Of a stretch of DNA of 64,000 nucleotides, positions 1 through 64,000 are shown one piece after another. Position numbers and translations under genes: made by a program. The notes under the pieces were generated by a model. The model made no database searches and had not been told where the DNA came from. It was given only the letters and a program-made list of their open reading frames with translations. Within the stretch, counting starts at the first letter, position 1. Each line of letters starts with the position of its first letter. Source of the stretch: Gordonia araii NBRC 100433 (GTDB taxonomy: Bacteria; Actinomycetota; Actinomycetes; Mycobacteriales; Mycobacteriaceae); assembly GCF_000241265.1 (NCBI RefSeq), contig NZ_BAEE01000036.1, positions 1-64,000 on the forward strand. The letters are read 5' to 3'.

Positions 1-2
1 AC

Positions 3-720
3 AGTCAGTACTACGACTGGCAGGTTGAAAATGCGCTACTAGGTGTCGACAAGGCGCAGCGCCCGTTTCGGCCTAGGATACCGGACCGGATACAACCACC
101 AACGGGTCCGATAGCAGCCGCGAACAAAGATGGCTCCGGGCCCGACGACTATCGAACGTCGCGTCCGAGTGTTCGCGATCGAGGAATACTGCAGCAACTG
201 TGGTTGGACGCTAACGCAGGAGCGGAGGCAGCGAAGGGGAAGATGCCCAACGCATCACGGCTATTAAAACACTTTCTAAACGGTTCCGGAAGGTCACAGC
301 AAATGGAATGTCGATGAAATAATCCAGAGTGATAGGGGATTTGCTGAGCGAGCAGAAAAGCGTGCGCATGTCGGCTACGCAAAAGCTCGGAGCGTGATGC
401 CTGAAGGGTACGATGGTCCTATCGCATTCCAGTCCGACTGGGCATCTGGTGAGGATAGTTACCGACCAAGTAAGACTAAGAATCCGGACCTCTGGGCGGC
501 ACTTGGTACGTTCACTCTGCAGTCCAGTGGCGTGGCCACTCCTGAATCGGACGGTAGTGTCAGTATTACGTACAAGACTAGCATATATGACTACTACAAT
601 TGGAATCCGGACGACCAGCTGACCTCTGGGCTGAATGAACTGCACAAGGCTGGGATGGCGCAGAACTTTGAAACCTTTGGAACAACGGGGAATGTATATG
701 CTACAAATGCTCCGAAGTGA
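3..720 (+). pseudogene. C-terminal part of a large toxin-like protein, frameshifted and cut by the window edge
   Basis: An open frame enters from the left edge (codons starting at position 3, beginning SQYYDWQVENALLGVD) and runs to a stop at 315-317. From about 301 the coding signal moves to another frame, starting WNVDEIIQSD and ending NVYATNAPK at 720. The two parts fit one protein: the first ends LLKHFLNGSG and the second goes straight on to a NVDEII-type segment, the order I recall from C-terminal domains of large actinobacterial secreted proteins. The break needs a 1-nt insertion or 2-nt loss near 290-305. Codon use is much more AT-rich than in neighbours, which suggests transfer. The 3' end overlaps the following lipoprotein gene by 23 nt, so the two were probably translationally coupled. 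The biochemical activity is not recognisable; 'toxin-like' rests on the partner-gene layout and a decayed second copy downstream. Confidence 0.5.
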
Positions 721-1147
721 TAAGAGATTCTTCCTTTCGATTTTGACGATTGCTGTAGTGACTGTTGTCGCGTCCTGCGGATTCTACGGCGATCCTGTAT
801 CTCGTGCCACGGATAAGCTGGGCGTTAGATTGCCTGAATCGGCGACTGAAGTGAGAGCTGATGCTCCTCTTTTTTCCGTTCAGGGATCCTGCCTTGGACT
901 CGAATTTCTTATGCCAAGCAAGCAGTGGCGCGACTATGTAGACGAGTATTTCGATCTAGCCGCGTCGGAGGAGACATATGACGACGGCACTACTTGCGGA
1001 CAGAATCTGATTCGTTGTGGTCCAGAATTTCGGGTTCCTGCCCAAAGGTGGTCGGATAGGGTTGACGGCGTATATCGCGGGCTAAAGGTTCTTGAGAATT
1101 GCCATGGGGCTCGGACGAAAATCGCGTGGGCGCTTGTCGGTCCTTAG
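698..1147 (+). CDS. small lipoprotein, paralogue A (possible immunity or partner protein)
   Basis: A protein of 149 residues begins MLQMLRSDKRFFLSIL and has a hydrophobic signal ending in a lipobox (VVASC), so it should be lipid-anchored outside the membrane. ACGGGGA lies about 8 nt before the ATG at 698, which favours this start over the ATG at 692. The mature part carries a family signature shared with two other genes in this window: QGSC.GLEFL, then W..Y...YF, CGQNLI.CG, and a C-terminal C.GARTKIAW. Four cysteines besides the lipobox Cys are conserved, suggesting disulfides. It starts inside the 3' end of the toxin-like gene, an arrangement typical of effector-immunity or coupled pairs. 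That role is inference; I do not recognise the family. Codon use is AT-rich like its partner. Confidence 0.65.
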   Translation: MLQMLRSDKRFFLSILTIAVVTVVASCGFYGDPVSRATDKLGVRLPESATEVRADAPLFSVQGSCLGLEFLMPSKQWRDYVDEYFDLAASEETYDDGTTCGQNLIRCGPEFRVPAQRWSDRVDGVYRGLKVLENCHGARTKIAWALVGP

Positions 1148-1174
1148 GTTGAGAGTTTCGGTGCCAACCGGAAT

Positions 1175-1413
1175 CTCACACGACCTCGACCTGCGTGGGG
1201 AATCAATTCGAAGTCCATTCGGCGTCAGGATGCCGAATGGTGCTGGGGTTCGAGTATCGCAGACAAACGAGCATCTATAACTATCGCAACTGAGGACCCG
1301 ACCGGCCTGGCGTTCCGCGAACTAAATCAGTTACATCGTGCCGGTTGGCCCAAGACTTTGATACAACCGGTACATCCGGAGTCTGCAGCACGAAAGGGGA
1401 CCCAGGCCGATGA
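1175..1413 (+). pseudogene. decayed second copy of the toxin-like C-terminal domain
   Basis: No intact ORF exists here, but frame-by-frame translation recovers pieces matching the end of the 3-720 gene. These are VGNQFEVHSASG (compare LGTFTLQSSG), RRQTSIYNYRN before a stop (compare YKTSIYDYYNW), then RELNQLHRAG, and after a frame change AQDFDTTGTSGV (compare AQNFETFGTTGNV). The last fragment stops at 1411-1413, overlapping the ATG of the next lipoprotein gene just as copy 1 overlaps its own partner. At least one in-frame stop and two frameshifts are present. This shows that the domain and lipoprotein were duplicated as a unit and that this copy has died. Confidence 0.6.
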
Positions 1414-1849
1414 GACTTGGCTCAAGCTCTCGATCCCTCACGTGCTGCCTATTGGTCGCCCTATTTTCCGGATGCTCGACATCTTCGGGCGCCGTGGCTC
1501 GGGCGACGGACAGGCTGAATGTCGGCATTCCTGAATCAGCTGCAGATGTTCAAGCACTCGCATCCCTCATCGAGATACAGGGGTCGTGCGTTGGCTTGGA
1601 GTTTCTACTTCCCGAGAGTGAGTGGCGAGGGTATGCCGCTCAATATTTCGGCGAGTCGGATGGAGAGGAGACGTTTCTCGAAACGACGCGTGTGGGCGCA
1701 ACCTTATCGAGTGTGGTACAGACCTTCGGCGACCTGTGATTATGCTCCACGGATATGTCGGCGAAAACGTCGGCCGGGGGAATCTCAAGGTATTCGTCAA
1801 TTGTCAGGATGGCAGGACAAAGCTCGCTTGGGAGCTAGCGAATCCTTAG
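1410..1849 (+). pseudogene. small lipoprotein, paralogue B, frameshifted
   Basis: The gene begins MRLGSSSRSLTCC with a lipobox-like LFSGC and a purine-rich AAAGGGGA about 10 nt upstream. It follows the family pattern (IQGSCVGLEFLLP..EW..YAAQYF) to about position 1680. The frame then changes: the remaining family segment (ACGRNLIECG, then NCQDGRTKLAWELANP) is read in another frame and ends at 1849. Loss of one base near 1680-1682 explains the break. The original frame ends early at 1739, leaving a 109-residue product without the last conserved cysteines. It is probably inactive unless frameshifting restores it. It is the direct tandem paralogue of the lipoprotein at 698-1147. Confidence 0.65.
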
Positions 1850-2009
1850 CTCTATCCAGCCCATCAGCGCCGACCGAGCTCCGGTGCGACACCACGAAGC
1901 ACGACTATGACACGAGGGTTCCTGGAAGATGAACGCCGTCGCTCAGGCCAAGTCAGGACAGATGTGGGAGGAGTCGGCCCGTACGAATCTCGAACGCGAG
2001 GTTCGCTCG

Positions 2010-2039
2010 CTTGGCGGGGTCGGGCTTGGCGGGGTCGGG
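2010..2039. repeat. two tandem copies of a 15-bp unit
   Basis: CTTGGCGGGGTCGGG occurs twice head to tail, just before the stop codon of the HAD gene that is read from the other strand. The surrounding stretch 1850-2053 shows no gene. It forms the boundary between the decayed AT-rich modules and the GC-rich backbone. Confidence 0.6.
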
Positions 2040-2053
2040 CTCTAGTTCGGTGG

Positions 2054-2704
2054 CTAGAGGATCTCCGCGAGCTCGGACAACGAGTCGATGATCGTCGCGC
2101 GTGACGCTTCGGGGCGCAACGCGTGGAGATGCCCCCACGGTCCGCGCCGAATGAGAATCGGCCTCATGCCGGCATCGGTGGCGGGAAGGACGTCGTTGTC
2201 GGTGCGATCGCCGACGTAGGCGATCTGCTCGGGTGGGAAGCCTGCAAGATTCGCGACGGCCGTGAAAAAGCCGGGGAGAGGCTTCTCTACTCCCAGCTCG
2301 GCCGAATTGCGGATCTCGTCGACTGGAAGTTCCATGGCGCATAGGGCCTCGAGTGCGCGCGGAGGCTGGTTGCCGGCGATAACGACGCGCAGACCTCGGT
2401 GACGCAACTCCGCAAGTGCGGGACGGGCATCCGGGTAGAGGTCGTCTCCGTCGAACCCGTTGCGCAGTCCGTTGGGGTCTTCGGCGGCCCACGCCGTTTC
2501 CTCATCACCGATGTCGATTCCCGGCCGGACGATATCGAAGGCCGCGGACACCGGGCGGTCAGTCGCGGCGACGGCACCGATGAGGCCTAGAAACGTCAGG
2601 GGCGTCACCCCGAGGCGCTGCGACCAGCGCATCCAGATTCCGGTCTCGTCGATCAAGGTCTCGCCGACGTCGAACACGACCGCGTGCACATCAGAACTCC
2701 CCAT
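2054..2704 (-). CDS. HAD-superfamily hydrolase
   Basis: The 216-residue protein opens MGSSDVHAVVFDVGETLID. The first motif has Asp-x-Gly-Glu-Thr (DVGET) instead of the usual DxDxT, a change seen in a branch of HAD proteins; the first Asp is still available as nucleophile. Motif II falls near VVIAGNQ, the motif III Lys lies in GVEKPLPGFF, and motif IV is YVGDRTDNDVLPA with acidic metal ligands. This is the fold of small-molecule phosphatases, probably cytosolic; the substrate cannot be told. The gene lies 56 nt downstream of a lipoprotein gene on the same strand, but nothing else links them. Confidence 0.8.
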   Translation of the reverse strand: MGSSDVHAVVFDVGETLIDETGIWMRWSQRLGVTPLTFLGLIGAVAATDRPVSAAFDIVRPGIDIGDEETAWAAEDPNGLRNGFDGDDLYPDARPALAELRHRGLRVVIAGNQPPRALEALCAMELPVDEIRNSAELGVEKPLPGFFTAVANLAGFPPEQIAYVGDRTDNDVLPATDAGMRPILIRRGPWGHLHALRPEASRATIIDSLSELAEIL

Positions 2705-2760
2705 GGGACGACAATACGTGCGCCCTCACCGCCAGCAATGCTCTTGCCCACCGGTCGATC

Positions 2761-3186
2761 TCACTCAGTCGTCCCCCAGGCGATCCTCGCCTGACCATTA
2801 ACGCAATGGGGGATCACTTCTATCGACCGCCCAATTCCGTCGTGTTGGCCTGATGCCTGGAAACCCTTGACCAACGCGCCTCCCTCGCAGTCGATCAAGG
2901 CATGGCCGCAGAAGCCCGGGGCGGAACTCAAGTCGTCGAGTTCGTCCGCTCCGAAGTAGGGGGTGACGTATGCCGCCCAGTCTGCTTCGGGAATCAGGAA
3001 TTCTAGGCTCGAGCAACCACCTTGCACGGTGAAAGGTGGATCATTCACCTTGATGTGTGACGCGTTGGCAGGCACGCTCACACCGATGCGGCTCGCGAAA
3101 TTCACCGCACCCCGATCAGTGCCGGTACTGGAGCACGATGTTAAAGCCCCAGCCAGTAGTGCCGTCATTACCGCCGTCGCTCTCAT
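2761..3186 (-). CDS. small lipoprotein, paralogue C
   Basis: The open frame extends further upstream, but the Met at 3186 gives a clean lipoprotein start: MRATAVMTALLAGALTSC, a short positive region, a hydrophobic stretch and an LTSC lipobox. The 141-residue product shares the family pattern with the genes at 698 and 1410: VQGGCSSLEFLIP, W..YVTPYF, FCGHALIDCEG, and C..GQARIAW at the end. It is GC-rich and adapted to the host, unlike copies A and B, and has no toxin-like gene beside it. It may be a resident ancestor or an orphan immunity-type gene; function is unknown. No strong ribosome binding site is visible before 3186, so the exact start is uncertain. Confidence 0.7.
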   Translation of the reverse strand: MRATAVMTALLAGALTSCSSTGTDRGAVNFASRIGVSVPANASHIKVNDPPFTVQGGCSSLEFLIPEADWAAYVTPYFGADELDDLSSAPGFCGHALIDCEGGALVKGFQASGQHDGIGRSIEVIPHCVNGQARIAWGTTE

Positions 3187-3393
3187 TCCGGAAACAACCC
3201 AAGAACCACTGTCCGTGGTGCGCGCGCATCGTGTCCGCTGAACGGACTTATCGGGGAGCTGTCGTCGACTTTGGTTCGGAGGTGTCATAAACTTCGAAAT
3301 TCGGTGCCCATCCCGCCCGATGCAGATCATTTAGGTCCGAGTGTTGTTCTGATGGGTACTCTCTCGTTGTATCCCAGTAATGGTAATGCTTCC

Positions 3394-4163
3394 CTACCGC
3401 CAACCCAGCTCCGGCGCGACCTGCGTCAGAATCGACTCGATCACGTGGGCGTTGTAGTCGACGCCGAGCTGGTTGGGAACCGTTAGGAGCAGCGTGTCGG
3501 CCGCGGCGATCGCCTCGTCCTCGCGCAGCTGTGCGATCAGTTCGTCGGGCTCGGCCGCGTAGGTGCGTCCGAAGCGGGCCTTCACATTGTCGATGATCCC
3601 GACCTGGTCGGAGTCGGCGCGGCCGCCGAAGTAGGCGCGATCGCGGTCGTCGACCAGCGCGAAGATGCTGCGGCTGACCGACACTCGCGGCTCGCGCTCG
3701 TGACCGGCTTCACGCCACGTGTCGCGGAACCGCTGAATCTGTTCTGCCTGCAGCTGGTGGAACGGGATGCCGGTGTCCTCGGTGAGCAACGTCGAACTCA
3801 TCAGGTTCATGCCCTGTTGGGCAGTCCATTCGGCGGTGGCCCGTGTGCCCGCACCCCACCAGATGCGGTCGCGCAGGCCGGTGGACTGCGGCTCGATCCC
3901 GAGCAACCCGGGTGGGTTCGGGAACATCGGCCGCGGGTTCGGCTGCGCGAATCGGGTGCCCTCGATGGCGGTGAGGAAGGCGGCGGTGTGGTCGCGTGCC
4001 ATCTCCGCGTCGGACGATCCCTCGTCGGGGACGTAGCCGAAGTACTTGTAGCCGTCGATGACCTGTTCGGGCGATCCCCGGCTGACGCCCAACTGCAGCC
4101 GGCCACCGGCGAGCAGGTCGGCGGCACCTGCGTCCTCAGCCATGTACAGGGGATTCTCGTACT
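3394..4163 (-). pseudogene. luciferase-like flavin oxidoreductase, C-terminal three quarters (split by the element)
   Basis: Read on the minus strand, host sequence resumes at QYENPLYMAEDAG and runs about 256 codons to the stop at 3394. It shows LLM-family features: GRLQLGVSRGSPEQV, an internal IWWGAGTRATAEW and TLLLTVPNQLG near the end. The N-terminal 83 codons lie 9.1 kb away at 13289-13540. The codons before QYENP come from the inserted element and give a meaningless start (MNGRCNHDM). Joining the halves at the shared ATGC restores one frame of about 340 codons, the usual length for these FMN- or F420-dependent enzymes. The substrate is unknown. It is inactive while the element is integrated. 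Confidence 0.85.
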
Positions 4164-4185
4164 GCATATCGTGGTTGCAACGCCC
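4150..4185. other. attL, left junction of the element
   Basis: Host sequence (minus strand AGTACGAGAATCCC) meets element sequence at GCAT, 4164-4167. The element side carries CATATCGTGGTTGCA (4165-4179). Its reverse complement resembles TACAACCCAGGCATG at the right end (10 of 15 positions), as expected for the two arms of a serine-integrase attP. The crossover is inferred from restoration of the split gene's frame, not from an empty site. Confidence 0.7.
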
Positions 4186-4205
4186 GTTCACGTAAGCTTG
4201 GTTGC

Positions 4206-5642
4206 ATGGTCGAACTGGTAGCGCTGAGGAAGACGAACGAGGTGGCCGCGTACGTCCGCGCCTCCATGGACCGCAAGGGCGACCGCTGGACGGTCGATAC
4301 GCAGCTGAGGAAGATCAGGGCGCTGGCCGAGGCCAAGGACTGGAACGTCGTCGAGGTCTACGAGGACAACGCGGTGTCGGCGACGAAGAAGCGCCGCGCT
4401 GGCACCCGGTGGGCCGAGATGCTGGACGACGCCCGCGCGGGCCGGTTCTCGATGGTGGTCGCCGTGGACATGGACCGGCTCCTGCGCAGCACGAAGGACC
4501 TGAACACGCTGATCGACCTCGGTCTGCGCGTCGTCACCGTGGACGGCGAGATCGATCTCTCGACGGCGGACGGCGAGTTCCGGGCGACGATGCTCGCCGC
4601 TCTCGCCCGGTTCGAGGCGCGTCGCAAGGCCGAGCGACAGATCAGGTCGAACGAGCGCCGACGTGCCGAGGGCATCCCCGCGTCCACATGGAAGGCGTTC
4701 GGCTGGACGAGGGAGGGCGAAGTGATCGAGGAGGAGGCCGCCGCCGTCCGGCGGGCCTTCGACGCGTTCCTCGGCGAGCCATCGCTGTCGATCCGGCGCA
4801 TCCGAGAGGACCTGAACAACGCCGGTCATCTCACCGCGCGCGGGTCCGAGTTCTCCGTCGATGCCGTGCGGTACCTGCTGGCGAACTCGCTCTACGCTGG
4901 CTTCATCCGCCACTACAAGACCGGCGAGCTGTACCCGGTGCAGGGCGAGGCGTTCCCGCCCATCGTCGGCGAGCAGACGTGGCGGGCCGCGGTGGCGAAG
5001 CTGGAGGACAACGTGCGGAGGTCGGCGAGGCAGGGCAATCAGCCGAAGTACCTCCTGTCCACGATCGGCCTCTGTGGGAAGTGCGGCGCGACGCTCGTCT
5101 CGGGGACAAATAGCCGCAAGCAGCCGACGTACCGCTGTGGCGAGCAGTTCCACCTCACCCGCCAGCGCGAGCCCGTCGATGCGATGGTCACCGAGGCGGT
5201 GCTCACGCGCCTGTCGTCCGTGGACGTGCACGACCTCGTGATGCCGCAGGAGGACGACGGGCCGGATCGCGAGGAACTGCTGACCGAGCGGAACGCCCTG
5301 GTCGAGCGTGTGAAAGAGCTGAGCCCGCTGCTGCGCGACATCCATCAGCCGGTCCTGGAGATCACCGCGGCGATCAACGACGTGAAGGCCCGCATCGATG
5401 AGATCGACACGGAGCTGCTGGACCGCTCGGTGTCGGTGGCGGCGAAGCTGCTGGCGGGCGTGGAGGAGGCGGTCGGCACCGCGGAGCGTCGTGAGGTCGT
5501 CGAGTCGAAGTGGAAGGCGTTGGACATGGACCGTCGCCGGATGCTCGTGGACGAGCTGGTGACGGTGACCATCGAGCCCATAATGCCGGGTCACGTGAAG
5601 TTCGACCCCGATCTCGTGCGGATCGAGCCGAGAAGCGACTGA
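4206..5642 (+). CDS. large serine recombinase (integrase)
   Basis: The 478-residue protein catalyses site-specific integration and probably excision of the element. The N-terminal resolvase domain (about residues 12-150) has the nucleophile Ser20 in AYVRASMDRKG, then RAGTRWAEML and VVAVDMDRLLRS. The recombinase domain spans about 165-275. A zinc-ribbon segment with CGKCGATL and YRCG lies near 290-310, followed by a coiled coil around 350-400, the layout of phiC31/Bxb1-type enzymes. The start lies 40 bp inside attL, so the gene is at the very end of the element, as is usual. A 13-bp inverted repeat follows the stop. No excisionase-like recombination directionality factor is obvious; one of the small ORFs at 5824-6643 could play that part, which is a guess. 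Confidence 0.95.
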   Translation: MVELVALRKTNEVAAYVRASMDRKGDRWTVDTQLRKIRALAEAKDWNVVEVYEDNAVSATKKRRAGTRWAEMLDDARAGRFSMVVAVDMDRLLRSTKDLNTLIDLGLRVVTVDGEIDLSTADGEFRATMLAALARFEARRKAERQIRSNERRRAEGIPASTWKAFGWTREGEVIEEEAAAVRRAFDAFLGEPSLSIRRIREDLNNAGHLTARGSEFSVDAVRYLLANSLYAGFIRHYKTGELYPVQGEAFPPIVGEQTWRAAVAKLEDNVRRSARQGNQPKYLLSTIGLCGKCGATLVSGTNSRKQPTYRCGEQFHLTRQREPVDAMVTEAVLTRLSSVDVHDLVMPQEDDGPDREELLTERNALVERVKELSPLLRDIHQPVLEITAAINDVKARIDEIDTELLDRSVSVAAKLLAGVEEAVGTAERREVVESKWKALDMDRRRMLVDELVTVTIEPIMPGHVKFDPDLVRIEPRSD

Positions 5643-5644
5643 CT

Positions 5645-5684
5645 CATGACTCGACTCGTCATTGCACTGGTGAGTCGAGTCATG
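5645..5684 (+). terminator. inverted repeat after the integrase gene
   Basis: CATGACTCGACTC (5645-5657) pairs perfectly with GAGTCGAGTCATG (5672-5684) around a 14-nt loop, 2 nt after the integrase stop. There is no U-tract, which is common for actinobacterial terminators. It could equally be a protein-binding palindrome. Confidence 0.55.
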
Positions 5685-5823
5685 GGAGAATGGTTGCAGA
5701 CAAGAAGATCCCACCGGGGCCGCGACTTAGAAGCGCGGGGTTCTGCTCCCGGATGAGTAGCCGGTCAAACAGCCCAATTACCGTGGCGGGGAACCGGAAG
5801 ATACTCATGTCTGAGGACTTCCG

Positions 5824-6036
5824 ATGTCTGTCGTTATCGACGTCCCCCGCGCATCCGCGCTCGACCACCCTCGCCTCGATCAGGGCTCCACTCCTTCGCC
5901 GCAGGCAGACGGCCACGATCCCGTCATCGCCGCCGCCCGTGCCGCTGGCCGCCGAGCCGGTGAGCGCCTGGCACTCACTCCGCTGACCCCGCGCCAGCGC
6001 GCCGCCGTTGCCTCTGTGATGGGTGGTGGTCGCTGA
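5824..6036 (+). CDS. small hypothetical protein of the element (70 aa)
   Basis: The product of 70 residues (MSVVIDVPRASALDHP to AAVASVMGGGR) has GAGGA a few bases before its ATG. Its stop overlaps the next start as TGATGA-type coupling at 6034-6038. The C-terminal half is Ala/Arg-rich and probably helical. No family is recognised. The 181 nt between the integrase and this gene hold the inverted repeat and likely the promoter for the rightward operon, but no clear -35/-10 pair stands out. Confidence 0.5.
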   Translation: MSVVIDVPRASALDHPRLDQGSTPSPQADGHDPVIAAARAAGRRAGERLALTPLTPRQRAAVASVMGGGR

Positions 6037-6284
6037 TGAGCGCGAACTCCGCCGCCTTCGATCACCTGACCGGCTTCCGCTGGCGTCAGGGCGACCCGTC
6101 CCTCGCCGACGCCGAGGCCCAGCTCTACGACCTCGGCGTGCTCCGCTCCGTACTGGAGGAGGCGGTCGAGATCGCCGTCGCCGACGCCCGCGCCGACGGG
6201 GTGACCTGGGCCAGGATCGGCGACGCGCTCGGCGTCACGCATCAGGCTGTCATCAAGCGCTACGGCCGGGGCGGTGGTCGCTGA
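6036..6284 (+). CDS. small helix-turn-helix protein
   Basis: This 82-residue protein ends with a classic HTH: TWARIGDALGVTHQAVIKRY, where IGDALGV is the first helix and turn and HQAVIKRY the recognition helix. Related short proteins in actinobacterial plasmids and phages are DNA-binding. It probably regulates the rep-mob operon or copy number, or acts as a recombination directionality factor; the sequence alone cannot decide. It is tightly packed between the genes at 5824 and 6284. Confidence 0.65.
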   Translation: MSANSAAFDHLTGFRWRQGDPSLADAEAQLYDLGVLRSVLEEAVEIAVADARADGVTWARIGDALGVTHQAVIKRYGRGGGR

Positions 6285-6643
6285 TGTACGCCGACGCACG
6301 CAACCTCAGCACCGCTCCCACCGACCTGACCCCGCCCGGAGGGCCTGGCCTGGCACCCGCCGAAGGCGGGCTGCCCGTCGTCGTGATGACTGCCCGTAGC
6401 CGTGCTTCGCACTCCAAGAGTTACGAGACCCTCATTCGTTCCTACGGGCGCGGCAAGGGCTTGTCGATTGCCGCGCCATGCAACAACGTGCCTGGTCAGC
6501 AGCCGGTTCCGCCCTCGCTCCGTCGCGTGGCCTCGTGGGATCATTTTGGGTCTCATTTGGCGGTCAATAGGGGGTCATTTAGGCGCCGCACTCCCTCTGA
6601 GACCCTCCGCGCCGCCCGCGGCGGGGGTGGTCGCCGTGGCTAA
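6284..6643 (+). CDS. possible small ORF overlapping the origin region
   Basis: An ATG overlaps the stop of the HTH gene (TGATG), and the frame stays open for 119 codons (MYADARNLSTAPTDL onwards) to within the 5' end of rep. The first part has plausible codon use. The last third runs through iteron-like repeats and reads as low-quality sequence, so either the protein is unreal or only its coupling start matters. Treat it as doubtful. Confidence 0.3.
   Translation: MYADARNLSTAPTDLTPPGGPGLAPAEGGLPVVVMTARSRASHSKSYETLIRSYGRGKGLSIAAPCNNVPGQQPVPPSLRRVASWDHFGSHLAVNRGSFRRRTPSETLRAARGGGGRRG
6541..6583 (+). other. iteron-like repeats, candidate replication origin
   Basis: Three copies of TCATTT followed by GG-type ends occur in 43 bp: TCATTTTGG at 6541, TCATTTGG at 6553 and TCATTTAGG at 6575. 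They lie in a local AT-rich patch 50-90 bp before rep. Short direct repeats directly upstream of rep are the usual place for Rep binding and a double-strand origin. No nick site is proven. Confidence 0.45.
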
Positions 6644-8042
6644 GCAGGAGAACAACCCGACGAGCATCGGGCTCACGCAATACCTCGATCCGTCGTACTG
6701 GGCCTGGGCTGCCGAGGACCCGAACGGGGCCGCGCTGCTCCAGCAGGGTGCCGAGGCGATCCTCGCCTACGTGGTGCAGCGGCTCGAGGCCACCGGCTGC
6801 GAGGTCGTCGAGGCCTACGGCATCGTGCACGACAAGGACGAGCGCGAGGTCTGGAGCGACACGGAGAAGGCCCTGGTGGTCGAACTGAAGCCCGAGCACC
6901 TGCACGCCGTGATCAAGTTCGCCAGCCGTGCGAAGAGTGCGCCGCTGGATCGGCTCGCGTTCGGCATCGGTGTCGAGCCTCAGTACGTCGAGAAGCCTGG
7001 CCGCGGGCGGTACGCCTTCGACAACATGCTGTCGTATCTGACGCACGTGAAGTACGCGGACAAGCACCAGTACGCGCCTTCGGAGGTTGCCACGGTGCGG
7101 GGGCCTGAGTATCTCGGGATCGACGCCCAGCGCCGGGAGACGTGGCTGAAGGGCCGCGCCCACGTGAAGAAGAAGGTCGTCGCCGAGAACTTCGAGGACA
7201 TGCGGGAGCGCGTGCTCCAGGGTGAGATCACGCGGGATCAGATCATGCTCACGGACGAGCTGTTCGACATCTACTCGCGGCATCAGCGGGAGATCGACGA
7301 CGCGCTGTCGGCCTACGGCCAGCGCCGCGCGTACCGGGCGGCCGCGAAGCTGCGCGCCGGTGCCTTCTCGACGCACGTGGTGTTCGTCCACGGGGATGCC
7401 GGGATCGGCAAGACTCGGTTCGCAACGGATTTCATCACCGAGGCGATTAGCGCGGCCAATGCACATGGCGAGCGGTGGCAGGTCTACCGTGCCGCGACGG
7501 GGAACCCATTGGATGACTGGCGGGGCGAGGAGGTGCTGCTGCTGGACGATCTGCGGGCCTCGGCGATGGACGCGAACGATTGGCTGCTGCTGCTCGATCC
7601 GTATAACGCCTCGCCTGCGAAGGCTCGGTACAAGGGCGAGGTGGCTCCGCGCCTCATCGTGATTACGGCGACGATCGAGCCGGTCGAGTTCTTCTACTAC
7701 GCCCGCCAGAAGGGCAACGTGGACGAGGCGCTGGACCAGTTCATCCGCCGCCTGGCGTCGGTCGTGAAGGTCTACCGCGCCGACGACATCAACCGCTACC
7801 TCGTGCAGCACATCGGGAAGATCGAGCCCTACGAGTGGCACCAGTGCAGCATCCCGACCGCCGCGCACACGCCCGGCATGTACGGCAACGCGTACCACCA
7901 GAACGCCGGGTCGCGGGAACTGACGTACGGTCCGGAGACCTCGGCGGAACACGACGCGGACGGTGCGGTCGCGGAGCTGCTCAGCGGGCTCGCGGTGCGA
8001 AGTCCGGACGTGCCGCTGGCGCTGATCGAAGGTGCCGCATGA
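6636..8042 (+). CDS. rep: replication initiator: HUH endonuclease fused to a superfamily-3-type helicase
   Basis: The 468-residue product from GTG 6636 (GGGGGTGG upstream; GTG 6627 is also possible) has two parts. The N-terminal nuclease shows an HUH motif HLH at 88-90 (in PEHLHAVIKF) and a catalytic Tyr134 with Lys139 in MLSYLTHVKYADK. The C-terminal ATPase shows Walker A GDAGIGKT (253-260), Walker B LLLDD (301-305) and a motif-C-like IVITAT (341-346). Nuclease plus this helicase is the architecture of CRESS-DNA virus Reps and of the bacterial 'pCRESS' plasmid Reps known from bifidobacteria and other Gram-positives; most rolling-circle plasmids use a host helicase instead. It should nick the origin and unwind DNA for rolling-circle replication of the excised circle. 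It overlaps the next gene by ATGA. Confidence 0.85.
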   Translation: MAKQENNPTSIGLTQYLDPSYWAWAAEDPNGAALLQQGAEAILAYVVQRLEATGCEVVEAYGIVHDKDEREVWSDTEKALVVELKPEHLHAVIKFASRAKSAPLDRLAFGIGVEPQYVEKPGRGRYAFDNMLSYLTHVKYADKHQYAPSEVATVRGPEYLGIDAQRRETWLKGRAHVKKKVVAENFEDMRERVLQGEITRDQIMLTDELFDIYSRHQREIDDALSAYGQRRAYRAAAKLRAGAFSTHVVFVHGDAGIGKTRFATDFITEAISAANAHGERWQVYRAATGNPLDDWRGEEVLLLDDLRASAMDANDWLLLLDPYNASPAKARYKGEVAPRLIVITATIEPVEFFYYARQKGNVDEALDQFIRRLASVVKVYRADDINRYLVQHIGKIEPYEWHQCSIPTAAHTPGMYGNAYHQNAGSRELTYGPETSAEHDADGAVAELLSGLAVRSPDVPLALIEGAA

Positions 8043-8629
8043 GCACCGATCAGCATTCGCTCTTCCAGGGGGTCGAGGGGGCCGGAGGCCCCTCGCAAGC
8101 AGGGCTGGAGGACACGAGCGTCAGCGATGTGTCCGACAGGCCTACTGCTTGCCACTCTGGCGTACAGGTGGAGCAGCAGACCGACTCCCAGGTGAACACC
8201 GGTCGGGCTGATGCGGAGGCTGTGCGTCAGAGTCACGGCGGCGCGAAGCGTCGTCGTGGGGGCCGCGCGAAGCTCGATACCGACTTCGGGGAGGAGACGC
8301 TCGCGGCGCTTCGCACTCGTGCGAAGCGGCTCGGACTGGCTCCGAGCACGTGGGTACGGACCGTCGTACGCGATGCCCTCCACGCCTCCCGCTCGGAGGA
8401 GTTGGACGCCGCCGTGGCGGCGCACCTGCTCGGGGTCGAGGCGCGTGTGCAGGCGTCGGCGGACGCTCGTGAGCTGGCTGCCCAGGTGCGCCCGCTGGCG
8501 ATCAACGTCAACGACTTGGATCGCCGCGCGCGCGCCGGTGAGGCGGTGGCGCTGTCGTCGGAGGTGCCCGAGCTGATCGAGCTGCTGCGCGAGGTCCGCG
8601 CCTTGCTCGGGGATCGGACGGCCGCATGA
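8039..8629 (+). CDS. MobC-like relaxosome accessory protein
   Basis: The 196-residue protein starts with a disordered, polar stretch of about 75 residues, then a basic patch (GGAKRRRGGRAK). Next comes a ribbon-helix-helix-like segment (RLGLAPSTWVRTVVRDAL) and a C-terminal helical region with INVNDLDRRARAGE and ELIELLREVRALLG, reminiscent of the MobC signature around conserved Asn/Leu. Such proteins bind oriT and help the relaxase nick. It overlaps rep and the relaxase by 4 nt each (ATGA), so all three are translated as one operon. The family call rests on pattern and context. Confidence 0.65.
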   Translation: MSTDQHSLFQGVEGAGGPSQAGLEDTSVSDVSDRPTACHSGVQVEQQTDSQVNTGRADAEAVRQSHGGAKRRRGGRAKLDTDFGEETLAALRTRAKRLGLAPSTWVRTVVRDALHASRSEELDAAVAAHLLGVEARVQASADARELAAQVRPLAINVNDLDRRARAGEAVALSSEVPELIELLREVRALLGDRTAA

Positions 8630-9912
8630 GCACCACCCACTACAGCCCGAGCACCAGCGCCGCCGACACCGAGCGCTATATCCGCGGGAAGGAGGACGAG
8701 CGGGGCGTCGCGATCACGTGCGAAGTGCCGGGAGGCCCTGGCGCATTCTCGGCGCGCGCACGGGCGCTCACGCAGAACACCACGCGCGAGGTCGAGGCGC
8801 TGCATTACCGGCAGTCTTTCAGCGACGAGGAGTTCGACCCGAAGAACCCGGAGCACGTGCAGCGGGTGAACGATCTCGGCTATCAGCTCGCGAAGAGGAT
8901 GCACCCCGACTCGGACTGCCTCGTGGTCAGTCACGTGGATGGCCGGGGCAGAAAGCCGCATAACCACATCTTGGTCATCAATCACAGCAACCGGACCGGA
9001 AAGGCGCTCTCGGACTACCGGACGTTCCACGATCGCAAGGCCGGGAACCAGCGGGGCGTGCAGTCGGCGAACGACGAGCTGATGCGAGAGCACGGGCTCT
9101 CGGTCGTGAAGCGTCTGGAGCACGCGCCGATGGACTGGGAGCTGCGCCGCGAGGACTTCGCCGAGGGATCGCTCGACCGCGAGATGGGCGACCGGATGAG
9201 CGCTGCCCTGACCGATCCCCGCGCGGTGGACAAGGCCGGTCTCGAAGCGGTGATCGACGAGCAGAACCAGCAGCTCGGCGATGACGGGGAGAGGGTGCCG
9301 CGGATGCGGCTGCACAGCCCCGTCAGCAAGAAGGGCAAGCGCGCCGGGCAGGAGACCTGGACGCTCTACATCGAGGACTGCCGCGGCGAGTCCGGGCGCG
9401 CCGAGCGCCGCAAGCGCGCGAGCGCACTCTCGGCGGACTTCACCCCGGAGGGCGCGCAGGCGTTCTTCGACTACCACCAGCAGCAGAAGGAGCAGGAACA
9501 TGAGCGCAGCACTCGACAGGCTGAAGCAGCAGAACGGGCCCGTGCAGTCGCCGCCGCCGCTCGGCAGTCCGGAGACGATGGAGCTGTTGACCTCGATCCT
9601 CGCCGCCGTCGAGGCGCAGAATACGAGGATCGCCACGCTGGCCGAGCAGCAGAAGAAGCTCGCGGGGTTCGTGAAGGTCATGGACGAGGAGACGACGAGG
9701 CGGCTGGAGCGGATCACGGCCCCGGCGTCGACCTCCTCGCCCTCCAGCGACGTGTCCGCGAGGATCGCGAGTATCGAGAGCAGGCAGAACGAGATCGCGA
9801 GCACGCTCGGCGAGTTCGCGCAGAGTCTCAACGGCGAGAGCTTGAACGCCGCGTCGCGGAGCTTGGTCGCGGAGGCGCAGAAGAATCGCGCGGCTACGGC
9901 CTCGGCGATTGA
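8626..9912 (+). CDS. relaxase (mobilization nuclease)
   Basis: The 428-residue open frame has a relaxase N-terminal domain. YRQSFSDEEF lies at 61-70, and the metal-binding three-His motif is HVDGRGRKPHNHILVI, with His103, His112 and His114. The first-motif Tyr is probably Tyr6 or Tyr18. It nicks oriT and pilots the strand during conjugative mobilization with a helper secretion system. From about residue 292 the frame is Glu/Arg-rich with poor third-position GC, because another gene is read there in a different frame (9500 onwards). The tail may be real but unconstrained. The MOB class (MOBP- or MOBQ-like) cannot be fixed by eye. Confidence 0.85.
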   Translation: MSTTHYSPSTSAADTERYIRGKEDERGVAITCEVPGGPGAFSARARALTQNTTREVEALHYRQSFSDEEFDPKNPEHVQRVNDLGYQLAKRMHPDSDCLVVSHVDGRGRKPHNHILVINHSNRTGKALSDYRTFHDRKAGNQRGVQSANDELMREHGLSVVKRLEHAPMDWELRREDFAEGSLDREMGDRMSAALTDPRAVDKAGLEAVIDEQNQQLGDDGERVPRMRLHSPVSKKGKRAGQETWTLYIEDCRGESGRAERRKRASALSADFTPEGAQAFFDYHQQQKEQEHERSTRQAEAAERARAVAAAARQSGDDGAVDLDPRRRRGAEYEDRHAGRAAEEARGVREGHGRGDDEAAGADHGPGVDLLALQRRVREDREYREQAERDREHARRVRAESQRRELERRVAELGRGGAEESRGYGLGD

Positions 9913-10405
9913 GGGGCTCAAGGCGCAGGCCGCGGCGAACCAGAAGCTCTTGAGCCAGGTCGGCGGCGCGGTGCAGCGGATCGAGAAGCGCACCGAGGAA
10001 CGGGTCGAGAAGGCCGTCGAGCAGGTCGCCGGGGAGGCTTCGACCACGATGACCGCGAACCTCGATGCGTCGAACGAACGGGCCGAGCGGATCATCGCGG
10101 CGACGGCGAAGCTGGAAGCGCGTCAGCTCTGGTCGGCGGCCGCGGCGATGTGCCTCGCCCTCCTGCCGGTGGTCGTGGTCGTCGCCGGGCTTTGGATGGG
10201 TATCGCCGGGCTCATCACCGGCGCTCAGTGGGCGCTGGACGTGGACGGGAGCGTGTGGCTCGGCATCGGGCGGTGGCTCGCGGTCGGCGCTGGCCTTGCC
10301 GGGTCCGGCTACGGGCTCTTCGCGTCCGTCCGGTGGGCCGCCGGTCTCGTGGAGACGTGGAAGGGTCGCGGGATGCCGACGTGGCCGAGCTGGCGCAAGA
10401 GGTGA
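9500..10405 (+). CDS. coiled-coil membrane protein overlapping the relaxase gene (MobB-like)
   Basis: The start at 9500 (MSAALDRLKQQNG) has an AGGAG 7-10 nt before it. Third codon positions are almost all G or C from the first codon, even though the first 413 nt lie inside the relaxase frame. The 301-residue product is a long coiled coil (about residues 20-200, with heptad-rich Glu/Ala/Leu/Gln) followed by two hydrophobic segments near 217-240 and 255-280. In RSF1010 and ColE1, small membrane-associated Mob proteins are likewise encoded in another frame inside the relaxase gene. A similar role, stabilising the relaxosome at the transfer pore, is inferred. Confidence 0.75.
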   Translation: MSAALDRLKQQNGPVQSPPPLGSPETMELLTSILAAVEAQNTRIATLAEQQKKLAGFVKVMDEETTRRLERITAPASTSSPSSDVSARIASIESRQNEIASTLGEFAQSLNGESLNAASRSLVAEAQKNRAATASAIEGLKAQAAANQKLLSQVGGAVQRIEKRTEERVEKAVEQVAGEASTTMTANLDASNERAERIIAATAKLEARQLWSAAAAMCLALLPVVVVVAGLWMGIAGLITGAQWALDVDGSVWLGIGRWLAVGAGLAGSGYGLFASVRWAAGLVETWKGRGMPTWPSWRKR

Positions 10406-10454
10406 CCGTGATTCCCGAGGGCAAGCGCGCAGAGCGCGTGCGGCAGCCCTGCAA

Positions 10455-10503
10455 CTGGACGATAGGTCAGCACACACTGTATAGTTCAGTGCATGCTGAC
10501 TAT
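10455..10503 (+). promoter_or_regulatory. cmtR promoter and operator
   Basis: A -10-like TATAGT (10480-10485) follows CTGGAC (10455-10460) at about 19 bp. An inverted repeat, ATAGTTCAG (10481-10489) and CTGACTAT (10496-10503), spans the start codon at 10493. No Shine-Dalgarno precedes that ATG, and a start site 7 bp after the -10 would coincide with it, so a leaderless mRNA is likely. CmtR binding here would autorepress the metal operon. Confidence 0.55.
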
Positions 10504-10861
10504 TGCTTCGCGCCTCGACGTCATGAACCGGCTGGGCCGGGCCATGGCGGACCCGACGCGCTCCAAGATACTGATGTCCCTGCTCGACGGCCCGAGCCAC
10601 CCCGCCGTGCTCTCGCGCGAGTTGGGGCTGACGCGGTCGAACGTGTCGAACCACCTAACCTGCCTGCGCGACTGCGGGATCGTGGTCGCCGAGCCCGAGG
10701 GCCGCCAGACCCGCTACGAGATCGCCGACCCACACCTGGCCGCGGCGCTGACGGCGCTGGTGGACGTGACGCTGGCGGTGGACGAGAGCGCGCCGTGCAT
10801 CGACCCGCACTGCTCGGTGCCCGGTTGCTGCGCCGCGACAGGCTCGGAGGACGCTTCGTGA
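10493..10861 (+). CDS. cmtR: CmtR-type cadmium/lead-sensing ArsR-SmtB repressor
   Basis: The 122-residue winged-helix repressor matches M. tuberculosis CmtR closely in order and spacing: RLGRAMADPTRSKILMSLLDG, then the recognition helix LTRSNVSNHLTCLRDCG. The metal ligands sit at Cys57 and Cys61 (in LTCLRDC) and Cys102 (APC), the same positions as the known Cd/Pb site. Extra cysteines follow (HCSVPGCC). Without metal it should repress; Cd(II) or Pb(II) releases the operon. It overlaps the ATPase gene by 4 nt (GTGA). Confidence 0.9.
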   Translation: MLTIASRLDVMNRLGRAMADPTRSKILMSLLDGPSHPAVLSRELGLTRSNVSNHLTCLRDCGIVVAEPEGRQTRYEIADPHLAAALTALVDVTLAVDESAPCIDPHCSVPGCCAATGSEDAS

Positions 10862-12825
10862 GCGCGGCCTGCGGCTGCGACGAGCCGGCCGCCAGCGCCG
10901 CCGAGGAGGTGGAGGAGGAGGCCGAGCGCCCGTGGTGGCGCGACCCGGGCCTGGTGGTGCCGATCCTCTCCGGCGTCGCGTTCGGCATCGGCCTGTTGCT
11001 GGAGTGGTTGGGGCTGCACGTCGCGGCGCTGGTCGCGTTCTGGGCGGGCCTGCTGCTGGGCGCGTACACGTTCGCGCCCGGCGCGCTGCGGAACCTGTTC
11101 GTCAAGCGGAAGCTGGGGATCGCGCTGCTGATGACGATCAGCGCCGTCGGCGCGGTCATCCTCGGCTACGTCGAAGAGGCCGCCGCGCTGGCGTTCCTGT
11201 ACTCGATCGCCGAGGCCCTGGAAGACAAGGCGATGGACCGCGCCCGCGGCGGCCTGCGCGCGCTACTCAAGCTCGTGCCGGAGACCGCCACCGTGCTGCG
11301 CGACGGTGCCTCGGTCGAGATCCCGGCGAAGGAGATCGCCGTCGGCGACGTGCTGCTGGTCCGCCCGGGCGAGCGGGTCGCGACCGACGGCCTGGTCCGC
11401 GTTGGCCGCTCCAGTCTGGACACGTCGGCGATCACCGGCGAGTCGATCCCGGTCGAGGTCGCGCCCGATGATGCAGTGTCGGCGGGCGCGATCAACACCG
11501 CCGGAGTCCTGGAGGTCGAGGCGACCGCGGCGGGCACCGACAACTCGCTGACCACCATTGTGGAGCTGGTCGAGCAGGCCCAGGCCGAGAAGGGCGACCG
11601 GGCCCGCATCGCCGACCGGATCGCCCGCCCGCTGGTGCCCGGCGTGATGGTCCTCGCCGTCCTTGTCGGCGTGCTCGGCTCGCTGCTCGGCGACCCCGAG
11701 ACCTGGATCACCCGCGCCCTGGTCGTCCTCGTCGCCGCCAGCCCGTGCGCGCTGGCGATCGCGGTGCCCGTCACCGTGGTCTCCGCGATCGGCGCGGCGA
11801 CGAAGTTCGGCGTCGTCATCAAGAGCGGTGCCGCCTTCGAGCGCCTCGGCGGCATCCGCCACCTCGCCGTCGACAAGACCGGCACCCTGACCCGCAACCG
11901 GCCCGAGGTCACCGCCGTCGTCGCCGCCGACGGGTTCGACGACGCCCAGGTGCTCGCCTGGGCAGCGGCCGTGGAGCAGCACTCGACGCACCCGCTCGCC
12001 GCCGCCATCGCCGCCGCGGGCCAAGGAGCGCCCGCCGCGCAGGACGTGACGGAGGAGGCCGGGCACGGCATTGGCGGCATGGTGGACGGCCGCCGGGTGA
12101 CGGTGGGCAGCCCCCGCTGGATCGACGCGGGGCCGCTCAAGGCCCGGGTCGAGGACCTGGAGGCCGAGGGCCAGACTTGCGTGCTCGTGGCCGTCGACGG
12201 CGAACTGGCCGGGGCGATCGGCGTCCGCGACGAGCTGCGCCCCGAGGTCCCCGAGGTCGTGCGCACGCTGCGGGCCCAGGGCGTCGAGGTGAGCATGCTC
12301 ACCGGCGACAACGCCCGCACCGCGCACGCGCTCGCGCAGCTCGCTGGGATCGGCGACGTGCACGCCGAGCTGCGGCCCGAGGACAAGGCCCGCATCGTCG
12401 CCCAGCTCTCTAAGGCCTCGCCGACGGCGATGATCGGCGACGGCATCAACGACGCCCCCGCCCTGGCCGGTACGACCGTGGGCATCGCGATGGGCGCGAC
12501 CGGATCCGACGCCGCGATCGAGTCCGCCGACGTCGCCTTCACCGGTCACGACCTCGGCCTGATCCCGCAGGCTCTGCGGCACGCCCGCCGAGGCCGGGCG
12601 ATCATGAACCAGAACATCGTGCTGTCCCTGGCGATCATCACCGTGCTGCTGCCGCTGGCCATCACCGGCGTGCTCGGCCTGGCCGCAGTCGTCCTCGTCC
12701 ACGAAGTCGCCGAGGTCGTCGTCATCGCCAACGGGCTGCGCGCCGCGCGTGCCCGCAAGAGCCAAGCGGCGGCTGCGTCGCCTGAGACGGCGTCACCGGC
12801 CGCGGTCCGCGCGGACAGAGCCTGA
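10858..12825 (+). CDS. cadmium/lead-type P1B ATPase (CtpG/CadA family)
   Basis: The 655-residue efflux pump starts with GTG overlapping cmtR. It lacks a full N-terminal heavy-metal domain and has only a Cys-rich start (SAACGCDE). The metal-translocation motif is SPC in SPCALAIAVPV, followed by DKTGTLT (phosphorylated Asp), the HP motif in STHPLAAAI, GHGIGG, TGDN and GDGINDAPAL. About six to eight membrane helices are present. SPC together with a cmtR neighbour is the layout of the M. tuberculosis cmtR-ctpG pair. It exports Cd/Pb-type divalent ions from the cytoplasm; exact specificity is inferred. Confidence 0.88.
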   Translation: MSAACGCDEPAASAAEEVEEEAERPWWRDPGLVVPILSGVAFGIGLLLEWLGLHVAALVAFWAGLLLGAYTFAPGALRNLFVKRKLGIALLMTISAVGAVILGYVEEAAALAFLYSIAEALEDKAMDRARGGLRALLKLVPETATVLRDGASVEIPAKEIAVGDVLLVRPGERVATDGLVRVGRSSLDTSAITGESIPVEVAPDDAVSAGAINTAGVLEVEATAAGTDNSLTTIVELVEQAQAEKGDRARIADRIARPLVPGVMVLAVLVGVLGSLLGDPETWITRALVVLVAASPCALAIAVPVTVVSAIGAATKFGVVIKSGAAFERLGGIRHLAVDKTGTLTRNRPEVTAVVAADGFDDAQVLAWAAAVEQHSTHPLAAAIAAAGQGAPAAQDVTEEAGHGIGGMVDGRRVTVGSPRWIDAGPLKARVEDLEAEGQTCVLVAVDGELAGAIGVRDELRPEVPEVVRTLRAQGVEVSMLTGDNARTAHALAQLAGIGDVHAELRPEDKARIVAQLSKASPTAMIGDGINDAPALAGTTVGIAMGATGSDAAIESADVAFTGHDLGLIPQALRHARRGRAIMNQNIVLSLAIITVLLPLAITGVLGLAAVVLVHEVAEVVVIANGLRAARARKSQAAAASPETASPAAVRADRA

Positions 12826-12837
12826 GAGGAGTGGATC

Positions 12838-13140
12838 GTGGAGATCACGTTGCAGTACTTCGACGGGTGCCCGAACTGGGAGGTGCTCGACCGGCGGCTC
12901 ACCGAGGCCCTCGACGGCCGATCGGACGTCCGCGTCGTGCATCAGCGAGTCGAGACTGCCGAGGACGCCGCCCGCCTCGGGTTCCACGGGTCCCCGACCG
13001 TCCTCATTGACGGCTCCGACCCCTTCGCCGACGAGCACACGCCGGTGGGGCTCGCCTGTCGAGTGTTCCGCACTCCTGCCGGGCTGGCTGGTTCGCCCAC
13101 CGTCGATCAGCTGCGCGAAGTACTCGATGCGCCTCTATGA
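12838..13140 (+). CDS. thioredoxin-like small protein of the metal operon
   Basis: A GTG start at 12838 has GAGGAG about 6 nt upstream. The 100-residue product has a thioredoxin-like beta start (ITLQYFDGCPNW) with one cysteine where a CxxC would lie, then GFHGSPTVLIDGSDPF, the usual cis-Pro-containing strand. Another cysteine occurs near LACRVF. Proteins of this sort often sit next to mercury or cadmium resistance genes. It may handle metals or thiols in the cytosol, but no reaction can be assigned. It is the last gene before attR; 13141-13288 holds no other gene. Confidence 0.7.
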   Translation: MEITLQYFDGCPNWEVLDRRLTEALDGRSDVRVVHQRVETAEDAARLGFHGSPTVLIDGSDPFADEHTPVGLACRVFRTPAGLAGSPTVDQLREVLDAPL

Positions 13141-13271
13141 GGGTGGAGCACCGCCGGGTTGCGCGATCATCGCACCGACGCTCAGCGCAGGAAGAGCCGC
13201 CTTCATCGAAAACCAGCCAGGATTGCCGTCAACGTTGTGCTGTAGAGCGCGCCGACGCTGACAACAAGTGC

Positions 13272-13300
13272 TACAACCCAGGCATGCGCTAGCGCATGTC
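13272..13300. other. attR, right junction with a 16-bp perfect palindrome
   Basis: CATGCGCTAGCGCATG (13283-13298) is a perfect palindrome that covers the junction, with the shared GCAT at 13294-13297. TACAACCCAGGCATG (13272-13286) is the element's right attP arm and matches the inverted left arm at 4165-4179. The TAG that now ends the N-terminal oxidoreductase fragment lies in the palindrome. Confidence 0.65.
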
Positions 13301-13540
13301 GATCACGCCGGTCCCGATCTCGATCCGGTCCGTCTGCGCTCCGATCGCCGCCAGCAAGGGGAACGGCGACGCGAGCTGACGCGCGAAATGGTGGACGCGG
13401 AAGTACGCGCCGTCGGCGCCGAGCTCTTCGGCCGCGACCGCCAGCTCGACCGACTGCAGCAACGCATCCGACGCCGACCGGGTCTGTGACCCGGGTGCCG
13501 GCGACCAGTGGCCGAAGGACAGGAATCCGATGTTCTTCAT
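13289..13540 (-). pseudogene. luciferase-like flavin oxidoreductase, N-terminal fragment (split by the element)
   Basis: The start codon at 13540 begins MKNIGFLSFGHW and 83 codons follow, including ADGAYFRVHHFARQ and DRIEIGTGVIDM. The frame then runs into a TAG supplied by the element. It ends where the distal fragment at 3394-4163 begins (QYENPLYMAED), giving the family's usual IDM-YENPLYMAE continuity. The fragment keeps the N-terminal beta-alpha units of the LLM barrel but cannot be active alone. Confidence 0.85.
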
Positions 13541-13596
13541 ATCGCCTACTAACCGGACCGTGGTCCGAATATTCCCACCACGGGTGTCATGCCTGG

Positions 13597-14256
13597 TCAG
13601 CGGTCCGGTCGCGCGTTGTCCGTGAACACCCTGTCGAGAACGCTTCTGTCGCCCTGGAGGTCGCCTGCCGCGAGCGCCTGGTCGACGGTGAGCTGGCCGG
13701 CCGCGAGTCCGACAACGATTTCTGGTGGGGCGACCAACACCGTGTCGGGTTTCGGGTCGGCGCGTGTGGACGCGCTGGGCCCCTCCTCGTCGACTCGAAG
13801 CGTCATGAAGAATCCGTCCGTCTCGATGCCGATCTCGACAGGTGGCGAGGCGACCCTGCCCCGGAGCAGCGCGGGCAGTGCGAGGGTCAGCCAGCGAGGC
13901 CGGAACAGGTCGTCGCCCGGTCCCGTCATGAGCAAGGGGGAGCCCCACCTGCCGAGTGCTTCCATCGGTTCGCGGAGTCCCGCACCCCATTGAGTGAGGG
14001 CGTAGACGACACTCGTATCTTCCAGGCGGCGTTCGAGGAGCCCGTTGGCCTCCATGCTCCGGAGCCGATCTGCCAAGAGGTTCGACGCGATTTCGCCGAG
14101 CGAGGTCTTCAACTCGGAGTAGCGCAACGGCCCGGGCAGCAGCTCGCGCACGATCAGGAGCGTCCAGCGGTCGCCGACCACGTCCAGGGAGCGCGCGAGT
14201 GCGCAGAACTGCCCGTAAGAGCGGTCGCCGCGCGAATGTTGGTTGACTTTCTCCAT
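13597..14256 (-). CDS. HxlR-family transcriptional regulator
   Basis: The 219-residue protein has an HxlR winged helix at its start: RSYGQFCALARSLDVVGDRWTL with Cys18, then LLPGPLRYSELKTSLGEIASNLL and RLRSMEANGLL. The extra C-terminal 100 residues occur in some actinobacterial members and may bind a ligand. It is divergent from the DUF1761 gene and a palindrome sits between them, so it probably controls that gene and itself. HxlR proteins often sense quinones or electrophiles through cysteine; that is family knowledge, not shown here. Confidence 0.85.
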   Translation of the reverse strand: MEKVNQHSRGDRSYGQFCALARSLDVVGDRWTLLIVRELLPGPLRYSELKTSLGEIASNLLADRLRSMEANGLLERRLEDTSVVYALTQWGAGLREPMEALGRWGSPLLMTGPGDDLFRPRWLTLALPALLRGRVASPPVEIGIETDGFFMTLRVDEEGPSASTRADPKPDTVLVAPPEIVVGLAAGQLTVDQALAAGDLQGDRSVLDRVFTDNARPDR

Positions 14257-14257
14257 C

Positions 14258-14278
14258 GTGGTTGATTATATCAACTAC
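14258..14278. promoter_or_regulatory. operator palindrome between hxlR-type gene and DUF1761 gene
   Basis: GTGGTTGAT and ATCAACTAC are inverted around TAT (8 of 9 pairs match), 2 bp from the regulator's start codon. The position and symmetry fit the binding site of the adjacent HxlR protein. Confidence 0.6.
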
Positions 14279-14309
14279 GAAAGATGAATGTCGATCCGAG
14301 GAGACCCGC

Positions 14310-14729
14310 ATGACGTTGAGCATCAGTTGGCTGGCCGTCGTGGCGGGGACCGCGGTCGGGATGGCGATAGCGTGGGTCTGGTACGCGGACTCGGGCCTCT
14401 TCGGACGCGTGTGGCGGGAACTGACCGGCGTGACGCAGGAGGACTCCGCGAGAGTCGGCAAACGTCCGGTGGTCGTACTGCTGGCGTCGATCGTGCTCAC
14501 CGCGATCGCCCTCGCGATCGCCTGTTCGCTCGCCGCGGGGTTCTTCGACGACCAGTCGCCGTGGCTCGCGCTCGCCGTGGGATTCGTCGCCTGGCTGGGG
14601 CTCTCGGCGACGACCTTGGCGCAGCACAACGCTTTCGAGCAGAAGCCGGTGCGATTGACGGTCATCAACAGCGCCTATCAGCTGGCATTGTTCCTCGGGA
14701 TCGCGCTGACGGTCGGGCTTCTCGAATAG
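14310..14729 (+). CDS. DUF1761 family membrane protein
   Basis: The ATG at 14310 has a CGAGGAGA 8 nt upstream. The 139-residue product has four predicted membrane helices (about 5-25, 55-75, 82-102 and 115-137). WVWYADSGLFGRVWRELTG follows the first helix, matching the N-terminal DUF1761 pattern. The role is unknown. Divergent placement from an HxlR regulator suggests induction by a small molecule. Confidence 0.75.
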   Translation: MTLSISWLAVVAGTAVGMAIAWVWYADSGLFGRVWRELTGVTQEDSARVGKRPVVVLLASIVLTAIALAIACSLAAGFFDDQSPWLALAVGFVAWLGLSATTLAQHNAFEQKPVRLTVINSAYQLALFLGIALTVGLLE

Positions 14730-14844
14730 CGGCGAGGCGATGCGCCGCGGTGGCGTCGTCGTGTTGGAAGCGGGTTTTGCGCAGGCCGAGTGATAAGCTG
14801 CTCAGCGGAACATCGCGATTTGCCGATGTCGCCCGAACTGCTGG

Positions 14845-15000
14845 ACAGATCGAAGTCGGATCGGTCCTCGGTAGTGGCCGCCGGAAGGCATGGGTTCCCC
14901 TCGTCATTCCGGCTGCTTCGATCGAAGGCCGTCTGCACAGCATGCGACGCATGCCCGCCCAGCACAGTGGCGAAATCGTGCACCTCAGCGCATGTCTCCC
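14845..15000 (+). ncRNA. candidate Actino-pnp RNA leader
   Basis: The 369 nt before pnp contain no credible gene. They do contain a structured stretch: GGTCCTCGGTAGTGGCCGCC, a stem CCGGAA (14881-14886) with TTCCGG (14907-14912), and GCATGC elements near 14942-14955. The Actino-pnp motif is a known conserved RNA in the 5' UTR of pnp in Actinomycetales, thought to let PNPase control its own level. The assignment rests on location and recalled sequence; the limits are approximate. Confidence 0.5.
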
Positions 15001-15098
15001 GAAGCCGTGCCACGCACTCACGCCTGGTCAGCGGCCTCGTTACGTATATTCACCGGCCGCCACACTGGCGCGCCGCATCGAAGGGATGAACCCCACAC

Positions 15099-17336
15099 AT
15101 GTCTGACACCCTCGACGTCTACGAAGACGACGTCACCGAAGCCACCGCGATCATCGATAACGGCAGCTTCGGCACCCGCACTATCCGCTTCGAGACCGGG
15201 CGCCTCGCGCTGCAGGCCTCGGGCTCCGTCGTCGCCTACCTCGACGACGACACCATGATCCTGTCGACCACGTCGGCCTCGAAGGCGCCGAAGGACCACT
15301 TCGATTTCTTCCCGCTCACCGTCGACGTCGAAGAGCGCATGTACGCCGCTGGCCGTATCCCCGGCTCCTTCTTCCGTCGCGAGGGCCGCCCGTCGACCGA
15401 CGCGATCCTGACCTGTCGACTGATCGACCGCCCGCTGCGCCCGACCTTCGTCGACGGTCTGCGCAACGAGATCCAGGTCATCGAGACCATCCTCTCGCTG
15501 GACCCCAACGAGTACTACGACGTCGTCGCGATCAACGCGGCCTCGGCGTCGACCCAGATCGCCGGCCTGCCGTTCTCCGGCCCGGTCGGCGGTGTGCGCG
15601 TCGCACTCATCCCCACCGAGGAGAACAAGAGCGGCCAGTGGGTCGCCTTCCCGACCGTCGAGCAGCTGAAGGGCGCCGTGTTCAACATGGTCGTCGCCGG
15701 CCGGATCACCTCGGGCGAGGGCGATGGTGCCGATGTCGCGATCATGATGGTCGAGGCCGAGGCCACCGACAACGTGCTCGAGCTGATCGCGGGCGGTGCG
15801 CAGGCGCCGACCGAGGAGATCGTCGCCGAGGGCCTCGAGGCCGCCAAGCCGTTCATCGCCCGGCTGTGCGAGGCGCAGAAGAGCCTGGCCGAGGCGGCTG
15901 CCAAGCCGACCGGCGAGTTCCCGCTGTTCCCGCCGTACGAGGCTGACGTCTTCGACGCCGTCGAGGCGGCCGCGTCGGAGAAACTGGCCAAGATTCTGAC
16001 CATCGCGGGCAAGCAGGAGCGCGACGAGAAGACCGACGAGTTGAAGGCGGAGCTGCTGGAGCAGCTCGGCGGCCAGTTCGAGGGCCGCGAGAAGGAGATC
16101 GGCGCCGCGTACCGGTCGCTGACCAAGAAGCTGGTCCGCCAGCGCATCCTGACCGACCACTTCCGCATCGACGGCCGTGGCATCACTGACATCCGTTCGC
16201 TGTCCGCGGAGGTCGCGGTCATCCCGCGCGCCCACGGCAGCGCGCTGTTCGAGCGCGGCGAGACCCAGATCATGGGCGTCACCACCCTCGACATGATGAA
16301 GATGGCCCAGCAGATCGACTCGCTCGGTCCGGAAACCTCCAAGCGCTACATGCACCACTACAACTTCCCGCCGTACTCGACCGGTGAGACCGGCCGCGTC
16401 GGCTCGCCGAAGCGTCGCGAGATCGGCCACGGCGCACTCGCCGAGCGCGCGCTGGTTCCGGTGCTTCCGAGCGTCGAGGAGTTCCCGTACTCGATCCGTC
16501 AGGTGTCCGAGGCGCTGGGCTCCAACGGCTCGACGTCGATGGGCTCGGTGTGTGCCTCGACTCTGTCGATGCTCAACGCCGGTGTGCCGCTGAAGGCCCC
16601 GGTCGCTGGCATCGCGATGGGTCTGGTGTCCGACGAGGTGACCGTCGACGGCAAGTCCGAGACTCGCTACGTCGCACTGACCGACATCCTCGGCGCCGAG
16701 GACGCGTTCGGCGACATGGACTTCAAGGTCGCCGGAACGAAGGACTTCGTGACCGCGCTGCAGCTCGACACGAAGCTCGACGGCATCCCGTCGAAGGTCC
16801 TCGCCGGAGCGCTGAGCCAGGCGCGCGACGCCCGTCTCACCATCCTCGACGTCATGGCCGAGGCCATCGACGAGCCGGACGAGATGAGCCCGTACGCCCC
16901 GCGGATCACCACCGTGAAGATCCCGATGGACAAGATCGGCGAGCTGATCGGCCCCAAGGGGAAGACGATCAACGGCATCACCGAAGAGACCGGCGCCAGC
17001 ATCTCGATCGAGGACGACGGCACCGTATTCGTCGGCGCGACCGACGGCCCGTCGGCGCAGGCCGCGATCGACAAGATCAACGCCATCGCCAACCCGCAGC
17101 TGCCCAAGGTCGGCGAGCGCTTCCTCGGCACGGTCGTCAAGACCACCGCCTTCGGCGCCTTCGTCTCGCTCCTTCCGGGCCGCGACGGTCTGGTGCACAT
17201 CTCCAAGCTGGGCAACGGCAAGCGCATCGACAAGGTCGAGGACGTGGTCAACGTCGGTTCGAAGCTGCGCGTGGAGATCGCCGACATCGACGAGCGCGGC
17301 AAGATCAGCCTCGTCCCGGTCGCCGACGACGCCTGA
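15099..17336 (+). CDS. pnp: polyribonucleotide nucleotidyltransferase (guanosine pentaphosphate synthetase)
   Basis: The 745-residue enzyme has two RNase PH domains (the second from about 350; [37 protein letters not shown]), an all-alpha linker, a KH domain ([19 protein letters not shown], about 615-640) and an S1 domain ([21 protein letters not shown], about 680-740). It degrades RNA 3'-5' by phosphorolysis and adds tails. The actinobacterial form (GpsI) is also reported to make pppGpp. Length is normal. The upstream leader and downstream terminator suggest its own transcript. Confidence 0.97.
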
Positions 17337-17350
17337 TCTGAAGCACTGCG

Positions 17351-17397
17351 ACAACGCGGTGGTTGTGACCGATACCGGGTCGCAACCACCGCGTTGT
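17351..17397 (+). terminator. strong intrinsic terminator of pnp
   Basis: ACAACGCGGTGGTTG (17351-17365) pairs perfectly with CAACCACCGCGTTGT (17383-17397), and GACC/GGTC extends the stem inwards. It starts 14 nt after the pnp stop. There is no long U-run. Confidence 0.85.
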
Positions 17398-17464
17398 TCG
17401 TCGACGGCTTACTGTCGACGCCGGGCCGCCTCTACTGCTCGCAGATCGCGCGTAGCGTGAAGTC

Positions 17465-18649
17465 ATGGGTGGATCAACAGTCATCGTCGGGGGCGGCCTC
17501 GCGGGCGCGAAGACCGCCGAAGCGCTTCGGGAACGGGGTTACGACGGGGCGATCGTCCTGCTCGCCGCCGAATCCCACCTCCCGTACGAGAGACCGCCGC
17601 TGTCGAAGGGGTACCTGTCCGGCTCCGACGACCGCGACTCGGTCTTCGTGCACGACCGCGCCTGGTACGACGAGCACGACGTCGACCTGCGGGTCGGGGT
17701 GACCGTCGAACGGATCGACCGGGACGCGCGCCAAGTCGCGCTGTCCGACGGCTCCGCGGTTCACTACGACAAGGTCGTGATCGCCACCGGATCGCGGCCC
17801 CGCCGGTTTCCCGGCGATCCCGACGTCGCCTATCTGCGCACCCTCGACGACTCCGATGCCCTGCGGGCACGGTTCGGGGAGGGCAGGTCGCTGCTGATAG
17901 TCGGCGCCGGCTGGATCGGGCTCGAAGCCGCGGCGGCCGCGCGCGGCGCCGGCACGGCGGTCACCATCGTCGAACCCGCCGACGCGCCGCTGGAGAAGGT
18001 ACTGGGCAAACAGCAGGGCGGCGTCATCGCCGAACTGCATCGCCGGCACGGCGTCGACCTGCGCCTGAGCACCGGAGTCGAGCGGATCGAATCCGGCACG
18101 GTCACGGTCGACGGCGGGGAGGAGTTGACGGCAGACACCGTCCTGGTCGGCATCGGAGCCGAACCGATCACCGACGTGGCCGCCGATGCCGGTCTGGTCG
18201 TGTCCAACGGGATCGACGTCGACGCGGGGCTGCGCACGAGCGATCCCGATTTCTTCGCCGTCGGCGACGTCGCCAACCAGGACCATCCGCTGTTCGGCCG
18301 GATCCGCGTCGAGCACTGGGCTAATGCGCTGAACCAGCCTGCCGTCGCCGCGGCCAACGCGCTCGGCGGCGACGAGACCTACGCACGTCTGCCGTACTTC
18401 TACACCGACCAGTACGAGTTCGGCATGGAGTATCGCGGCTACGCGTCCGGCGAGGACCAGGTCGTGGTCCGCGGCAGCGAGGACGACCTGGAATATCTGG
18501 CGTTCTGGCTGGCCGACAGAGTCGTCCGGGCCGGGATGAACGTCAACATCTGGGATCGCGGCGACGACATCGCGACGCTCATTGAGTCTCAGCGCAGGGT
18601 TGATCCGGCGCGCCTAGCGGATCCGTCGATTCCGCTGGCGGACGTCTGA
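17465..18649 (+). CDS. FAD-dependent ferredoxin-reductase-like oxidoreductase
   Basis: The 394-residue flavoprotein has an FAD Rossmann motif at the N terminus (VIVGGGLAGAKTAEALRERG), ATGSRP, a NAD(P)H-binding GAGWIGLEAAAAARGAG near residue 145, and the second FAD motif FFAVGDVAN near 265. The order and length match ferredoxin/rubredoxin reductases of the BphA4 type. It would pass electrons from NAD(P)H to a small iron-sulfur partner, for example for a P450 or dioxygenase. No ferredoxin gene is adjacent; the P450 at 26296 lies too far off to claim a pair. Confidence 0.9.
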   Translation: MGGSTVIVGGGLAGAKTAEALRERGYDGAIVLLAAESHLPYERPPLSKGYLSGSDDRDSVFVHDRAWYDEHDVDLRVGVTVERIDRDARQVALSDGSAVHYDKVVIATGSRPRRFPGDPDVAYLRTLDDSDALRARFGEGRSLLIVGAGWIGLEAAAAARGAGTAVTIVEPADAPLEKVLGKQQGGVIAELHRRHGVDLRLSTGVERIESGTVTVDGGEELTADTVLVGIGAEPITDVAADAGLVVSNGIDVDAGLRTSDPDFFAVGDVANQDHPLFGRIRVEHWANALNQPAVAAANALGGDETYARLPYFYTDQYEFGMEYRGYASGEDQVVVRGSEDDLEYLAFWLADRVVRAGMNVNIWDRGDDIATLIESQRRVDPARLADPSIPLADV

Positions 18650-18658
18650 CGAGCGAGA

Positions 18659-20725
18659 TTACGCGACGTCGATCGGCCCGGCCGTCCCGCTGAACGCCCG
18701 CAGTGCGCCCGCCGCGGACTTCGCGTCGCCGTAGTAGCGGATGCGATAGACGCCGGCGGCGTTCCGCGGAACGCGCCAGGTGATGGTCACCTTCGACGCC
18801 GAGGTGCTGCCCTGGGGACGCTCCCATTTCAGCTCGGTCGACTCGTGGTCGTCGTCGAAGGCAACCGTCCAGCCCGCCGGGGTGCGCTTCTCAACCGCGA
18901 AGTAGCCCGCGGTGCCCCGCCCGCGCCGGATCCGGTTCGTGGGATAGGCGCCGCAGAACGACGCCCGGACCGTTTCGCCGCCGCGCACCCTGCTTTTCGG
19001 TGCGGCCACGACATCACCGAAACGGTGGCCCGGCATCGGAGAGTCGGCCGGTTGGGAACCGAGGAGGTCGGGTTGTGGCCGAGTCTTCCCGGCCGGACGG
19101 GGCCCGGTCGAGAGGCGCCGTCCGGCGGCCATCGCCGCCGCCATCCGGTGGAACTCCTGCATGTAGGCGCACAACGTCCAGCGGCCGAACAATGTCGCGC
19201 CACCCTCGTACTGCTGTGACACGTACTCCTCGGGCGTGGTGACGTACTGGCTGAACCCGTTCGAGTAGCCCTGGACCAGCACATTCTCCAGCGGCACCCG
19301 CAATGCGTCGGCGATGACCTGCCGCACGCGCAGACCCGAGACGATCGTCACCTCCGCCGGAATGGCCGCCAGCACCAGGTCGCCGATGCGGATCAGCTGA
19401 ATCGGCAGCGTCTGCTCGACCCACGGCTGGGGCGGCAGGAGCCCGAGCGGAAACATGATCGCCTTGGGCGCTTGGCTGTCGGCGATCCACGGTTCCGGGG
19501 TCGGCACCGCGTCGGCGCCCAGCGCGATAGCCAATTCGTTGCGGGCGCCCTCGTGGATGAATCCGAGTTGGCTGCGCGTGTTCTCCTCTTGGCTCGTGGC
19601 GACCGCCGCGGCGCCCATCATGGCCGGCGTGGTGCGGACGGTCCGCCCGTGCGGGGTGAAGTCGCCGCTGACGGTGATGTCGGAGAGCGTGACGTATCGC
19701 GCCGATGCGTCGACGCCGGTGCGCGTCATCGGTCCGGCCTGCCCGAGTGCGTTCTGCGCCGCCCGGTCCTGGCGACGGCCGATGATGACGCGATTGGCCC
19801 GGTTGCTCTCGGTGGGGCCGCCTGGATTCATCTTGCGCAGCCACAGATTGGGGGACATGTCACCGGCGTTGGTCTGCGCGTGTGCGCTGATGACGCCCGG
19901 GCTCCGTTGCTCGGCGAGATAGGCCGCGTAGCCCTTGTTGTCCGACGAGATGAGGAAATTGGCGTCGGTCAGCGAGGTGCCGTGGGTGGCGAACCAGGTG
20001 ATCTCGCCGATCACCTCGCCGCCGCGGCGCAGTCGGAGAGCCGTGACCTGCGGGTCGATCTTGTCGGGAAAGTGGCGTTTATCGGACCGGGGGTTGAGGT
20101 CGAAGGCGGGCTGCGATCGATTGGCACTCGCGTTGTGCAGTTCGGTCCGGCCCAGTTCGACCGTTCCCGGGGCGAGACTGTCGTGAGCCTGGGCGACCGC
20201 TTCGAGCAGCCCTGCCATCTCCGCGGCGAAAGAGTTGCGGCGGTGGCCCTTCGCGGCCAGCACGTACGCGTAGTCCCATGACGTCCCACCGCACGAGTTG
20301 TGGTTGTGCGTCGCGTTGATGTTGACGTTGTGCAGGTTGTAGGTGTTGCCGTAACGCTTCGCCAGCTCCGCGAGCAGCGTCGAGTGATGCGAGGTGAACA
20401 CGCACGCCAGATCGGCGTTGATGAACAGGACCCGCTTTCCCGTCGCCGCGTCGGCGACGATGAACGCCCGGGCCCAGGTGCGCTGAAGCAGGCCGTTGGC
20501 CACCTGGTCCATATCGGAGTAGCCCATCATGCCCTGTCCGGCGATGGCGCCGGTCAAGTCACCTTTCCCCGCTCCGACGAGATAGCCGCCGGGGGAGGCC
20601 GCCGAGGCGCCCGGCCCCGCGGCATTCGCGATGCCCAACCCGGTGGCGGTCACGGCGACGGACTGGATGAGACTTCGGCGCGACAGGTTCGGCAAGCCAC
20701 AACTCCTGGTTAGAACAGGTTGCAA
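18659..20725 (-). CDS. neutral/alkaline ceramidase, exported
   Basis: The protein of 688 residues has a Tat-like signal (LSRRSLIQSVAVTATGLG) and then a mature N terminus GKGDLTG typical of neutral ceramidases. Zinc-site and active-site motifs are visible: NINATHNHNSCGG, ITWFATHGTSL, and NAGDMSPN containing the nucleophile Ser. The C-terminal part (from about 575) is an immunoglobulin-like domain. It would hydrolyse ceramide or related N-acyl sphingoids outside the cell. The start could also lie at a downstream alternative codon nearer the twin arginine; 20725 is the longest choice. It converges with the flavoprotein gene 9 nt away. Confidence 0.9.
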   Translation of the reverse strand: MQPVLTRSCGLPNLSRRSLIQSVAVTATGLGIANAAGPGASAASPGGYLVGAGKGDLTGAIAGQGMMGYSDMDQVANGLLQRTWARAFIVADAATGKRVLFINADLACVFTSHHSTLLAELAKRYGNTYNLHNVNINATHNHNSCGGTSWDYAYVLAAKGHRRNSFAAEMAGLLEAVAQAHDSLAPGTVELGRTELHNASANRSQPAFDLNPRSDKRHFPDKIDPQVTALRLRRGGEVIGEITWFATHGTSLTDANFLISSDNKGYAAYLAEQRSPGVISAHAQTNAGDMSPNLWLRKMNPGGPTESNRANRVIIGRRQDRAAQNALGQAGPMTRTGVDASARYVTLSDITVSGDFTPHGRTVRTTPAMMGAAAVATSQEENTRSQLGFIHEGARNELAIALGADAVPTPEPWIADSQAPKAIMFPLGLLPPQPWVEQTLPIQLIRIGDLVLAAIPAEVTIVSGLRVRQVIADALRVPLENVLVQGYSNGFSQYVTTPEEYVSQQYEGGATLFGRWTLCAYMQEFHRMAAAMAAGRRLSTGPRPAGKTRPQPDLLGSQPADSPMPGHRFGDVVAAPKSRVRGGETVRASFCGAYPTNRIRRGRGTAGYFAVEKRTPAGWTVAFDDDHESTELKWERPQGSTSASKVTITWRVPRNAAGVYRIRYYGDAKSAAGALRAFSGTAGPIDVA

Positions 20726-20873
20726 TTCCTAGAAGATTAGCGCGGGTCGTGGACGCGAATTCACCGCCCCTGCTCGTGCTTTCACCCGGTGTGCGCCGAA
20801 CGAACCGATAGGGTCGGTCGCGGGCGGTCGTTTGCGGGCGCTGCGGAATCGGTGATCGGCGATGGAGGGTCGA

Positions 20874-22373
20874 GTGAATCTGGACGAGTACATGGGCTAC
20901 GACGCGACCGGCTTGGCAGAGCTGGTGGCAAGCAAGCAGGTCACAGCGAAAGAACTGCTCGAGTTGGCCCGCAAACGGGCGAGCCAGGTCAACGGCAAGC
21001 TCAACGCCATCGTCATCGACATCGACAAGGAAGCCGACGAGCAGGTCGACGGCGAGTTGACCGGACCGTTCGCGGGTGTTCCATTCCTCGTCAAAGACCT
21101 CGGCCAGGAGTATCGGGGATACCCGACGACGGCGGGTTCGCAGTCACTGCGCAACGATGTCGCCACCGAGAACGCACTGATCACTGACCGATTCCTGGCG
21201 GCTGGCCTGGTCGTCTTCGGTAAAACCGCCACGCCGGAGCTGGGGTCCAAGGGCATCACCGAGTCGGCGTTGTGGGGTCCGTGCCGCAACCCGTGGGACA
21301 CCTCGCGCACTCCGGGCGGCTCGTCGGGCGGGTCCGCCGCCGCGGTTGCGGCAGGTGTCGTGCCGGCCGCGGGCGCCAACGACGGCGGCGGGTCGATCCG
21401 CATCCCCGCAGGGTGCAACGGACTCGTGGGCTTGAAACCCAGCCGCGGCCTCGCGCCGTACGGGCCGCAGACCGGCGAGCTGATGTTCGGCATGGCCGTC
21501 GACGGTGTCGTATCGCGGTCGGTGCGCGACAACGCGGGATTGTTCGACGCGATCGTCGGTCGCAACCGCCTCGCCGACTACCAGGCGGCACTGCCGACGC
21601 GGAAGTTCGCCGAGGCGATCAAGAAGAAGCCGCGCAAGCTCAAGATCGGCTTCTCGGCGCACTCGGCGATCACCGGCCGCGCCGAACCGGAGGCGGTCAA
21701 GGCCATGGCGGCGACGGCGCAGCTGCTGACCGATCTCGGCCACCAGGTCGAGGAGGTCAAGCCGCCCTATGACGACAAGGCGCTCGCGGAAACCTTCTTG
21801 ACGATCTGGTTCGCGCAGTTGGAAGGGCAGATCGCCGACATCAAGAAGCGCACGGGCGCGAAGGACGGCGACTTCGAACCGGACACCCTGGCGGTGGCCG
21901 AGATCGGACGGGCGAACGGCGTCGCGGCACTTATGCAGGCCTTGCGAAGGACCACCGAGTACACGCACGCGATGGAACGTTTCTACGCCGACCACGACTT
22001 CTACCTCACCCCGACGATGGCCCGCCCGCCGATCAAGGTCGGCGAATTGGACACGCCGGCGCCGCTGCAGGTGGCGGCGCGGGTCGTCCATCGCGTCCGC
22101 GCCGGGAAAGCGCTGGTCCTCAGCGGAGTCATCGACCAGATGATCGAGGACAACATCGGATGGGTGCCCTACACGCAACTCGCGAACCTGACCGGCCGCC
22201 CGGCGATCACCGTCCCGACCTACTGGACCGACAACGGCCTGCCGCTGGGCGTCCAGTTCAACGGCACGCTGGGCGCCGACGCCGCACTCCTGCAGCTCGC
22301 CGCCCAATTGGAGGAGGCGCAGCCCTGGATCGACCGGTTCCCGGCTGAGCCGCGCCACCACCTGGCGAGCTGA
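20874..22373 (+). CDS. amidase (amidase signature family)
   Basis: From GTG 20874 (GGAGGG 4-9 nt upstream; ATG 20862 is in frame) the enzyme is 499 residues. The Ser-cisSer-Lys triad is present: Lys in PFLVKDLGQ, the cis-Ser in [14 protein letters not shown], and the nucleophile Ser in [12 protein letters not shown]. It hydrolyses carboxamides in the cytosol; the substrate is unknown. Related mycobacterial AmiB/AmiD-type proteins act on aryl or aliphatic amides. It is transcribed away from the ceramidase gene; the 20726-20861 gap is the shared promoter region with no clear motif. A strong terminator follows. Confidence 0.92.
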
Positions 22374-22394
22374 ACCGGTCGATCTGGCCATCGA

Positions 22395-22426
22395 AACGGC
22401 CCGCGACGAGATAGTCGCGGGCCGTT
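22395..22426. terminator. bidirectional terminator between amidase and the SDR remnant
   Basis: AACGGCCCGCGAC (22395-22407) pairs perfectly with GTCGCGGGCCGTT (22414-22426) around GAGATA. It lies between convergent genes, so it can stop transcription from both sides. Confidence 0.85.
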
Positions 22427-22437
22427 CCGAACCGTCA

Positions 22438-23858
<1,421 letters not shown>

Positions 23859-23870
23859 GGATTCGCGACG

Positions 23871-24359
23871 ATGAGCGCCGACACCTCCAAACGCAGTTCG
23901 TTGCCGATTCTGCTGATGATCGGCTTCCTCGTGCTCGGCTTGATCATGTACATGGCGATCCTCGGCTGGCGCGGCGTGCAGCTCATCGCCGCCGGCACGC
24001 CGACGGGAATCGGTGTCGGGCTCGGTGTGCTGATCCTGCCCGTGCTCGGTGCGTGGATGATCTATTCGACGCTCTCGGCGGGCCTGTGGCACCAGCGGTT
24101 GGCCGCCGCCGCCGGGGAACAAGGACGCGATCTCGACGTGTCCGGGTTGCCCAGGCGCCCGTCGGGACGCCTCGAACGCGACGCGGCCGATGCCCTGTTC
24201 GACCAGGTCCGCGCGGAATGGGAGGCCGACCCGGACGACTGGTGCAACACCTATCGGATCGCCCGCGCCTACGACTACGCCGGCGACCGGACCCGCGCCC
24301 GTCAGATGATGAAGACGGCCGTCGCGCAGTACCGCTCGTCGGACCCCGAACGTCGCTGA
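23871..24359 (+). CDS. conserved membrane protein downstream of dapB
   Basis: Two hydrophobic helices (about 11-35 and 45-68) are followed by a soluble tail of 95 residues with a TPR-like pattern (EWEADPDDWCNTYRIARAYDYAGD). It is 162 residues long. The position after dapB matches Rv2772c of M. tuberculosis, a conserved transmembrane protein of unknown function. It starts 12 nt after the dapB stop, so it is probably cotranscribed. Confidence 0.8.
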   Translation: MSADTSKRSSLPILLMIGFLVLGLIMYMAILGWRGVQLIAAGTPTGIGVGLGVLILPVLGAWMIYSTLSAGLWHQRLAAAAGEQGRDLDVSGLPRRPSGRLERDAADALFDQVRAEWEADPDDWCNTYRIARAYDYAGDRTRARQMMKTAVAQYRSSDPERR

Positions 24360-24372
24360 AAGGGGCAGACCC

Positions 24373-24828
24373 ATGGCCCGGTTGCTCATCGTCCACCACA
24401 CACCGTCGCCGCACTGCCAGGAGATGTTCGAGGCGGTGGTCGCCGGGGCCACCGACCCGGACATCGAGGGCGTCGAGGTGGTCCGCCGGGCGGCGCTGCA
24501 CGTGTCGCCCGCCGAGTTCCTGGAGGCCGACGGCTATCTCCTCGGCACCCCGGCGAATCTCGGGTACATCAGCGGCGCGTTGAAGCATGCGTTCGACTCC
24601 GCGTACTACCAGATCCTGGATTCGACGCAGGGGCGCCCGTTCGGCGCGTACCTTCACGGTAACCAGGGCACCGAGGGTGCCGAGAAGGCGATCACGACGA
24701 TCACGACGGGGCTCGGCTGGATCAAGGCCACCGAATTCGTGGTGGTGTCCGGGGCGCCGACCAAGGAGGACCGCGAAGCGTGCTGGGAGCTGGGTGCGAC
24801 GGTTGCCGCGCAACTGATGGGGGAGTAG
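24373..24828 (+). CDS. flavodoxin/NADPH-FMN reductase-like protein
   Basis: The 151-residue protein begins LLIVHHTPSPHCQEMFEAVV, the phosphate-binding loop of a flavodoxin-like fold. It goes on with GYLLGTPANLGYISGALKHAFD and YLHGNQGTEGAEKAI. It should bind FMN and take part in electron transfer or quinone reduction. The position fits Rv2771c in the dapB cluster. A GAAAGGGG-type binding site lies just before its ATG. Confidence 0.82.
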   Translation: MARLLIVHHTPSPHCQEMFEAVVAGATDPDIEGVEVVRRAALHVSPAEFLEADGYLLGTPANLGYISGALKHAFDSAYYQILDSTQGRPFGAYLHGNQGTEGAEKAITTITTGLGWIKATEFVVVSGAPTKEDREACWELGATVAAQLMGE

Positions 24829-24853
24829 GGCCGGGAGCGGCCCGGGCAGGCGA

Positions 24854-26206
24854 ATGACGATAACCGAAGTCGCGCCGCCACGTTCGACGCCGGCGGCAAC
24901 CCGGCGCGCCATCTGGAATACGTTGCGCGGATCGAGCGGCAACCTGGTCGAGTGGTACGACGTCTACGTCTACACCGTGTTCGCCACCTACTTCGAGCGC
25001 CACTTCTTCGACGCGGCCGACAAGAACTCGACCGTCTACGTCTACGCGATCTTCGCGGTCACCTTCGTGATGCGGCCGGTGGGGTCGTGGTTCTTCGGCC
25101 GCTTCGCCGACCGCCGCGGTCGCCGCGCCGCGCTCACCGTCAGCGTCTCGCTGATGGCGGCGTGCTCGTTCGTCATCGCGCTGGTGCCCGGTCGGGAGAC
25201 GATCGGCGTGGCCGCCGCCGTCATCCTGGTGGCGTGCCGGCTGGTGCAAGGGTTCGCCACCGGCGGCGAGTACGGAACGTCGGCCACCTACATGTCCGAG
25301 GCGGCCACCCGTGAGCGTCGTGGCTTCTTCTCGTCGTTCCAGTACGTGACGCTCGTCGGCGGACACGTCCTCGCGCAGTTCACGCTGCTCGTACTCCTGT
25401 CGCTGTTCACCGCCGACCAGGTCTCCGAGTTCGGCTGGCGGATCGCCTTCTTCATCGGCGGGCTCGGCGCGATCGTCGTGTTCTGGCTGCGCCGGACGAT
25501 GGACGAGTCGCTGTCGGACGAGCAGCTGGCGGCCGTCCGGGCGGGGGAGGACACGTCGTCGGGGACCGTGCGCGAACTGCTCGTCGGCTACTGGCGGTCG
25601 CTGGTGCTCTGCTTCCTCATCACCATGGGTGGCACGCTCGCCTTCTACGTCTACAGCGTGAACGCGCCAGCGATCGTGAAGGCGGCCTACGCCGACGACC
25701 GTGCGATGACGGCCACGTGGGTCAATCTGATCGGACTGATCTTCCTGATGTTGATCCAGCCCATCGGGGGCGCTATCAGCGACCGGATCGGCCGAAAACC
25801 GATGCTGGTCTTCTTCGGCGTTGGCGGCGTCGTCTACACGTACTTCCTCATCACGTTCCTGCCCACCTTCCATACCGCGCTGGCCTCGCTCGCGATGGTG
25901 TGCGGCGGCTACGTGATCATCACCGGCTACACATCGATCAATGCGCTCGTCAAAGCGGAGTTGTTCCCGTCGCACATCCGGGCACTCGGCGTCGGCTTGG
26001 GTTACGCCCTGGCCAATTCGATCTTCGGGGGCACGGCACCCTTGATCTACCAGGCGGCCAAGAACGCCGACCGGGTGCCGTGGTTCATCGCCTACGTCAC
26101 CGTGACCATCGCGATCTCGCTCGGCGTGTACGTCTTCTTCCTCCGCAACAAGGCCGAGACCTACCTGGACCGCGAGAGGGGCGCCGCGTTCGTAGCGGTG
26201 AAATGA
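24854..26206 (+). CDS. MFS transporter of the metabolite:H+ symporter family
   Basis: The 450-residue permease has 12 predicted helices. Family marks are GNLVEWYDVYVYTVFATYF in helix 1, the loop motif GRFADRRGRRAALT between helices 2 and 3, RLVQGFATGGEYG in helix 4, and SDRIGRKPML between helices 8 and 9. This is the KgtP/ProP-like MHS branch, which imports dicarboxylates or osmolytes with protons. The substrate is not predictable. It is not part of the conserved dapB cluster of mycobacteria as I know it. The 89 nt to the next stop (26207-26295) are empty. Confidence 0.9.
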   Translation: MTITEVAPPRSTPAATRRAIWNTLRGSSGNLVEWYDVYVYTVFATYFERHFFDAADKNSTVYVYAIFAVTFVMRPVGSWFFGRFADRRGRRAALTVSVSLMAACSFVIALVPGRETIGVAAAVILVACRLVQGFATGGEYGTSATYMSEAATRERRGFFSSFQYVTLVGGHVLAQFTLLVLLSLFTADQVSEFGWRIAFFIGGLGAIVVFWLRRTMDESLSDEQLAAVRAGEDTSSGTVRELLVGYWRSLVLCFLITMGGTLAFYVYSVNAPAIVKAAYADDRAMTATWVNLIGLIFLMLIQPIGGAISDRIGRKPMLVFFGVGGVVYTYFLITFLPTFHTALASLAMVCGGYVIITGYTSINALVKAELFPSHIRALGVGLGYALANSIFGGTAPLIYQAAKNADRVPWFIAYVTVTIAISLGVYVFFLRNKAETYLDRERGAAFVAVK

Positions 26207-26295
26207 GTCCGTGGCAACGGCTCCGATGGTCGAACGACCCGAGCGCGAGCCCACCACGGATCGGCTGCTCAGACGGGCGCTGCTCCCCCGTGCCG

Positions 26296-27732
26296 CTAGC
26301 TACGTCGGAGGAAATCTACGGGCAGGCCGTCGGCCGGGGTAGGGCCGGTTCCATAGGTCAGTTCGAGCCGGTAGTCGTCAGGGACCGACCATTCGAACCG
26401 CTGCAGCATCTGGTGCATGATCGCCTTGATCTCCATGCCCGCGAAGTAGAGGCCGATGCACTTGTGGGCGCCGCCGCCGAACGGCGACCAGGCGAAGCGG
26501 TGCACCTTGTCCTCGCGGCGTTCGGGGGAGAAGCGCTCCGGATCCCACTTGGTGGGTTCGGGCCACCACTCGTCGAGCAGCATCGTCGCCCACGGGTGGA
26601 TGGCGATGAGGGTGCCCTTGGGGATGTACTTGCCGAGGATGTCGGTATCGCGGATCGCCATCCGGAACAGCATCCCGACGGGGGCGTTCATGCGCAAGGT
26701 CTCTTTGAGTGCCAAGTCGAGACTGGGCAGTTTGTCGATGTCCTCGTAGTCTATGGCGGTTTTGCCCAGCGCCAGCGATTCGGAGCGGAGGCGGTCCTGC
26801 CACTCGGGGTTGCGGCCGAGGAAGTAGGTGAGCATCGACAGGGCGATCGTGCTGGTGTCGTGGGCCGCCATCATCACGAAGATCATGTGATTGACGACGT
26901 CTTCGTCGGTGAAGGTCTCACCGTCGTCGCTCTCGGTGTGACACAGGACGGTGAACAGGTCGTCGCCGGTTCCGGCCCGCCGCGTCGCGATCTCGGAGCG
27001 GAAGTATTCCTGCAGCGCCTCGCGCCCCCGTAGGCCCCGCGCCCAGGTGCCGACCTTGATATCGGCCCGTATCAACGCTTGTCCACCGCGCACGGCGGCC
27101 TCGAACGACGACTCGAGTCGGTGCGCCTCTTTCTCGGTTACCGCCGCGCCCATGAATACCTCGGTGGCGAGGGTCAGCGCCAGGTCCTTCACCCGGGAGT
27201 AGACCGGGAATCCGGCACCAACGTCCCAGTTGGCGAGGGTCTTGTCGATATGTGGGGTCATGATCCCGAGGTAGCCGCGCAGCCGGGCCGGGGCGAACGC
27301 CTGCTGCATGATGCGCCGGTGATGCATGTGCTCCTCGAAGTCCATGAGCATGATCCCGCGGCGGAAGAACGGGCCGATCATTGGCTCCCAGCCGTGCTCG
27401 GAGGAGAGTGCTTTCTCTTTGTTCATCCACGCAGCCTCAACCTCAGCCGGCCCGACGAGCGTCACCAGGTTCATCCCGATGCTGCGGCCCCAGGAAACTC
27501 CGCCGTAACGCTCATAGCGCTCCATGGACACCTTGAGCGGGTCGTTGAGCATCTCGAACACACTGCCCAAGTACGGCATGCCGGCTTCGCCCATCACAGG
27601 CTCGAGCCCGGATTCGGCCGGCGGCTGCGCGAGCGGCGCCGGCCGGCTGGGATAGGCAGAACTGACCTGCGCCAAGGCAGACCGGATCATTCTCCTCGCG
27701 TCGGACTGGACGTTCTTCAGATTTGGCGCCAT
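26296..27732 (-). CDS. cytochrome P450
   Basis: Start ATG 27732 has a GGGGAGAG 6 nt upstream and gives 478 residues. Hallmarks are the I-helix AAHDTSTIAL, the K-helix KETLRMNAPVG, and the heme-binding loop FGGGAHKCIGLYFAGME with the proximal Cys. It is a soluble monooxygenase needing a ferredoxin and reductase; no redox partner is adjacent. The overall look (with GDDLFTVLCH and DEDVVNHMIF) resembles actinobacterial P450s of unknown or sterol/lipid substrates. The family number cannot be set by eye. Confidence 0.93.
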   Translation of the reverse strand: MAPNLKNVQSDARRMIRSALAQVSSAYPSRPAPLAQPPAESGLEPVMGEAGMPYLGSVFEMLNDPLKVSMERYERYGGVSWGRSIGMNLVTLVGPAEVEAAWMNKEKALSSEHGWEPMIGPFFRRGIMLMDFEEHMHHRRIMQQAFAPARLRGYLGIMTPHIDKTLANWDVGAGFPVYSRVKDLALTLATEVFMGAAVTEKEAHRLESSFEAAVRGGQALIRADIKVGTWARGLRGREALQEYFRSEIATRRAGTGDDLFTVLCHTESDDGETFTDEDVVNHMIFVMMAAHDTSTIALSMLTYFLGRNPEWQDRLRSESLALGKTAIDYEDIDKLPSLDLALKETLRMNAPVGMLFRMAIRDTDILGKYIPKGTLIAIHPWATMLLDEWWPEPTKWDPERFSPERREDKVHRFAWSPFGGGAHKCIGLYFAGMEIKAIMHQMLQRFEWSVPDDYRLELTYGTGPTPADGLPVDFLRRS

Positions 27733-27909
27733 CGCCGCTCTCCCCGTGGGCTGGACTGGATCCGACAGAATGAAACGGATCAAGATTTCTGTCTCAACAT
27801 TGAGAGTAAGGAGTTCGGGCGCCGATGTCACCGGTTTCAGTCAGCGGATAGTCCGCTGCCGTCGTCGTGCCTGCGACGCGCCTGGTGGCGTGCTGGATAG
27901 ACTCGACCC

Positions 27910-29231
<1,322 letters not shown>

Positions 29232-29317
29232 CAGCGCTTCTGGGGCAAAGCGCCGAGCCGGGAAGCGGTGAGGATCTAGCCTCGTCTCATCACCGAAAGC
29301 CGATGCGAGGAGCGGGC

Positions 29318-29890
29318 ATGACCATTCTGCGCGGGTTCGCACCCTGGATCGCCTACGCCGTCGTCGCGAGTATCAGCGACACGTCCTGGCGCTGGGCGGC
29401 GGTTGCCGCCGTGATCGTGGGCCTCGCGCTGATCCTCGACGACCGCCGTCACGGGATCACACCCGACGCCCAGATCCTCGAGATCAGCGCCATCGTGTTC
29501 TTCGTCCTGGTCGCCATCGTCGGCTTCGTCACCGAGAACTCGGAGTTTCACCGGTACGACAGTGCCCTGGCCTTCGGCTGGCTGGCGCTCACCGCGTGGG
29601 GATCGCTCGCCATCGGCAAGCCGTTCACCGAAGGCATTGCGAAACGTGAAGTACCCCAAGAGTATTGGGGCACCGAGAAGTTCCGCCGAATCAATCGCGC
29701 GATCACCACGGTCTGGGCCCTCGCCTTCACCGCGACCGCGATCGCCGTGTGGGTGATCTATCGCCGCGAACTCGGCGACACCGCGGACATCGTCGCCCAG
29801 GCGCTCGGCTTCATCATTCCGATCACTTTCACCAACTGGTACAAGGGGCGCGCAACCGCCGGCGCCGACGAGACGCAGCCGACTGCCTGA
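29318..29890 (+). CDS. hypothetical multi-pass membrane protein
   Basis: The start at 29318 has an AGGAG 5 nt upstream and gives 190 residues with about five hydrophobic segments (8-40, 54-72, 84-101, 130-148 and 158-175). A charged loop contains REVPQEYWGTEKFRRINR. I do not recognise a named family; proteins of this shape are often annotated only as membrane proteins. It stands alone between dfrA and a HAD gene. Confidence 0.65.
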   Translation: MTILRGFAPWIAYAVVASISDTSWRWAAVAAVIVGLALILDDRRHGITPDAQILEISAIVFFVLVAIVGFVTENSEFHRYDSALAFGWLALTAWGSLAIGKPFTEGIAKREVPQEYWGTEKFRRINRAITTVWALAFTATAIAVWVIYRRELGDTADIVAQALGFIIPITFTNWYKGRATAGADETQPTA

Positions 29891-29981
29891 CGCCCGCTTT
29901 GGCATGTGCTCACCGAAAATGACAAAGTAGAGCGGTCTTTCGGCAGGAGCGGCCTGCCGGCGCACGACGAGGTGGGTACTG

Positions 29982-30743
29982 GTGGCGGTTTCAGTTGACG
30001 GCAAGTCCTATTCGCTGGTGATGTTCGACCTCGACGACACCTTGGCCGCGTCGAAGAGCCCACTGACCGACGAGATGGTCGACCTGATGCGCCGACTGCT
30101 CGGCGAGGCCGCCGTCTGCATCATCTCCGGAGGAAACGAGACCCAGTTCCGCAGCCAGGTTCTGGGGCGGATCGGAATCTTCGACGGGTTGGCGGATCTG
30201 CACCTGATGCCGACGTGCGGCACCCACTACATGAGGTTTGCCGATGGTGAGTGGGAGACGGTGTACAAGGAGGACCTCAGCGAGGACCAGAAGCGCCGCG
30301 CGCTGACCGTCGTCGAAGAGGGGGCCCGCGAACTGGGCCTCTGGGAGTCGAAGACGTGGGGCCCGATCCTGGAGGATCGCGGTAGCCAGGTGACGTTCAG
30401 CGCGCTGGGGCAACAGGCGCCGGTCGACGCCAAGGCCGCATGGGATCCCGATGGCCGCAAGAAGGAATCGCTGCGCGCGTACGCCGCGGAACGGCTGCCC
30501 GACCTGGAGGTCCGCAGCGGCGGATCGACATCGGTCGACATCACCCGCAAGGGCATCGACAAAGCCTACGGAGCCCGACGGCTCATGGAGATTCTCGACC
30601 TGGGCACCGCGGACATCCTGTTCTTCGGCGACCGGCTCGACGAGGGCGGCAACGACCGCCCGGTCGCGGACTTGGGAATCGACTCGATCGCCGTCCACGG
30701 CCATGAAGACACCGCGGCGCGGCTGAGCGCGATCCTGGCCTAG
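29982..30743 (+). CDS. HAD-IIB family phosphatase (phosphomannomutase-like)
   Basis: The 253-residue protein has motif I MFDLDDTLAASKSPLTDEM, motif II CIISGGNETQF, Lys in RKGIDKAYG, and motif IV ILFFGDRLDEGGND. The cap with SVDITRKGIDKAYGARRLM is the layout of the HAD-IIB/eukaryotic-phosphomannomutase branch. It could act on sugar phosphates in the cytosol; the substrate is uncertain. It starts with GTG after GGTACTG, with a weak binding site. No partner genes are adjacent. Confidence 0.8.
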   Translation: MAVSVDGKSYSLVMFDLDDTLAASKSPLTDEMVDLMRRLLGEAAVCIISGGNETQFRSQVLGRIGIFDGLADLHLMPTCGTHYMRFADGEWETVYKEDLSEDQKRRALTVVEEGARELGLWESKTWGPILEDRGSQVTFSALGQQAPVDAKAAWDPDGRKKESLRAYAAERLPDLEVRSGGSTSVDITRKGIDKAYGARRLMEILDLGTADILFFGDRLDEGGNDRPVADLGIDSIAVHGHEDTAARLSAILA

Positions 30744-30829
30744 TCCGGTCCGCTGAGTTCACCGATCCCGCCTCGTTTCGCCGCTCCTGCATCGATCGGT
30801 GCAGGTTGGCCGAAACGGTGCTGGACCGG

Positions 30830-31603
30830 TCAGGCGCGCAGGCGGTCGCGCAGTGCGGTGATCTCCTGGTCGGACAGGCGCAGCCCCTTGCGCAGGTAGC
30901 CGTCGAAACTCCCGTATACGCGGTTCGCGGTGGCGAACGAAGTGCGCAGGTACGACAGCCGCACGCCTTGAAGAGGATCGGCGGGCGAAGTGTGCCGGAA
31001 CTTGTTGGACGCAAGGTAGTCGCGCTCGACCGTGGCGCGGTCGACCCCGGCGATGGTGAGCAGCAACGCGGCGGTCCAGCCGGTGCGGTCCTTGCCGGCG
31101 CTGCAGTGGAATAGGGCGGTACGGCCCCGGTCCAGCGTTCTGGACACGAGTCGCAGGGTGTTGGCGAATCCGGCGCGCGCCCCGGCGTCGGTGACGAAGT
31201 AGGCGTAGGCGGAGTCGAGGTCCACCGCCTCGACGAGGTCGAGGCCGAAGATGTCCTCGTCGAAGTGGCGGGTGCGCGGAATCGACCGGTCCGGCTGAAT
31301 CTGGCGTTCGACCGTCGTGCGCAGGTCGATCACCGTCGCCAATCCGAGGCGGGCGAGCTTCCGTTCGTCTCCGTTGGTCAGCTTGGACAGGTTGTCGCTG
31401 CGCAGCACCCGCGGGTTCAGCGAGTGACCGTCGGTCGTCCGGTAGGTCGCGAAGGTGCGCGTGTTCTCGGTACCGACCAGCTTGACCAGTCGAGGATCGG
31501 ACTTGACCGGCGGCACGGCGAGCGCGGCGGGCGCCCCCAGCGCGCCGAAAGCGAGTGACGCGGCAACGAGGGGGAGAGCGAGAAGTCGGGGTAGCATCCG
31601 CAT
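30830..31603 (-). CDS. secreted tyrosine phosphatase-like protein 1
   Basis: The 257-residue protein has a clear signal peptide (MRMLPRLLALPLVAASLAFG, then AALA) and a PtpB-type fold: ENTRTFATYRTTDG, RSDNLSKL and TVIDLRTTVER. The P-loop is FHCSAGKDRTGW with Cys and Arg intact, and Lys/Asp after AG as in lipid-active tyrosine phosphatases. It should act outside the membrane on phosphotyrosine, phosphoserine or phosphoinositide. It is paralogous to, and 34 nt downstream of, the next gene. Confidence 0.85.
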   Translation of the reverse strand: MRMLPRLLALPLVAASLAFGALGAPAALAVPPVKSDPRLVKLVGTENTRTFATYRTTDGHSLNPRVLRSDNLSKLTNGDERKLARLGLATVIDLRTTVERQIQPDRSIPRTRHFDEDIFGLDLVEAVDLDSAYAYFVTDAGARAGFANTLRLVSRTLDRGRTALFHCSAGKDRTGWTAALLLTIAGVDRATVERDYLASNKFRHTSPADPLQGVRLSYLRTSFATANRVYGSFDGYLRKGLRLSDQEITALRDRLRA

Positions 31604-31637
31604 GCCCTGACTGTAAATGGAATCGAGTCCGGTTCGC

Positions 31638-32396
31638 TCAGCGGGCGAGCAAAGCGCTGCGCAACGCGTTGACGTCTTGCGGTGTCATCCGCAGGCCGAT
31701 CCGGACGTAGTTGTCCCAGTTGCCGTAGAGCGCGTCGGCGTGCCGGAACGCTCCACGCACCCACTCGACGTCGACCCCGTCCCGTTGTGCCTGGAAATCG
31801 GCCTCGATCGTGGCCATCGGTGCGTCGAGCAGCCGCAGAAGCAGAGCCATCGCCCAACCGGATCGGTCACGGCCGGCCGTGCAGTTGATGACGACGGCGT
31901 CGTTGCGGCCAGCGGTCTGCGTCACCTTCAGGAGCATCTTCCGCCACGCCTCGAGCGCGCCCGGGTTGTCCACGAAGGTGCGATACATGCCGGGGAAGTT
32001 CGAGTAGCCGGAGAACGGGGCGAGGCGCATGACGTCGGCGACGAAGGTCGGGGCGCCGGGAGCCGGACGGTTGGGCCGCAGCTGGCGTTCGGGGTCGGAC
32101 CGGAGGTCGATGACGCTGCGCACGCGGAGCCGCCTGAGGTCCTGTTCGCCGGCCGGGGTCAGCCCGCCCAGATCGCTGCTGCGGATCACCTTCGCCGAGA
32201 TCGCCCTGCCCTGGTTGGTCTTGTAGTTCGCCAGCGTGCGGGTGTTGAACGCGCCGTCGATCTTCACCCGGGCCGGCGGCGGCGCGGCCTGCGCGGGTGC
32301 GACCGTGACGGTCGTCGCGGCAGGAGCGATCACCAGCGCGACGAGAGCGACGAGCGGCCCTCGTGCGCGGCGCACCGATCCGGCGGTGGTGAACAT
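31638..32396 (-). CDS. secreted tyrosine phosphatase-like protein 2
   Basis: The 252-residue protein has a signal peptide ending in APAQA and the same fold as its tandem paralogue: [23 protein letters not shown] and [11 protein letters not shown]. The P-loop is [13 protein letters not shown]. The nucleophile Cys and the Arg remain, but the usual His before the Cys is Asn and the Lys is Arg. Activity may be altered. The pair probably forms one transcript from upstream of 32396. Confidence 0.82.
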
Positions 32397-32465
32397 ACAG
32401 CTAATCTAGTGAATCACCCCCTACTCCGACCATGGCATTGGCCAAAAGAAGGCAGTGAATCAGCA

Positions 32466-36131
<3,666 letters not shown>

Positions 36132-36132
36132 C

Positions 36133-36205
36133 CTTCCTCCCGCATCGATCCGCATATCCCGACGCGATCCCGTCGGGATATGCGAATTCGTGCGGGAGGA
36201 ACCGG
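36133..36205. repeat. 73-bp nested palindrome, copy 1
   Basis: The outer arms TTCCTCCCGCA and TGCGGGAGGAA enclose an inner hairpin, ATATCCCGACG with CGTCGGGATAT around a CGATCC loop. It sits exactly between the rnj stop and the stop codon of the gene at 36206. Copy 2 at 37179-37251 is identical at 69 of 73 positions and in the same orientation. It may also end transcription of both convergent genes. Confidence 0.85.
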
Positions 36206-37126
36206 CTATGGCAGGAGTCCGCGAGCCCGAAGAACCTTGGTGAGGCGCGGGATCATCGAGTTGGACTTCAGATCCGACCAGGTCGATCGGTCGACGGTGA
36301 GTCCCAAGCCCCTCAGCCGGTCCTCGCGGACCTTTTCCCGGATGACGACCTGCGAGGCATCCTCACCCGGACGACGCAGCTTCGTGTACTTCGTCTCGCC
36401 GTCGAACTCATGGACCACCTTTCCCTCCCAATCGAAGTCGACGAAATACTGTGCGCCGTCGGCCCAGAACTCGCGCTGAAGTGTGGGCTCGGGGAGCCCG
36501 GCGGCGATCATCTGCGCACGGCACCACGACTCACCGGGGTTATCGGCCTTCGCGTTGCCCACCGCGATCGCACGACGGGCCATGCGGACTCCTGCGCGTC
36601 GGCGACGACCGCAGATGTCGGCCATCAGTTCGCGATCGGCGCCCGCGCGCAACGCGGAGTCGACGACGGTCAGTGCGCCCGGGAATCTGCTCGCGCAGGC
36701 CAGGTCGACAGCGGTGCGCTCAAGAGTCGTCACGGCGACGCCGTCGACGACGGTGACCTCGTCCTCGGACAGCTGCCCGGAGTGGGTGTGCCGGACTGTC
36801 CGAATGTCGCCCGACTTGGTTCCCGAGGTGAAGTGCACGCGACGAAAGTCGCAGTGCAGGAGACCGAGTCGGTGCACGGCGGCGGCAGATTGGTGGCTCA
36901 GCACTCCGCCGGCGGCGTCGGGCTTGCCCGCGACCGCCAAGGCGAACCGACGGTGATGTTCGTCGGGGTAGCTTCCCGGCATGGTGTGGGCGAAGCAGCC
37001 AGGGGCTAGTTTGATCAGATCTTCGCCCGGTTGGCTGGCTCGACGCAGTTCACGGTCGCTCAGTCCGTGCGCAAGCGCTGCCGCTCGATAGATGATTCCG
37101 TTCGGATCAGAGGGCGGTGTGTCCAT
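36206..37126 (-). CDS. AbiEi/DUF559-like protein between the palindromic repeats
   Basis: The start Met at 37126 (AAGAAGG just upstream) gives 306 residues; the frame stays open further into the repeat, which I exclude. The N-terminal half resembles AbiEi-type 'type IV antitoxin' proteins (YRAAALAHGLSDRELRRASQPGEDLIKLAPG; LSHQSAAAVHRLGL; TTLERTAVDLA). The C-terminal half has a DUF559/very-short-patch-repair-like nuclease core: YFVDFDWEGKVVHEFDGETKY, with acidic residues and Lys, then REKVREDRLRGLG. Such fusions are common solitary genes in actinobacteria and may act in defence or DNA repair; no cognate toxin gene is adjacent. Function is inferred only from fold. Confidence 0.7.
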   Translation of the reverse strand: MDTPPSDPNGIIYRAAALAHGLSDRELRRASQPGEDLIKLAPGCFAHTMPGSYPDEHHRRFALAVAGKPDAAGGVLSHQSAAAVHRLGLLHCDFRRVHFTSGTKSGDIRTVRHTHSGQLSEDEVTVVDGVAVTTLERTAVDLACASRFPGALTVVDSALRAGADRELMADICGRRRRAGVRMARRAIAVGNAKADNPGESWCRAQMIAAGLPEPTLQREFWADGAQYFVDFDWEGKVVHEFDGETKYTKLRRPGEDASQVVIREKVREDRLRGLGLTVDRSTWSDLKSNSMIPRLTKVLRARGLLP

Positions 37127-37178
37127 ACCTTCTTTGACGCAGCAGCGTCCGGGACGGTTCCGCGGCGGCGTCGACGTG

Positions 37179-37251
37179 CTTCCTCCCGCACCGTTCCACA
37201 TATCCCGACGCGATCCCGTCGGGATCTGCGAATTCGTGCGGGAGGAACCGG
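37179..37251. repeat. 73-bp nested palindrome, copy 2
   Basis: This is the same unit as 36133-36205 with four differences (in the left outer arm region and next to the inner stem). It lies 52 bp before the start of the gene at 37126, so the two copies bracket that gene. The stretch 37252-37331 between this repeat and ftsK is the ftsK promoter region; TAACCT and TTAACG elements are seen but no certain promoter. Confidence 0.85.
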
Positions 37252-37331
37252 ATGTCACGAAAACGACACGGCGGATACGTAACCTGTGTGGCGTATGTGA
37301 CTCTTGTTAACGGGGGCGTTAGAGTTTCCCC

Positions 37332-40145
37332 ATGGCTTCGAAGGCACCCAGTCGTTCTTCTGCGCGCTCGGCCGCTTCGCGCGGGTCGGGCAAGTCCCAA
37401 CCGGCCCGGTCTGGATCGACCAAGGCGAAGACCCGCTCGTCGGGCGGGCGCACGGCGGCGTCCGGTAGTCGCAGCGGAGCGCGTAATTCGACGACGCGGT
37501 CGGCGAATTCCCGCGGCACCGGTCGGGCCAACCAGTCCAAACGAGCTACCCGGGTCTCCAACGCCTCGGTCGATCTGCACCGCCCGACTGCCGGAGCGCG
37601 TGTCGGTCACGGCATCGCGACGGTGTGGGGCTTCGCCGCGCGGGCGGTCGGGTCCGTCGCCCGGATCGGCAGCGACTACGAGCACACGGATGACCCCGAC
37701 GTCTACGGCGAGGAGTCCGCGGCGGCGCCCGAGCCGCGCCGCGACTCGATCGCGCTGATCCTTCTGGTCCTCGCGGCCGCACTCGTCGCGTTCGTCTGGT
37801 TCCACGTCGCCGAGCCGGTCGGCCCGTTCATCGACGCGCTGGTTCGCGCGGCCGTCGGCATCGGGGCCTTCGCGATTCCGGTCCTCCTGTTCCTGGCGGC
37901 CATGGTGCTCATGCGCCGTCCCGCCGACCATGTGCGTCGGCCGCGGATCATGGTGGGCGCGCTCCTCGTCGTACTGGCCGTCCTCGGGCTCATCCATCTG
38001 ATGGCCGGACAGCCCGCCGACATCGACGGCCGCAGCGCCGCAGGCGGATTTCTGGGTTTCGCCGCGGGCACGCCGCTGACCAGCGGTGTCACCGTGTGGC
38101 TCGCAGTCCCGTTGCTCGTTCTGGTCTGCCTCAGCGGTGCGGTGATAATCAGCCGCCACTCGGCGCGCGAGATCTTCCACGGCATCCGCGGCTATCTCGG
38201 CCTCGGCACCGGTGTCGGAAGCTATGGCGTGGTGGGCGCCGACGACTTCGCCGATGACTACGACGGCGAAGACGGCGAGTACGCCTACGACGAATATGAC
38301 GACGGCGACGAGTACGCCTACGACGACTACGACGCGGAGGAGCCGGTCGCCGTACCGGCGCCGTGGGATGACGACGTCCCCGACGAGGACGGCGCCGCCG
38401 ACGCCTCCGACGTGGACTTCGGCTACGGGAGCATTCCCCGTGCGCCGCGCGCTCCCCGGCGGGCGCCGACGCCGCACGAGAACTATCCGCCCGACGGTGT
38501 GCCCGCCCCGGCCGCGGTGATGGGATCGCTCGACGACGTCGAACTCGCGAATCAGGTGACCATGCCCATCGGCGACGAGGTGACTCAGCCGATCGTTCCG
38601 GTCGGTGCGGGTCGAGCACAGCAGGGAGCGGCGCCCGCCGCGCGCCCGCCGCGCAAGCGGGCGTACCGGCTGCCGCCGGCCAAGCTGCTCATCGACGGCG
38701 ATCCGCCCAAGCGCGGAAGCCGCGCGAACGACGAGATGATCGATCGCATCACCGGCGTGCTGGAGCAGTTCAAGATCGACGCCGCGGTCACCGGCTACAC
38801 GCGCGGACCGACCGTCACCCGGTACGAAGTCGAGCTCGGACCAGGCGTCAAGGTCGAGAAGATCACCGCGCTGCAGCGCAACATCGCCTATGCGGCGGCC
38901 ACCGACAACGTGCGGCTCCTGGCGCCCATCCCGGGGAAGTCGGCGGTGGGCATCGAGGTCCCTAACGCCGATCGCGAGATGGTCCGCCTGGCCGACGTCC
39001 TCAAGGCGCCGAAGACCCGCAAGGACAAGCATCCGCTGGTCATCGGTCTCGGCAAGGACATCGAGGGTGACTTCGTCACCGCCGACCTCGCGAAGATGCC
39101 GCACCTGTTGGTCGCGGGTTCCACCGGCTCGGGTAAGTCGAGTTTCGTCAACTCGATGCTGGTCTCGCTGCTGGCCAGGTCGACGCCGGACGACGTCCGG
39201 ATGATCCTCATCGACCCGAAGATGGTCGAGCTGACCCCCTACGAGGGCATCCCGCACTTGATCACGCCCATCATCACGCAGCCGAAGAAGGCCGCGGCCG
39301 CGCTGGCCTGGCTGGTCGAGGAGATGGAGCAGCGCTACCAGGATATGAAGGCGAGTCGCGTCCGCCATATCGACGACTTCAACGCCAAGGTCCGCTCGGG
39401 TGACATCACCGCGCCGCTGGGCAGCGAACGCGTCTACCAGCCGTACCCCTACATCGTCGCCATCGTCGACGAGCTCGCCGACCTCATGATGACCGCTCCG
39501 CGCGACGTCGAGGACGCCATCGTGCGCATCACGCAGAAGGCGCGCGCGGCGGGAATCCACCTCGTGCTGGCCACCCAGCGGCCGTCGGTCGACGTCGTCA
39601 CCGGATTGATCAAGACGAATGTGCCGTCGCGACTGGCGTTCGCGACCTCGTCGCTGACCGACTCCCGCGTCATCCTCGACCAGCCGGGGGCCGAGAAGCT
39701 CATCGGCATGGGCGACGGTCTGTTCTTGCCGATGGGGGCGAGTAAACCCATCCGGCTGCAGGGCGCGTTCATCACCGACGAGGAGATCAGCGCCGTCGTC
39801 GAATTCGCCAAAGAGCAGGCACAACCGGAGTTCGTCGACGGCGTCACCGAGGCCAAGGCCGGCGACAAGAAAGAGATCGACGCCGACATCGGCGGTGATC
39901 TCGACGATCTGTTGCAGGCCATCGAACTCGTCGTCAGCAGTCAGTTCGGCTCCACGTCGATGTTGCAGCGCAAGCTGCGCGTCGGATTCGCCAAGGCCGG
40001 CCGCCTGATGGATCTGATGGAGACGCGCGGCATCGTCGGACCGTCGGAGGGATCCAAGGCCCGCGAGGTGTTGGTGAAGCCCGAGGACCTGGCCGGCGTC
40101 ATCGCGTCGATCAACGGCGGGGACCCGTCGGCGGGCGCCGGCTGA
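37332..40145 (+). CDS. ftsK: DNA translocase FtsK
   Basis: The protein has 937 residues. A basic Ser/Arg/Ala-rich N-terminal tail (1-110) is followed by four membrane helices (about 140-270), an acidic Asp/Glu/Tyr-rich linker (300-350), and the motor. The motor has Walker [13 protein letters not shown], Walker [12 protein letters not shown] and [21 protein letters not shown]. The C-terminal gamma winged helix ([21 protein letters not shown]) reads KOPS-type sequences. It pumps chromosome DNA at the division septum and helps dimer resolution. Confidence 0.97.
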
Positions 40146-40164
40146 CCGGCTAGACTGGAAGGCA

Positions 40165-40331
40165 CGATCAGGAGGGGAGTATCCCCACCGACGGCGCTCT
40201 CGTCAGTACGGCGTCGCAGATCCGGTGCGCCGATCGCGCCGGAACGCGACTCCCGGGACGCCGGTCCGCTTCGCGGATGGGAGAGACCTCCAGCATCGCT
40301 TCCTTGTGTTGCGCGCTGGAGGGTTTAACCG
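40165..40331 (+). promoter_or_regulatory. yybP-ykoY manganese riboswitch of terC
   Basis: The 186-nt leader has both conserved loops of this class: GGGGAGTA (40174-40181) and GGGAGAGACC (40279-40288). Downstream, CCTCCAGC (40287-40294) pairs with GCTGGAGG (40315-40322). The latter contains the Shine-Dalgarno of terC, so the hairpin can hide the ribosome site. The 5' GGAGGGG can compete for CCTCC. Mn(II) binding should therefore switch on translation of the exporter. Confidence 0.85.
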
Positions 40332-41315
40332 TTGGATATCTCACTGCTCACCTGGGTGATCACCTGCGCGGTGGTACTCGGTCTGTTCGTCTTCGACTTC
40401 GTCTCGCACGTCCGCGTCCCGCATGAGCCGACGCTGCGCGAATCCGGCTTCTGGTCGACGGTCTACATCGGCATCGCGATAGCCTTCGGCTTCTTCGTGT
40501 GGTGGCGCTGGGGTGGCACATTCGCCGGTGAATACTTCGCGGGCTACGTCACCGAGAAGGCACTCTCGGTCGACAACCTGTTCGTCTTCGTCGTCATCAT
40601 GGCGAAGTTCGCGGTACCGCGGATCTATCAGCAGAAGGTGCTGCTGCTGGGCATCGTGATGGCGCTGGTCATGCGCGGCGTCTTCATCGCGGCCGGCGCC
40701 GCGGCCATCGCCCGGTACAGCTGGGTGTTCTACGCGTTCGGCCTGATCCTCATCCTGACGGCCATCAACATGCTTCGCGAGAGCGACGAGCCCGCGAAAG
40801 AGGGCCGCATCGAGCGATTCGCGAAACGGCACTTGCGCACCAGCGAGAACTACGACGGCGACAAGCTGTTCACCCGCGTCGACGGCCGCCGCATGGCGAC
40901 GCCGCTGCTGCTGGTGCTGATCGTCATCGGCTTCACCGACCTGCTCTTCGCCTTCGACTCGATCCCGGCCATCTACGGCCTGACCCAGGAGCCCTACCTG
41001 GTGTTCGCGGCCAACGCTTTCGCCCTGATGGGCCTGCGACAGCTCTACTTCCTCATCGGCGGACTGCTCGACCGACTGGTGTTCCTCTCCTACGGGCTCT
41101 CGTTCATCCTCGCGTTCATCGGTGTGAAGCTGGTCCTGCACGCGCTGCACGAGAACACGCTCGGCTTCATCAACGGTGGCGAGCACGTCTCGGTCCCGGA
41201 GATCTCCACCGGACTGTCGCTGGGAGTGATCGGCGCGACACTGGTGGTGACCACGGTCGCGAGCCTGGTCTACTCGTCGGTCCGGAAATCCCGCGCCGGC
41301 GAGACACGGGATTAG
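40332..41315 (+). CDS. TerC-family manganese exporter
   Basis: The TTG start at 40332 follows GGAGGG by 9 nt. The 327-residue protein has about nine membrane helices with acidic residues inside: ALSVDNLFVFVVI, LILILTAINMLRESDE, and GFTDLLFAFDSIPAIYGLTQ. These match the TerC/Alx group, which exports Mn(II) and protects the cell or loads exported enzymes. The upstream Mn riboswitch supports this role. Confidence 0.93.
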   Translation: MDISLLTWVITCAVVLGLFVFDFVSHVRVPHEPTLRESGFWSTVYIGIAIAFGFFVWWRWGGTFAGEYFAGYVTEKALSVDNLFVFVVIMAKFAVPRIYQQKVLLLGIVMALVMRGVFIAAGAAAIARYSWVFYAFGLILILTAINMLRESDEPAKEGRIERFAKRHLRTSENYDGDKLFTRVDGRRMATPLLLVLIVIGFTDLLFAFDSIPAIYGLTQEPYLVFAANAFALMGLRQLYFLIGGLLDRLVFLSYGLSFILAFIGVKLVLHALHENTLGFINGGEHVSVPEISTGLSLGVIGATLVVTTVASLVYSSVRKSRAGETRD

Positions 41316-41330
41316 CGTTCCCGTGCCGGA

Positions 41331-41885
41331 CTAGTCGGCTGCCGGCAGGTCGTGACTGTCGTCGAGGACGGCCAGCATCCGCGTGTTGCCCAGCGTGTTC
41401 GGCTTGACGTAGGACAGGTCGAGAAACTCGGCGACACCGGTGTCGTAGGAGCGGCACATCTCTTCGAACACCTCGCGGGTGACCGGCGTGCCCTCGATTT
41501 CGGCGAATCCGTGCCTGCTGAAGAACTCGGTCTCGAAGGTCAGGACGAAAACTCGGTGCAGGTCGAGGCTGCGGGCCTCGGCCAGTAGGCGCGCGACGAT
41601 CCGGTGGCCGACGCCGCGGCCAGAACACGCGGGGTCGACGGCCACGGTCCGGACCTCGCCGAGGTCGGACCACAGGACGTGCAGCGCGCCGCAGCCGACG
41701 ACGCCCTCGTCGGTCTCGGCCACCCAGAATTCCTGGATCGACTCGTACAGGGTGACGAGGTTCTTCTCCAGGAGGATCCGGCCGGCGTAGACGTCGATCA
41801 GCTCTTTGATCCGCGGCACATCCGAAGTGCGGGCGCGGCGGACCACAGGCACGGCGGATGGAACGGATTCAGACGTCATGGACAA
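41331..41885 (-). CDS. argA: amino-acid N-acetyltransferase (GNAT), likely N-acetylglutamate synthase
   Basis: The 184-residue single-domain GNAT protein has the acetyl-CoA motif VAVDPACSGRGVGHRIVARLL and ends with FSRHGFAEIEGTPV and VKPNTLGNTRMLAVL. Its place between ftsK and pgsA equals Rv2747, shown to be a short N-acetylglutamate synthase that starts arginine synthesis. That function is taken from the orthologue. It converges with terC. Confidence 0.85.
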   Translation of the reverse strand: MSMTSESVPSAVPVVRRARTSDVPRIKELIDVYAGRILLEKNLVTLYESIQEFWVAETDEGVVGCGALHVLWSDLGEVRTVAVDPACSGRGVGHRIVARLLAEARSLDLHRVFVLTFETEFFSRHGFAEIEGTPVTREVFEEMCRSYDTGVAEFLDLSYVKPNTLGNTRMLAVLDDSHDLPAAD

Positions 41886-41964
41886 ACAGCGTAGCCCCGG
41901 CAGGGCGACGCACTGCCGTTTGCCCGACCGCTCGGATCGATCGGCGTGCAGCTAGGCTGAGGCG

Positions 41965-42618
41965 GTGGAAATCTGCGAGGGCGGCGCGACGGCGCGCGAT
42001 ACCGCCCCGGGCGCCCGGGAGGCTGTCGCCGGCGACCCCGTGCCGGTCGCACCGTCGGTGTGGAATATCGCCAACCTGCTGACCGTGCTTCGTCTGTTCC
42101 TCGTCCCGGTGTTCGTGGTCGCGCTTCTCGTCGACGACGGGCAGTCGACCTTCTGGCGGTGGGCGGCCTTCGTGATCTTCGCGGTGGCGGCCGTCACCGA
42201 CCAGGTCGACGGGCGGCTCGCGCGCAAGTACAACCTCGTCACCGACTTCGGAAAGCTCGCCGACCCGATCGCCGACAAGGCACTGATCGGTGCCGCGCTG
42301 GTCGGGCTGTCGGTCCTGGGCATCCTGCCGTGGTGGGTCACGGCGATCATCATCGCGCGCGAGGTCGGCGTGACCGTGTTGCGGTTCTGGGTGCTGCGCC
42401 ACGGCGTCATCCCGGCCAGTCGCGGCGGCAAGCTGAAGACGCTGCTGCAATCGATCGCGATCGGTCTCTACGTGATGCCGCTGCCGCATCCGTGGGAATG
42501 GTCGGCTCACATCGTCATGGGCGCGGCCGTGGTCGTCACCGTCGCGACCGGCGTCGACTACGTCTACCAAGCGCTGGCCCTGCGGCGTCGCGCACGAAGC
42601 GGGTCCGTCGGTGACTGA
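41965..42618 (+). CDS. pgsA: CDP-alcohol phosphatidyltransferase (PgsA family)
   Basis: The 217-residue membrane enzyme starts at GTG 41965. The catalytic motif is DQVDGRLARKYNLVTDFGKLADPIADK, split here as DGRLAR, then G and two Asp at the expected spacing. About five or six helices follow WNIANLLTVLRL. It makes phosphatidylglycerophosphate from CDP-diacylglycerol and glycerol phosphate. It overlaps cinA by 8 nt. Confidence 0.92.
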   Translation: MEICEGGATARDTAPGAREAVAGDPVPVAPSVWNIANLLTVLRLFLVPVFVVALLVDDGQSTFWRWAAFVIFAVAAVTDQVDGRLARKYNLVTDFGKLADPIADKALIGAALVGLSVLGILPWWVTAIIIAREVGVTVLRFWVLRHGVIPASRGGKLKTLLQSIAIGLYVMPLPHPWEWSAHIVMGAAVVVTVATGVDYVYQALALRRRARSGSVGD

Positions 42619-43135
42619 TCCGCTGAGTTCGGGCACCGTCGCCGCCGACGTCGTCGCCGAGCTCCGCCGGCGCGGAGACACGGTCGCGACCGCCGAATCC
42701 TTGACCGCCGGACTGTTGTCGGCGACGATCGCCGGAATCCCGGGTGCGAGCGCGGTCCTGCGAGGCGGGGTCGTCGTGTACGCGACGGACCTCAAAGCGA
42801 CTCTCGGAGGAGCCGATCCCGGCAGGCTGGCCGCCGACGGACCGGTCGCGGCCAGTACCGCGAGGGCACTGGCGCTGGGCGTCGCGCGGAATGCGGGAGC
42901 GGACTGGGGCGTTTCCCTTACGGGGGTCGCCGGACCGGAGCCGCAGGACGGACACGAGCCCGGGACCGTCTTCTGCGGAATCGCGCATCGACGGGTCCTC
43001 TCGGACGAGGTCGTGACCCAACGGTGGGACCTGACCGGCAGCCGCTGGGAAATTCGACTAACCTCGGCCAGACGAGCGTTGGAGGAACTGTTGACGATGG
43101 TGCGCGCGGACAGCAGCGCGACGAAGGAGGCTTGA
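42611..43135 (+). CDS. cinA: CinA C-terminal domain protein (nicotinamide-nucleotide amidohydrolase)
   Basis: The 174-residue protein is only the C-terminal CinA domain: [24 protein letters not shown] with the Ser-containing loop, [15 protein letters not shown], and [20 protein letters not shown]. It deamidates NMN to nicotinate mononucleotide, salvaging pyridine nucleotide. Its ends overlap pgsA and clgR, so the three form an operon. Confidence 0.93.
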
Positions 43136-43461
43136 TGGCAGAGCAAGGCGTGCTTCTGCGAGAGGTGCTGGGCGCCGGCCTGCGTCAAGCCCGGACCTCT
43201 CAGCAGCGGACCCTGCGGGAGATTTCCACCGCCGCACGGGTGTCGCTGGGCTACCTGTCCGAGGTTGAGCGCGGGCAGAAGGAGGCGTCGAGCGAGTTGC
43301 TCGCCTCGATCTGCGAGGCCCTCGACCTGGAATTGGCCGACCTGCTCGTCGACGCGGGAACCGCGCTGCGGGGCGAGGACGCATCGCCGGTGGCCGCGCC
43401 CGTCGTCGTCGCCGCCACGGGCCCGTCGAGCGGCCATTCCGACCAGCTGGCTGCCGCGTAG
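43135..43461 (+). CDS. clgR: ClgR-type XRE-family regulator
   Basis: The 108-residue protein starts at ATG 43135, after a strong AAGGAGG, one base into the cinA stop (TGATG). The XRE helix-turn-helix is [26 protein letters not shown], ending [20 protein letters not shown], the typical ClgR recognition region. In actinobacteria ClgR activates clp proteases and, next to pspA, envelope-stress genes. A C-terminal Ala-rich tail could be a Clp degradation signal. Confidence 0.92.
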
Positions 43462-43545
43462 GCATCCGGCACGTTAGATTTGATCCCATCAGCCGTCCAC
43501 GGACCGTCGTGTGGCGTGCACAACGAGACGAAAGAGTAAAAAGCG

Positions 43546-44340
43546 ATGGCCAACCCGTTCGTGAAGCTGTGGAACTACATGAAGGCTTGGGGGAACGCCA
43601 CGATCGACGAGAAGGCCGATCCCAAGATCCAGATCCAGCAGGCGATCGAGGACGCTCAGCGACAGCACCAGGCGCTTTCTCAGCAGGCCGCGGCCGTCAT
43701 CGGAAACCAGCGCCAGTTGGAGATGAAGCTCAACCGCCAGCTCGAAGACGTCGAGCGGTTGCAGGCCAACGTTCGCCAGGCGCTGACCCTGTCGGATCAG
43801 GCGACGGCCGCCGGCGACACCGCGAAGTCCACCGAGTACACGAACGCCGCCGAGGCGTTCGCCGCACAGCTGGTCACCGCCGAGCAGTCGGTCGAGGACC
43901 TCAAGACCTTGCACGACCAGTCGCTGCACGCCGCCGCGGAAGCTAAGACAGCCGTGGAGCGCAACGCCATGATGTTGCAGCAGAAACTGGCCGAGCGCTC
44001 CAAGCTGCTCACGCAGCTCGAGCAGGCGAAGATGCAGGAGCAGGTCAGCGCGTCGCTGCAGCAGATGAGCGAACTGACCGTGCCGGGCAACACCCCGAAC
44101 CTCGACCAGGTTCGCGAGAAGATCGAGCAGCGTTACGCCAATGCCCTCGGTTCGGCCGAATTGGCGCGCAACTCGGTGTCCGGGCGCATGGCCGAGGTCG
44201 AGGCGTCCAGCACGAAGCTGGCCGGACACGCCCGGCTCGAGCAGATCCGCGCCAGCATGGGCGAGCTGCCGAAGGGTGACTCCGCGGCGGCGCCGTCGCT
44301 GGAGAAGAAGGCGAAGCCGCAGGCGAATCCCGCGGACTAA
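43546..44340 (+). CDS. pspA: PspA/IM30 family phage-shock protein
   Basis: The 264-residue protein is almost all coiled coil (residues 5-225): [36 protein letters not shown] opens with an amphipathic membrane-binding helix. Its position 84 nt after clgR equals Rv2744c (the 35-kDa antigen). It oligomerises on the inner face of a damaged membrane and guards its integrity. Intermediate Psp partners found in M. tuberculosis (Rv2743c, Rv2742c) are absent here. Confidence 0.95.
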
Positions 44341-44350
44341 AGTACCTTCG

Positions 44351-45538
44351 ATGCGCGTGGCCGTCGTGGCCGGTGACGAGGCCGGCCACGCGTTTCCCGC
44401 GTTCGCCCTTGCCGAGCGATTGGCCGCGGCCGGTCACGAAGCCACCGTCTTCACCGGGACCCGATGGTCCGGGGCGGCTCTGACCGGAGGAGAGGTCGCC
44501 GAACTGCCGGGACTGGCGGCCGCCGACGATGACGACGATGCCGACGCCGGGGCGAAACTCAGCACTCGTGCCGCCCGGATGGCGTTGCTGCTGGCACCGC
44601 GGCTGTGCGGACGATTCGACGTGGTGGTGAGCGACATCATCACCCGTGCGGGAGCCTGGGGCGCCGAGCTCGCGGGGCTGCCGTGGGCCGAACTCTCGCC
44701 GCACCCGCTCTACGACCAGTCCCGGGGTCTGCCGCCGATCGGCATGGGCCTGGCCGCCGGGCGCGGCGGCGTCGGCCGGCTGCGCGACCGCGCGCTCCGC
44801 GCTATGAGCGCACGAGCCATCGCCTCGGGTGCGCGGCAGCGCGAGCAGGCGCGCGCCTCGATCGGGCTGACCGTGGCAGAGCGACCGGTGGCCAGGCTGG
44901 TCGCCACGCTGCCCGCGCTGGAGGTGCGCCGGCCAGACTGGCCGGCCGATGCCCACCTCGTCGGCCCGTTGCTCTGGGAGCCGACGCGGGAGCTGTTCGA
45001 CGTCGGCCAGACCCCGGATCCTCTCGTCGTGGTCGCGCCGTCGACCGCGGTGACCGGACAGGGCGGGCTCGCCGACGGAGCGCTGCGCGGATTGGGTGTG
45101 AACGTGCTCGGACGACCCGTGCGCGTCGTGCTGTCGGGGCTGCATCTGCCCTCGGTGCGAGAGCTGCGCGACGGTGCGGGGTCGGGGATCGCCGAGCTCG
45201 TCGCCGGCACCGGGCGTCAAGACGAGGTGCTGGCGCGCGCGTCGGCGGCGGTGTGCGGTGCCGGTCACGGCATGCTGGCGAAAGCGCTCGGAGCGGGGGT
45301 GCCGGTGGTGATGGTGCCCGGCGGGGGAGATCAGCAGGAATTGGCGGCGCGCGTCGAGCGACTGGGCGCCGGTGTGACGGTCCGAGAACCCGATCCGGCG
45401 CGGATCGCGGACGCGGTGCGCCGGGTGCTCGACGAACCGGGTTTCGCGACGGCGGCCAGACGCGTCGCGGCGTCGGGGGCGTCGGTGGTCGATCCGGTCG
45501 CGGTGGTGCAACGGGCGGTCTCGGACCGGCTGTCGTAG
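44351..45538 (+). CDS. glycosyltransferase-like protein (UGT/MurG-like fold)
   Basis: The Met at 44351 gives 395 residues: VAVVAGDEAGHAFPAFALAERLAAAGHEATVFTG at the start and AVCGAGHGMLAKALGAGVPVVMVPGGGDQQELAARVERLGAG near the end. The latter is the usual GT-B sugar-nucleotide site with G-GH-T-like and P-G-DQ elements. Its place matches Rv2739c, an 'alanine-rich transferase'. The donor and acceptor are unknown. It begins 10 nt after pspA. Confidence 0.8.
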   Translation: MRVAVVAGDEAGHAFPAFALAERLAAAGHEATVFTGTRWSGAALTGGEVAELPGLAAADDDDDADAGAKLSTRAARMALLLAPRLCGRFDVVVSDIITRAGAWGAELAGLPWAELSPHPLYDQSRGLPPIGMGLAAGRGGVGRLRDRALRAMSARAIASGARQREQARASIGLTVAERPVARLVATLPALEVRRPDWPADAHLVGPLLWEPTRELFDVGQTPDPLVVVAPSTAVTGQGGLADGALRGLGVNVLGRPVRVVLSGLHLPSVRELRDGAGSGIAELVAGTGRQDEVLARASAAVCGAGHGMLAKALGAGVPVVMVPGGGDQQELAARVERLGAGVTVREPDPARIADAVRRVLDEPGFATAARRVAASGASVVDPVAVVQRAVSDRLS

Positions 45539-45548
45539 GGTCGGCGGT

Positions 45549-45743
45549 ATGCGCCTGACAGACTTCACCGAACTCATGTACGACCAGTTCGGCGAGCAGG
45601 CAGCGGCATCGATGCTGGTGGATCATGTGCTGACCGATCTCGGCGGGCGCACCGGTGCCCAAGCGATCGAGGACGGGGTCGACCCCCGCGACGTCTGGCG
45701 CGCACTGTGCCGCGATTTCGATGTGCCGCGAACGAAGTGGTAG
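45549..45743 (+). CDS. DUF3046 protein
   Basis: The 64-residue protein (MRLTDFTELMYDQFGEQ; AIEDGVDPRDVWRALCRDFDVP) matches DUF3046, a small conserved actinobacterial family (Rv2738c) always near recA. The function is unknown. It follows the transferase gene by 10 nt. Confidence 0.9.
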   Translation: MRLTDFTELMYDQFGEQAAASMLVDHVLTDLGGRTGAQAIEDGVDPRDVWRALCRDFDVPRTKW

Positions 45744-45766
45744 GACACGCCCAGTGTGTCGTTGAC

Positions 45767-45778
45767 GAACAGACGTTC
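45767..45778. promoter_or_regulatory. LexA (SOS) box of recA
   Basis: CGAACAGACGTTCG contains GAAC-N4-GTTC, the mycobacterial/actinobacterial SOS box, with flanking C/G. It lies 177 nt before the recA start, within the 211-nt recA leader. A -10-like TAATCT follows at about 45788-45793, so LexA would block RNA polymerase. Confidence 0.85.
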
Positions 45779-45954
45779 GAACGTTGTGTAATCTCGGCGG
45801 TGGAACCGAAACCGACCGCAGCGCGTCCAAGTTGTAGCCGGGGTTGGGTGAACCGGTCGCCGGACCGGAATTGTCCGACCGCGCCAATACCGTGACGCAC
45901 ACACAGACCCAACGACAACCAAGCACCACCGACAGCGCACGCAAGGAGAGCACC

Positions 45955-47019
<1,065 letters not shown>

Positions 47020-47031
47020 AAGGGAACCGGA

Positions 47032-47556
47032 GTGACCGAGCCGGCGGATACCGCCGACCAGCCGGAGCGGCCTCGGAAGGTATCCGCATGGGACGCCGCG
47101 TTGCGGCTGCTGGGCGTGCGCGCCCGCAGCCGCAGCGAGATGGTCGAGCGGTTGACGCGGCGCGGCTTCAGTTCCGAGGAGATCGAGGCCGTCATGGCCC
47201 GTCTCGACAAGCATCAGCTGCTCGACGACGAGGAGTTCGCTCGCGAGTGGGTTCGTTCGAGGGCCGAGTACTCGCGGCGCGGCAGTGTCGGTCTGCGGCA
47301 CGAGTTGCGGGCCAAAGGAATTGACGAAGTCTTCGTCGTAGCGGCCCTCGAAGAGGTCGACCCGGACGACGAATACCGCCGTGCGCGTGAACTGGTCGAG
47401 CGCAAGCTCTCGTCGTCGAAGGCCGATCTGAGCGAACGCGAGGTCCGCGAATCCATGAAGCGGCGGCTCAGCGGGATGCTGCTGCGGCGCGGCTTCCCGC
47501 AGGGGCTGGTCCACGACGTGGTCGGGGAGCAACTGCGAGAGCACTCCCGCAGCTGA
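47032..47556 (+). CDS. recX: RecA regulator RecX
   Basis: The 174-residue protein has three RecX-type helical repeats: AWDAALRLLGVRARSRSEMVERL, DEEFAREWVRSRAEYSRRG and DEYRRARELVERKL. It starts at GTG 47032 after AGAAGGG and is cotranscribed with recA. It caps or depolymerises RecA filaments. Its end faces gluD across 6 nt. Confidence 0.95.
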   Translation: MTEPADTADQPERPRKVSAWDAALRLLGVRARSRSEMVERLTRRGFSSEEIEAVMARLDKHQLLDDEEFAREWVRSRAEYSRRGSVGLRHELRAKGIDEVFVVAALEEVDPDDEYRRARELVERKLSSSKADLSEREVRESMKRRLSGMLLRRGFPQGLVHDVVGEQLREHSRS

Positions 47557-47562
47557 CCGCCG

Positions 47563-48432
47563 TCACGGCGCGACGGCTTCCTCGAGGTCGACGGCCTCCA
47601 CCTTTCCGCGCTTGCCGCGGCCGCTGCGCATGCGCTTCTCCAGCCAGGTCGCGAAGGCCGACAGGGAGAAGTTGATGGCGATCATCACCAGGGCGACCAC
47701 GATGAGCGCCGGAATGTAGTTGCCGTAGAAGGACGCCGACATGATGCCCGAGCGGACGACCTCCACGTAGCCGATGATGTAGCCCAGCGCACTGTCCTTC
47801 AGCGCGATCACCATTTGCGACACGAGAGCCGGCAGCATCGCGGTCACCGCCTGGGGGAGCAAGACCATCCGCATCAACTGGGACTTGCGCAAACCCAGCG
47901 CGGTTCCGGCCTCGCTCTGCCCGCGTGGCAGCGAGTTGATTCCGGAGCGCAAGATCTCCGCGATCACGGTGCCGTTGTAGAGGGTGAGGCCCGTGACCAC
48001 GGCCGCGAAGGCCAGCTGGGACGGTGGGACGATGCCGTACTGGGCGTAGAAGTAGTAGGTGAACAAGATGAGCAGCAGCACCGGGATGGCGCGGAAGCCC
48101 TCGGTGAACGCGCCGCAGAACAACCGCACCGCCCGGTGTTCGGACAGCCGGCCGATGCCGAGGAACGCACCCAGGACCAGTGCCGCGACGATCGACACGA
48201 CGGCGGCTTTGATCGTGCCCCACAGTCCCGGGAGGATGTAGACCGTCCACGTCGACGCGGTGATGAACGGGCGCCACATGTCTCCGGTGAGCTGGCCGCG
48301 ATCGCCGAGCCGCATGATCACCCAGGCGCTGACGACCGCGATAACGGCGAGAAACGCCGCCGCGATGACCGCGTTGCGGATCCGCGCCCTCGGGCCGGGG
48401 GCGTCGTAAAGAACGGTGGCTTCTGCGCTCAT
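47563..48432 (-). CDS. gluD: glutamate ABC transporter permease GluD
   Basis: The start at ATG 48432 (ATGA overlap with gluC) gives 289 residues with about five helices and the permease EAA loop [23 protein letters not shown], the contact for the ATPase. The open frame runs further upstream but the extra part is a gluC shadow. It forms the channel with GluC for glutamate uptake. Confidence 0.93.
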
Positions 48433-49112
48433 CGTTTCACCGCGAATCGTTGGGCCAGCCAGCCGAAGACGAAGCCTTCGGTCAGCGTGATGATCATGAA
48501 GCCGACCGCGATGACCGCGAAGATCGCGAGCACGAGGTTGGCGTGGTTCTCGATCTGCGTCTTCATCAGCAAAGCGGCCTCGGCGACGCCGATCACCGAG
48601 GCGATCGTCGTGTTCTTCGTCAACGCGATCAGGACGCTGCCCATCGGGGCGATGACGGAGCGCAGCGCCTGCGGCAACACGATGACGCCGAAGACCTGCA
48701 GGAAGCCGAGGCCCAGGGATCGTGCGGCCTCGGCCTGTCCGAGCGGCACGGTGTTGAAGCCGGCCCGCAGCGTTTCGCAGACGAAGGTGGCCGTGTACAG
48801 CACGAAGGCCAGCACGGCCAGCCAGAAGTTGTTGTTGGCCACGAAGCTGGGGCCGGCGGGAGCCAGCGCTACACCGAGATTCGTGTACAGGCCCAAGGAA
48901 CAGAACAGCACGATCAGCGTCAGCGGGGTGTTGCGCACGACGTTGACGTAGCCGGTGGCGAACCATCGCATCACCGGGACCGGGGAGACCCGCATGCCGG
49001 CGAGGATCACGCCCCAGATCGTGGCGCCGACCGCCGACAGCGCCGTCAGCTTCAGCGTGGTCCAGAAAGCCGGCCACAAGGCTGGAGCCATGTCCGCCCA
49101 CAGCGTGCTCAT
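48429..49112 (-). CDS. gluC: glutamate ABC transporter permease GluC
   Basis: The start at ATG 49112 overlaps the gluB stop. The 227-residue protein has the EAA loop [24 protein letters not shown] and [14 protein letters not shown], both typical of HisMQ-type permeases. It forms a heterodimer with GluD. Confidence 0.93.
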
Positions 49113-50140
49113 CGGGCCATTCCCGTCGGACACGGTGTGGAAGTCGACTCCAGGAAGCTCAGGTCGCCAGGTGATGGTTCGAATCCGAAACGCGAGCCGG
49201 GCTCGGCCGCGCGTCTGATCATCTGGTCGACGGTCTCGTCGCCGATGGCGCCGCGCAGCGCCTCCTCCCATCGCGACGGGTGGCCGTCGCGCGGGGCGAG
49301 CATCGCGCGCAGTGCCTCGTTGACGGCGGCCACCGCGTCGGGCTGGCCCTTCGCCATGCCGATGCCGTAGCGCTCGGTGGAGAACGGTCGCCCGGCGGGG
49401 ATGAAGTCACCCTTGGGGCTGCAGGTGTCGTGCGGGTACGTCATGCTCAGCACCCTCATGTCGTATTTCGGGAAGAAGTGGGCGTAGCCGGCGAGGATCA
49501 CCTCGTCGGTGGTCAACGCGTCGACCTTGTCGTTGCTGAGGGCCTCGACACAGGACGAATAGGAGTCGAATTCCTGCAGCTGCACACCGGGTAGCTGGCG
49601 CTTGACGTTCTGCGCCGGGGTGGAGCCGGTCACCGAGCAGAGAATGCGGTCGGGGTTGTCGAGATCGCCGAGGGTGCGCACCGGAGAGTTCTCCCCGCGG
49701 ACCAGCAGCCCCTGGTAGTTGATCAGGTAGGGGCCGGCGAAGTCGACCTTTTCCGCGCGACTCGCGCTGATCGAATAGGTGGCCGCGATCATGTCGACCT
49801 CGCCGTAGCTGATGAGGGCCTCGCGCTGCGCCGACGGCGTCTCCCGCCAAGTGATGCGGGGGCGGGCGACGCCAAGCTTGTCCGCGATGTGGTTGACCAC
49901 GAAAGTGGAAACCGACGGGTCGAAGCCGATGATCGTGTCCTTGGTGGGGTCGCGCAGGCCGAGTCCGGGCTGGTCGTACTTCGTGCCGAGAATGACGTGT
50001 CCCGACCGGATCGAGTCGAGCAGGTTCCGCGGATTGCTGCCGCACGCGGTCAGCATCCCGGCGCAGGCGGCGAGGACGACGAATGCGCCGAGAATGCGTG
50101 CCGCGCGGCGCATCGGCCGCGACGTGACTGGGCGGCCCAT
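49109..50140 (-). CDS. gluB: glutamate-binding lipoprotein GluB
   Basis: The 343-residue protein has a signal and lipobox (GMLTACGS), then the solute-binding family 3 fold: [42 protein letters not shown] and [13 protein letters not shown]. It captures glutamate outside the membrane and hands it to GluCD. It overlaps gluA and gluC at its ends. Confidence 0.94.
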
Positions 50141-50907
50141 CAGTGGTCCAGGATCTTCGAGAGGAAGTCTTTGGCCCGCGCGCTGGTCGGCGAGGTGAAG
50201 AAGGAATCCGGGTCGGTGTCCTCCACGATCGCCCCGTCGGCCATGAAAATGATGCGCTCCGCCGCCTTGCGGGCGAAACCCATCTCGTGGGTGACCACGA
50301 CCATGGTCATCCCTTCGTGCGCCAGCGACACCATGACGTCGAGAACCTCGTTGACCATCTCCGGGTCGAGTGCGGAGGTGGGCTCGTCGAACAGCATCAC
50401 CCGCGGCTCCATCGCGAGTGACCGGGCGATCGCGACGCGCTGCTGTTGGCCGCCGGACAGCTGGGCGGGGTATTTGTCGCGTTGCTCGGCGACCCCGACG
50501 CGCTCCAGCAGGGTCATCGCCATCGCCTCGGCGTCGGACTTGGATTTCTTGCGGACCTTGATCGGCGCGAGCGTGACGTTCTCCAGGATCGTCTTGTGCG
50601 CGAAGAGGTTGAAGGACTGGAAGACCATTCCGACCTCGGCCCGCAGGTTGGCCAGCCCCCGGCCTTCCTCGGGCAGGAGCGTTCCGTCGAGATAGATCTC
50701 ACCGCTGTCGATGGGTTCGAGCCGGTTGATGGTGCGACACAGTGTCGACTTTCCCGAACCCGACGGACCGAGGAGCACGACGACCTGACCGGTGGGAATG
50801 TCGATGTTGATGTCTTTGAGCACATGGAGATCGCCGTAGTGCTTGTCGACGTGGCGCAGCGAGATCATCGGGGTGGCTTGGGGATCGGGGGACGCCGCTG
50901 CTGTCAT
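50140..50907 (-). CDS. gluA: glutamate ABC transporter ATPase GluA
   Basis: From ATG 50907 the protein is 255 residues: Walker [14 protein letters not shown]-loop [11 protein letters not shown], signature [15 protein letters not shown], Walker [13 protein letters not shown] and switch His [10 protein letters not shown]. It powers GluBCD and is first in the operon. The 74-nt gap to miaB holds both promoters. Confidence 0.95.
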
Positions 50908-50981
50908 AACCGACCACCTTAGTACCGGTGCGAAGCCGAGGCAGTGCAAGTCGGTTTGTCCACCGCACTATCCTGGTACAG

Positions 50982-52541
50982 GTGAGTACCGACAGCCTGC
51001 CCATCGATACGTTGCGCCCCGGCGAGGACCGGCGCAGCTATGAGGTGCGCACTTTCGGTTGCCAGATGAACGTGCACGATTCGGAGCGGATCTCGGGCCT
51101 CCTGGAGGAGGCCGGCTACGTAGCGGCGGCCGACGGTGACGAGCCCGATCTGGTCGTGTTCAACACGTGCGCCGTGCGCGAGAACGCCGACAACAAGCTG
51201 TACGGCAACCTGTCGCACCTGGCGCCGGTGAAGCGGCGCAAGCCGGGCATGCAGATCGCCGTCGGCGGGTGCCTCGCGCAGAAGGACAAGTCCACCGTCC
51301 TGGACCGCGCGCCCTGGGTCGACGTGGTGTTCGGCACGCACAACATCGGCTCGCTGCCCGCACTGCTCGATCGGGCGCGCCACAACGACGAGGCCCAGGT
51401 CGAGATCCTCGAATCGCTGGAGCGCTTCCCGTCGACGCTGCCCGCGCGCCGCGATTCGGCCTACTCGGGCTGGGTGTCGGTGTCGGTCGGCTGTAACAAC
51501 ACCTGCACGTTCTGCATCGTGCCGTCGTTGCGCGGGAAGGAAACCGACCGTCGCCCGGCCGACATCCTCTCCGAGGTGCAGGCCCTCGTCGACCAGGGGG
51601 TTCTGGAGGTGACGCTGCTCGGCCAGAACGTCAACGCCTACGGCATGTCGTTCGCCGACCCGGAGCAGCCGCGCAACCGAGGCGCCTTCGCCGATCTGCT
51701 GCGCGCATGCGGCACGATCGACGGCCTGGAGCGGGTCCGTTTCACCTCGCCGCATCCCGCCGAGTTCACCGACGACGTGATCGAGGCGATGGCTCAGACG
51801 CCGAACGTGTGCCCGCAGCTGCACATGCCGTTGCAGTCGGGCTCCGATCGCGTGTTGAAGGCGATGCGCCGCTCTTACCGGCAGACGAAGTTCCTCGGCA
51901 TCCTCGACCGTGTGCGCGCCGCGATGCCCCATGCCGCGATCACCACCGACATCATCGTCGGCTTTCCGGGTGAGACCGAGGAGGATTTCCAGGCCACGCT
52001 CGACGTCGTCGAGGCGGCCAGGTTCAGCTCGGCCTTCACCTTCCAGTACTCGCCGCGCCCCGGGACGCCGGCCGCGACCATGCCCGACCAGGTTCCGCCG
52101 GAGGTCGTCACCGAGCGCTATCAGCGGCTGATCGCGTTGCAGGAGAAAGTGTGCCTGGCCGAGAACGAGACCCTCGTCGGCACCGAGGTCGAACTGTTGG
52201 TCACCGCCGACTCCTCCCGTAAGAGCGCCGAACACGAACGGCTCACCGGGCGGGCCCGCGACGGTCGGCTGGTGCATTTCGCACCCGGTGCCGACGGTTC
52301 GGCTCCGGGTGTCAAGATTCGCCCGGGTGACATCGTGACCACCACCATCACCTCCGCCGCACCCCATCACCTGATGGCGGACGGCGGGGTGCGCACGATC
52401 CGCAACACACGCGCCGGCGACGCCCACGAGGCGAACCTGCGCCCGACGACCGCTTCGGGTGTGGGCCTCGGCCTGCCGACGATCGGTGCGCGGCCCGCCG
52501 AGCCCGCGGTTTCCGGGTGCTCGTCGGGCGGTTGCTCCTAG
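50982..52541 (+). CDS. miaB: tRNA-2-methylthio-N6-dimethylallyladenosine synthase
   Basis: The start at GTG 50982 gives 519 residues. The N-terminal UPF0004 domain ([28 protein letters not shown]) binds one 4Fe-4S cluster through three Cys. The radical-SAM motif is [18 protein letters not shown], and a TRAM domain lies near 400-470. It adds methylthio groups to i6A37 made by MiaA, encoded 3.3 kb away. The tail ends in SGCSSGGCS, a Cys pair of unknown use. Confidence 0.97.
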
Positions 52542-52573
52542 GCCACCGACCACACCAAACGACGGGACACGAT

Positions 52574-53209
52574 GTGAGCAGCGATTCGACACAGCCGAGC
52601 GGCGGGTTCGAGCAGTTCGAGGAAGATCTCCGCAAGGCCGAGAAGAAGGTCGCGGGCGAGATCGATCCGGGCGCCCGGGCGCTCGTCGTGGCCGTCGCGG
52701 TTCTCGTCGCCGTCGTATCGCTCGCGCTGCCGCACACCGGTTCGGTCAACGGCTTCGACGTGCTGAGCTTCAACGATGCGGCTCAAAAGGCCCAGATCAT
52801 CATCACCTCGCGGGTCTTCGTCTACCTCTTGCTGATCTTCGGCGTGCTGTTGTCGGCCTTGGCGCTGGTGACCCGTCGGTGGACGCTGGCCTGGATCGCG
52901 CTGTGCGGATGCATGGTCTCGGTGGTCGCCGGAATGTTGGCGTGGTGGTCGCGGACGACCGCCGGAATCAACGCGATCCCCGGTCCCGACGGCCAGCTGC
53001 TGCCCCCGCCGGGTGGCGTCGGCGTCGGCTTGATCCTCGGCCTGCTGGCGATGATCGTGCTGTCGTTCCACTGGGCGCGAGTCGTCTGGTCGCGCAACGA
53101 GTACCAGCTCGCGATCGAGTCACAACGGCGCGAAGCCGCCGCGAGGGAAGAGGAGCGCATGCGCGGCCTGACCGACTCCCCTCGCCGCGACCGCACCGAC
53201 AGCGACTGA
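52574..53209 (+). CDS. conserved membrane protein downstream of miaB
   Basis: The GTG at 52574 gives 211 residues with four membrane helices (about 37-55, 79-96, 103-125 and 149-170) and a charged helical tail (ESQRREAAAREEERMRG). The place equals Rv2732c, a conserved membrane protein of unknown function. A 400-nt gap with repeats follows. Confidence 0.8.
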   Translation: MSSDSTQPSGGFEQFEEDLRKAEKKVAGEIDPGARALVVAVAVLVAVVSLALPHTGSVNGFDVLSFNDAAQKAQIIITSRVFVYLLLIFGVLLSALALVTRRWTLAWIALCGCMVSVVAGMLAWWSRTTAGINAIPGPDGQLLPPPGGVGVGLILGLLAMIVLSFHWARVVWSRNEYQLAIESQRREAAAREEERMRGLTDSPRRDRTDSD

Positions 53210-53227
53210 ACCGACGGGGCCCAATAG

Positions 53228-53353
53228 CGCCGATCGTGCCCAGAATCCCGCCGATCGTGCCCAGATTTCCGCCGATCGTGCCCAGATCTACGTCGACCGT
53301 GCCCACATTCCCGCCGATCGTGCCCAGATCTACGTCGACCGTGCCCGGCTCTG
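53228..53353. repeat. array of six 21-bp repeats
   Basis: Six head-to-tail units, each 21 bp, start CGCCGATCGTGCCC or CGTCGACCGTGCCC followed by a 7-bp variable part (AGATTTC, AGATCTA and the like). The array begins 19 bp after the stop of the membrane protein gene. It has the same period and reversed sequence compared with the array at 53540. Confidence 0.9.
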
Positions 53354-53539
53354 GCTCGCGAGCTGGTGAAGCCCGACGACAGGCGCATGACGAATCCTGC
53401 GGGAGGGCGATTGGCACCACTTCCGCGGAACTCATCGGACCGGCTCCCAAGTGCTACGGCGATCGATTCGTGCCGAGCCTGATCAGGTCGCCGGCCACAT
53501 AGCCCAGTCGGGATCGGTCGTTGCCGGCTGAGTCACAAA

Positions 53540-53644
53540 GGCACGGTCGACGCAAAGCTGGGCACGGTCGACGCGAAACTGGGCACGGTCGGCGAGAAAC
53601 TGGGCACGGTCGGCGGAAATGTGGGCACGGTCAGCGGTCGGAGA
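53540..53644. repeat. inverted array of five 21-bp repeats
   Basis: Five units begin GGCACGGTCGACG or GGCACGGTCGGCG, the reverse complement of the 53228 array's core. The last unit holds the stop codon of the DUF349 gene. Between the arrays, 53354-53539 shows no gene or clear motif. Confidence 0.88.
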
Positions 53645-54995
53645 CGGCGCTCTTCGCCGCGTCGGCCCACTCCTGCCACTGCTTGGCCTGCTCGCGCAGC
53701 TTCTTGGCCTCGCCGGCCTTGCCGCGCTCCTCGGCTTTGCGCGCCTGCTCCTCCAGGGTCGCGACCTTCTCCGCGAATTGTGCTGCGCGTGCGGCGACTT
53801 CGGGGTCCTCGCGGCGCCAGCTCTCCTGTTCCGCGTCGCGGATCTTGCGCTCGAGGGCGCGGAACCGGCCGTCGAGACGGCCCATCTGGTCGCGTGGCAC
53901 CTTGCCGATGGCGTCCCACTTCTCCTGCAGCGTGCGGAACGTGCGCCGTGCGGCGGGTAGGTCGGCCACCGGGTCGATCGCCTGCTCGGCATCGTCGAGG
54001 AGCTTCGCCTTGGCCTCGCCGTTGGCGGCGAACTCCTCGTCGCGCTGCGCCGTCTCGGCGTTGCGCGCGCCGAAGAACACGTCTTGGGCGGCCTTGAACC
54101 GCTGCCACAGCGCATCGTCCACGTCGCGCGGGGCGCGGCCGGCGGCACGCCACTCGTTCATCAACTCGCGGAATCGTGCGGAGGTTGGGCCCCAATCGGT
54201 CGACGAGGACAACTCTTCGGCCTGTTCGATGAGCGCTTCCTTGCGTTCCTTGGCCGCGAGTCGGTCGCGGTCGAGTTCGGCGAAATGCGCGCCGCGACGG
54301 CGGTTGAACTTGTCGCGGGCGCGGGCATAGCGCTTCCACAGCGCATCATCCGTGCGCCGGTCGATGCCCTTGATCTCGCGCCACTCGTCGAGAATGGCGC
54401 GGATTCGGTCGCCAGCCTCTTTCCACTGGGTCGAATCGGCGGCGAGTTGCTCGGCTTCGACGGCCAACGCCTCCTTGCGCGCGATCGCTGCCTCGCGCTC
54501 CTTCGCGCGTTCGGCCTTGACCTCTTCGGCGACGTCCTCCGCTGTTGCGGTGATCGCCCGCAGCCGGGATTCGAGCGCTGCGACGTCACCGATGACATGA
54601 GCGGTCGGCAGTGCGTCGAGGAGATGCTGTGCCGCCGTGCGTGTCTTCCGCGGATCACCCGACCGGGCGGCCAGCCGCTCCTCCAGGATCTCCACCTCGG
54701 TCGCCAGATCTTCGAAGCGCCGCGAGTAGTGCGCCAGGCCTTCGTCGGGACTGCCCGCCTGCCACTGGCCGATCTCGCGTTCGCCGTCGGGGGTCTTGAG
54801 CCAGACCACGCCCTTCTCGTCGACCCGGCCGAACTCGTGCGGATCTCCCGCGTGCGTCGGCTGGTGGGTGATCGGCGCATGGGTCACCGGGCGCGCAGTG
54901 GGTCGCGGCCCGGGGCGCGGTCCGGGTTTCGGAGCCGGTTTGGGTGCGGCCGCGGGCGTTGCGTCGGTCGCGTTCTCGGAGTCGGAGGTCGTCAT
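53631..54995 (-). CDS. DUF349 coiled-coil protein
   Basis: The 454-residue protein has a Pro/Ala/Arg-rich N-terminal 45 residues, a short beta domain (FGRVDEKGVVWLKTPDGEREIGQW), and then several DUF349 repeats of about 75 residues, each with W-x-x-A/I and R-x-x-x-D spacing (WKEAGDRIRAILDEWREIKG; LWKRYARARDKFNRRR; LWQRFKAAQDVFFGAR). It is helical throughout. The position is that of Rv2731. DUF349 proteins have unknown molecular roles; some affect motility or division in other bacteria. Confidence 0.88.
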   Translation of the reverse strand: MTTSDSENATDATPAAAPKPAPKPGPRPGPRPTARPVTHAPITHQPTHAGDPHEFGRVDEKGVVWLKTPDGEREIGQWQAGSPDEGLAHYSRRFEDLATEVEILEERLAARSGDPRKTRTAAQHLLDALPTAHVIGDVAALESRLRAITATAEDVAEEVKAERAKEREAAIARKEALAVEAEQLAADSTQWKEAGDRIRAILDEWREIKGIDRRTDDALWKRYARARDKFNRRRGAHFAELDRDRLAAKERKEALIEQAEELSSSTDWGPTSARFRELMNEWRAAGRAPRDVDDALWQRFKAAQDVFFGARNAETAQRDEEFAANGEAKAKLLDDAEQAIDPVADLPAARRTFRTLQEKWDAIGKVPRDQMGRLDGRFRALERKIRDAEQESWRREDPEVAARAAQFAEKVATLEEQARKAEERGKAGEAKKLREQAKQWQEWADAAKSAVSDR

Positions 54996-55112
54996 GGCGG
55001 TGTCCTCACCGTTGTCGTGCCGCGCGTCACGGCTGCCTGGATCTCATCGGTGCGCGCCCGGAGGCCCGGGGCGCTGGGCTCTATTCAAGCAGGTCGACTA
55101 GCGTCGTGGGTT

Positions 55113-55847
55113 GTGTTGATTTCGGTGGTCTTCGTCCCGGGCGCCCCGGCGCTGGTTCCCGAGGTGTCCGGTGCCGGAGCGGTCGAAGTCGCGCCGGTCC
55201 GGGAAGCGGTGCGGGCGGCGGCTGCCGACCAAGCGGCGCTGACCGGGGATTGGCTGGCCGTCGGCCCCGACGACGCCGGGTCGATCGCCAGTCCGGACGC
55301 GGTTCACCCCGACGCCGGTTCCTTCGGCGGGTTCGGGGTGAACCGACGCGTGGCCCTGCGCCCGGGCGTCGAGGCCGGGCTGGTCGGCTCCCTGCCCACC
55401 TCGATGCTGCTGGCCGGCTGGGCGCGCGAATGCGTTCCCGACGCCGACCGGGTGACGGTCGTGCCGACCGTGCTTCGGGCAGATTCCGATCCGGATGACT
55501 GCGAGCGGATCGCCGATGAGTTGAACGAGCGTCTCACCGGGTCTGTGCCGGTCGCCCTACTGGTCGTCGGAGATGGCGCCATTCATCTGAGCGACCGCGC
55601 GCCCGGCGGCGGCAGGGAATCCGAAGCGGTAGCGCTTCAGGCGCGCATCGACGCCGCCCTGGGCTCCGGCGACCCGGCGGCCGTGCGGTCGTTGGATTGG
55701 GGCGAGTGCTCGCGATGGGGCGTCTCCGGCCGCGGGGCATGGGAGGTGGCCGCCCGCTGTGCGCCAGCGACCGCGGAGGCGAACGTGCATTACCGCGGAG
55801 CACCGCTGGGGGTCGGGTACAACGTCGTGACCTGGCGGTTCCGATGA
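55113..55847 (+). CDS. conserved protein preceding miaA (possible MEMO/LigB-like fold)
   Basis: From GTG 55113 the protein is 244 residues: [21 protein letters not shown], then [21 protein letters not shown] and [20 protein letters not shown], ending [19 protein letters not shown]. Its location equals Rv2728c, an alanine-rich conserved protein. The pattern of a hydrophobic strand followed by Pro-Ala-Leu and a late GDG is reminiscent of class III extradiol dioxygenase-like proteins, but metal ligands are not clear. It overlaps miaA by 4 nt. Confidence 0.7.
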
Positions 55848-56764
55848 CCCGACCGGTTCCGATCGTCGTCGTCGGCCCGACGGCGAGCGGAAAATCTGAC
55901 GTCGCCCTCGACGTGGCGGAGCGCTTCGACGGGGAGATCGTCAACGCCGACGCCATGCAGCAGTACCGCGGCATGGACATCGGAACGGCGAAGCTGCCGT
56001 CGTCGCAACGACGGGGAATCGTCCACCATCAACTCGACGTCTTGGACGTGACGCAGACGGCGACGGTGGCCCGCTATCAGCGCGCGGCGATCGCCGACGT
56101 CGAGGCGATCATGGCCCGCGGGCGCACGCCGGTCGTCGTCGGGGGATCGATGATGTACTTCCAGGCGCTCGTCGACGAGTGGGCCCTGCCGCCCACCGAC
56201 CCTGCCGTTCGAGGGCGATACGAGGATCAGCTGGCGCGCATAGGGACCGCGGAGATGCATCGGCGGCTGGCGGAGGTCGATCCGGTGGCGGCCGGTGCGA
56301 TCCTGGACACCGACGGCCGGCGGATCGTCCGAGCGTTGGAGGTCGTCGAGCTGACCGGACGGCCCTTCGCCGCCTCGCAGCCGCAGATCGGGGATCCGCG
56401 GTGGGGCGCGGTGATCGTCGGCGTGGACCGCGACACCGAGGCTCTCGACCGTCGCATCGCCGCGCGGACCGACGACATGTTCGACGCCGGATTCGTCGAC
56501 GAGGTCGAAGGGCTGCTGGCGACCGGTCTGCGCGACGGGCAGACAGCGATCCGGGCCATCGGATACGCGCAGGTCGTGGCTCATCTCGACGGCGAATACG
56601 ACGTCGACCGCGCCCGCGAGCTGACGTTCATCGGCACGCGGCGGTACGTGCGCCGCCAACGCTCCTGGTTCCGGCGCGACCCGCGAATCCGTTGGTTCGA
56701 CGGCGGTGACGCGGGGCTCGCCGACGCGGTTGCGGCGCATTATCGCGACCGTGCACCTGGGTAG
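55844..56764 (+). CDS. miaA: tRNA dimethylallyltransferase
   Basis: The 306-residue enzyme puts a dimethylallyl group on A37, the substrate for MiaB. P-loop [40 protein letters not shown] and [14 protein letters not shown] are visible. It overlaps the previous gene (ATGA), and dapF follows after 9 nt. Confidence 0.96.
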
Positions 56765-56773
56765 ACTGGGCCG

Positions 56774-57673
56774 GTGACTAGCGCTGCGGCGTTCCCGCGG
56801 GACTTCTGGAAGGGCCACGGGACGCAGAACGACTTCATCATCGTCGACGATCCCGGCGCCCTCCTTGCGCTGGAGCCGGCGACGGTCGCCGCGCTGTGCG
56901 ACCGGCAGCGGGGGATCGGTGCCGACGGGCTGCTGCGGGTGGCCCGTGCGGGCACTCTCGTCGACGCCGGCGTACTGAACGGATTAGGCGAAGGGATCGC
57001 TGCCGACGACCTCTTCATGGACTACCGAAACGCCGACGGCTCCATCGCCGAGATGTGCGGCAACGGCGTCCGCGTCTTCGCCCACTTCTGCCGGGTCGTC
57101 GGTTTGGCGGACACCGACGAATTCGTCGTGGGCTCGCGGGCGGGGGCCCGACCCGTGCGGATACACGAGTTCACCCCGACGAGCGCCGATGTCAGCGTGC
57201 AGATGGGTCCCGCTCGGCGTGGCGTGACGTCGGCGGCGACGATCGACGGGCACGTCTACCGCGGACTTGCCGTCGACGTCGGCAATCCGCACCTTGCCTG
57301 TGTCGTGGCCGGGCTGAGTCACAAGGAACTCGCCGCCCTCGACTTCACCGGCGGAGCTGACTTCGACGCGTCGGTGTTCCCCGAGGGCGTGAACGTGGAG
57401 TTGGTGACCGAGCCGGTCAGCGACGGTGCCGTGCTATCGGCATCGATGCGCGTGATCGAGCGCGGCGTGGGGGAGACCCGTAGCTGCGGCACCGGACTGG
57501 TGGCCGCGGCCAGCGCTGCCCTCGCGTCGCGGGACCGCGAGAGTGGACAGCTGAGGCTGACGGTGCCCGGCGGACGCGTCGAGGTCGAGATCGACGGAGT
57601 GACCGGATCGACGCTGCGCGGGCCCTCGCGACTCGTTGCGCGCGGCGAGCTGTTCGACGGCGCGTTGGCCTGA
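56774..57673 (+). CDS. dapF: diaminopimelate epimerase
   Basis: The 299-residue enzyme converts LL-DAP to meso-DAP for peptidoglycan and lysine. The two catalytic Cys are in EMCGNGVRVF and TRSCGTGLVA; KGHGTQNDFIIVDD at the start is the usual N-terminal motif. Start GTG 56774. Confidence 0.96.
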   Translation: MTSAAAFPRDFWKGHGTQNDFIIVDDPGALLALEPATVAALCDRQRGIGADGLLRVARAGTLVDAGVLNGLGEGIAADDLFMDYRNADGSIAEMCGNGVRVFAHFCRVVGLADTDEFVVGSRAGARPVRIHEFTPTSADVSVQMGPARRGVTSAATIDGHVYRGLAVDVGNPHLACVVAGLSHKELAALDFTGGADFDASVFPEGVNVELVTEPVSDGAVLSASMRVIERGVGETRSCGTGLVAAASAALASRDRESGQLRLTVPGGRVEVEIDGVTGSTLRGPSRLVARGELFDGALA

Positions 57674-57734
57674 GAACCCGGAACCGGGAAACCCGGATGC
57701 GCCGAGGGGTGTCGCGGTGCCATCATGGACGTAT

Positions 57735-59204
57735 ATGACTGACCATGAACTCACGGTCGCCCCGGACGCCGTTGAAGATCCGGGATTCGCGCCGCTGGCG
57801 CCCGCCGCTGAGCCGACGACCGGCGAACTGCAACTCGACGACCGCGCCTCGCTGCAGCGCGTCGCCGGGCTCTCCACCGAACTCGCCGACATCACCGAGG
57901 TCGAGTACCGCCAGCTGCGCTTGGAGCGGGTCGTTCTCGTCGGGGTGTGGACGTCGGGCACGGCGGCGCAGGCGCACGCCAACATGGCCGAGCTGGCCGC
58001 ACTGGCCGAAACGGCGGGCTCGCAGGTCCTCGACGCGGTCATCCAGCGCCGAAGCAGCCCGGATGCCGCCACCTACATCGGTTCCGGCAAGGCGGCCGAA
58101 CTGCGCGACATCGTCGTGAGCACCGGTGCGGACACGGTGATCGCCGACGGCGAGCTGACGCCGGCTCAGCTGACCGCGCTGGAGAAGGTCGTCAAGGTGA
58201 AGGTCATCGACCGCACCGCGCTGATCTTGGATATCTTCGCCCAGCACGCGACCAGCCGCGAGGGCAAAGCCCAGGTAGCGCTGGCCCAGATGGAGTACAT
58301 GCTGCCGCGGCTGCGCGGTTGGGGTGAGTCGATGTCACGGCAGGCCGGTGGCCGAGCGGGCAGCAACGGCGGCGTCGGTCTGCGCGGTCCCGGTGAAACG
58401 AAGATCGAAACCGATCGTCGGCGAATCCGCGAGCGGATGGCCAAGCTGCGGCGCGAGATTCGGGGCATGAAGACCGCCCGCACCGTGAAACGGCTGGATC
58501 GGCGCCGCAGCGGCGTTCCGACGATCACCGTCGTCGGGTACACCAACGCGGGCAAATCGAGCCTGGTCAACGCCATGACCGGCTCCGGTGTGCTGGTGCA
58601 GAACGCGTTGTTCGCGACCCTGGACCCGACGACGCGACGGGCCCGACTCGACGACGGCCGCGAGGTCGTGTTCACCGACACCGTCGGATTCGTCCGTCAC
58701 CTGCCGACGCAGCTCGTGGAGGCGTTCCGTTCGACGCTGGAAGAGGTCGCCGACGCCGATCTGCTGATTCACGTCGTGGACGGCTCCGAGACGTTCCCGC
58801 TCGACCAGGTCGCGGCGGTGCGCACGGTGCTCGGCGAGGTCATGACGGAATCCGCGGCATCGGCCGCCCCGCCGCCTGAGCTGCTCGTCGTCAACAAGGT
58901 CGACGCGATGGACGAGCTGGCTCGTGCGGAGCTGGCCGCCGCGCTGCCCGGCGCCGTCTTCGTCTCGGCTCGCACCGGGGAAGGGCTCGACGAACTGTTC
59001 GAGCGGATCCGTTCCGAAGTGGGCCGCCACGACGTCGAGATGTATGTGACCGTGCCCTTCGACCGCGGGGATCTGGTCTCGCGCATCCACGCCGACGGTG
59101 AGGTTCAGTCGGCCGAGCACCACGAGTCGGGAACGTCGATGCGTGTGCGGGTTCCGGCCGCGCTCGCCGGAGAACTCGAGGAGTTCGCCCGGTCGGCTAA
59201 GTAG
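57735..59204 (+). CDS. hflX: GTPase HflX
   Basis: From ATG 57735 the protein is 489 residues: an HflX N-terminal domain with YIGSGKAAELRD, a glycine-rich loop GGVGLRGPGETKIETDRR, then the G domain (G1 VVGYTNAGKSSL, G3 DTVGF, G4 NKVD). It binds ribosomes and splits stalled 70S particles. The order miaA-dapF-hflX is conserved. The 413 nt after it are described separately. Confidence 0.96.
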   Translation: MTDHELTVAPDAVEDPGFAPLAPAAEPTTGELQLDDRASLQRVAGLSTELADITEVEYRQLRLERVVLVGVWTSGTAAQAHANMAELAALAETAGSQVLDAVIQRRSSPDAATYIGSGKAAELRDIVVSTGADTVIADGELTPAQLTALEKVVKVKVIDRTALILDIFAQHATSREGKAQVALAQMEYMLPRLRGWGESMSRQAGGRAGSNGGVGLRGPGETKIETDRRRIRERMAKLRREIRGMKTARTVKRLDRRRSGVPTITVVGYTNAGKSSLVNAMTGSGVLVQNALFATLDPTTRRARLDDGREVVFTDTVGFVRHLPTQLVEAFRSTLEEVADADLLIHVVDGSETFPLDQVAAVRTVLGEVMTESAASAAPPPELLVVNKVDAMDELARAELAAALPGAVFVSARTGEGLDELFERIRSEVGRHDVEMYVTVPFDRGDLVSRIHADGEVQSAEHHESGTSMRVRVPAALAGELEEFARSAK

Positions 59205-59314
59205 ACGCCTACGTTCGACCTCTCGCGGCCGCCGGGATAGGTGTCTTGACAGGGCATCGGGTGCCGGCGCTTTCAGCTTGCGCGAGATATATGCGATTCG
59301 CATGCGATGGGCGA

Positions 59315-59540
59315 ATGGCGGAATCGGAACTGGAAGAAGCGATCACCGAGTGGCACGCGAGGTGCTACATCTGTCGCGAGATAGCTGCGACCGAATGAGT
59401 TCGCCGGGGCTCACGCCTGGCAGGAGAAGGTGTTCAACGAGTTGACCGAAGGACGGAGCCAGCAGCGACGTGACAGCTTTCAGGCAGCGATGACCGATCT
59501 CATCGCACGGTCACACGCGATCGACGATGGTTCGGTGTGA
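59315..59540 (+). pseudogene. possible decayed small gene between hflX and lexA
   Basis: The gap 59205-59617 holds no intact gene. MAESELEEAITEWHARCYIC runs from 59315 and stops at 59398. A neighbouring frame goes on with EFAGAHAWQEKVFNEL and ends IARSHAIDDGSV at 59540. Both look like one helical protein broken by a 1-nt shift near 59390. No homologue is recognised. Confidence 0.3.
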
Positions 59541-59559
59541 TTGAGCCGTTGACGGTCGA

Positions 59560-59586
59560 AGGCCCCGTGGGGTCCGTTCGGGGCCT
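59560..59586. terminator. hairpin after lexA
   Basis: AGGCCCCG (59560-59567) pairs with CGGGGCCT (59579-59586) around an 11-nt loop, 31 bp beyond the lexA stop on its transcript side. Confidence 0.55.
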
Positions 59587-59617
59587 CCGCGTCGGGCAGC
59601 GGCAAACCGTTCCGACC

Positions 59618-60310
59618 TTAGATACGGCGCATCACCGTCACGACCTTGCCGAGGATGACGGCACGGTCGCCGGGAATCGGGTCGAAGAGCGGGTTGTGCG
59701 GCATCAGCCACACATGTCCGTCGTCGCGCTTGAAGGTCTTCACCGTTGCCTCGCCGTCGATCATGGCCGCGACGATGTCGCCGTTGTCGGCGACGTTCTG
59801 CTGGCGGATGACGACCCAGTCCCCGTCGCAGATGGCCGCGTCGATCATGGATTCGCCGACGACGCGGAGCAGGAAGTGCGAGCCGTCGCCGACCAGTTCG
59901 CGCGGCAGCGGGAACACGTCTTCGATCGCTTCCTCGGCGAGTATCGGACCGCCGGCGGCGATCTGGCCGAGGACTGGAACGTAGGTCGGGGTCGGCATGT
60001 CGTCGGAACCTGCCGCAGAACCACCGGGGGGCGGATCCTTGCGGTCGGCGGCGACGTTCACCGCGCGCGGCCGGTGCGGATCGCGCTTGAGCAGGCCTTT
60101 TACCTCCAGCGTGCGGAGCTGGTAGGCCACCGACGACGTGGAAACCAGCCCGACGGCATCGCCGATCTCGCGGATGCTCGGGGGATACCCGCGCTCGCGG
60201 ACCGACTTGCGGATCACCTCCAGCACGTCTCGCTGTCGTTGCGTCAACGTCGCCTCGACGGCGGCCGGTGAATCAGTGAGGCCGGAGGGCGGAGTCTTCT
60301 TGGTGGCCAT
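59618..60310 (-). CDS. lexA: SOS repressor LexA
   Basis: From ATG 60310 the protein is 230 residues. The winged HTH is [12 protein letters not shown] through [21 protein letters not shown]. The self-cleavage Ala-Gly lies in GQIAAGGP, with catalytic Ser in VVGESMIDA and Lys in [11 protein letters not shown] Pro/Gly-rich linker joins the domains. RecA filaments trigger its cleavage and release recA, lexA and the LysM gene. Confidence 0.98.
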
Positions 60311-60363
60311 CGTTTTCTCCTCTGCTCGATGTGGCCACGGTAGCGAAGATCGGCGGCACACTC

Positions 60364-60375
60364 AAACATTTGTTC
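60364..60375. promoter_or_regulatory. LexA box of lexA
   Basis: AAAC-ATTT-GTTC, one mismatch from GAAC-N4-GTTC, lies 54 bp before the lexA start codon and followed by GA. Its position fits autoregulation of lexA. Confidence 0.65.
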
Positions 60376-60418
60376 GACGTGTCGCGGGACTTTGTCGGAC
60401 CGGCGTGGTAGAACTTTC

Positions 60419-60430
60419 GAACAAGAGTTC
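60419..60430. promoter_or_regulatory. LexA box of the LysM gene
   Basis: TCGAACAAGAGTTCATCGA contains a perfect GAAC-N4-GTTC, 29 bp before the LysM gene start. It sits in the divergent lexA promoter region. Confidence 0.85.
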
Positions 60431-60458
60431 ATCGAACACACGAACGAGGAGATGGAAG

Positions 60459-60917
60459 ATGAGCGCACCAGTGATGCACCGTCCGGCCCCGGTGTCGCCG
60501 CGCCCGCGCCGGTCGCCAGAGGTCCTTCGGCGTCCTGTTGATTCCCGGTTGCCAGCTCCGCGTCCGGCGGGCGGCAGCGTGTGCGCGGGTGGGCCGACCG
60601 GCCCCGCCGCGAGGCCTGACGAGCGGGTGTTCGCCCGTCGCCGCGCGACCGCGGGGATTCTCGTCGGCGCCGCGCTGGCCGGCCTGGTGTGGTTCTTCGC
60701 CGTGATCGGCGGCAACTATGAAGCAGCGTCGGCGCCGGATCCGGTCGCCACCTCGGTCGTGCACGTCCGTGGCGGCGAGTCGCTCAACGCGATTGCCGCC
60801 CGTGTCGCCCCGGAGATGCCGCGACAGGCCGTGATCAACCAGCTCCGGGCCCTCAACAACCTGTCGTCGGCCAACTTGACCGTCGGCCAGGCACTCGTCG
60901 CGCCGGTCTACCGATGA
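60459..60917 (+). CDS. SOS-inducible membrane-anchored LysM protein
   Basis: The start at ATG 60459 (GGAGATGGA just upstream) gives 152 residues: a Pro/Arg-rich cytosolic part, one membrane helix (AGILVGAALAGLVWFFAVIGG, about 69-88), and a LysM-like domain (VHVRGGESLNAIAARVAPEM; INQLRALNNLSSANLTVGQALVAP). It matches Rv2719c, a DNA-damage-induced, lexA-divergent protein reported to affect septum peptidoglycan. A role in damage-induced division delay is inferred. Confidence 0.88.
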   Translation: MSAPVMHRPAPVSPRPRRSPEVLRRPVDSRLPAPRPAGGSVCAGGPTGPAARPDERVFARRRATAGILVGAALAGLVWFFAVIGGNYEAASAPDPVATSVVHVRGGESLNAIAARVAPEMPRQAVINQLRALNNLSSANLTVGQALVAPVYR

Positions 60918-60959
60918 GCATGGTCTGCGGTCAGCGGTGTCACCGGTATTGTTGGGGGC

Positions 60960-61409
60960 ATGCACTGTCCCTTCTGCAAGCATGAGGACACCAAGGTCGT
61001 GGACTCGCGCGTGGCCGACGAGGGGCAGGCGATTCGCCGGCGGCGGGCATGTCCGGAGTGCGGTCGCCGATTCACGACCGTTGAGAATGCTGTGTTAGCC
61101 GTGGTCAAACGCAACGGCGTGACCGAGCCGTTCAGCCGCGAGAAGGTGATGCGCGGCGTGCGCCGGGCCTGTCAGGGTCGGCAGGTCGACGAAGATGCGC
61201 TGGCACAGCTGGCGCAGCAGGTGGAGGACGCGGTCCGCTCGTCGGGATCGGCCGAAGTGCCCAGCAACGAGGTCGGTTTGGCGATTCTCGGTCCCTTGCG
61301 CGACCTCGACGAAGTCGCCTACCTGCGGTTCGCGTCGGTATACCGGTCGTTCGAGTCGCTCGCCGACTTTCAACGCGAGATCGACCAGCTGCAGGCGAAC
61401 CGGGCCTGA
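60960..61409 (+). CDS. nrdR: NrdR repressor of ribonucleotide reductases
   Basis: The 149-residue protein has the N-terminal zinc ribbon [16 protein letters not shown] with CPECGRRF, and an ATP-cone domain from about 46 ([20 protein letters not shown]). It senses ATP/dATP and represses nrd genes; those genes are not in this window. Confidence 0.97.
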
Positions 61410-61414
61410 TCGGC

Positions 61415-64000
61415 TCAGGTGAACGCCGCGAGAGACTTGAGAACCCGCTTCTCCGATACGGGATAGGCGGTCTTGAGTCGCTGGGCGTAGAGCCCGACAC
61501 GCAACTCCTCGACCGTCCAATGGGCGTATTCGTTGAACGCGTTCCGTCGCTGTTCAGGAAGCTGTGCCAGTCGCTGATTCCAGTATTCGACGACGCGGTC
61601 GATCGCCGCGGTGGCGTCCCGGTCGCGGGCGGTATTGGCGTCGAGCGAGTCCAACCGGACGACGGCGGCATCCAGATAGCGCGGGACCTGTGCCAGATGA
61701 GCGGACGGGGTGGCCGCGACGAAGCCGTCGAACACGAGGTCGGTCAGTTGCTCGGCGACGTCGTCCGCGGCGAGGGTGCCTGTTCGTGCCTCGATCGCCG
61801 CGTGAACTTCGGGGAGCTTCGCGAGGACGGCGAGCGCCGCGAAGAAGATATCCGGTGCCCGCTCGGCGACACGCGGTCCGACTTCCTCGCGCAGCGCGGC
61901 GAAGTCGCTTGGGCCGCGCAGCGCCGCGGCACGCTCGGGTGCGACGGCGTCGCGGATGGCGCGTCGCGTGCAGTCGGCGAGCAGAGCGTCGAGGGACGGA
62001 TAGGGGCTCTGGCTCAGCGCCAGCTTCTGCGCTGCCGACAACCCGCCGGTGATCTTGCGCGACAGCGGGGGGATGGCCGCGTCGAGCAGGACGAGGACGG
62101 CGCCGTGGAGCGCATCGTCGCGGGCCGCGGCCGAGGGGTACAGGGCCGTGGATACCTGCGGTCCGCCGCGCGTCGACAATCCGGGATAGCGGGTCACCTG
62201 TTGCCCGGCGATCTGTGCGGAGACGTGATCGTCGAGATCGCCGAAGGTTTCCGCCGTCCACTCCGACGCGGTAACGTGCGCCGGCTCATCGGGCCGTGTT
62301 GCCGGTTTGTCGTCGCGCTGTAGCCGCTCCAACGATCTGCTGGAGGCCAAGACGCGGCCGCGATCGTCGACGACGGCGAAGTTCATCCGCAAATGCTCGT
62401 CGACGCGATCGACGTCGAAGTGGTCGGCGGTGATCGTCGCCCTGGTCATCGCGGACAGTTCACGGGCCAGCCCGTTGACGAGCGGTTCGCTGCGCGGCGT
62501 CAGCCTCGCGAGCGCTGCTTGTGCGAACTGTGCAGACGGGGAGGCCAGCTTGCGTATCTGCTTGGGCAAAGTCTTGATGAGGGCGGTCGCGAGGTCCTCG
62601 CGCATTCCTGGGACCGACCAGTCGAAGCCGGCCGGCCGAACGTGGTCGAGGAGCTGGCGGGGTATCTCCACGGTGACGCCGTCCTCGGGATCCCCGGGGG
62701 CGAATTTGTAGCGCAGGTTCAGACGCAGTTCGCCCTGGGCCCACGTCCCCGGATAGTCGGAGTCGGAGACCTCGGCCGAGACGACGACGTCCTGCGCCTG
62801 CAGATCGAGCAGGCCGGGGTCGGTCTTCGACGCTGTACGCCACCACGAGTCGAAATGGCGAGCCGAGACGACCGTCTCCGGTATGCGGGCGTCGTAGAAG
62901 GCGTAGAGCTGATCGGCGCTGATGACCAGATCCCGGCGCCGCGCCCGGTGCTCGACCTCGGCCGCGTCGTCGAGGAGGGCGCGGTTGCGGGCGAAGAAGG
63001 CGTGCTTGGTCTGCCAGTCGCCGTCGACCAAGGCGTGCCGCAGGAACATCTCGCGGCAGAGCTGCGGATCGGTCTTCGTATAGGTCACGCGCCGTGAGGC
63101 CACCAGGGTGACGCCGAACAGGGTGACGCGCTCGTAGGCCATGGTGGATCCGCGCCGCGACGACCAGTGCGGCTCGCTGTAGTTGCGCTTGCAGAGATCG
63201 CCGGCGAGCTGCTCGGCCCACGCCGGGTCGATCCGGGCGACCGTACTCGCGAAGGTGCGCGACGTCTCGATCAGTTCTGCTGCCATGAGAAAGGCCGGCG
63301 GCTTCTTCGCCAGCGGCGACGACGGGAAGATCATCAGGCTGGTGTTGCGGGCGCCCTGGTACTCCTTGGAGTCGGATTTGCGGGCGGCGATGTTCGACAG
63401 CAGCCCGGCCAGAATCGCCTGGTGGACGGAATCGGGATTGCGCTCGCCGGATCGCTTCGTCGACCAGCCCAGCGAGGCGACGGTGCGCTGCAGTTGGCGG
63501 TGCAGGTCGCGCCATTCGCGAATGCGGGTCCAGTGCAGGAATTCGCGCTCGCACTGGCGCCGAAACTGGTTCCCCGACAGTTCGTGTCGTTGCTCGGCAA
63601 GGTAGTCCCACAGGTTGAGCAGCGCGACGAAGTCCGAGCCGGGCTCGTCGAATCGGCGATGCATCTCGTCGGCCGCTTCCCGCTTCTCCGCCGGGCGCAG
63701 CCGAACGTCGGGGATCGACAGCGCCGCGGCGACGACGAGAACGTCGGCGACGCAACCGAGTTCGTGCGCCGCGACGAGCATGCGGGCGGGGCGCGGGTCG
63801 ATCGGCAGGCGCGCCAGATCACGGCCGACGGCGGTCAGCTTCGGCGCCCGCCCGGGCGCGACGGTGACGGCCCCGAGTTCGCCGAGTTCGGCCAGGCCGT
63901 CGGCGATCGCGCGCGGGGACGGCGGGGAGACGAAGCCGAAGTCGGCGATGTCGCCCAGCCGCAGCGACACCATGGACAGGATCACGCCCGCCAGGTTCGC
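61415..64000 (-). CDS. hrpA: ATP-dependent RNA helicase HrpA, C-terminal part
   Basis: About 860 residues are visible and the gene runs off the right edge, so the helicase core lies outside. Present are the end of the HA2 helicase-associated region (GVTVAPGRAPKLTAVGRDLARLPIDPRPARMLVAA in part), an OB-fold region (NTSLMIFPSSPLAKKPPAFLMAAELIETSRTFA), and the long DUF3418 C-terminal domain (WAQGELRLNLRYKFAPG; DHVRPAGFDWSVPG; VNGLARELSAM), which marks HrpA. Its target is RNA, probably stalled ribosomes or mRNA. It converges with nrdR across 5 nt. Confidence 0.95.
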   Translation of the reverse strand, partial: ANLAGVILSMVSLRLGDIADFGFVSPPSPRAIADGLAELGELGAVTVAPGRAPKLTAVGRDLARLPIDPRPARMLVAAHELGCVADVLVVAAALSIPDVRLRPAEKREAADEMHRRFDEPGSDFVALLNLWDYLAEQRHELSGNQFRRQCEREFLHWTRIREWRDLHRQLQRTVASLGWSTKRSGERNPDSVHQAILAGLLSNIAARKSDSKEYQGARNTSLMIFPSSPLAKKPPAFLMAAELIETSRTFASTVARIDPAWAEQLAGDLCKRNYSEPHWSSRRGSTMAYERVTLFGVTLVASRRVTYTKTDPQLCREMFLRHALVDGDWQTKHAFFARNRALLDDAAEVEHRARRRDLVISADQLYAFYDARIPETVVSARHFDSWWRTASKTDPGLLDLQAQDVVVSAEVSDSDYPGTWAQGELRLNLRYKFAPGDPEDGVTVEIPRQLLDHVRPAGFDWSVPGMREDLATALIKTLPKQIRKLASPSAQFAQAALARLTPRSEPLVNGLARELSAMTRATITADHFDVDRVDEHLRMNFAVVDDRGRVLASSRSLERLQRDDKPATRPDEPAHVTASEWTAETFGDLDDHVSAQIAGQQVTRYPGLSTRGGPQVSTALYPSAAARDDALHGAVLVLLDAAIPPLSRKITGGLSAAQKLALSQSPYPSLDALLADCTRRAIRDAVAPERAAALRGPSDFAALREEVGPRVAERAPDIFFAALAVLAKLPEVHAAIEARTGTLAADDVAEQLTDLVFDGFVAATPSAHLAQVPRYLDAAVVRLDSLDANTARDRDATAAIDRVVEYWNQRLAQLPEQRRNAFNEYAHWTVEELRVGLYAQRLKTAYPVSEKRVLKSLAAFT

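What the first reader, a model, noticed from the sequence alone, without database searches (positions are those of the whole stretch)
6636..8042. CRESS-virus-like Rep (HUH nuclease plus SF3-type helicase) inside an integrative element
Rep has HLH at 88-90, Tyr134/Lys139, Walker A GDAGIGKT, Walker B LLLDD and IVITAT. That nuclease-helicase fusion is the plan of eukaryotic CRESS-DNA virus Reps and of bacterial pCRESS plasmids thought to be their ancestors. Here it sits in a chromosomally integrated, mobilizable element of a Mycobacteriales host, coupled to Mob genes and a serine integrase. This could be a new branch of the pCRESS group.
Basis: partly seen in the sequence, partly recalled or inferred. 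Interest (0 to 1): 0.8.

Follow-up and report, generated by a model that had tools for sequence, protein, structure and literature searches.

The report
Promiscuous integrated plasmid with predicted origin
A small mobile element sits in a bacterial chromosome; its replication protein belongs to a known plasmid family related to certain viruses, and in front of it lies a hairpin, shared by many members of that family, that is probably the point where their copying starts.

Summary
In detail: window 6636-8042 encodes a nuclease-helicase Rep (Pfam Rep_OBD plus SF3-type RNA_helicase) in a 9.13-kb integrated mobilizable element (core sites 4160/13290) that splits a luciferase-like monooxygenase gene. 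It is not a new pCRESS branch: motif III reads YLTH, the signature of the published YLxH supergroup (pCRESS4-8), and pCRESS Reps outside groups 7 and 9 are known to be mostly in integrated elements. What I add: (1) related elements sit in the same gene in 22 actinobacterial genera, in both orientations, with exchangeable parts; the window copy is a recombinant; (2) this Rep coexists with a MOBP relaxase and a serine integrase, which argues that it replicates the excised circle rather than being the relaxase; (3) upstream of rep lies a hairpin whose stem changes with compensation while its loop keeps GGGCTTGT: 43 of 59 Rep clusters, against 0 of 1180 shuffles, in Actinomycetota, Streptococcaceae, Clostridia and phytoplasma plasmids. 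I read it as the rolling-circle nick site of the YLxH group, a counterpart of the CRESS nonanucleotide hairpin. A preset stricter motif held in only 17 of 37 new loci; nicking is untested. The window's own Rep has a two-residue deletion and may be impaired.

The parts
4160..13291 (.). whole integrated element, about 9.13 kb, bounded by the core dinucleotide TA (4160-4161 and 13290-13291)
   Evidence: both halves of the interrupted gene, uninterrupted homologues in other genomes and other junctions
3394..4159 (-). C-terminal half of the interrupted luciferase-like monooxygenase gene
   Evidence: PF00296 5e-10; profile continues where the other half ends
13292..13540 (-). N-terminal half of the interrupted luciferase-like monooxygenase gene; the insertion makes a TAG stop at once
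   Evidence: PF00296 4e-11, profile positions 3-75
4206..5642 (+). large serine integrase, 478 aa
   Evidence: PF00239 8e-24, PF07508 2e-12
5645..5684 (.). inverted repeat behind the integrase gene, also in L022 that has another Rep and relaxase, so probably tied to the integration module
5824..6036 (+). small conserved protein, 70 aa, unknown (not scanned against families)
   Evidence: conserved in relatives
6036..6284 (+). small helix-turn-helix-like protein, 82 aa
   Evidence: HTH_23 1e-3, below cut-off; conserved
6447..6477 (+). predicted origin (dso) nick hairpin: 10-bp stem, loop GGGCTTGTCGA at 6457-6467
6537..6583 (+). iteron-like repeats (GGGTCATTTGG type, about 12 nt), predicted Rep binding site
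6636..8042 (+). rep: HUH nuclease + SF3 helicase, YLxH type; carries a 6-bp in-frame deletion in the pre-sensor-1 hairpin region not seen in the 80 relatives
8039..8629 (+). MobC-like relaxosome protein, 196 aa, overlaps the rep stop codon
   Evidence: reading frame and conservation; NikA-like only 0.04, below cut-off
8626..9912 (+). MobA relaxase (MOBP type by its Pfam family PF03432)
   Evidence: PF03432 7e-13
9500..10405 (+). protein behind mobA, coiled-coil and membrane-spanning by my reading of the sequence
   Evidence: conserved in relatives; no Pfam match above cut-off
10855..12825 (+). cargo: Cd/Zn-type P1B ATPase (start approximate)
   Evidence: TIGR01512 1.8e-147
12838..13140 (+). 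cargo: small thioredoxin-like protein
   Evidence: PF13192 0.018, below cut-off; 100% identical in L027-L029

Best explanation
It is an integrative and mobilizable element, in effect a small YLxH-type pCRESS plasmid carried in the chromosome. Steps: the serine integrase excises it at a TA core from the monooxygenase gene (inferred from sequence); on the circle, Rep binds the 12-nt repeats in front of its gene, melts out the hairpin at 6447-6477 and nicks the loop GGGCTTGT with Tyr134, and its SF3 ring unwinds the strand for rolling-circle copying (inferred; the conserved hairpin is shown, the nick is not); MobC and the MOBP relaxase, with a helper's secretion system, carry one strand to another actinobacterium (inferred), where the integrase inserts it in either orientation (both orientations are shown). 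The cargo is predicted metal resistance. The window copy is a recombinant of two such elements (shown) and its Rep may be weakened by a two-residue deletion (inferred).
For: Domains and motifs. Related elements in 37 loci from 22 genera, 11 families, 6 orders; both gene halves found in 32 of 37, C-half on the integrase side in 18, N-half in 13, one rearranged. Window and the Janibacter, Corynebacterium and Glutamicibacter copies are 99.4-100% identical in 500-base bins over 5000-7000 and 9500-13000, while 7500-9000 is 99.6-100% identical to copies in G. alkanivorans, Microbacterium, Georgenia, Gulosibacter and Tessaracoccus. Plasmids pUC073G and pQA504 of Lactococcus (near-duplicates of each other) carry rep-mobC-MOBP relaxase without integrase, Rep 36% identical over 81%. 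Hairpin: strict motif with stem of at least 8 within 600 nt upstream in 70 of 80 loci, against 6 such among 121 motif sites in 3.0 Mb elsewhere, two of these six being likely origins too; 39 different stems, all four Watson-Crick pairs at each of the 7 inner positions. In 59 Rep clusters, exact core with stem 7 or more in 43; core with up to one mismatch and stem 8 or more also in 43, and under this second rule 0 on the reverse strand, 0 in 600 nt downstream, 0 of 1180 shuffles. Not found upstream of the other Rep of L022, which keeps the integrase and cargo.
Against: No experiment. A preset strict motif held in only 17 of 37 new loci, and some of these 'new' loci are close kin of the discovery set; most misses show the loop GGGCTTGTTAT or a longer loop, which was seen after the fact. 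No clear hairpin of this kind in L165-L167 and L169, nor in L117 and L111; absent also in L041. A conserved flank (C)TACG just 5' of the stem in several Actinomycetota resembles the pMV158 nick and could be the true nick. The window Rep deletion may mean that this copy cannot replicate.
Confidence: 0.78

Rival explanations
1. The Rep is itself the transfer relaxase of the element (as proposed for the PF01719-PF00910 proteins of streptococcal IMEs) and the hairpin is its oriT.
For: PMC5357655 (passages) classes such proteins as a novel relaxase superfamily; initiators of this kind might do both jobs.
Against: This element already has a PF03432 relaxase, and the Lactococcus plasmids have one typed MOBP. 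The hairpin stays in L058, L059, L066, L067 and L070, where no relative of this MobA was found in the fetched flanks (other relaxases were not looked for), and in five phytoplasma plasmids typed non-mobilizable.
Confidence: 0.1
2. The hairpin acts as RNA: a terminator, attenuator or copy-control structure of the rep transcript.
For: It lies upstream of rep on the coding strand.
Against: Kept loop with freely changing stem; no T-run behind it in the window; no Rfam family there (one match elsewhere, below its cut-off); distance to rep from 68 to 396 nt among exact-core clusters.
Confidence: 0.08
3. The element is a dead passenger: its Rep is damaged and it persists only in the chromosome.
For: Two-residue deletion in a conserved part of the helicase; other copies have lost integrase and part of rep (L007 and L072, the same place) or carry stops or a frameshift in rep (L020 and L054, the same place; L057; L069).
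Against: Integrase, mob and cargo genes are open over the length of their relatives and 96-100% (MobC-like 90%) identical to copies in three other genera, so it moved recently.
Confidence: 0.25
4. The Rep was acquired from a CRESS-DNA virus.
For: Same nuclease-helicase plan; viral-type Rep ATPases are the best solved matches.
Against: YLxH motif, Pfam Rep_OBD and no viral Rep nuclease family at E up to 1; the named hits are bacterial plasmids and genomes, with only three weak hits in the phage collection (E 2e-3 to 8e-3); no capsid gene; non-viral origin loop. Viral Reps were not put into the tree.
Confidence: 0.02

Closest known systems
pCRESS4-8, the YLxH supergroup of bacterial plasmid Reps (Kazlauskas et al. 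2019, PMC6668415; passages and section 7 seen)
   Same: PF01719-type HUH nuclease with YLxH, SF3 helicase, site-specifically integrated elements
   Different: no origin motif is given in the passages seen; number of the subgroup not checkable here
Lactococcus plasmids pUC073G (CP068704) and pQA504 (NC_017497)
   Same: rep-mobC-relaxase (typed MOBP) order; GGGCTTGTCGA-containing hairpin 265 nt upstream of rep
   Different: extrachromosomal, no integrase, no metal cargo; Rep 36% identical
Streptococcal IMEs with PF01719-PF00910 proteins (PMC5357655, PMC5704250, passages)
   Same: same two domains in integrated mobilizable elements; the Streptococcus rep loci seen here mostly have the same hairpin upstream (whether these loci are IMEs was not tested)
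   Different: there the protein is taken as the relaxase and goes with tyrosine integrases; here serine integrase and a separate PF03432 relaxase
CRESS-DNA virus Reps (e.g. PDB 7lar, PCV2 Rep by recall)
   Same: nuclease-helicase plan; stem-loop origin with a nonanucleotide loop (PMC8780604, passages)
   Different: loop GGGCTTGT instead of the viral nonanucleotide (TAGTATTAC, recalled); motif III YLxH; no capsid
pMV158 family rolling-circle plasmids
   Same: PF01719 nuclease, YLxH motif shared (PMC6668415, passage)
   Different: no helicase domain; nick TACTAC(C)G/A (PMC3541243, passage)

Membership tests
pCRESS YLxH supergroup (pCRESS4-8) | HUH nuclease fused to SF3 helicase | tested here: met
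   PF01719 and PF00910 above cut-off; invariant catalytic residues
pCRESS YLxH supergroup (pCRESS4-8) | YLxH in motif III | tested here: met
   YLTH at 134-137
pCRESS YLxH supergroup (pCRESS4-8) | encoded in a site-specifically integrated or extrachromosomal plasmid | tested here: met
pCRESS YLxH supergroup (pCRESS4-8) | groups with the reference pCPa Rep apart from pCRESS1-3 in a tree | tested here: inconclusive
   actinobacterial clade 100/100; p4M falls on a very long branch on the same side of the midpoint root and pCPa on the other; no outgroup, deep order unsure
pCRESS YLxH supergroup (pCRESS4-8) | membership in a numbered subgroup | not testable with these tools
   the list is in a supplement that is not held
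integrative and mobilizable element (IME) | own integrase, own relaxase or oriT, no secretion system | tested here: met
   integrase and relaxase by Pfam; no secretion-system family among the main ORFs of 4160-13291 that were scanned (the 70-aa ORF at 5824 was not)
integrative and mobilizable element (IME) | excises and is mobilized by a helper | not testable with these tools
   needs an experiment
CRESS-DNA virus | capsid gene | tested here: not met
   no capsid family among the scanned ORFs of the element
CRESS-DNA virus | viral nonanucleotide origin loop | tested here: not met
   the conserved loop is GGGCTTGTCGA
pMV158 family | single-domain Rep without helicase | tested here: not met
   PF00910 present

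The most novel reading that the evidence does not exclude
GGGCTTGT in a hairpin loop is the shared rolling-circle nick site of the entire YLxH pCRESS supergroup, from Actinomycetota to Streptococcaceae, Clostridia and phytoplasmas: a bacterial counterpart of the CRESS-virus nonanucleotide hairpin. The loop is a virus-like TAGTGTTAC in p4M (pCRESS1-3; one case), so the origin loop would track the branch point near which CRESS viruses are thought to have arisen.
Probability: 0.7. Interest if true: 0.78.

Novelty: new variant of a known kind. Interest (0 to 1): 0.62.

Why it matters
The pCRESS plasmids are held to be close to the ancestors of CRESS-DNA viruses (PMC6668415, passages), yet my searches (and passages; open-licence papers only) showed no described origin for the YLxH group. 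A predicted nick site makes the mechanism testable with a short oligonucleotide, would help to settle whether these proteins are replicators or relaxases in IMEs, and gives a second character besides the protein for tracing how plasmid origins became viral ones. The element itself is a recently moving carrier of predicted metal resistance, seen in six orders of Actinomycetota (order names as the tool gives them).

Tried and rejected

DNA folding of 6440-6640 as a whole is no stronger than shuffles (z -0.58); the signal is the hairpin's conservation, not its overall energy. Rfam gave one match elsewhere below its cut-off. IMG/VR gave only three relatives. A search for p4M-like Reps in 394 genomes of the class found none, without a positive control; in plasmids only p4M itself. 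My first p4M hairpin candidate (loop with GGGCTTCTC) was dropped for the TAGTGTTAC hairpin that lies directly upstream of rep; that is one case only.

A stem alignment by MAFFT was misaligned and one of its rows (L157) had a wrong coordinate by my arithmetic; it was not used. The regex count of the helicase loop (69 of 80) was too strict; one search gives 76 of 80 in frame, and of the other four L069 and L097 have it in another frame, L072 has it, and L087 has a variant. In one search the rows L038, L072 and L172 were dropped beforehand as truncated; L069, a frameshifted near-copy of the window Rep, counts as a cluster of its own, and without it the count is 42 of 58. Strict misses (10 of 80): L038 and L072 truncated; L059, L061, L063-L065 with loop GGGCTTGTAGA; L101 at -794; L105 stem 7; L041 absent. 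Several loci are the same place fetched twice (L001 with the window; L002, L005, L030; L003, L006; L007, L072; L020, L054; L021, L053), so the 41 loci are fewer places.

Papers: PMC6668415 passages and section 7; PMC8780604 passages and section 10; PMC5704250, PMC10669575, PMC7168690, PMC5357655, PMC3541243, PMC7563491, PMC13107129 passages only; others only in search listings. IME2287 of Rhodococcus (PMC10669575) was considered and rejected: no relaxase, other Rep.

Full report
WHAT IS THERE. Window 6636-8042 (+) encodes a 468-residue Rep. Pfam finds Rep_OBD (PF01719, 6e-8) and RNA_helicase (PF00910, 6e-7), both over their cut-offs. In an alignment of 8 Reps, this one included, H65, H88, H90, Y134, H137, K143, Walker A and B residues and R372 are invariant. 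A profile of 45 Reps (this one included) matches solved Rep ATPase domains first (9pqj 3e-12; 7lar 5e-8), over the helicase part only; other AAA+ proteins follow at 2e-3 and weaker.

THE ELEMENT. The gene lies in a 9.13-kb insertion in a luciferase-like monooxygenase gene. Both halves are present; of 11 homologous loci from other genomes that I inspected, 9 are uninterrupted and 2 are occupied by a related element. At the C-half junction the window has, left of TA, a base that none of the nine empty sites has, so I place the crossover at TA. A palindromic core should allow both orientations, and both are found: of 37 related loci, 32 show both gene halves, 18 with the C-half at the integrase side (as here), 13 inverted, one rearranged. 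Gene order: serine integrase, two small proteins, rep, mobC-like, mobA (PF03432), a further protein, then cargo. Cargo here is a Cd/Zn-type ATPase; of the other cargo regions sampled, some carry a pyridine nucleotide-disulphide oxidoreductase (mercuric-reductase-like by my reading) with a MerR-family regulator, and one an MFS transporter.

SPREAD AND RECOMBINATION. Within the family 4 of 401 genomes (own included) have the Rep and in the class 2 of 394 (own included), so it is rare there, but a scan of one genome per species found 85 relatives, 80 kept. Thirty-seven of these (L027-L057, L060, L062, L068, L069, L071, L072), chosen because they share further genes of the element or its site (L033, L035 and L038 are cut by contig ends, L072 has lost the integrase), come from 22 genera, 11 families and 6 orders. 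The window copy is a mosaic: 99.4-100% identical per 500 bases to the Janibacter, Corynebacterium and Glutamicibacter copies over 5000-7000 and 9500-13000, but about 90-94% over 7500-9000, where it is 99.6-100% identical to the copies of G. alkanivorans, Microbacterium, Georgenia, Gulosibacter and Tessaracoccus. Breakpoints therefore lie inside rep and mobA. In L022, from another family of the order, the same integrase, site and cargo type flank a different Rep (YLPH, PF00910) with a Mob_Pre relaxase: rep and mob appear to be exchanged as a block.

WHAT IT BELONGS TO. YLxH defines pCRESS4-8, and outside pCRESS7 and 9 97.5% of pCRESS Reps are in site-specifically integrated elements (PMC6668415, passages and section 7). 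In a tree of 51 Reps the actinobacterial ones form one clade (100/100) next to, with weak support (92/68), a group of Lactobacillales and one Alistipes MAG; p4M and L022 sit on very long branches, so deep order is not settled. The claim of a new pCRESS branch is thus not supported; whether the 2019 survey already held this clade I could not check.

REPLICATOR OR RELAXASE. A survey of streptococcal IMEs treats PF01719-PF00910 proteins as putative relaxases, found with tyrosine integrases, while MOBP relaxases there go with serine integrases (PMC5357655, passages). This element has a PF01719-PF00910 Rep, a PF03432 relaxase and a serine integrase together. Lactococcus plasmids pUC073G and pQA504 have rep, mobC and a relaxase typed MOBP and no integrase. 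The simplest reading is that Rep maintains the circle and MobA transfers it.

THE PREDICTED ORIGIN. Between the small HTH gene and rep, a 37-nt sequence is identical in 41 of the 108 loci then held, some of them the same place: a hairpin with a 10-bp stem at 6447-6456/6468-6477 and loop GGGCTTGTCGA. In more distant Reps the stem sequence is different but still pairs, while the loop is kept. With a strict motif and a stem of at least 8, 70 of 80 loci have it within 600 nt upstream on the rep strand; elsewhere in the same loci 121 motif sites in 3.0 Mb include 6 with such a stem, two of which are probably origins as well. Of 83 loci examined (80 plus three plasmids) 79 have a hairpin; 39 stems differ, with all four Watson-Crick pairs at each of the seven inner positions; arms of different loci pair at 30% (the 100% for own arms is partly by selection).

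A TEST ON NEW DATA, AND ITS LIMITS. In 295 genomes of the family of L073 (Streptococcus) 56 have relatives, in 396 of the phylum 3 (own included). The preset motif held in 17 of 37 loci whose upstream region was not already in the discovery set, some of them close kin of it. Of the 20 misses, 8 clearly show the same hairpin with loop GGGCTTGTTAT (L157-L160, L162-L164, L170), three a longer loop with the same core (L145, L146, L175), L161, L168 and L174 a related one and L156 a one-mismatch core; L165-L167 and L169 show none, and L172 is truncated. With GGGCTTGT as core, chosen after that, 43 of 59 Rep clusters (80% identity, 140 Reps) have an exact core with a stem of 7 or more; with up to one mismatch and a stem of 8 or more it is again 43, and by this rule none on the reverse strand, none in 600 nt downstream, none in 1180 dinucleotide shuffles. 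Of 7 complete plasmids fetched for this, 6 have exactly one, 251-269 nt upstream of rep (one of them, L118, is a near-duplicate of L023), and L117 has none; of three viral contigs L109 has one upstream, L110 has one far downstream that would be upstream if the contig is circular, L111 none. The reference pCPa has a shorter variant (loop AATGGGCTGTC, 7-bp stem).

BINDING REPEATS AND LINKAGE. Iteron-like repeats of about 12 nt lie between hairpin and rep; their sequence differs between lineages, and three loci lack exactly 12 nt there. A nick hairpin plus a separate binding repeat is the plan of known rolling-circle origins (PMC13107129, passages). The hairpin goes with Rep: it was not found with the other Rep of L022, and it is kept in L058, L059, L066, L067 and L070, where integrase and MobA relatives were not found. 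I therefore propose it as the dso nick site. The exact bond is not known; a conserved CTACG just before the stem in several, but not in the Clostridia and phytoplasma examples shown, is an alternative.

CONTRAST WITH VIRUS-LIKE ORIGINS. The pCRESS1-3 reference p4M has, directly upstream of rep, an 8-bp hairpin with loop CATAGTGTTAC, close to the viral nonanucleotide TAGTATTAC (recalled). One case only, but it suggests that the origin loop changed together with the Rep lineage nearer to the viruses.

STATE OF THIS COPY. The window Rep lacks two residues in the pre-sensor-1 hairpin region of the helicase, a 6-bp in-frame deletion at a short direct repeat; none of the 80 relatives shows it (76 of 80 have the motif in frame; for the other four). 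That hairpin contacts DNA in PCV2 Rep (PMC8780604 section 10). The copy may be impaired; a sequencing error cannot be excluded.

VERDICT. The protein and its setting are a new member of a known group; the spread, modularity and separation from the relaxase make it a useful variant; the predicted origin is the part that would surprise a specialist.

Noticed in passing
L022 (G407) 1324-10828: Same integrase, integration site and type of metal ATPase as the window element, but a different Rep (YLPH motif, PF00910 only) and a Mob_Pre relaxase: rep and mob swapped as a block.
   Followed up: partly
L108 (p4M) about 2730-2756: Hairpin with loop CATAGTGTTAC directly upstream of rep, resembling the CRESS-virus nonanucleotide.
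   Followed up: partly
window 7500-9000: Block from another lineage of the same element: the window copy is a recombinant with breakpoints in rep and mobA.
   Followed up: yes
window, rep gene, helicase part (about 7626): 6-bp in-frame deletion in a conserved loop, not seen in the 80 relatives.
   Followed up: partly
L041 and L048 (Actinomyces oris): Element copies with a truncated integrase match beside a monooxygenase gene that reads on past the usual junction.
   Followed up: no
L007/L072 (Gordonia alkaliphila): Decayed copy: integrase and the N-terminal part of rep were not found, mob genes and cargo remain.
   Followed up: no
window 5645-5810: Highly conserved non-coding stretch behind the integrase gene with a 20-nt inverted repeat, kept also in L022; function unknown (excision site, promoter or oriT are possible).
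   Followed up: no
window 6440-6446 and relatives: Conserved CTACG just 5' of the origin hairpin in several Actinomycetota, reminiscent of the pMV158 nick sequence.
   Followed up: partly
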